A stretch of 24,827 bases of DNA, taken from the IMG/VR virus record IMGVR_UViG_3300037598_000039, positions 1 through 24,827 of that record; one strand, given 5' to 3'. This DNA comes from a virus. A program made the translations under genes and the position numbers. Position 1 is the first letter of the stretch. Each line of letters starts with the position of its first letter. Positions 1 to 24,827 of the stretch are shown here, in pieces. Under the pieces are notes generated by a model. That model was not told where the DNA came from. It saw only the letters and a list, made by a program, of their open reading frames with translations, and ran no database searches.

Positions 1-60
1 GAAGAGGAACAGGAATCGCATCTCCGTAAGGCCGCTATGTCACTTGATGATTCATTCTAA
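1..60 (+). CDS. C-terminal end of a gene upstream of the capsid gene (partial)
   Basis: Reading frame 1 is open from the window edge and ends with TAA at 58-60. It encodes an acidic, polar tail (starts EEEQESHLRKAA, ends SLDDSF). The stop lies 19 bases before the capsid start. In many tailed phages the gene just before the major capsid protein is the scaffold or a scaffold-protease, and a charged helical C-terminus fits that, but only 19 residues are visible, so this is inference from position alone. Confidence 0.6.
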   Translation, partial: EEEQESHLRKAAMSLDDSF

Positions 61-79
61 CGGACGAAAGGTATAAATA

Positions 80-1198
80 ATGGCTACTAATGTCACTACT
101 GATGCCGCACTGGCGAACCAGTACCAAAATTATTTCAGCAAGAAATTGCTGACCTATGCTGTACAAGCTCTCGTACTAGACCAGTTCGGAACTAAAGCCC
201 CACTTCCTGCGAAGTCGGGTCACAAAGCAATATCAATGTTTAGGTGGGATACACCGAAAGCAACTGATATCAACACCCTAACTGAAGGTGATACTTCAAC
301 TGTGGGAGAACGGGCAATCTCGCTGACGAAAATCAGCAAGACGCTCATCCAACGTGGTCAGATTGTCAAACTGTCTGACGTTCTAAATGCAACGGATTTA
401 TTTAATTCCTTGCAACAGAGTGTCAAGATTAACGGACAAGATGCGGCCATCGATATGGACAACATCACGCGCAACATATTGGTTGGTTCCAATGTGGGCG
501 ATAACGTGAACTCTGGTGCGACAGCGATGGAAGGCGGCTATGCTGCTGATATGTCAACTAATCTTGACAACAGCGACACGCTCACCGAAATCTACGCTGA
601 CGGAACAAAGCAAGTGGACGGGTCAGGGTATGGGACGTTTGAGTCTCTTACGACTGATGCGACCCTTCTCGACGGTGCGGCTGTCCTGAATGCTGTTACG
701 CAGCTAAAGGTTAACCGAGCGCAACCCACCAGCGGTGGGATGTATGCTGCCGTATGTAGTCCTCAAGTATTGAGCGACATCATGTCGGACAACACTTGGT
801 TGAACGCATCGCAGTACAGTAATGTGGAAGAGTTGTATAAAGGTGAAGTGGGTCGTTTATTCGGCGCGAAGTTCATTATGACAACGAACGGATTCATTAC
901 TGCTGACGCACTGGGAACTGACGCTGACCGCTTCATCTATGATGCTGCGGCTGGTGGCGGAACCGCTGCCACGAAGGACGTTCACGCCTCCCTGTTCTTG
1001 GGAGAAGGAGCGTATGGTGTGCCGGAACTGGCAAGTCAGTCTCCGTTCAGTCCGAAGATGATTATCACGGATTCAGCAGATAAGAGCGACCCTCTTAATA
1101 TGCTGATTACCGCTGGTTTCAAGGTCTTCTGGACTGCACTGCGGCAGAACCCGAACTACTACGTTGTAATGCGGAGCAAGACTGCTTCCACTGCGTAA
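80..1198 (+). CDS. Major capsid protein, N4-gp56 family
   Basis: This 372-residue protein should form the icosahedral shell of the virion. The N-terminal part (about residues 10-60, with NQYQNYFSKKLL and then a short loop to a FRW motif) and the following stretch on threonine-rich strands and the ISKTLIQRGQIVKLSD segment are typical of the N4-gp56 branch of HK97-fold capsid proteins. The length fits that family (roughly 350-400 residues). The start at 80 is preceded by GAAAGG at 65-70, a reasonable ribosome-binding site. The gene follows a short acidic C-terminus (scaffold candidate) and is followed by a strong hairpin, as expected for the most highly expressed late gene. The family call rests on pattern recognition, not on a database search. 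Confidence 0.9.
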   Translation: MATNVTTDAALANQYQNYFSKKLLTYAVQALVLDQFGTKAPLPAKSGHKAISMFRWDTPKATDINTLTEGDTSTVGERAISLTKISKTLIQRGQIVKLSDVLNATDLFNSLQQSVKINGQDAAIDMDNITRNILVGSNVGDNVNSGATAMEGGYAADMSTNLDNSDTLTEIYADGTKQVDGSGYGTFESLTTDATLLDGAAVLNAVTQLKVNRAQPTSGGMYAAVCSPQVLSDIMSDNTWLNASQYSNVEELYKGEVGRLFGAKFIMTTNGFITADALGTDADRFIYDAAAGGGTAATKDVHASLFLGEGAYGVPELASQSPFSPKMIITDSADKSDPLNMLITAGFKVFWTALRQNPNYYVVMRSKTASTA

Positions 1199-1242
1199 AG
1201 GTTAAACACGTTATGCAGCCCAAAGGTGGCGTAACTCTTATC

Positions 1243-1278
1243 ATTACTGTGGGAGGGGGAAACCCTTCCCACAGTAAT
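1243..1278 (+). terminator. Strong hairpin after the capsid gene (terminator or attenuator)
   Basis: An 11-bp arm ATTACTGTGGG (1243-1253) pairs perfectly with CCCACAGTAAT (1268-1278). Inside it AGGG pairs with CCCT, leaving one bulged T and a GGAAA loop: 15 base pairs in all. It sits 45 bases after the capsid stop and before the ribosome-binding site of the next gene. The downstream stretch TCTGTTGATTCT is only moderately T-rich, so it may be a partial terminator that lowers expression of the distal genes, or an mRNA 3'-end stabiliser, rather than a complete stop. Confidence 0.7.
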
Positions 1279-1308
1279 TCTGTTGATTCTAAAAAAGAAG
1301 GTAATGAA

Positions 1309-1614
1309 ATGATTAAAGTTCCTATGGAAGCGTTGGTTTCCGAAACCGAGGGAGGGGAAGGTCTTACTCCTGCTATTGGCGATTCTGTTGTCCTTGATTC
1401 TGTCGAGGGTGAGGTTGTTGCTATAAACGAAGATGGCACTGCCCATGTTCAAATCAAAACTGCTGGCGGTGTGCCGGTTGAGTATGTTGAAGACGTTATT
1501 GAGGAAGTTCCGCTTGATGCGGATACGCTCGATGCGGAGGAAGCTGCTCTCGACGCAGAGGGTGACGAACTTTTGGCTGCTGCGGAAGCGGTAGACGAAG
1601 AAGCACTATACTAA
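1309..1614 (+). CDS. Small acidic protein following the capsid gene (unknown function)
   Basis: I chose the ATG at 1309 because AGAAGG lies 7 bases upstream; the in-frame ATG at 1213 would force translation through the strong hairpin at 1243-1278 and adds residues with no pattern. The 101-residue product begins MIKVPMEALVSE. Its first half looks beta-rich and SH3-barrel-like (GDSVVLDSVEGEVVAINEDG, a short hydrophobic strand pattern). Its second half is very acidic and alanine-rich (DADTLDAEEAALDAEGDEL). Small beta-rich proteins beside the capsid gene are sometimes decoration or head-completion proteins; here that is only positional inference. Confidence 0.7.
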   Translation: MIKVPMEALVSETEGGEGLTPAIGDSVVLDSVEGEVVAINEDGTAHVQIKTAGGVPVEYVEDVIEEVPLDADTLDAEEAALDAEGDELLAAAEAVDEEALY

Positions 1615-1615
1615 T

Positions 1616-1885
1616 ATGCCTCTTTACTCCTTTGAATCGGAGGGAGGGGATGTTGTTGAGCAGTTGGTTCCGATAGGAACCGAGCGTATCGACATTGACG
1701 GGGACGAGTACACCCGCCAAGCAGCCCCAGAAGGCTTTGCTCTGACAGGCATCGCTGTCGGAATCCCTTCCCAAGCCGAGCAGGTTAAGGACGGCTACTA
1801 TAAGCTGGAACAAACACAAGGCTCCAGATTCTTGAAGAAGTCACAATTTACAACGAAACAAATTAAGAAAGCATGGGGGTTTTAG
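1616..1885 (+). CDS. Small unknown protein, start resembles FmdB-type proteins but lacks cysteines
   Basis: This 89-residue protein begins one base after the preceding stop (TAATATG) and its TAG directly abuts the next ATG. The opening MPLYSFESEGGDVVEQLVPIG has the shape of the FmdB/zinc-ribbon proteins found in many phages (MPxYxxxCxxCG then a hydrophobic hinge), but both cysteine positions are replaced and the protein has no cysteine at all. The C-terminus is basic and aromatic (KKSQFTTKQIKKAWGF). If the relationship is real, the metal site was lost; otherwise it is an unrelated small virion or head-tail joining protein. Function is unknown. Confidence 0.7.
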   Translation: MPLYSFESEGGDVVEQLVPIGTERIDIDGDEYTRQAAPEGFALTGIAVGIPSQAEQVKDGYYKLEQTQGSRFLKKSQFTTKQIKKAWGF

Positions 1886-3745
1886 ATGGCTACATTAACA
1901 GGAAGTGCGATTGCGGATTCATATGACCAGCTATTAGCGTTGCCATCTGGCGGCGGTAATGGCGCGACCTTGGTTGCGTTGACCGATGGTAATGCGGCTA
2001 ACACCTTTGCTCTAAAGTTAAGCACCGGAGAAGTCAATTCTACTGGCACTCTCACTGCCGCTGGCGCAGCCACATTGTCAACCAGCGTTACACTTGCGAC
2101 AGGTGCAACGGTTACAGGAATTGATAATGGTGGTCTTGCGACAGGTTCGGCAACCCTACTCGCCACGCAAGGGGCGATTAAGACTTACGTTGACGCACAG
2201 GTTGGAGCCTCTGATACATTGGCGGAGGTGTTGGCAATCGGCAACACGACAGGCTCGACCAACATTGTCGTAACCGCTGGTCAGTCAATAACAACTGACA
2301 CAATTTCCGAAACAACTTCTGCTGCTGGCGTAACTATCGACAGCGTTCTGGTTAAGGATAACGCCGTTACAGCGACAACCTTTACAGGTGCGCTTACAGG
2401 GAATGTCACAGGGAACGTTACAGGGGACGTAACTGGCGACCTGACTGGCAATGCCGATACCGTCACCACCAATGCAAATTTAACGGGAGGTGTTACTTCT
2501 GTTGGGAACGCTGCCACTGTTATCACAAACGCCAACCTAACTGGTGGTGTTACCTCCGTTGGAAATGCTGCTACTGTAATCACCAACGCAAACCTGACGG
2601 GAGAAGTAACGAGTGTAGGTAATGCTGCCACCATCGCCGATGATGTGGTGGATGAGGCAAACCTTAAAGTAAGCAATGCTCCCACAAACGGATATGTTCT
2701 TTCAGCGCAGTCAGGTGACACTGGCGGTCTTACATGGGTGGACAACACTCATGCCGCAGGTACGGTTACAAGTGTTTCCGGTGCAGGTACAGTTAACGGG
2801 TTGACCCTAACCGGCACAGTGACCAGTTCAGGAAGCCTGACGCTGGGTGGAACGCTTGCAAGTGTGGCAAACTCTGCGCTAACCAATTCCTCCGTAACAG
2901 TTGGAACAACCTCAATCAGCCTTGGCGCAAGTGCAACAACTTTGGCCGGACTGACATCTGTTACCTCTACCGGATTTACTGGTGCTTTAACGGGCAACGT
3001 CACTGGCAATTGCAGCGGTACTGCCGCGACTGTTACCGGAGCGACACAGGCTTCAATTACATCCTGCGCGAACCTTGTTACGGTTGGAACCATAGGCACA
3101 GGTGTTTGGCAGGGTACTGCTGTTGACGGTGCTTACGTTGACATCGAGGGGACAGAGGTTAAGTCCACGGGCGAGTCAGGCGGAACGAAGTTCCTGCGTG
3201 AAGACGGTGACGGTACTTGCAGTTGGCAAGCTCCGTCCGGTTCGGGAACAGTGACGAGCATCACACCCGCAGCCGATACGGGTTCAGGCACGGCTATCAC
3301 CAGCAGCGGGACTTTAACTTTTACCGGAGGCACAAGTGTCGCCACCTCGGTTAGCGGCACAACCGTTACCATCAACTCCAACGTGTTGAGTACGGCACAG
3401 ACGTTTACAGCCGGACAGCGCGGAGAGGTGACTGCACTCACTGATGCCTCAACGGTTGCCTTGGACTTTGACGATTCAAATAACTTCTCCCTGCTGACCA
3501 CTTCAGGAGTAGGCGCAACCAGAGCGTTGGGCAATCCTAGCAACCTTACCGCAGGACAAAGCGGGGCTATCACTCTCACACAGGATGGCTCTGGCAGCAG
3601 ACTCGTGACCTACTCCTCCTATTGGAAGTTCGTTGGCGGCACTGCCCCAACCCTTACCACCACAGCATCAGCCGTTGATGTACTGGTTTATTACGTTGAA
3701 TCTGCAACCCGCATAACCGCGAAAGTTTTATTGGATGTAAAATAG
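1886..3745 (+). CDS. Repetitive tail fibre / host-attachment protein
   Basis: This 619-residue protein is almost entirely Thr, Ser, Gly, Ala, Val and Asn, in beta-strand-like repeats: GNVTG-type units at about residues 170-190, three 19-residue NANLTGGVTSVGNAATVIT-type units at about 196-252, and later relatives of LTGNVTGN near 370. Such sequences form trimeric beta-helical fibre shafts. The last 75 residues or so (NLTAGQSGAITLTQDGSGSR, then SSYWKF and GGTAPTL) match a C-terminal globular domain that I recognise from many phage fibres and that probably makes the receptor-binding tip or trimer cap. The gene begins directly after the preceding stop, and the second fibre gene follows one base after its own stop. 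The receptor cannot be read from the sequence. Confidence 0.85.
   Translation: MATLTGSAIADSYDQLLALPSGGGNGATLVALTDGNAANTFALKLSTGEVNSTGTLTAAGAATLSTSVTLATGATVTGIDNGGLATGSATLLATQGAIKTYVDAQVGASDTLAEVLAIGNTTGSTNIVVTAGQSITTDTISETTSAAGVTIDSVLVKDNAVTATTFTGALTGNVTGNVTGDVTGDLTGNADTVTTNANLTGGVTSVGNAATVITNANLTGGVTSVGNAATVITNANLTGEVTSVGNAATIADDVVDEANLKVSNAPTNGYVLSAQSGDTGGLTWVDNTHAAGTVTSVSGAGTVNGLTLTGTVTSSGSLTLGGTLASVANSALTNSSVTVGTTSISLGASATTLAGLTSVTSTGFTGALTGNVTGNCSGTAATVTGATQASITSCANLVTVGTIGTGVWQGTAVDGAYVDIEGTEVKSTGESGGTKFLREDGDGTCSWQAPSGSGTVTSITPAADTGSGTAITSSGTLTFTGGTSVATSVSGTTVTINSNVLSTAQTFTAGQRGEVTALTDASTVALDFDDSNNFSLLTTSGVGATRALGNPSNLTAGQSGAITLTQDGSGSRLVTYSSYWKFVGGTAPTLTTTASAVDVLVYYVESATRITAKVLLDVK
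2471..2641 (+). repeat. Three tandem 57-bp fibre repeats, protein-identical but DNA-divergent
   Basis: Units lie at 2471-2527, 2528-2584 and 2585-2641, each encoding 19 residues. Units 1 and 2 encode exactly the same peptide (NANLTGGVTSVGNAATVIT), yet 13 of 19 codons differ and every difference is synonymous. Unit 3 changes G to E and alters the last three residues. This is the shaft repeat of the fibre protein. Confidence 0.9.
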
Positions 3746-3746
3746 G

Positions 3747-6143
3747 ATGACTCCCGCTGGAACCAATCTGCTCTTGGCCCACGCTGACGCTGCTGCGGAC
3801 GATGTGGTCACGAAGTCGTTGCGGTTTGGCGGTGACGGATACCTTGACCGCGCATCAATCGGCACTCCAACTGACGCAACAAAATTCACCGCCTCCCTTT
3901 GGTTGAAACGTAATGCTCTCGGAGGGGATGACAATATCATTGCTGGGGGAACAAGCGGTTACGACTGGTCGTTATTTCGTGGTATCACCAGTGATGACAG
4001 ATTGTTTTTTGATGACTTCTCCAATGGTACGACTAATTACGCTTGGCGGTGGTCGCCTGTATTGAGAGATGTTGCCAGTTGGTATCATTTATTGTTGGTT
4101 TGGGACGCTTCACAGACCGCCACCACAGACAAAATGAAGTTGTATATTAACGGTAGTGAAGTCACTAGCGATTACACCCTCAACACTCCGGCAACTGACC
4201 ACCAAATCTCTATTACAAAGAGTGGAATGACCCAGTGGTTTGGCCGGAACGCTACTGGAGGTAGTGCCGACCATCAAATAGCTGATGCCTACTTAATCGA
4301 CGGGCAAGCACTAACGCCCACCAGCTTTGCCGAGGAGGATGAAACTACGGGGCAATGGAAACCGAAGGAGTACAGCGGAAGCGGTTATGGCACGAATGGA
4401 TTTCATCTGGATTTCGAGGATGACACCGACATCGGCAATGATGTGAGTGGGAATGATAACGATTTCACAGCCACCAACCTCGCCGCCTCGGATGTTGTGC
4501 TGGACAACCCCAGTGCGGGCAGCAATTTCTGTACGTTGAATCCGTTGGATATTAGCCGAGGCACACTCTCGGAAGGCAACACGAAGTACACTGCCTCGAC
4601 ATCTACTTGGGGTCAAGTGCGTTCCACGTTTGCTGCCTCAACGGGCAAGTGGTACTGGGAAACTACGCTAACACTTGTATCGGAATTGCAAGCAACCGTA
4701 GTGGGGATTTTGGAAAGCAATAAGTTGCAAGTCAACACCTATTGGTATCACACTTCGTGGAGTGTTTCAACAAACGGAAACTGCTACGGCGCACAAGACA
4801 ACAACCTTAAAGTGTCGAATGGTACGCAGACTTTATTTACTCACGGGGCTTCCACCGGCTCCGTCTACGGCTTCCACCTCGACCTAGACTCCGCTACACC
4901 CACGCTTGCACTTTCGGTGGATGGTGTTGATAAGGGAACAATGTTTTCGGGCCTCGCCGCTGTCGAGTATTCACCCGCGCTAAACTTGTATGGCGATGCC
5001 GGTGGGCAAAGTATCGTTGACGTTAACTTCGGGCAGGGCGACCCCAACGGAAACAATAATTATCAAGACGGGAACGGGAAGGGCAATTTCAAGTATGAAC
5101 CGGATTCGGGGTTCCTAGCGTGGTGTACCAATTCCCAGACTGCCACAATCGCCAAGCCAGCGGAGAATTTTGATGTGCTGACCTATGCGAGCAGCGGGGC
5201 CAAAACATTCGACAACGGCACAACCTCAATGCAACCCGATTTGGTTTGGGTGAAGGCGCGGGGGAATGCTTACGACCACGAGCTAACCGATTCAGTGCGC
5301 GGCGTGACGAAGGCGTTGAGCAGTAATGCTACTAACGTGGAAAGCACGGACAGCACGGGGTTGACTGCTTTCGGTTCGGATGGATTTACAGTGGGAGCAG
5401 GGACGAATTACTCAACGTCCGCGATGGTAGCGTGGTGTTGGAAGAAGTCAGCCGCCGCAGGATTCAATATAGTCGGCTGGACGGGTGATGATGTAGACGC
5501 CGCCGGAACTACGCAAGCGGTTACTCACGGCCTCGACGTTGCACCAGAGATGATTATTGTCAAGAAACGCACAGACAATAGTGGAGGGAGCAATGATTGG
5601 TTTGTTTACCATAAGGATTTGTCCAGTGGCTATTATTTACTTCTAAACACAACGGACGGTGAGACAGAGGGACTTACCTATCCCATCACCAGCATTGGAA
5701 TCACAAGTGCTACTTTTGGTGGCGACTTTGATTTGGACTTAAATTACGGTGGGGATACGATGATGGATCCAGACCCACCCGTTCCTGACACCTACATTGG
5801 GTATTTTATGGCGAGTGTCGCTGGCCATTCAATAGTGGGTTCGTTCATTGGCTCATCCGCCGCATTTATTTACACGGGTTTTCGTCCAGCTTTTATTTTA
5901 GCCAAGCGTTACGACGAATTTAGCACCGGAAACTGGCTGATGTTCGATGACCAGCGCGAGGGCTACAACGTGGACAACGATGACCTGATGGCAAACAGCA
6001 GCGCAGTCGAAGCAACCACTGACCACATTGATATTTTAAGCAACGGTTTTAAGATTCGCACCAGTGACGCAGATTTGAACGGGGGAACCGTAATCTATCT
6101 CGCCGTGGCTAAAAATCCATTCAAATACGCAAACGCAAGGTAA
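3747..6143 (+). CDS. LamG- and SPRY-like multidomain tail fibre / receptor-binding protein
   Basis: This 798-residue protein looks like a string of beta-sandwich domains. Residues of about 24-200 resemble a LamG/concanavalin-like lectin domain (KSLRFGGDGYLDR, then FTASLWLKR, then KLYINGSEV). Residues of about 255-430 resemble a SPRY domain (GKWYWETTL, then YGFHLDLDSATPTLALSVDG). From about 470 to the end come three related segments built around a PxxxxxK strand (PDLVWVKARG, PEMIIVKKRT, RPAFILAKRY), the arrangement called DUF7483 in many aquatic phage fibres. Together this suggests carbohydrate or surface-protein binding at the virion tip. It lies between the repetitive fibre and a fibre-assembly-like protein. 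Domain names come from pattern recognition and borders are approximate. Confidence 0.85.
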   Translation: MTPAGTNLLLAHADAAADDVVTKSLRFGGDGYLDRASIGTPTDATKFTASLWLKRNALGGDDNIIAGGTSGYDWSLFRGITSDDRLFFDDFSNGTTNYAWRWSPVLRDVASWYHLLLVWDASQTATTDKMKLYINGSEVTSDYTLNTPATDHQISITKSGMTQWFGRNATGGSADHQIADAYLIDGQALTPTSFAEEDETTGQWKPKEYSGSGYGTNGFHLDFEDDTDIGNDVSGNDNDFTATNLAASDVVLDNPSAGSNFCTLNPLDISRGTLSEGNTKYTASTSTWGQVRSTFAASTGKWYWETTLTLVSELQATVVGILESNKLQVNTYWYHTSWSVSTNGNCYGAQDNNLKVSNGTQTLFTHGASTGSVYGFHLDLDSATPTLALSVDGVDKGTMFSGLAAVEYSPALNLYGDAGGQSIVDVNFGQGDPNGNNNYQDGNGKGNFKYEPDSGFLAWCTNSQTATIAKPAENFDVLTYASSGAKTFDNGTTSMQPDLVWVKARGNAYDHELTDSVRGVTKALSSNATNVESTDSTGLTAFGSDGFTVGAGTNYSTSAMVAWCWKKSAAAGFNIVGWTGDDVDAAGTTQAVTHGLDVAPEMIIVKKRTDNSGGSNDWFVYHKDLSSGYYLLLNTTDGETEGLTYPITSIGITSATFGGDFDLDLNYGGDTMMDPDPPVPDTYIGYFMASVAGHSIVGSFIGSSAAFIYTGFRPAFILAKRYDEFSTGNWLMFDDQREGYNVDNDDLMANSSAVEATTDHIDILSNGFKIRTSDADLNGGTVIYLAVAKNPFKYANAR

Positions 6144-6147
6144 CACT

Positions 6148-6672
6148 ATGTATTACGCAAACGACAGAAAACTCCCACTCGATAGAGCATTCAAGTTGGA
6201 CGAAATCAGTTACCCAGCCAACTGGCTGCGGCTGGCATCATCAGACGCCAAGGATGCTGTCGGCATTGAGTGGCGGCCCGACCCGTCGTTGACCTTCAAG
6301 AACGAGAAGTTTTACTACAATTCCGTGGAGGACGGTGTGGTGACGAGTACGCCAAAAGATTTGGATGGGTTGAAGCGAAGGATGACTGGCGATGCAAACC
6401 GCACCGCACACCAGATGTTGAGTGGCAGTGATTGGATGGTGGTTCGTCAGCAGGAAGCGGGGGTTGGACTGTTGCCGCAGTGGAGTGAGTACCGGACAGA
6501 AGCTCGTGCCGAGGCCAACCGCCAGTGTGAACAGGTCGAGGAGGCTACCAGCATAGAATCGTTAATGGCGATTACTGCTAATTGGCCTGAAGACCCTGAT
6601 TACGTTGCAGAGCGTGAGCGGAGAGATGCCGAGATTGAGGCTGCCAGACTTGAGAGGGAGGAGAATGACTAA
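6148..6672 (+). CDS. Tail fibre assembly chaperone-like protein
   Basis: This 174-residue protein starts 4 bases after the fibre stop. The middle part (residues of about 80-125: RTAHQMLSGSDWMVVRQQE, then PQWSEYRTEAR and AEANR) matches the pattern xANxxLxxTDWxxxRxxExG...P..W..YR..VR.....N seen in tail fibre assembly/chaperone proteins encoded beside fibre genes. Its N-terminus, with planned tyrosine and tryptophan positions (ISYPANWLRLAS), resembles the small beta domain found in such proteins. The C-terminal 45 residues are a charged helix. Position directly after two fibre genes supports a role in folding or trimerising the fibre. Alternatively it is a small virion accessory protein. Confidence 0.6.
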   Translation: MYYANDRKLPLDRAFKLDEISYPANWLRLASSDAKDAVGIEWRPDPSLTFKNEKFYYNSVEDGVVTSTPKDLDGLKRRMTGDANRTAHQMLSGSDWMVVRQQEAGVGLLPQWSEYRTEARAEANRQCEQVEEATSIESLMAITANWPEDPDYVAERERRDAEIEAARLEREEND

Positions 6673-6699
6673 TTTAACAAGGATGAATCGGGTGGATAA

Positions 6700-6870
6700 A
6701 TGAAAATGATAGACTTCAATGATGTGAAAGTGGGGTTTGCCTCCGCGAGTGGTTTAGGCAACTGGATGTTGGAGATTGATACTGTCCTCCATATTCTTAT
6801 CTCGGTTGCTTCACTCGTTTACATCATACTGAAGATTATAGGACTACTAAAAAAGAAAAATGAAGGATAA
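6700..6870 (+). CDS. Holin-like single-span membrane protein (56 aa)
   Basis: The frame ATG 6700 to TAA 6870 encodes 56 residues. An N-terminal polar part begins MKMIDFNDVKVGFASASG, one clear membrane segment follows (about residues 28-50: TVLHILISVASLVYIILKII), and the end is lysine-rich (LLKKKNEG), which predicts a cytoplasmic C-terminus. This plan matches small phage holins of the single-span type, and the DFNDxKV opening is one I recognise in phage holin-like proteins. It overlaps the next membrane-protein gene by 11 bases. With that gene it probably forms a holin/antiholin or pinholin pair that times lysis. RBS: GGTGGA at 6691-6696 is close to the start but plausible. Confidence 0.65.
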   Translation: MKMIDFNDVKVGFASASGLGNWMLEIDTVLHILISVASLVYIILKIIGLLKKKNEG

Positions 6871-7057
6871 ACTGAAATCGAGAAAGCTCTGGATGGCTAT
6901 TGGCGGTCTTTTGACTGTGCTGTCTACGGAGTGGTTGAATCTGTCACCAGCCGTGGCAGAAAATGTGATTGGTGCGGTCATCATTATCGTCCCAGCATAC
7001 ATCGGCGGGCAAAGCATCGTGGATGCGCTCAAAGAGTATTCCGCCAAGAAGAAATGA
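6860..7057 (+). CDS. Holin-like membrane protein (65 aa)
   Basis: This 65-residue protein begins MKDKLKSRKLWMAIGGLLTV and has two hydrophobic stretches (about residues 11-21 and 36-54, the second with the core VIGAVIIIVPAYIGGQS), with charged ends (ALKEYSAKKK). The opening LKSRKxWxAIxG and the AYIGGQS motif recur in small phage holins. It overlaps the upstream 56-aa membrane protein by 11 bases and the downstream spanin-like gene by 4 (ATGA), so all four lysis genes look translationally coupled. Holins form holes in the inner membrane at the programmed time of lysis. Which of the two small membrane proteins is the effector cannot be told. Confidence 0.7.
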   Translation: MKDKLKSRKLWMAIGGLLTVLSTEWLNLSPAVAENVIGAVIIIVPAYIGGQSIVDALKEYSAKKK

Positions 7058-7305
7058 TATTAGCGGCACTCAAGGGCTTGGCTGCATTGCCGAGATTGGT
7101 AGATGCAGTCGAGTCTCTTGGGGACATCGCAACAGCGCAAATGGCGCAGAAGAGAAAAGATGACAAAAACCAGAAAGTGGATGAGCTTATTGATGCTGCT
7201 CGCGCTAGGCGTAAGCAGCGGTTGCTTGACAGTGAAGCTGAACGGGTTTCAGGAGATAGCGGAAAGCCATCCGGCTGGAATGGAAACGGCGACCTCGACG
7301 GATGA
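7054..7305 (+). CDS. Putative inner-membrane spanin (Rz-like), 83 aa
   Basis: The ATG at 7054 overlaps the holin stop (ATGA). The product starts with a moderately hydrophobic helix (MILAALKGLAALPRLVDAV), followed by a strongly charged helical stretch rich in Lys, Arg, Asp and Gln (QMAQKRKDDKNQKVDELID, then RARRKQRLL) and a Gly-rich tail. A lipoprotein gene starts inside it in another frame, the arrangement known for Rz/Rz1 spanin pairs, which link inner and outer membranes and fuse them at lysis. The weak point is the N-terminal helix, which contains Lys, Arg and Asp and is poor for a membrane anchor. It may be peripheral or unrelated to Rz. The gene is supported by tight coupling; the function is inferred from context. 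Confidence 0.45.
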   Translation: MILAALKGLAALPRLVDAVESLGDIATAQMAQKRKDDKNQKVDELIDAARARRKQRLLDSEAERVSGDSGKPSGWNGNGDLDG

Positions 7306-7378
7306 TGGGGCTGCGTTAATTAGAGATTTGGGAAGATACATAAGCGAACTTGAACGGAGACTAGAGGAAGGAAACTGA
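7160..7378 (+). CDS. Outer-membrane lipoprotein, putative Rz1-like spanin (72 aa)
   Basis: I chose ATG 7160 over the in-frame ATG at 7103 because the start at 7160 gives a textbook lipoprotein signal peptide: basic MTKTRK, hydrophobic WMSLLMLLALGV, then SSGC with the cysteine at residue 22; AGAAGAGAAAAG precedes it. The -3 position is Ser rather than Leu, slightly unusual. The mature part is about 50 residues with a charged C-terminal helix (LIRDLGRYISELERRLEEG). It overlaps the 83-aa gene by 146 bases in a different frame and extends beyond it. This is the layout of outer-membrane spanins, which pair across the periplasm with an inner-membrane partner. It ends two bases before the next gene. 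It implies a Gram-negative host. Confidence 0.65.
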   Translation: MTKTRKWMSLLMLLALGVSSGCLTVKLNGFQEIAESHPAGMETATSTDDGAALIRDLGRYISELERRLEEGN

Positions 7379-7379
7379 T

Positions 7380-8384
7380 ATGCCAATTAGAGTAAGAGAA
7401 GCCAAAGGGGGTAAGCTCAAGGTTACAGGGACGGGTAACACCCCAGAGGAACGGAAAGAACTGGATAGGCTGGCTCAACTTGAGCTACGCAAGCTCGGAA
7501 CTGATAAGCGGGACGAGTGGTTTGAGGAGAAATATAAGGGCGAGAAAGTGGCTGGGCCGGATGCCTTTAAGAGTGCTATGGGCCTCAAGTGGGATTATAG
7601 CTTACCAGCCCCACCTGCTATGAAGGATATGGGTTTTGAGAAGGTTAAACTTTATGCCCCGAAAGACTTGGAAGACTTGGAGAGGCGGCGACCAACCTCA
7701 ATGCTTAATTGGGGTGGGATGACGGAGAAGGGAAGGCAAGCCTTTCAGGAAGCGTCAGACGAAGACTTGGCTACGTTTGGCGAAGGCTTGCTTGAAGACA
7801 GGAACAGGAGAACCAAGTCCGAGGCAATACGAAACGAGAAAGGAGAACTCACAGGAGGAATTGAAGGGTGGCAAATAGAAAGAGAACCTCTATTCGATAT
7901 AAGGGGTTGGAGGTTTGATGCCTCACAGCACTACGGTGGACAGACCACGGAGAACCTGCCGTGGGCTGAAGAGGCGTGGGTGAATGATAGCGAGAAGCGC
8001 GTGCCTAGTTGGTCTAAATATGTGACTCCATACATCTTGGATGACGGGAAGACATTTGGGCTTATGTGGATTAACCCAAGAATCCCCAAGGGGTTGACCG
8101 CAGAGAAAGTTATTAGTAACTTTTTGTCAGACAATCAAACGCAGTTGGAGGTGATTGGTGAGTCAACAAGACTTGCTAAAGAAGCGGACACTAAATCGGG
8201 GGCTGCTTACAGGGAAGACTATGCCAAGGCTCGCAAAGCGGAAGGCAAGGGAGGCACAGTACCGTCAGCGTCAGAAGGCCCTCTGTCTCCAGAGATGAAG
8301 GCAAAACGAACATTCCGCCTACGAAGTGCCGTGGAGGAGGAGCGCAGACTTATGGAAGAGCCACTGAAGAAGGATAAGAAATGA
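7380..8384 (+). CDS. Unknown late protein, 334 aa, charged
   Basis: I do not recognise this protein. It begins MPIRVREAKGGKLKVTGTG, is rich in Lys, Glu, Arg and Trp, and ends in a basic tail (MEEPLKKDKK). The central part (about residues 155-250) has more order, with several Trp and aromatic residues (DIRGWRF, then WSKYVTPYILDDGKTFGLMW), which suggests a folded domain flanked by charged helical arms. There is no signal peptide or membrane segment. It lies between the lysis genes and the head-tail adaptor candidate and overlaps the latter by 4 bases (ATGA). That position suggests a virion or assembly protein. It does not resemble an endolysin: I see no amidase, lysozyme or peptidase motif. Confidence 0.75.
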   Translation: MPIRVREAKGGKLKVTGTGNTPEERKELDRLAQLELRKLGTDKRDEWFEEKYKGEKVAGPDAFKSAMGLKWDYSLPAPPAMKDMGFEKVKLYAPKDLEDLERRRPTSMLNWGGMTEKGRQAFQEASDEDLATFGEGLLEDRNRRTKSEAIRNEKGELTGGIEGWQIEREPLFDIRGWRFDASQHYGGQTTENLPWAEEAWVNDSEKRVPSWSKYVTPYILDDGKTFGLMWINPRIPKGLTAEKVISNFLSDNQTQLEVIGESTRLAKEADTKSGAAYREDYAKARKAEGKGGTVPSASEGPLSPEMKAKRTFRLRSAVEEERRLMEEPLKKDKK

Positions 8385-9112
8385 CATTAAGCGAATTAGC
8401 AGACCAGATTACGACGAAGTTGAGTGACACTGATGCAGCGTCAGTTGCGACCTGCAAGAAGTTCCTTAACAACCGTTACCGTATGCTCTTTGAGTCGGCC
8501 CTATGGACTAACTCAATGGGTACTACCTCCACAGCCGTGACTGCCGAGGATGAGGTCATCACCATTTCCGATGAGCCGACTGTCTTTTACTACCCGACCT
8601 CAAGCACAGTTGCCTCAACCGCTCCCAAGCTGGACTTTGTGGTTGCTATGAGGTTCACGGAGACGGGGCAGGTTGATGGTGCGGAGATTGTGGGCGCAAG
8701 CTGGATGCAATTCTTCCAGCTAGACCCGAACCAATGGAACAATACTTCGCAGCGCAGGGCTAATCCGTCCAACTTTGTGCCGCTGCCTCCCGATGCGAGC
8801 GGTAACTGTCGGATTAAGCCAATCCCAACCCCGAAAACAGCCGGAACCCTCTTTGCCCTTGGTAAGCTCAAGTTTGTGGAGATGGGTGACAGTGATTCGC
8901 CCGTGATTCTGGGTGCGGAGAACTCTTTATTGGCGTATGCGGAGGCGGATATGCTTGAACGTGCGATGCAATACCAGAAGGCGCAGATTAAATTTGGTGA
9001 GGCGGGGAATATGCTGCAAATCTGCCGTGACTTGGACAATGTGCAGCCTGACAAGATGAACACAATAGTGCCGATGATTGCTGACTATTGGCAGAGGACT
9101 GATTTGATATAA
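8381..9112 (+). CDS. Putative head-tail adaptor / tail tubular protein A-like
   Basis: This 243-residue protein starts MTLSELADQITTKLS, a short N-terminal helix followed by FLNNRYRMLFESALW, a pattern typical of podoviral adaptor proteins (T7 gp11-like), which attach below the portal. The middle is beta-rich with FYYP and a VVAMRFT strand. The C-terminal part is helical (LAYAEADMLERAMQYQKAQI), also usual for the group, where an extended helical bundle contacts the portal. It overlaps the nozzle candidate by one base (TAATG) and follows an unknown late protein. The T7 order gp11-gp12 (adaptor then nozzle) matches this gene and the next. Assignment is by shape and order; sequence motifs are weak. 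Confidence 0.45.
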   Translation: MTLSELADQITTKLSDTDAASVATCKKFLNNRYRMLFESALWTNSMGTTSTAVTAEDEVITISDEPTVFYYPTSSTVASTAPKLDFVVAMRFTETGQVDGAEIVGASWMQFFQLDPNQWNNTSQRRANPSNFVPLPPDASGNCRIKPIPTPKTAGTLFALGKLKFVEMGDSDSPVILGAENSLLAYAEADMLERAMQYQKAQIKFGEAGNMLQICRDLDNVQPDKMNTIVPMIADYWQRTDLI

Positions 9113-10938
9113 TGCCAGTTCAATCAAACAACGTGCTTGATGACCCCATCCTTTTGGATGGTAACGACAGCTTTGTGGGTGGTCAGGTTAGCTCCACACG
9201 GGCAAACCTTGTTCCGGACAACGCCTATGCCGATGGCAAGAACATTGACTTGGATGAGTTTGGCAATGCGGTTACACGGCGCGGTGCTGACCTGACTGTG
9301 GGTTATCTTGTGTGGGAAACGACCACAAGCCTCTGGGAAGCGGAGGGTCAGCTATGGAATGGCCTGACTGCTCCCGTTAGGGGTTGTGCCTATTTCGATA
9401 CCGGAACCACGGAACACCTTGTCTTGGCTGACGGCAGCACAACGCTGAAGATTTCAACCGAGTCAGGCGATTTCTCCGTCATCACGGGGAGCGTGATAGC
9501 CGCTGATGTGACTGTTCAGTTCGCTCAACTGGTGAACAGGATGTACTACGCCGATGGTGTTGGTGCGCTGCGTTACATAGATGACAGCGGGGATAACAAC
9601 TCTATCACTGCCAACAAGGTTACCTCAATCGAGATAACCGAGAAGGGGTTGGGCTATACCAGCGTACCAGCCATTACATTTACAGGCTCCAATACAACTC
9701 TCGCAGCAGCCACGGCTGTCCTTGGTTATGGCGGTAAGGTTGTGGGTGTGACAGTAACGGACGCTGGCTCCGGCTATTCGCTTACCATCCCCCCAACCAT
9801 AGCATTTGATGATGCGCCAACAGACGGGACTAACGCAGAGGGCATTGTCCATATCAGCCAAACTCCGCTCAAGCCCAACCTGCTTGTCTCTGCGAACAGC
9901 AGACTCTTTGCCACTAGCTCGGATGACACGGTTCCCGATGACACAATTTTTGTAAGCGACATTTTGGATGGTGAGTCTTGGGATTTGATTGGCAACAGCA
10001 TCCGAGTCGGCGGTGGTGATGGCGACCCTATCGTAGCCCTGACACCTTGGTACGGCTACAATATGCTGGTGTTCAAGGAGCTTTCAATCTGGGTGGTGGA
10101 AGCCGACCCGTCACTGGCGGTTGCTGACTGGACAATCAAGCTAATCAATAACCGGACGGGCTGTGTTTCGTCACGAACCGTTCAGCAGGTTGGCTCGGAT
10201 GTGCTATTCCTTTCCCGTGACGGGGTTCGCTCAATCAAGACGATTGAGGCCGGAGCGCAGACTGACGTTTCCCTTCCTGTAAGCACCCCTGTCAATGACC
10301 TGATTGGTCGAATCAATCAGGCTCAAGTCAGCAAGTGTTGCGCGGTCTACTGGCGCAACCGTTATCTGCTTTCTGTTCCGCTGGATTCAGCCACAAATCC
10401 TGACACGGTTCTGTGCTATCACCTCCTTGCAAAATCTTGGACGGGTCACTGGACAGGATGGGAGCCGAGGGATTGGGTGATAACCGCTTTCGGTGGCAAA
10501 CTCCGGATGAACTTTGGTGACCAGAGGGGGCAGCTTTATACTTGGGATGATTACACTGCCGAGCAGGATACAACTGCTGAAAACTACAAGGACGGCGGCA
10601 CTTCTTATGAAAGCTATATCAAGTCCAGAGCTTACCGTTACGGAGAGACTTGGGGCGATAAGATAGGCTACTCGGTGCAGTTCAATCTTGAGAACATCCA
10701 TCCCACCGCAATTACGTCTAACCTATATTACTACAAGGACTTGAGTGATTCAGCACAAACACTTGCGAGCGACGTTAGCCTGACAGCAGACACCAACCTG
10801 ATTAGGGAGGGTTATAACCTGCTTCCGAAGGGAAGGTTTAATCAGATTCAATTTAAGGTGCAAGCGGATGCTGGCAGACTTGCATTGCACTCGATAGAAA
10901 CGTCAGCATTTGGACAACCGATAAGGCCGGAACGATGA
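9112..10938 (+). CDS. Putative tail nozzle protein (tail tubular protein B / P22 gp10-like)
   Basis: This 608-residue protein is almost wholly beta, with recurring blade-like units (for example VRGCAYFDTGTTEHLVLADG, QLVNRMYYADGVGALRYI, DVLFLSRDGVRSI, KCCAVYWRNRYLLSVPLD). Podoviral nozzle proteins such as T7 gp12 and P22 gp10 are beta-propellers of similar size and follow the adaptor gene, as here. Inserted at about residues 172-235 are two copies of a GYT/GYS-type strand motif (ITEKGLGYTSVP, VTDAGSGYSLTIPP), a small repeat seen in other phage tail proteins, which may decorate the nozzle. The N-terminal GGQVSSTRANLVPDNAYADGK region fits the same family start. The stop overlaps the next ATG by 4 bases. 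Confidence 0.6.
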   Translation: MPVQSNNVLDDPILLDGNDSFVGGQVSSTRANLVPDNAYADGKNIDLDEFGNAVTRRGADLTVGYLVWETTTSLWEAEGQLWNGLTAPVRGCAYFDTGTTEHLVLADGSTTLKISTESGDFSVITGSVIAADVTVQFAQLVNRMYYADGVGALRYIDDSGDNNSITANKVTSIEITEKGLGYTSVPAITFTGSNTTLAAATAVLGYGGKVVGVTVTDAGSGYSLTIPPTIAFDDAPTDGTNAEGIVHISQTPLKPNLLVSANSRLFATSSDDTVPDDTIFVSDILDGESWDLIGNSIRVGGGDGDPIVALTPWYGYNMLVFKELSIWVVEADPSLAVADWTIKLINNRTGCVSSRTVQQVGSDVLFLSRDGVRSIKTIEAGAQTDVSLPVSTPVNDLIGRINQAQVSKCCAVYWRNRYLLSVPLDSATNPDTVLCYHLLAKSWTGHWTGWEPRDWVITAFGGKLRMNFGDQRGQLYTWDDYTAEQDTTAENYKDGGTSYESYIKSRAYRYGETWGDKIGYSVQFNLENIHPTAITSNLYYYKDLSDSAQTLASDVSLTADTNLIREGYNLLPKGRFNQIQFKVQADAGRLALHSIETSAFGQPIRPER

Positions 10939-11351
10939 GTACCGTACAGTACCCAGATAGCACCAGAGAGATGGCAAGGTTCCTGTCTGGCAACCTTGAT
11001 TACCTCAAGGAGTGGGGTGACGAGAAGGTTCTGGGCTGGTTACAGTGGTTTGTTAATAATGGGCGATACTATGCGGTTTCCAAGGACGGAAAGCTGGTAG
11101 GATTGTCTCTTGTGCGGTATGTTGATACAGAAGAACAGTGTTACGAGCATTACACGGACACGGGTGGCCCGATTTGCTATATAGAAGCCTCTGTTAGTCG
11201 GTATCCGAAGTCCCTGAATGCAATGTACTGTATGATGTGGGATGATTTAGGTCATAAGTCCAAATGGATGGCGTGGGTGCGCCACAAGTACAATGACAGG
11301 GTGACGAAGATTGATATGAGCAGGGCAAAACGCCGTTTTATGAGGAGCTAG
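10935..11351 (+). CDS. Putative internal virion protein A-like (GNAT-fold-like), 138 aa
   Basis: This 138-residue protein contains a strand pair typical of GNAT folds (RYYAVSKDGKLVGLSLVRYV, about residues 42-61), a further strand after it (GPICYIEASV), then a helix and a basic C-terminus (MSRAKRRFMRS). T7 gp13, the first of the T7 internal virion genes, is also 138 residues and GNAT-like, and sits just after the nozzle gene as here; that size match may be chance. In T7 this protein is needed for core/ejection protein incorporation rather than acetylation. No acetyl-CoA pyrophosphate-loop motif (Q/RxxGxG/A) is visible, so catalysis is unlikely. It starts inside the last codons of the nozzle gene. 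Confidence 0.45.
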   Translation: MSTVQYPDSTREMARFLSGNLDYLKEWGDEKVLGWLQWFVNNGRYYAVSKDGKLVGLSLVRYVDTEEQCYEHYTDTGGPICYIEASVSRYPKSLNAMYCMMWDDLGHKSKWMAWVRHKYNDRVTKIDMSRAKRRFMRS

Positions 11352-11355
11352 AGCT

Positions 11356-12744
11356 ATGGGAAAAAGTACACCGCCACAACCGAAAGCACCGGATTACGCT
11401 GAAGCAAATCGGGAAGCAATTTACGCAGACATAGAGACACTGCCAACGCGCCGTAAGATTGAGGCGGCAGCTAGGCTTGGTGAGAGTGTCACTTACACAA
11501 TGCCCGACACAACCGACGCCCAAGGCAACACGGTTACCGGAGAGGAAAGGACGGCTGACTTCACCGGATTCGGTGATATGCAGCTTACCCAGCAGGAAAT
11601 GGATGCTGCGCTCAATCTTATTCCAACCATGTCCCAAGCACAGTTGGATAACCTCACCGAGTTTGGCCCACAATTTGTTAAGCAGCAGAGAGAACAGTTG
11701 CGGCAAATGGCTCCGGAAGAGTTTGATTTGCGTGAGGAATTTGCGACCCGATTGCGTGGTGGAGAAAGAACTGCCGAAGAGTTGGCTTCCGGTATGCCAT
11801 CGGTTCCTGAATATGAGGAAGTTGATGCGCCGACCTTGGAGGACACTGGGATTCAGGCAGCGATGCGAGGGGATTTGGAGGAGTCCATTGCCGACAGGCT
11901 TGCTCTTGGGGAAGGACTTTCGTCTGGGCAAATCACGGCGATAGAGCAGGACATCTTGGGTCAAGCAGCGAAGCGCGGCCAGACGTTGAGTGGTGGCACT
12001 GCGTTACGGGAGATTCTAGGAAAGTTCAGGGCTGGCGAGGAGCTTGGAAGACAGCGCAGAGCCGAGGCTACTGGCTGGCTTGCCAGCGGGCAGGGAACTG
12101 CTGACACCCAGAACAGGTTAGCCCAGCAGAGCTTTGCTAATGCGATGGGCAGGGTACAGCAAATCAATCAGGCGCGTGGGGCTACCTTTGCCGGACAACA
12201 ACAGAATATCGGGACACAGATTGGCACACGACAGCAGGATGTTAGTAACATTCAATCTATGCTTGGACTGCAAACAGTTGCCGCGCAGGGCGGGGCATTG
12301 GCCGGATTACAGCAGGGCGCATCACCGTTCACGATGCCGCAGATTTCCCGTGGGATAGGGTTAGACCAGAATGCCGCTCAAATCGGGGCAAGTTTTGCGG
12401 GTGATGTGTTTGGAACCCAAGCAGGTATGTGGCAGACACAAGCCCAGTTGCCGAGTGGACTGGAGAGGGCTGTCAGTATGGCAAGTCAACTTGGAACAGC
12501 GGCTGGTGCTGGTATGACTGGAGCCGCCCAACTAGCGAAGTATTGCCACGTTGCCCGTGAGGTTTACGGCAACGAGAATCCGAAGTGGGTTGAGTTCTTT
12601 GTCTGGAAGGAGACGAAGGGGCCGCGCTGGTTCAGGAGCCTATACAATAAGTATTCAGAGCAGTGGGCGAAGTTCATTAGCAATAAGCCGCGCATCAAGG
12701 GGATTATCCGCAACTGGATGGACAGCAAAATTAAGGGGGAATAA
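11356..12744 (+). CDS. Putative internal virion / ejection protein, 462 aa, with C-terminal CHVAREVYG module
   Basis: The first 390 residues are rich in Gln, Ala, Gly and Glu and helical, ending in a small-residue tract (LGTAAGAGMTGAAQLA), as expected for an internal core protein that may enter the host envelope during DNA ejection. From C397 to the end is a distinct module: CHVAREVYG, then NPKWVEFFVWKE, PRWFRSLYNKYSEQWAKFI and a basic amphipathic tail. I recognise this Cys-x-V-A-R-E-V-Y-G block as a C-terminal unit on various phage virion proteins, but no function is known to me. The gene is second in a four-gene run resembling T7 gp13-16. It starts 4 bases after the previous stop and ends two bases before the next start. 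Confidence 0.6.
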   Translation: MGKSTPPQPKAPDYAEANREAIYADIETLPTRRKIEAAARLGESVTYTMPDTTDAQGNTVTGEERTADFTGFGDMQLTQQEMDAALNLIPTMSQAQLDNLTEFGPQFVKQQREQLRQMAPEEFDLREEFATRLRGGERTAEELASGMPSVPEYEEVDAPTLEDTGIQAAMRGDLEESIADRLALGEGLSSGQITAIEQDILGQAAKRGQTLSGGTALREILGKFRAGEELGRQRRAEATGWLASGQGTADTQNRLAQQSFANAMGRVQQINQARGATFAGQQQNIGTQIGTRQQDVSNIQSMLGLQTVAAQGGALAGLQQGASPFTMPQISRGIGLDQNAAQIGASFAGDVFGTQAGMWQTQAQLPSGLERAVSMASQLGTAAGAGMTGAAQLAKYCHVAREVYGNENPKWVEFFVWKETKGPRWFRSLYNKYSEQWAKFISNKPRIKGIIRNWMDSKIKGE

Positions 12745-12746
12745 TT

Positions 12747-14786
12747 ATGGCTGATGACAAAGACGATAATGGTCTGAAGAAGGCTCAAGAGGCTCTTAAA
12801 AAGGCAGAGAAGAACCCTGCGTTTGTCGGGCCTCAAGACTCGCCAAAGTTCAAGGCAGCCGTCAAGCAACTTGAGAAGGCCAGAGCAAACTTTAAGGCAG
12901 CGGGTGGTGTGTCAGACGCTACCCCAGCAATTATTGACCCAAGAGGGAGAGGGGAATTAGACATTCCACCTGCCCCGAAAGCCCCAACATCTCCATCTGA
13001 CCAAGTACGCAATGCTATGGTGGGTATGAGGCCGGAGGGGAACCTTGGCGAGTTGCCCCAGCTTCCGGAGGGGCGTCCTGAAGCCGCAGGAGCGGGGCGC
13101 ATACAGACCAAGGCAGAGGTAATTGCGGAAGATGCGAAGACAAAAAAACGACGAGAGAAGCAAGCCAAACAATTAAGGAAAGACAAGGCGTTAGGTGCTT
13201 CTAAAAAAGCAGCTTATGATAGAGGAGTAGCCGAGAGGGCGCGACAAGCGAAGGTCGATACTGAAGCCATAAGGGCCATTAGGGAAAGGCACGACAAAGA
13301 TAAGCCTTCTGCATGGGAGATGGGTTTTGCCACAATGACAGGCGGCTTGGGTGGATTGCTATTCGGGACATACGATAGATACATTGATTCCTCAAGAGCA
13401 GCCAATGAAGAGGTTGAAAACTTTAAGCTAAAAAATGCAAGTGATGAAGCAATAAGAAAGGCTTTAGTTAGTGCTAAAAATACATCGGCGGGAGCCGCTG
13501 CCGCAAGCTATGGATGGAACGCATCTGCTAAATTGGCTGCTACAAAGGCGAGCAGCACTCTTACCAGCAACGCTTACTCCCCACACCTATTCAAAAAGGG
13601 AGTCCCGAACCCATTGAGCGGTATCGGCTCCAACGAAGACGGAGACAGCAAGGAACAAGTGCGGGCTTGGTTTACTAAAAGACACACGCAAGCTATTAAA
13701 GGCAACAAGAAAGCTATACGCGAAATAGGTGCAGCATCCAGTAGGATTGCTGGGAAGGAGGAATTGTTTAAGGATTATTTGAAGAAAGACCTTGTGATTG
13801 CAGACAATAGGGACAGACACCAATCCGCCCTGATTGCGTCTATCCCCGCTCATTACGGTATAACCACATCCCAAGGACAAAAGGATTATGTAAATAGCTT
13901 TGAAAACATCATGCACCTAGAAGATAAACTTCTAGGCCAAATTGATGCAAACAATGCCATTAGTAGCTACTTTGATGCTATGCAATCCTTGGCCGATAAC
14001 GGGGGTGAGAAGTACAGCAAGCTAAAGCAAGCCATTCAGGTAGAGTTGGATTTAGGTGTCGAGTCTAAAGCATTAAAAAACATTGCCTCAATGAAGGAAT
14101 GGATGTCTGGGTACGAGAATGAGCTAACTTCCATAGAGAAAAACTTGAGTGTCATTAAAAATGCTGAAAATGCTGTGGTTAAGCTGAAGGCCGAGGCTGC
14201 GAAGTTACGCGACAATGGGTTACATGGCTCTGCCGAAAAAGTAGATAAGAAATCCGCAGAAGCTCAAAGACAGTTGGAAACAATACTCGCCCTTTCCTCT
14301 CACTCCGACCTCAAGTTGAAGGTTGGTAAGGATGGAAGAACCGAAACTTTCATTGACGGCACAGATGTGAAGCTCATTAAGCAGAGCTTTACCCGCGATG
14401 GTCGGAGTATTGTTGATGTTAACCATGAGTACATAGAGTCATTACCAGAGAAAGACCGACCCGCTGCGAGGAAGTTAGCGGAGGCAGCAGTAAATAGGAT
14501 TGAAAGAAGTTGGGGGTTGACTCCCCCAGCAACATCCCCAGATTCCGAGGGGCCAGCCCTTGACGAATTGAAATACAATGCGTGGAAGGCTGAAAGCCCA
14601 GAAGAATTTGCGATTGTTCAAGAGGGGATTGAAGCGATTGTAACGAAAATTGTCGATGAAGAAATAACATACGCTGAAGCAAAACTGGGAGTCGGGCTTA
14701 ATGAACGAGAGCAACAAATTATGCGTAGTCCATATGCGAAACATATGCTTTTGCTATGGAAGGCAGACGATGACAAAGGGAATTAA
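12747..14786 (+). CDS. Putative internal virion / ejection protein, 679 aa, coiled-coil rich
   Basis: This 679-residue protein has a Lys/Ala-rich helical N-terminus, a Pro-rich linker (about residues 70-115), a very basic helical stretch (about 125-185), a short Gly-rich hydrophobic segment at about 192-207 (MGFATMTGGLGGLLFG), and a long coiled-coil-like second half. The C-terminal part includes LGVGLNEREQQIMRSPYAK. Its place and size recall T7 gp15 (747 residues), the middle internal core protein that forms part of the ejection tube. Sequence identity to gp15 is not visible, so the call rests on order, size and helix content. It starts 2 bases after the preceding stop and the giant gene follows 5 bases after its own stop. 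Confidence 0.5.
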   Translation: MADDKDDNGLKKAQEALKKAEKNPAFVGPQDSPKFKAAVKQLEKARANFKAAGGVSDATPAIIDPRGRGELDIPPAPKAPTSPSDQVRNAMVGMRPEGNLGELPQLPEGRPEAAGAGRIQTKAEVIAEDAKTKKRREKQAKQLRKDKALGASKKAAYDRGVAERARQAKVDTEAIRAIRERHDKDKPSAWEMGFATMTGGLGGLLFGTYDRYIDSSRAANEEVENFKLKNASDEAIRKALVSAKNTSAGAAAASYGWNASAKLAATKASSTLTSNAYSPHLFKKGVPNPLSGIGSNEDGDSKEQVRAWFTKRHTQAIKGNKKAIREIGAASSRIAGKEELFKDYLKKDLVIADNRDRHQSALIASIPAHYGITTSQGQKDYVNSFENIMHLEDKLLGQIDANNAISSYFDAMQSLADNGGEKYSKLKQAIQVELDLGVESKALKNIASMKEWMSGYENELTSIEKNLSVIKNAENAVVKLKAEAAKLRDNGLHGSAEKVDKKSAEAQRQLETILALSSHSDLKLKVGKDGRTETFIDGTDVKLIKQSFTRDGRSIVDVNHEYIESLPEKDRPAARKLAEAAVNRIERSWGLTPPATSPDSEGPALDELKYNAWKAESPEEFAIVQEGIEAIVTKIVDEEITYAEAKLGVGLNEREQQIMRSPYAKHMLLLWKADDDKGN

Positions 14787-14791
14787 AAGCA

Positions 14792-17700
14792 ATGCCTCCA
14801 CCACCTACAATTACCAAAGAAGAAGAGGAAGAGAGGAAAAGGCGTATAGGTTTAGTTGACAAGATTGGCTCTCAACCTGTCGAACCTGCCGAAGGGGGTA
14901 CTGTGCAGTACCAAGCACCCGCCGAACCGGAGATTGGCCCTCAACTGGAAGAGGAAGAGAGGCAAAGGCGTATCAATTTAGTCGGCCAAGGCGGCGAGGC
15001 TCCTGTTAAGCGTGAGAGAAAGACAGTTGAAGAGTTGGAAGCACTTCGGGACGAAGAAAAAAAAGCCAAAGAGCAGCGTGCGGAGGATAAGGTTACTGCC
15101 GCTGCAAAGGCGGGGGGGTATATGCCCTCAAAATACACTGGCCCTTTCATGTCCAAAGACCCTGATAAGGATTCTTGGGTTAACAGGAAGCTACTTCCCT
15201 CTGGCAGTGCAGCATCATTTCAACGACCATCGTTAAGGTTGGGCGGTAGGGGTGCGACCAGAGAAACTCAAGAGGAGTGGGAGAAGCGGCGTTTGGCTTT
15301 GGAAGCGGAACGCGACGAGAAAGAGGCATACACCATTGACGAGAGTTCTGCGCTCACTACGCTTGCAAGTGGCGCAGAGGGAGGCGTAAGAGCCGTTAGG
15401 GACGCCGCCCAGTTTAAGTTTGTGGGTAAGTTGTTTGGCGACTCCGCAGAGAGGATAGCCAAGGAGATTGGGGTAGGCGCGGGTGGCATTGCCGGATTCA
15501 AGTGGGGTTTGGATGTTCAAAAACTTATCCCGCATCCAATAGGAAAAGCATTAGCCCCAGTGATAGGTTCGGTTGCAGGTCAGATGCTTGGGAGGGCGGC
15601 GATAGACGAAAGGGCAATGACAGCGGGTGAGATTGCCGCAGCGACAACTTATTCTGCGGGTTACGCTACAATCCTCCAACAGTTTAAGAACTTGGGTAGG
15701 TTAAAGGGTGGATTGATGGGTGCGGCAGAGGGTTCGCTCATAGTCGAGATTGGGGAGCAGCAACGAAGTCGGATTGATGAGGGCAAACCAGCGTCGATTG
15801 GTACTACGGAATTTTATGTGAGACACGCACTGGGTGCGGGTCTGGGCGGCATTATGGGTGCTGTTGCTGGCGGGAAAGCAAAGATGCCTGTACGCGAGGA
15901 GATGAATCGGTTCAATAAACTTCAAAAAGAGCATAATAGATTGCTTAAGAAGCGGAGCGGTTTAGAAATCAATTTACAAAATAAGTACAACAGGCTTCTT
16001 GAGAAGCGCAGGATTCTGCAAAACCAAGCAACCGCATTGGACGGAACAACTGAATCAAGGGCTGGTGCTAGGGAGGTTCTTAAAAAAGAGATACTACCCG
16101 AAATAAGAAGAGTTGAAGCAGAGATAGCTGAACAGCCCAAGCTCCTTGATAAAGAGATACTGCCTCAAATCAAAAGGATAGAGGATGCTATGATGGCCCT
16201 CCCCAAGAGCAAAGGATTTCGTGAGGCGGTTGCTAATGATTGGATGGAGGTTTTGGATAACCATTGGAGTCGTTGGGATAAGATTGCAAAAAACAAAACC
16301 AACACTCGCGGGGAACAAAATAAGGGCAGGGAAATCGCTAACCAACTGCGTGATGACATATCCATGTTCAGACTCAACTGGGAGACGTTTGTTGAGACAG
16401 CATCAAACAACCCCGCATGGTTTACGCGACTTTCACAACAACTGAAGCAAGCCAGAGCAATCGCAGATGACCCTACGTTTGCTCTCAAGAATGGTGGGAC
16501 AGTTGAGGAAGGCGTAAAGAGGACAACGGATTGGTTTCGTGCGTTGAACAGGGGCGACCAGAAAGCGATGCTTGCTGCTGCCGAGAAACTTTCTCCCCAG
16601 CGGGTATTCTCTGCTGGGGGTGCTGCCCATATAGAGGGGATGAATCCTCTCAAAGCTCTTACTAATCCACGAAGATATTATCTTGGTCAAGCCAAGGTGT
16701 TGCGAGAAGCGGCAATGGACAGTGAGTTGGGTAGGGCTGGCAGGGCGCAAGACCATGAGCTTTGGAAGTTGGCGGATAAGATGGAGAGTGCGTTAAATGA
16801 TGGTAAGTATTTATCCGCTATGCTTACAACCCAAATGACGAGAGAAGCAAGGAGACTTGGGTTGGGTTCATTGGTAAAGAAGGGGCGGGAAAAGTTGAAC
16901 GCACCGCTCACGGATTCCACCGAAGCCATAGCGATGAGAGAGTATGAGGAGTTCCAGCGCATACGCCATACCGGAGAAATGCCTGATGGAACAACGATTG
17001 GGAAACGAGGCGAACGGGTATTAACCCACAAGGAAGCATTAAAAGTAATACAGAAGGCGAAGAAGGATAGGGAACTTTGGGCCTTAACTAAAGAGGAGGT
17101 TGAGGCATCTGGAATCTTTGGGGCGGGTGAAGGCGGCGCGACTGCTCACGCTGACGCAGTACACGCTGCCCTTGCTGCCGGAAAACCTATCCCCATTAGG
17201 GTAATAGAACAGTTCCCCGAACTTGCTGCTAAATTCCGTAAGGAGCGTGGCTGGGATTCTCAACTTAACCAGAAGTCGATTGTCGAAGACCCGAAGATAG
17301 GCAACGCTAATGTGAGTGAGGAGTTGTGGGCAATGGAAGCCCGCAAGTATTATGATGGAGTTAGCCCAATGGGGCGAGCGATGATTGATGGGGCTAGGAA
17401 GAGCTACGAAGACCTAGCCAAAATGATGAGCCGAATGGGCGTGGTGATTGAGGGTCAGGGCAAGAACAAGAACCGCATATTTAGCTGGAATGGTGAGAGT
17501 TACTTTGGTCGGCGGTTGAAGCCTGAATTACTGGATGCACTCCTTAACATTGATAACCCAAGTGGACGGATGAAGTGGACAGGCGGGAGAGCGAAAGCAA
17601 TCAAGGAGCTATTTAAGATTAACGGGCTTGATGAATCACCGAAATCCATAAAGATACTAAAGGGGAGATACAAGAAATACTTTGATGAGGCTGCGGAGGG

Positions 17701-20272
17701 AGAAACGGGGGCTAAAACTGGCGGGGGTGAGGCGTCTTGGTTAAAGGCTAGGTTGGATGATGCGGAAGTACCTGCCCAAATGTATGATTATACTTGGCAG
17801 GGTAGTCTCGACCATGTAAGAGAGGCTGGTGGTAGGCTCGCAGAGATTAAGTATTTAGGGCAGAAGAACCATGTAAGCGGTGGGCTTAACCCGTATTACG
17901 CATTTAGATTGGCGAGGCAAGCAGTTAAGGGCGACCAAGATACGCTGCGTTACATTGATGGTGTCGAACGCTCAATGACAGGTAAGCGTGACCCTAGTTG
18001 GTCTATGGCTCATTCAGCAATCACGGGTGCGTTAATTGCTAACGGTATGTCAGCGTTCAAGAACCTCTCTGGTGTAATGAAGATTTGGGCGATTTCGGAT
18101 ACGGGTACTTTGGCAAAGTCTTTTGGTAAGGGAATCAAGGAACGCACCAGACAAACCTTCAAGAATGTTGACGCTAACATAGCGGAAGAGTTGGGCATTG
18201 TGGGTGATAATGTTGCCCTTATGACACAACTCATGGAGGCTAACAGGGGTGGCAGTATAGTGAATCGAGCAGTTCAGAAAGCAACCACATTCCTAATGAA
18301 GACGCAGGGCTTCACGCCTGTTGAGAATCTGGTTAGGCAGACTGCGTATTATCAGGCAGAGTACAGCCTTCGGGGGTTCTTAAAGCTCTACAAGGACAAC
18401 CCCAATGCAAAGGCTATCATTGCTGCCCAAAGGGCTTTAAGGCAGAACCCCAAGGCTCTTGGCGCAAAGGAAGCCTTGAAGAAGTTTGATAGTAAGGCTG
18501 ATATCGCGCTAAAAGAATACGCTAGGTTGTATGATGGGCTTGGCCTTGATATGCGTAAGTTAATTTCAGAGGGAACTGCGCCCACCGACATTGGCCCCTT
18601 CGGAGTGAAGGCGCGTTTGAGGCAGCAAATAGCTGACGGGAACACGGCTGGAGTAATGCCCGAAACCCGTAGGCTTTATCAGAGAATGGTGGAGAAAACT
18701 CAAGGCGCGTATGATGCGGCAAGCCTACCGCAACACATGGTTGATGGTGAGGGCTGGAGGTTCTACCAGAAGTTTTCTTCTTGGCAGAAGCAAATGATGA
18801 ATCTCTTTGAGGATAATGTTTTGAAGGAAGCAGAAAACGGAAACTATAAGCCCATCGTAAAGTGGGCGGCAGCAGCGCAAATCTCCGGAGAGATTATTTC
18901 TGGGGTAGGCGAAAAGGCGGGGATGCTCACAAGAAGAGACGCTTCCCTGAAGGAGATTCAGTCTTACTTTGAGGACGGAGACATCAAGACTGCTGGCAAG
19001 ATGATATTTACAAGGTTCATATTCAATAATTTCTATTCAGGGATGGCAGCGATACCCACTGAAATTGCTTCAAGGATTTTTGTTGCGGAAGACCAAGGGT
19101 GGAATGCTGAAGCAATGTCTATGGGGCCTGGATTTGACAATCTTGCTCTTGCGGCAAAGGCACTTACGGCTTACAAAACACACGGCAGTGAGCGTAAGTT
19201 GCAAGAGGACTTGGGGATGCTCTCTTCCGGAACCAGAAGGTTGGGTCAGGTAGGAACCAAGTTGGGCGTATTGGGTGAGGACGACCAGACATTGGCTAGA
19301 CGGATTACCGTAAAAAGAAAGCTGTCTGGATACGCCAAGCGGTTCAAGGACGACCCAAGCTCTCCGTATTGGGAGGCTGGAATCAGAAGCACCCCCGCCA
19401 CATCAACAGCAGTAGAGTTTAAGGCTGGCGAAAGATATGATTTCACTCGCAAGCTTGGTGACCTGCTCCTTCTCGGCAATCCGGAGGCGGCAAAGAAACT
19501 CGTTGATACCTTTGTAGCCAAAATCATTGAGGAAGATGAGGCTTGGAGTCCCAATGATGCTGAAGAACTGTATCAGTCTATTGGGCAATCCATTAGTACA
19601 CGCCGACCCCTACGGGTTGGTGGAAAGATTTCCAACAAGCACCTTCCGGTGTTCAAGAGTTGGTTGCTAAAGCGGCAGGGGGCGAAAGAAGCAAACAAAG
19701 CAATCGCCGTTGATGAAATCTACATGGAAACAGCAAGGGCTGCCGAACTAATTGAACCCGAAAAGGAGTTAACGCGAGAGGAGAAAGCTAGAAGGCTTTC
19801 CAAGCTGGTAAACACAGCAGTCCAGAAGACTACTGAAAAGTGGTTTGAACATTGGTATGGAGAGGTTGGTGAAGGGTTGAGCGAGGAGGAGCAAGTAGAA
19901 GCACTTAAAAGGTCATGGGACTTAAAGTGGGGGCCTGATGTGGGTGATGGTAGATATGTAAGGACAACAGAGAAGCTCCGCAAAAAGGAGACTGATGCAA
20001 ATAAGAGACTCCAATACGCGAGGGCTTTACTGATGAAGAAGCACGGTGCTGGTAAGCTGGGCAGCGTTGCGCTCACTGAAGAGTTTACCGGAATCACAAA
20101 CTCAAAGGTTAAGGCTGACTATCTTATCGAACACTGGAACGAGATAGGCGTAAGGGGAGGTATTCAGGATGGGTACGTTAGGAAGATGGTTGAGTACAAA
20201 CTTCTTACACAAGATGATTTATGGTCATACATGGATTCTGATGCAAGAAAAGAACGGGATAAGAAGAAGTAA
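14792..20272 (+). CDS. Giant internal virion / ejection protein, 1826 aa
   Basis: This is the largest gene in the window and the last of the T7-like internal-core run (T7 gp16 has 1318 residues). Residues 1-70 hold a duplicated EEEERKRRIGLV / EEEERQRRINLV motif. Residues of about 225-365 contain two Gly-rich hydrophobic stretches (KALAPVIGSVAGQMLG and ALGAGLGGIMGAVAGG) that could insert into a membrane. Residues of about 370-470 are coiled coil (KEILPEIRRVEAEI, KEILPQIKRIEDAM). Around 1060-1330 lies a helical part (YAFRLARQAV, then ALIANGMSAFKNLSG) like domains in large polyvalent phage proteins. I do not see the lytic transglycosylase motif found at the start of T7 gp16, so peptidoglycan cleavage during entry may be done by another protein. 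Function is inferred. Confidence 0.6.
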   Translation: MPPPPTITKEEEEERKRRIGLVDKIGSQPVEPAEGGTVQYQAPAEPEIGPQLEEEERQRRINLVGQGGEAPVKRERKTVEELEALRDEEKKAKEQRAEDKVTAAAKAGGYMPSKYTGPFMSKDPDKDSWVNRKLLPSGSAASFQRPSLRLGGRGATRETQEEWEKRRLALEAERDEKEAYTIDESSALTTLASGAEGGVRAVRDAAQFKFVGKLFGDSAERIAKEIGVGAGGIAGFKWGLDVQKLIPHPIGKALAPVIGSVAGQMLGRAAIDERAMTAGEIAAATTYSAGYATILQQFKNLGRLKGGLMGAAEGSLIVEIGEQQRSRIDEGKPASIGTTEFYVRHALGAGLGGIMGAVAGGKAKMPVREEMNRFNKLQKEHNRLLKKRSGLEINLQNKYNRLLEKRRILQNQATALDGTTESRAGAREVLKKEILPEIRRVEAEIAEQPKLLDKEILPQIKRIEDAMMALPKSKGFREAVANDWMEVLDNHWSRWDKIAKNKTNTRGEQNKGREIANQLRDDISMFRLNWETFVETASNNPAWFTRLSQQLKQARAIADDPTFALKNGGTVEEGVKRTTDWFRALNRGDQKAMLAAAEKLSPQRVFSAGGAAHIEGMNPLKALTNPRRYYLGQAKVLREAAMDSELGRAGRAQDHELWKLADKMESALNDGKYLSAMLTTQMTREARRLGLGSLVKKGREKLNAPLTDSTEAIAMREYEEFQRIRHTGEMPDGTTIGKRGERVLTHKEALKVIQKAKKDRELWALTKEEVEASGIFGAGEGGATAHADAVHAALAAGKPIPIRVIEQFPELAAKFRKERGWDSQLNQKSIVEDPKIGNANVSEELWAMEARKYYDGVSPMGRAMIDGARKSYEDLAKMMSRMGVVIEGQGKNKNRIFSWNGESYFGRRLKPELLDALLNIDNPSGRMKWTGGRAKAIKELFKINGLDESPKSIKILKGRYKKYFDEAAEGETGAKTGGGEASWLKARLDDAEVPAQMYDYTWQGSLDHVREAGGRLAEIKYLGQKNHVSGGLNPYYAFRLARQAVKGDQDTLRYIDGVERSMTGKRDPSWSMAHSAITGALIANGMSAFKNLSGVMKIWAISDTGTLAKSFGKGIKERTRQTFKNVDANIAEELGIVGDNVALMTQLMEANRGGSIVNRAVQKATTFLMKTQGFTPVENLVRQTAYYQAEYSLRGFLKLYKDNPNAKAIIAAQRALRQNPKALGAKEALKKFDSKADIALKEYARLYDGLGLDMRKLISEGTAPTDIGPFGVKARLRQQIADGNTAGVMPETRRLYQRMVEKTQGAYDAASLPQHMVDGEGWRFYQKFSSWQKQMMNLFEDNVLKEAENGNYKPIVKWAAAAQISGEIISGVGEKAGMLTRRDASLKEIQSYFEDGDIKTAGKMIFTRFIFNNFYSGMAAIPTEIASRIFVAEDQGWNAEAMSMGPGFDNLALAAKALTAYKTHGSERKLQEDLGMLSSGTRRLGQVGTKLGVLGEDDQTLARRITVKRKLSGYAKRFKDDPSSPYWEAGIRSTPATSTAVEFKAGERYDFTRKLGDLLLLGNPEAAKKLVDTFVAKIIEEDEAWSPNDAEELYQSIGQSISTRRPLRVGGKISNKHLPVFKSWLLKRQGAKEANKAIAVDEIYMETARAAELIEPEKELTREEKARRLSKLVNTAVQKTTEKWFEHWYGEVGEGLSEEEQVEALKRSWDLKWGPDVGDGRYVRTTEKLRKKETDANKRLQYARALLMKKHGAGKLGSVALTEEFTGITNSKVKADYLIEHWNEIGVRGGIQDGYVRKMVEYKLLTQDDLWSYMDSDARKERDKKK
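14822..14984 (+). repeat. Direct repeat in the start of the giant protein, copies 126 bp apart
   Basis: Two copies of about 37 bp, at 14822-14858 and 14948-14984, start with GAAGAGGAAGAGAGG and differ at about six positions. They encode EEEERKRRIGLV and EEEERQRRINLV, exactly 42 codons apart. A weak similarity continues after each copy (LVxxxGxxPV), so this looks like an old in-frame duplication. The 16-bp palindrome at 14897-14912 lies between the copies. Confidence 0.7.
14897..14912. promoter_or_regulatory. 16-bp palindrome GGTACTGTGCAGTACC (putative protein-binding site)
   Basis: Two perfect 7-bp arms, GGTACTG and CAGTACC, are separated by TG. It lies inside the giant ejection-protein gene, 105 bases after its start. 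The exact reverse complement occurs at 23604-23619, a close relative at 21649-21664, and a degenerate form (13 of 16 matches on the - strand) at 10938-10953. Nearly symmetrical 16-mers of this kind are typical binding sites for dimeric helix-turn-helix repressors, but no repressor gene is in the window. Confidence 0.5.
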
Positions 20273-20294
20273 TCCAAGGGTGGAGGGTTGAAAC

Positions 20295-20729
20295 ATCGCA
20301 GATACATCAAGAACAGGGAGCGTTGCAGAACTTGCAGTTGCGTCGAAATTGGTTGAGCTTGGGTTCACGGTAAGTTGGCCTTTGAATACAGACACCTACG
20401 ACCTGATAGCCGAGAAGGATGGCTCGGTTAAACGCATCCAAGTTAAGACGGCCACAATGTCAAAGCACCGGAGTTATCGGTGCAGCCTGTCACATGGTAC
20501 GGGGAAAAAGAGGAGGGTGTACAAGAGTAAGGACTGTGACTTCCTGATTCTGTTCCTGCCCTACTCAAAGGATTATCCCGACATCTCAATGGACGGGTAC
20601 TACATTATACCCGTGTCGGCTGCTGGTAACAGCATCTCCTCCGCTGTTCTCTTTCCGGCAGGGAAGGGCAGGGGAAACATTATGATGTGCAAATGGGAGA
20701 AATATAAAGATGGGTGGAAGAGTATTTAA
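20295..20729 (+). CDS. PD-(D/E)XK nuclease with a probable ATC start
   Basis: The visible core is a PD-(D/E)XK nuclease fold of the group-I-intron/Holliday-resolvase-like type (PDDEXK_5 pattern). With ATC 20295 as residue 1, the motif residues are E12 in the helix GSVAELAVASKLVELGF, D36 in TYDLIAE, and Q49/K51 in IQVK. Standard starts miss this: the first TTG in frame (20349) would begin after E12, and TGA at 20289-20291 closes the frame upstream, leaving no ATG, GTG or TTG that keeps the helix. GGAGGG at 20282-20287 sits 7 bases before ATC 20295, the right distance for a start. Either the phage uses AUC or one base has changed from ATG. The gene begins 22 bases after the giant gene and overlaps the next by 20 bases. 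Confidence 0.65.
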   Translation: MADTSRTGSVAELAVASKLVELGFTVSWPLNTDTYDLIAEKDGSVKRIQVKTATMSKHRSYRCSLSHGTGKKRRVYKSKDCDFLILFLPYSKDYPDISMDGYYIIPVSAAGNSISSAVLFPAGKGRGNIMMCKWEKYKDGWKSI

Positions 20730-20976
20730 GAACAAGTTCCCGAAGTGTTGGATAGGCAAGCGGGTTGAGGTTGAATGGCTAGACCCCGCTGGTTATGTTC
20801 AGAGCGAACTGTCCAAGGTTAAGCCCTGTATGTGTGTAACCAGCGGAGTCCTTTCCTCCGTGCAGGAGGAGTTTATTATCATCACCTCAAGCCACTATAA
20901 GGATAATGAGAAAGACCCAATCGTGGATGCCACCGCAATCACGAAAGGGTGTGTAATGCGTATCACTCAAGACTGA
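20710..20976 (+). CDS. Small unknown protein, 88 aa
   Basis: This is the last + strand gene. It begins 20 bases inside the PD-(D/E)XK nuclease gene; GGGAGAAA lies about 10 bases before the ATG. The product looks like a compact beta barrel (KRVEVEWLDPAGYVQ, then CMCVTSGVLSS, EEFIIITSSHY, GCVMRITQD) with alternating hydrophobic residues and a final GCxxRIT strand. I have seen similar short proteins in aquatic phages, without a function. Its stop overlaps the converging - strand gene by 14 bases. Confidence 0.7.
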   Translation: MGGRVFKNKFPKCWIGKRVEVEWLDPAGYVQSELSKVKPCMCVTSGVLSSVQEEFIIITSSHYKDNEKDPIVDATAITKGCVMRITQD

Positions 20977-21190
20977 CTGACGCTAGTTTGTTAATCAGCA
21001 TAGTACGCTTCTTGCGTAGCGCAAAATACTCCTTCTTAATATCGCCATCATCCCAGTGGTAATCTCCCCCAGCACACTCACCCCTGTGCTGAAGGCACTT
21101 GGTAATCTTTATGTCAATAGCTTCAAGCACCCTCTGCATTTCCCATATAGAGATAGGTTTCCGGACAGGTCTGGTTATATCAAACAACAT
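20963..21190 (-). CDS. Small unknown helical protein, 75 aa
   Basis: I chose the ATG at 21190, which follows a strong ribosome-binding site (GGAGGG, 7 bases upstream); the frame remains open further upstream but lacks a site. The 75-residue product begins MLFDITRPVRKPISIWEMQR and is mostly helical, with three cysteines including HRGECAGG in the middle and a basic helix at the end (LRKKRTMLINKLASVSLE). It overlaps the stop of the DnaA-like gene by 11 bases, so it is the last gene of the - strand operon, and its own stop overlaps the converging + strand gene by 14 bases. No family recognised. Confidence 0.7.
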   Translation of the reverse strand: MLFDITRPVRKPISIWEMQRVLEAIDIKITKCLQHRGECAGGDYHWDDGDIKKEYFALRKKRTMLINKLASVSLE

Positions 21191-21581
21191 TTTCAAACTC
21201 CCTCCTCTTACGGGCAACCTCCCTCTGGCGGTGCATCCCCCTAAACTCACCGAAGTATCCCTCCGCATCCCTTATGCACTGGGAGTATCCTTTGGGCAGG
21301 TTAAGTTCCAGTTCATTCTCAATCTTCTTGTAGCCGTGCAGCGCGGTTCCGTGTGTGCGTCCCCCAAAAGCCGCTGCAATTTTGGGGTAGGACATGAAGC
21401 TGCCCGACTTCAATAGCCAGTAGGACGTTTGCCTTGCCATCACAATTCGCTCGGCGGCTCTTCGGCGGCCAGTAATATCCTCTGCCTCAACCCCGAATGC
21501 GATTGATGATGCCACTACCGCCATGCGAGCTAGAGTCATCTCCGACTCATTGAGTTCAATTAGTTTCTTTTTCTCTTTCAT
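21180..21581 (-). CDS. Stand-alone DnaA domain IV-like DNA-binding protein
   Basis: This 133-residue protein carries the DNA-binding domain of the bacterial initiator DnaA without its ATPase domains. The pattern is clear: VASSIAFGVEAEDITGRRRAAE (about residues 23-44, compare DnaA VAxxFxVxxxDIxGxxR), then MARQTSYWLL, and the signature YPKIAAAFGGRTHGTALHGY (about 65-84), which matches DnaA's IGxxFGGRDHTTVxHA with the RD replaced by RT and HTT by HGT. After the signature comes KKIE, as in DnaA. The rest is a basic helical tail. Such a protein could bind DnaA boxes of the host or the phage and help or block host initiation. A palindrome and a possible promoter lie just upstream. The leader is purine-rich without a strong ribosome-binding site. 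Confidence 0.85.
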   Translation of the reverse strand: MKEKKKLIELNESEMTLARMAVVASSIAFGVEAEDITGRRRAAERIVMARQTSYWLLKSGSFMSYPKIAAAFGGRTHGTALHGYKKIENELELNLPKGYSQCIRDAEGYFGEFRGMHRQREVARKRREFENVV

Positions 21582-21621
21582 AATTTCTCTTTCTTTTAAT
21601 CAACCCCCTCCCCGCAACCAC

Positions 21622-21650
21622 AGTATAAACAAAGCAGGGAAAGGGTTGGG
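21622..21650 (-). promoter_or_regulatory. Possible promoter for the DnaA-like gene
   Basis: In the 86-base gap before the DnaA-like gene the - strand reads TATACT at 21627-21622, one mismatch from the sigma-70 -10 box. At the right distance (about 17 bases) there is only a poor -35 (CCCAAC, 21650-21645), and the palindrome at 21649-21664 overlaps its edge. A promoter that needs an activator, or is blocked by a repressor, would look like this. The rest of the gap is C- and purine-rich with no other element. Confidence 0.25.
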
Positions 21651-21664
21651 TACTGTTTAGTACC
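21649..21664. promoter_or_regulatory. 16-bp palindrome GGTACTGTTTAGTACC
   Basis: Same family as 14897-14912 and 23604-23619: 6-bp arms GGTACT and AGTACC with GTTT between. It lies 3 bases after the stop of the DUF736-like gene and next to the -35 region of the possible promoter for the DnaA-like gene, the only copy in a non-coding gap. It has no T-run next to it on either side, so it is a better candidate for an operator than for a terminator. Confidence 0.55.
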
Positions 21665-21667
21665 TAA

Positions 21668-21958
21668 TTAAAACGGTGACTCACTACCGTCAGAGGCAGC
21701 GGGAACACCCTTCTGAACGGCGAGTCCAACCCGTGTCGTGCCTTGCTGGTCTTCTTCAGTCCAACCTGACAGGAACAAGGTGACCTTGCCTTCAGCATCA
21801 GCAGCGTCTTTAAGGAGTGCGAGGTCGAGTTCAACAACCTTGCCCTTGAAGTCAGGGTCGTTACTCCCTTCACGCTTGCGTTCGTTCTTATACAGCCAGC
21901 CCTTCTTTGCGACCTTACTGTAATCCAGTTTTACTTTTGGTTTTGTTTCTTCAGCCAT
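21668..21958 (-). CDS. DUF736-like small protein, 96 aa
   Basis: The product has a short polar start (MAEETKPKVKLDYSK), then GWLYKNERKREGSNDPDFKG and a strand FLSGW, a pattern that I know from small phage proteins related to DUF736 (GxLxKNxxKxxxxHPDxxGxxxxxGxxxWLSGW). These small OB-like or beta-barrel proteins often sit among recombination genes, and single-stranded DNA binding is a plausible but unproven role. Here it is encoded between the C-terminal part of a nuclease (4 bases after its stop) and the DnaA-like gene. The C-terminus (ASDGSESPF) is acidic with a final Phe, a feature shared with SSB tails. Confidence 0.6.
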   Translation of the reverse strand: MAEETKPKVKLDYSKVAKKGWLYKNERKREGSNDPDFKGKVVELDLALLKDAADAEGKVTLFLSGWTEEDQQGTTRVGLAVQKGVPAASDGSESPF

Positions 21959-21962
21959 ATTA

Positions 21963-22553
21963 CTATTTCTCTTTTAGCTTCTCTCTGACCCCGCTTGCCC
22001 ACCCCTCTACTGCATCCGCAATAGAGAGTAACCGCTTACTAACGGCTGGGTTGTTAATCGGTTCATCGAGATTGATATGCTTCATCAGTTCCAGTTGCCC
22101 AGCAACCGAGAAGCCAAATTGTTTTATTGCTGTGCAGGTTTCTTTCCTGCCACACCAGCGGCAGTAGTCGCAAGGCCAAGGTGAGCGGGTCGGGTCTTCA
22201 ACCGAATCAACAATCGCGTACACAATGTCCTCCGCTTCCTCTATGGTAATATCAAACTTCTCCACCTTCTTGTACTTGGAATAAACCAAGTGACAGGTGA
22301 GCTTCTTATCACCGAACTTCTGCATCACTCCCAATGCGTAAGCTGCCATCTGCTGCTTGTAGTCCCGCACCATCCCCGTCTTCAAGTCAAAGAGATGGCC
22401 CTTGCAGTAAGCGTCCATACTGCCAAATGAAACCTCCCCACCATCCCTCATAATAGAAACCCGTTGCTCGGAGATTAGTTTCTTCCTGCCGGACACAGAC
22501 AGGATGTAGCCCGCAGCCCAAACAATCTCATCGGGGTAATCTTTAATCGGCAT
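21963..22553 (-). CDS. RecB/Cas4-like PD-(D/E)XK nuclease, C-terminal part (split gene)
   Basis: The 196-residue protein holds the core nuclease motifs of the RecB/Cas4 (DUF2800-like) family: GSMD (D47), DLKTG (D56, K58), QQMAAYA (Q68, Y72). An iron-sulphur cysteine set follows, CDYCRWCGRKETC (C128, C131, C134, C140), with the C-x2-C-x5-C spacing of Cas4 and AddB. What is missing is the usual N-terminal helix with a cysteine and the GTxxHExLE motif; that sequence is present as the separate 68-aa protein at 23565-23771. The start overlaps the stop of the 57-aa gene (TAATG). Family members cut 5' or 3' single-strand ends and often work with an annealing protein such as the ERF protein here. Confidence 0.75.
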   Translation of the reverse strand: MPIKDYPDEIVWAAGYILSVSGRKKLISEQRVSIMRDGGEVSFGSMDAYCKGHLFDLKTGMVRDYKQQMAAYALGVMQKFGDKKLTCHLVYSKYKKVEKFDITIEEAEDIVYAIVDSVEDPTRSPWPCDYCRWCGRKETCTAIKQFGFSVAGQLELMKHINLDEPINNPAVSKRLLSIADAVEGWASGVREKLKEK

Positions 22554-22726
22554 TAGACTTTAGCCTTCCATGCTGTCTTGAGTTTCTTCTCAAGCAACCC
22601 GCGCAGGGTTGTGTCATCGCTACGGGTGATGCCAGTGAGGGCGCAACTCACCTCACTCTTGCTTGCCTTCGGGTCACGCAGAACTCTCTGCGCTATCTCT
22701 TCCCATTGTTTTATTTTGTCTGTCAT
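22553..22726 (-). CDS. Small unknown protein, 57 aa
   Basis: ATG 22726 follows GAGGAGAT (6-8 bases), the strongest ribosome-binding site in this operon. The frame is open upstream, but those residues overlap a nuclease gene and show no pattern. The product is one charged helical protein (MTDKIKQWEEIAQRVLRD, then KKLKTAWKAKV at the end). It overlaps the upstream PD-(D/E)XK gene by 4 bases (ATGA) and the next gene by 1 (TAATG). No family recognised; it is one of the genes that separate the two halves of the nuclease. Confidence 0.65.
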   Translation of the reverse strand: MTDKIKQWEEIAQRVLRDPKASKSEVSCALTGITRSDDTTLRGLLEKKLKTAWKAKV

Positions 22727-23214
22727 GGTCTTATCTCCTCCTTTGGAACAGCGAACTGTTGCAGTTGTGATTGGTTCAGGGCGTACCCTTTGCCGTGTCC
22801 CAAGTCCATAATGTTTTCCTCTTTCAATAGCTCCTCTGCACTTGCGTATCCGGCCAGCTTGTATGTCGGACACTGCCCAACCATCAACACATAGTAGTCG
22901 GCATCTTCCGGTGTCTTCTTGAGAGTAGCCAGCAACTTCCCGTTCTCATACTTTGTAACCTTAACATCTATGCGTTCCCCCGCCCTGCCATCCACATCCC
23001 AGCCGCCCTTGCGTGGGCCGATGGTCAGGTCAGGCCAGTAGTTAAAGTGTTTACAAAACGCCATCTCCGATGCCATCCCTTCCAAGTCTGTCTCGTGGTC
23101 TGATTGCTCTCCCATCTTCCGGTTGGTCACACCCGCCGCACGGGCCACATTAAATCTCATCGCTGCCAGCATTTGTGCAGTTGCAACCTCCGCAGAATCG
23201 AGAGTGATAGTCAT
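22723..23214 (-). CDS. PD-(D/E)XK endonuclease-like protein, 163 aa
   Basis: After a helical start, the nuclease core is visible in residues 40-95: GMASEMAF (E50), then GPRKGGWDV (D73), RIDVK (D83, K85) and a following strand-helix pattern (YENGKLLATLKK). This is the E...D...(D/E)xK arrangement of restriction-type nucleases, in the phage group with a GxxxEhhh helix and GGxD...GxxhDVK. The strand YYVLMVGQC matches the next fold element. The C-terminal 60 residues are mixed. The start overlaps the stop of the 27-aa membrane peptide (ATGA). It is likely to be a host- or phage-DNA nuclease, but the substrate cannot be read. Confidence 0.7.
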   Translation of the reverse strand: MTITLDSAEVATAQMLAAMRFNVARAAGVTNRKMGEQSDHETDLEGMASEMAFCKHFNYWPDLTIGPRKGGWDVDGRAGERIDVKVTKYENGKLLATLKKTPEDADYYVLMVGQCPTYKLAGYASAEELLKEENIMDLGHGKGYALNQSQLQQFAVPKEEIRP

Positions 23215-23294
23215 GTCGAGAGCAACTTATAAATCATAAACATAATCCCAGCCAGCAGTAGGAAGTCTATCGCTAGTGAGAGGTTACGTTTCAT
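23211..23294 (-). CDS. 27-aa membrane peptide
   Basis: The frame from ATG 23294 to TGA 23211 encodes 27 residues: basic start MKRNLSLA, then a hydrophobic stretch (IDFLLLAGIMFMIYKLLS). One span with a positive N-terminus predicts a cytoplasmic N-terminus, with one lysine close to the C-terminus. It starts 1 base after the stop of the MazG-like gene (TAACATG) and overlaps the next ATG by 4 bases (ATGA), so it is in register with a translationally coupled chain; GGAGGG lies about 11 bases upstream. These joints make it more likely than a chance frame. It could be a small toxin, a superinfection or lysis helper, or a membrane regulator. Function unknown. Confidence 0.55.
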   Translation of the reverse strand: MKRNLSLAIDFLLLAGIMFMIYKLLST

Positions 23295-23295
23295 G

Positions 23296-23562
23296 TTAGT
23301 CTTCACCCTCCAGTGAGGCTCGTAATTTGCCACACTCCCTACGCAGTGCTTCATTCTCTTCCGCAAGAATGGAATTACTCCGCTTCATGCTCTGGATGTA
23401 GAACCATAAGTCCGTCACCTCGTACTCCAAGTCTTCCCACTGCACACGAAAGTCAAGGTTGCCTCCATGCTCCTTCTGACCAGCATCGAACTTGGGTGGT
23501 GCTACGCTGTTGAATCTTTCGATAGCAGCGTCTCTTATTTCTGATGGAGTCCTAGAGTTCAT
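23296..23562 (-). CDS. MazG/NTP-pyrophosphohydrolase-like protein with C-terminal coiled coil
   Basis: This 88-residue protein has PPKFDAGQKEHGGNL (residues 22-36) followed by a helix EDLEYEVTDLWFYIQSM. I recognise this FDxGQxEHGGxL...LExExxDLWxY arrangement in phage proteins annotated as MazG-like or dATP/dGTP pyrophosphohydrolases, where paired acidic residues (here E45, E47 and D50) hold Mg. Only one such helix is visible, so it may be a degenerate or regulatory relative, or half of a dimer. The last 20 residues (ILAEENEALRRECGKLRASL) are a leucine-zipper-like coiled coil. It is the first gene after the N-terminal nuclease part (gap of 2 bases). Confidence 0.5.
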   Translation of the reverse strand: MNSRTPSEIRDAAIERFNSVAPPKFDAGQKEHGGNLDFRVQWEDLEYEVTDLWFYIQSMKRSNSILAEENEALRRECGKLRASLEGED

Positions 23563-23564
23563 TG

Positions 23565-23771
23565 TTATTCCTTTGCTAAAGCCTTAACTTCCTTTACCAG
23601 TTTGGTACTGCACAGTACCTCCTCAAGTTTCTCATGCAGCTTGGTTCCTCTGATTGCTGCTTGCCCTACCGTATCCGATGACTTATAGCACGGACACTTT
23701 GCCAGTGCTGGCAGTGATGACGGCGGGAAGTCGGGGTGATGCGCTCTATCGTTATGATTTATTTCTGCCAT
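23565..23771 (-). CDS. RecB/Cas4-like nuclease, N-terminal part (split gene)
   Basis: The 68 residues match the N-terminus of RecB/Cas4-like (DUF2800-type) nucleases: PPSSLPALAKCP (first iron-sulphur cysteine candidate C26) and IRGTKLHEKLEEVL (H46 and E50 of motif I). The frame then ends with ALAKE and a stop; the D, DxK and cysteine motifs are absent here and are encoded four genes later at 21963-22553. There is no recognisable ribosome-binding site before ATG 23771: the bases CACCACTTAACTTT are what remains after a structured RNA region. It contains the palindrome 23604-23619 near its end. It would be a subunit of a two-chain nuclease, or a remnant. Confidence 0.65.
   Translation of the reverse strand: MAEINHNDRAHHPDFPPSSLPALAKCPCYKSSDTVGQAAIRGTKLHEKLEEVLCSTKLVKEVKALAKE
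23604..23619. promoter_or_regulatory. 16-bp palindrome GGTACTGCACAGTACC
   Basis: The exact reverse complement of the site at 14897-14912, with perfect 7-bp arms. It lies within the last third of the N-terminal nuclease gene, 42 bases before the ATG of the MazG-like gene on the - strand. I see no -10/-35 elements nearby. Half-sites GGTACTG occur in the same operon at 23852-23858 (- strand) and at 24760-24766 (+ strand). Confidence 0.5.
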
Positions 23772-23775
23772 AAAG

Positions 23776-23885
23776 TTAAGTGGTGAACGAGCGGGTCACG
23801 GCGTAGGCTCAATACGGGGGAACATAACCCCGCCTGAAGATAACTATCCTCCAGTACCATCGCTGCCGCCCGTTCACCATGTTAA
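23776..23885 (-). ncRNA. Multi-branched structured RNA between ERF and nuclease genes (cis-regulatory or small RNA candidate)
   Basis: In the - strand transcript a 14-bp stem joins 23879-23866 (UGGUGAACGGGCGG) to 23794-23781 (CCGCUCGUUCACCA), with one G.U pair; beyond a small loop UUAA pairs with UUAA. Inside it are two hairpins: 23854-23834, an 8-bp stem with a bulged G and an AGUU loop, also containing a G.U; and 23832-23815, CGGGG/CCCCG with an 8-base loop. Both G.U pairs would be A.C mismatches on the + strand, so the structure favours the transcribed strand. It ends four bases before the ATG of the next gene, which lacks a ribosome-binding site. A 23-codon frame inside (ATG 23880) lacks support. 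No known RNA family recognised. Confidence 0.45.
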
Positions 23886-24449
23886 TCATTTGATGAATCC
23901 ATCAGCAGCGTCTTGTGCTGCCAACACCTTCAGTTCGTCAACCGATGCAACACCACCCTTGGGCTTGTAGTTGCTGCGCTTGCCAACTTTAGCTTCCACA
24001 TTCTTTTCACCGACAGCCTTGTTGCCGTCATCATCAGGCTCGTCCGTTGCCAGACAGCAGATGCTTTGCAGTGAGTAGCGTCGAGCGTAGGTCATTGCTG
24101 ACCCCAGCGATTGCATATCACCGCGCTTGTATTCCAAAGGCATCACACTCCTAATGGACTGCTCACCGTACAGCAGGGTGGTCACTAGGACTGTATGCGG
24201 TGGGTAGGTTACGGGGTCGTAGTCTGTTGGAATCTTGGTGTGTTCCGGTACATACTCCACGGTTTGCGTCACGGCGATGCCGTGCTTGTTGAGTACGTTA
24301 CGACAGGCTTCAATCACCTCATCTAATCCCGCATACTTCGACTTGAAGTAGGGGTTGTCAGCGGATTTAATCGCTTTCTTTAGCTCCATCTGCGCCTTCG
24401 CAAGCACGGCTGGTAGCTTATCATTCTCACTGGTTTGTTTATTTGGCAT
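23886..24449 (-). CDS. erf: ERF-family single-strand DNA annealing recombinase
   Basis: This 187-residue protein is a clear ERF (Essential Recombination Function) family member: NPYFKSKYAGLDEVIEACR (about residues 32-50), LNKHGIAVTQ, and MPLEYKRGDMQSLGSAMTYARRYSLQSICCL (about residues 103-133, cited in parts), followed by DEPDDDGN. These are the family hallmarks, with the DxQSxGSAxTYARRYSL core complete. The C-terminal tail is charged and ends with AADGFIK. ERF proteins form rings that anneal complementary single strands, for recombination-dependent replication or circularisation, with a nuclease partner that makes the single strands. Here the neighbours supply two such partners. The gene overlaps the resolvase-like gene by 11 bases. 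The leader is AAAGAAAGAAAGAG, purine-rich. Confidence 0.9.
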   Translation of the reverse strand: MPNKQTSENDKLPAVLAKAQMELKKAIKSADNPYFKSKYAGLDEVIEACRNVLNKHGIAVTQTVEYVPEHTKIPTDYDPVTYPPHTVLVTTLLYGEQSIRSVMPLEYKRGDMQSLGSAMTYARRYSLQSICCLATDEPDDDGNKAVGEKNVEAKVGKRSNYKPKGGVASVDELKVLAAQDAADGFIK

Positions 24450-24759
24450 TGCTCTTTCTTTCTTTTATCAGGTTAAAGAAGGTTGGCGCGAGCATTGTAA
24501 CCATCCAAGGGCCACCGTTCTTACGGTGGGCAACCACTGGCGGCTTGTCCCCGCACTCTCCTTCCGCTTGTTTCATCGCACTATCTATGTTGAGTCTCTC
24601 GACCCTCTTCACCTCAAAATGATAGGGTAGGTTGGTCACCACATCAGGGCTATCAGGTGAACCGGAGAATTGCTGGCCTCTCCTAGCCTCGTACCCGTGC
24701 GAGCGGATGACATCCCGCCACTCCAACTCGCCACGCTTTCCTTTGTCTCTACTGTTCAT
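24439..24759 (-). CDS. Holliday-junction-resolvase-like PD-(D/E)XK nuclease, 106 aa
   Basis: The 106 residues fit the phage/archaeal Hjc-like resolvase plan: KGKRGELEW (E11), GSPDSPDVV (D39), YHFEVKRVE (E49, K51), then a helix and a final strand (PWMVTMLAPTFFNLI). These are the E, D and ExK residues of a PD-(D/E)XK active site. The family resolves branched DNA or trims ends, in keeping with ERF-mediated recombination and packaging. It is the first gene of the visible operon; the ATG at 24759 has no clear ribosome-binding site. The half-site GGTACTG (24760-24766, + strand) touches the start codon. A general VRR-NUC-type nuclease is the alternative reading. Confidence 0.75.
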   Translation of the reverse strand: MNSRDKGKRGELEWRDVIRSHGYEARRGQQFSGSPDSPDVVTNLPYHFEVKRVERLNIDSAMKQAEGECGDKPPVVAHRKNGGPWMVTMLAPTFFNLIKERKSNAK

Positions 24760-24827
24760 GGTACTGTTCGGGATTGTGAGGCGGGCTGCACCGCAAGGAG
24801 GTCTGGGGAAGGAATCCCCAAGAGGGC
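24760..24827 (-). promoter_or_regulatory. Leader before the resolvase-like gene, with two hairpins and a palindrome half-site
   Basis: This is the first 68 bases upstream on the - strand, cut by the window edge. TGGGGA/TCCCCA pair around TTCCT (24820-24804), and GCGG/CCGC pair around TGCAGC (24794-24781). GGTACTGT (24760-24767, + strand) directly precedes the start codon on the other strand. No -10/-35 pair is visible. It may be the 5' leader of the operon or the spacer after an earlier gene. Confidence 0.3.

Follow-up and report, generated by a model that had tools for sequence, protein, structure and literature searches.

In the early operon of this virus, 114 nt separate the stop codon of a gene for an ERF-family annealing protein from the next ATG (23885-23772, minus strand). 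This raises the question of what the gap contains and what it does for the genes on either side. A preliminary description had taken it for an undescribed structured RNA, either controlling translation of the following gene or set free as a small RNA. The window, i.e., the whole stretch of DNA that was analyzed, is IMG/VR virus record IMGVR_UViG_3300037598_000039, positions 1-24,827 (24,827 nt). Its plus strand carries podovirus-like structural genes and its minus strand the early operon, which comprises a RusA-like resolvase (phrog_244), the ERF annealing protein (PF04404), a 68-aa gene, several small genes, a phrog_69 exonuclease piece, an SSB-like protein, and a protein with a DnaA C-terminal domain (PF08299, 51.9 bits; a small phage protein at 21180-21581, minus strand, in which the domain is the DNA-binding one).

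The 68-aa gene behind the gap gave no family match on its own in Pfam and PHROG profile searches. In all close relatives, the exonuclease consists of this 68-aa N-half (23565-23771) and a 196-aa C-half (21963-22553) with varying genes between them, and in the outgroups L020, L021, and L241 it is one unsplit gene. From these arrangements, the split appears to be an old, fixed state. Named relatives of the exonuclease piece were limited to the Akkermansia phages Chantilly and Chambord (30%), and a search of a genome collection with the nuclease returned a single distant match, an Akkermansia MAG (27%). Such matches hint at a Verrucomicrobiota host rather than establish one.

Structure of the gap behind the ERF gene

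The transcript of the gap, here called E1, had a minimum free energy of -47.4 kcal/mol, compared to -33.9 +/- 3.6 kcal/mol for 200 dinucleotide shuffles (z -3.79), none of which was equally stable. The fold comprises a 14-bp closing stem, 2+3+3 more pairs flanking a small asymmetric internal loop, and two hairpins. The preliminary description thus held with respect to the 114-base gap, the 14-bp stem with two hairpins on the minus strand, a stability above that of shuffled sequence, and two G-U pairs in the transcribed strand, one of which lies in the closing stem and one in an inner helix. Its statement that the structure ends four bases before the start codon needed correction, as the closing stem finishes 9 nt ahead of the ATG (23772-23780). 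The features of the locus are given below in the order of transcription; A1 is an alignment of 17 E1 copies.

23886-24449, minus strand: ERF-family single-strand annealing protein, 187 aa, upstream gene (Pfam PF04404, 89 bits; phrog_155, 114 bits)
23880-23885, minus strand: unpaired linker from the ERF stop to the stem, 5-6 nt in every type (relatives compared)
23866-23879, minus strand: closing stem, 5' arm (UGGUGAACGGGCGG), 6 nt after the ERF stop (fold; also recovered, with the 3' arm, as an inverted repeat; 14 pairs standard in 17/17 aligned copies, six double-changed)
23856-23865, minus strand: internal-loop core, 5' strand (CAGCGAUGGU), conserved (A1; 8/9 identical in the distant L105)
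23834-23854, minus strand: apical hairpin 1, window variant, not conserved in relatives (fold; apical parts of relatives differ; absent in L114)
23814-23833, minus strand: apical hairpin 2, window variant, not conserved in relatives (fold; relatives compared)
23795-23808, minus strand: conserved core, 3' strand (GCCUACGCCGUGAC) (A1; all 17 copies share CGCCG; L105 identical at 13/13 compared positions)
23781-23794, minus strand: closing stem, 3' arm (CCGCUCGUUCACCA), 9 nt before the next ATG (fold; inverted repeat; covariation)
23772-23780, minus strand: AU-rich leader CUUAACUUU of the downstream gene, without Shine-Dalgarno (SD) sequence (anti-SD duplex +1.2 kcal/mol)
23565-23771, minus strand: split exonuclease N-terminal half, 68 aa, downstream gene (by-eye alignment with the N-terminus of the unsplit nucleases in L020/L021/L241)

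Rfam 15 contained no match to E1 in the window at the gathering score, and none in seven relatives at E <= 0.5; a tRNA/tmRNA search found none. An intrinsic terminator, i.e., a GC-rich hairpin with a U-run, was not found in the window: the stem is followed by CUUAACUUU, and a scan of the minus strand was negative. A UUUUUU run after the stem was seen in L019 alone.

Several other readings of the gap were rejected. An open reading frame (MVNGRQRW...) opens in the window, and the relatives L001, L015, and L110 have a TAG stop inside the core, so the gap is noncoding and does not encode a leader peptide. Stop readthrough, frameshifting, or bypass would not fit the use of all three stop codons, varying last codons, gap lengths that ignore the frame, and an in-frame stop after three codons in type I (see below). 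A transposed element with target duplication was discarded, as TTAAC occurs on both flanks in type I only. By eye, the strands of the internal loop misfit the G-A/A-G rule of a kink-turn. The core sequence ACGCCGUGA resembles ACGCCGUAA of 16S rRNA, which we presume to be chance.

E1 in related phages

A search for ERF returned 80 loci, in which the DNA behind the gene was then read. The same site was occupied by E1 in about 20 related contigs of IMG/VR. Three types were distinguished by their stem sequences (I, GGUGAACGGGCGG; II, UGAGGGAUGGGCAG; III, UGGAGGGUGGGCAG), and a type IV with a different fold occupies the same site behind ERF in L019 and L101-L104. In L004, L106, and L018, E1 is absent and another gene stands behind ERF. 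Wherever present, E1 lies directly behind the ERF gene, and the gene downstream of it differs, being the nuclease N-half or one of at least five others. The stem begins 5-6 nt after the ERF stop in all types, including type IV and L114, and its distance to the following start codon ranges over 7-17 nt.

The preliminary description had asked whether relatives keep the paired positions and covary, and both were found. In A1, 14 of 14 closing-stem pairs were standard in 17/17 copies (cells with letters); at least six pairs had changed on both sides, and wobbles were seen at three pairs. The covariation score of the 22 pairs making up the scored structure was 0.320, compared to 0.188 +/- 0.014 for column-shuffled alignments (reached in 0/500) and <=0.107 in slid registers. 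The inner helices are conserved by sequence more than by covariation.

Read on the transcript strand, the wobble cells of the stem in A1 numbered 23 G-U vs 0 A-C, which indicates that selection acts on the transcript. This count is a strong strand argument and, together with the covariation, upholds the earlier proposal of selection for RNA rather than for a DNA inverted repeat. The folding energy alone is not strand-specific in the family, the complement being more stable in several relatives (e.g., L001 and copy b of L013). A covariance model built from the 17 copies (R1) scored its full-length training copies at about 70-99 bits when these were read as transcript and at 12-22 bits on the opposite strand.

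R1 also led to a further copy, independent of the others, in L105 (51.9 bits, E 2e-12), whose ERF protein is 36% identical to that of the window. Between these two, the core strands were nearly identical (CAGCGAUGG, 8/9; CCUACGCCGUGAC, 13/13), whereas the stem arms matched at 36% and 50%; the outer helix is therefore held by structure and the loop by sequence. With a covarying helix on the transcribed strand and a fixed position beside genes, E1 is a cis-acting structured RNA.

It is well supported that E1 represents an undescribed family of structured RNAs in phages, present in none of the catalogues searched. The succession of ERF, element, and nuclease N-half had no DNA match among 50,697 phage records, and an IMG/VR scan for the core pattern yielded, beyond the known copies, only apparent chance matches. 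Applied to ERF or nuclease loci at greater distance, the RNA model gave no convincing match, and none of the genomes searched showed a convincing second copy elsewhere.

Some relatives carry modified elements. In L114, the interior is gone and the stem alone is left as a 12-bp hairpin (GGGUGGGUGGG-CGCGA-CCCACUCACCC). L015 joins a type II stem to an L001-type interior. In L013 (2836-3063), two E1 elements with different stem types lie in tandem, with a remnant of the ERF 3' end (CTTAAATGATAAC) between them; from this arrangement, the tandem appears to be a recombination scar. The type IV elements (L101:1769-1882, L103, L104, L019:4523-4633) have a compensated hairpin of their own with a conserved GAGA loop.

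Shine-Dalgarno sequences behind E1 and a second element

The presence of an SD sequence was scored as the pairing energy (kcal/mol) of the 20 nt before the start codon with the anti-SD sequence ACCUCCUU. Directly behind E1, the nuclease N-half gene scored +1.2 to +1.5 in types I-III and -2.0 in type IV, compared to -5.6 to -10.6 in ten contexts in which another gene intervenes or E1 is absent; part of the scored 20 nt is occupied by the 3' arm of E1, which weakens the score mechanically, and 7-17 nt are still free. In L105, where the gene has a GTG start overlapping the preceding gene, the score was -2.8. The separation for the nuclease was complete (p about 8e-5 if the contexts are independent); given the shared phylogeny of the contexts, the exact p values of the swap (8e-5, 1e-5) overstate the evidence. 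Two further families showed the same shift, namely CAWLDGF (-11.0 away from E1 vs +2.9/+3.1 behind it) and NPDFDVD (-5.7 vs +0.7). In the window, no SD sequence was found within 20 nt of the downstream start, in line with the earlier remark that this gene lacks a ribosome-binding site; upstream of the stem, the ERF end GATTCATCAAATGATTAACA contains no AGGAGG by eye.

Most genes directly behind E1 are without an SD sequence. Good ones occur right behind it in L001/L002 (-8.0), L015 (-7.9), and L011 (AAGGAG, by eye), which means that E1 does not exclude an SD. With genes called automatically, other genes of these contigs were also without a strong SD, namely at 28% of the starts lying >30 nt behind the preceding stop. 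As to the control of translation suggested in the preliminary description, the swap within one gene family speaks for it indirectly; its application to one particular gene does not fit an element that is phased to the ERF stop and followed by various genes.

A screen for SD-less starts at a long distance from the preceding stop revealed another structured gap (E2), which lies before the RusA-like gene that precedes ERF. E2 is unrelated to E1 and has the same layout. It is cut by the edge of the window, where it comprises the following parts:

24774-24827, minus strand: E2, directly before the RusA-like gene, 5' incomplete (covariance model R2, 39.3 bits, E 8.5e-7)
24774-24794, minus strand: 3' arm of E2
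24795-24802, minus strand: unpaired ACCUCCUU
24803-24821, minus strand: inner hairpin of E2

Full copies are found at L002:810-886, L105:2644-2711, L092:1544-1613, and others, always 1-5 nt after the stop of a small gene resembling a ribbon-helix-helix (RHH) protein. They have a closing stem of 14-21 bp and an inner hairpin, with nine predicted pairs double-changed, and each phage gave a single strong match to R2. On its 3' side, the internal loop carries ACCUCCUU (GCCUCCUU in L013/L016), which is the anti-SD sequence of 16S rRNA. This motif was unpaired in 16 of 18 folded copies and had two bases paired in the other two. The RusA-like gene scored +0.1 to +3.2 behind E2 (nine distinct contexts), compared to -1.5 to -7.1 in ten further contexts. 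An SD is present in some genes of other kinds behind E2 (L012, L014, L015, L114). That the same gene occurs with or without an SD depending on the RNA in front of it, and this at two unrelated elements, amounts to a rare natural experiment.

The outgroups show different junctions. In L020 and L021, ERF overlaps the unsplit nuclease by 4 nt (GTGA), and in L241 the unsplit nuclease overlaps its upstream gene (ATGA). L019 is without E2, and the start of its RusA-like gene overlaps the small RHH-like gene by 8 nt (GTGAATAG). Both E1 and E2 are thus located at junctions whose genes, in relatives lacking the elements, are coupled by overlap.

Possible functions of E1

Our preferred reading, to which we give an even chance, is that E1 is a stem bridging a stop and a start, allowing SD-independent initiation at the next gene that is coupled to ERF. 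E1 would act in cis within the early polycistronic transcript, and its folded stem would shorten the route from the ERF stop to the next AUG by about 95 nt, bringing the two close together. A ribosome terminating on ERF could then cross the stem and initiate again at this AUG without an SD. The nuclease, or any other gene inserted there, would stay translationally coupled to ERF, and the conserved internal loop (AGCGAU / ACGCCGUGA) might tune the coupling, perhaps through a bound protein. E1 is locked to the ERF stop with different genes behind it, which argues for coupling at the junction rather than for control reserved to the nuclease. The bridge is further supported by the SD swap at both elements, by the overlapping gene pairs of the outgroups, by L114, which retains the stem alone, and by a stop spacing that is fixed while the stem-to-start distance varies. 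Against it stand the SD sequences found right behind E1 in some relatives and the sequence conservation of the internal loop, which a plain bridge leaves unexplained. Should this reading hold, E1 would maintain the translational coupling of two genes across about 100 nt.

The nearest known counterpart is found at the T4 genes 25 and 38, where an intercistronic hairpin forms a split ribosome-binding site (PMC3014915). Like E1, this phage hairpin lies between genes and is kept across related phages; in T4 it shortens the distance to the start and aids initiation (PMC3014915). However, it joins an SD to the AUG over about 20 nt (PMC3014915), whereas E1, with about 100 nt and a conserved internal loop, would join the upstream stop to an AUG with no SD right before it. 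Coupling by overlap and termination-reinitiation resembles the proposed role of E1 in that an SD-less downstream start relies on the upstream gene (PMC12548453), and the outgroups use overlaps of the GTGA/ATGA type. It differs in that stop and start are mostly 87-121 nt apart at E1 with a covarying stem between them, and structure after the stop is called unfavorable in this review (PMC12548453). In a synthetic operon, structure just after the stop correlated negatively with coupling (Chemla 2020, as reviewed in PMC12548453), and this result counts against the bridge.

A processing or protection structure of the ERF mRNA is an unlikely alternative. RNase III or another nuclease would cut the stem, or the stem would shield the ERF 3' end, leading to unequal amounts of ERF and downstream protein. 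In phage T7, RNase III acts on long imperfect stems that separate early genes, and E1 resembles such signals in its long imperfect stem, asymmetric internal loop, and location between early genes. Its lock to the ERF stop while the downstream gene changes, and the 12-bp hairpin kept by L114, would suit this function as well. E1 differs from the T7-type signals in its strict stop spacing, the absence of an SD behind it, and a core conserved in sequence. Processing or protection leaves the absence of the SD behind E1 and its presence elsewhere unexplained; moreover, a stem of 12 bp is short for RNase III, and with no U-run in the window (L019 excepted), E1 is no intrinsic terminator. RNase III processing and 3'-end protection could possibly coexist with the bridge.

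A phage protein, a host protein, or a ligand might bind the internal loop, which would make E1 a translational or transcriptional switch of the operon; this is rather improbable. The core AGCGAU / ACGCCGUGA is kept in L105, its 3' strand at all 13 positions, despite stem arms of 36-50% and an ERF identity of 36%, as would be expected of a binding site. On the other hand, L114 has no interior, L005 and L008 have a diverged core, a different core occupies the site in type IV, and the downstream start codon lies outside the fold.

A free small RNA, released from the operon or transcribed within it, could account for the stable, compact, and conserved fold, but is very unlikely. A sigma-70-type scan of the minus strand (21500-24827) revealed no promoter-like or terminator-like sites flanking E1, and no U-run follows the stem in the window, so this option of the preliminary description found no support; E1 also occurs always at one junction, in one copy per genome (two adjacent ones in L013), and at constant spacing to the upstream stop.

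The variable downstream genes, the L013 tandem with its ERF-end remnant, and the L015 combination of a type II stem with an L001 interior would suit a DNA-level feature, such as a module-boundary hairpin or a recombination site for the exchange of downstream genes, but this is hardly credible, as a recombination site should keep its sequence whereas the stem is rewritten with its pairing kept and wobbles on the transcript strand only, and no flanking direct repeats are common to all types.

A wider reading, which we consider doubtful, would combine both elements with the bridge. E1 and E2 may belong to an undescribed class of self-bridging RNA spacers that replace the SD between genes overlapping in the outgroups, so that new genes could plug in behind them with coupling kept. 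The ribosome might be handled directly, by E2 via its perfect anti-SD copy (ACCUCCUU) and by E1 via another loop motif at the same place. The anti-SD sequence displayed by E2 raises a separate question.

Other phage elements at gene junctions were also compared. PeSLs are mobile stem-loop cassettes of T4-type phages and, like E1, are stem-loops at junctions with shuffled downstream genes. Unlike them, E1 occurs in one copy per genome at one junction, has no promoter, and shows compensatory pairing instead of a conserved sequence.

Two further kinds of noncoding sequence were observed among the loci. Phages without E1 (L106:2758-4001; L107 and L113 just before 4001) carry a noncoding array before the nuclease N-half gene, consisting of degenerate GGTNN pentamers punctuated by AAGGAATGGTTTAATGAATTTAATTT and extending over about 1.2 kb in L106. 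On the minus strand of L082, three similar hairpin cassettes lie near 5823, 6177, and 7782 (reverse-complement coordinates) as dispersed repeats in one phage. In each cassette, a tail similar to TAGTCAGT/TAGTTAGT follows a GCGCCC..GGGCGC core, and a small gene with an SD lies behind it.
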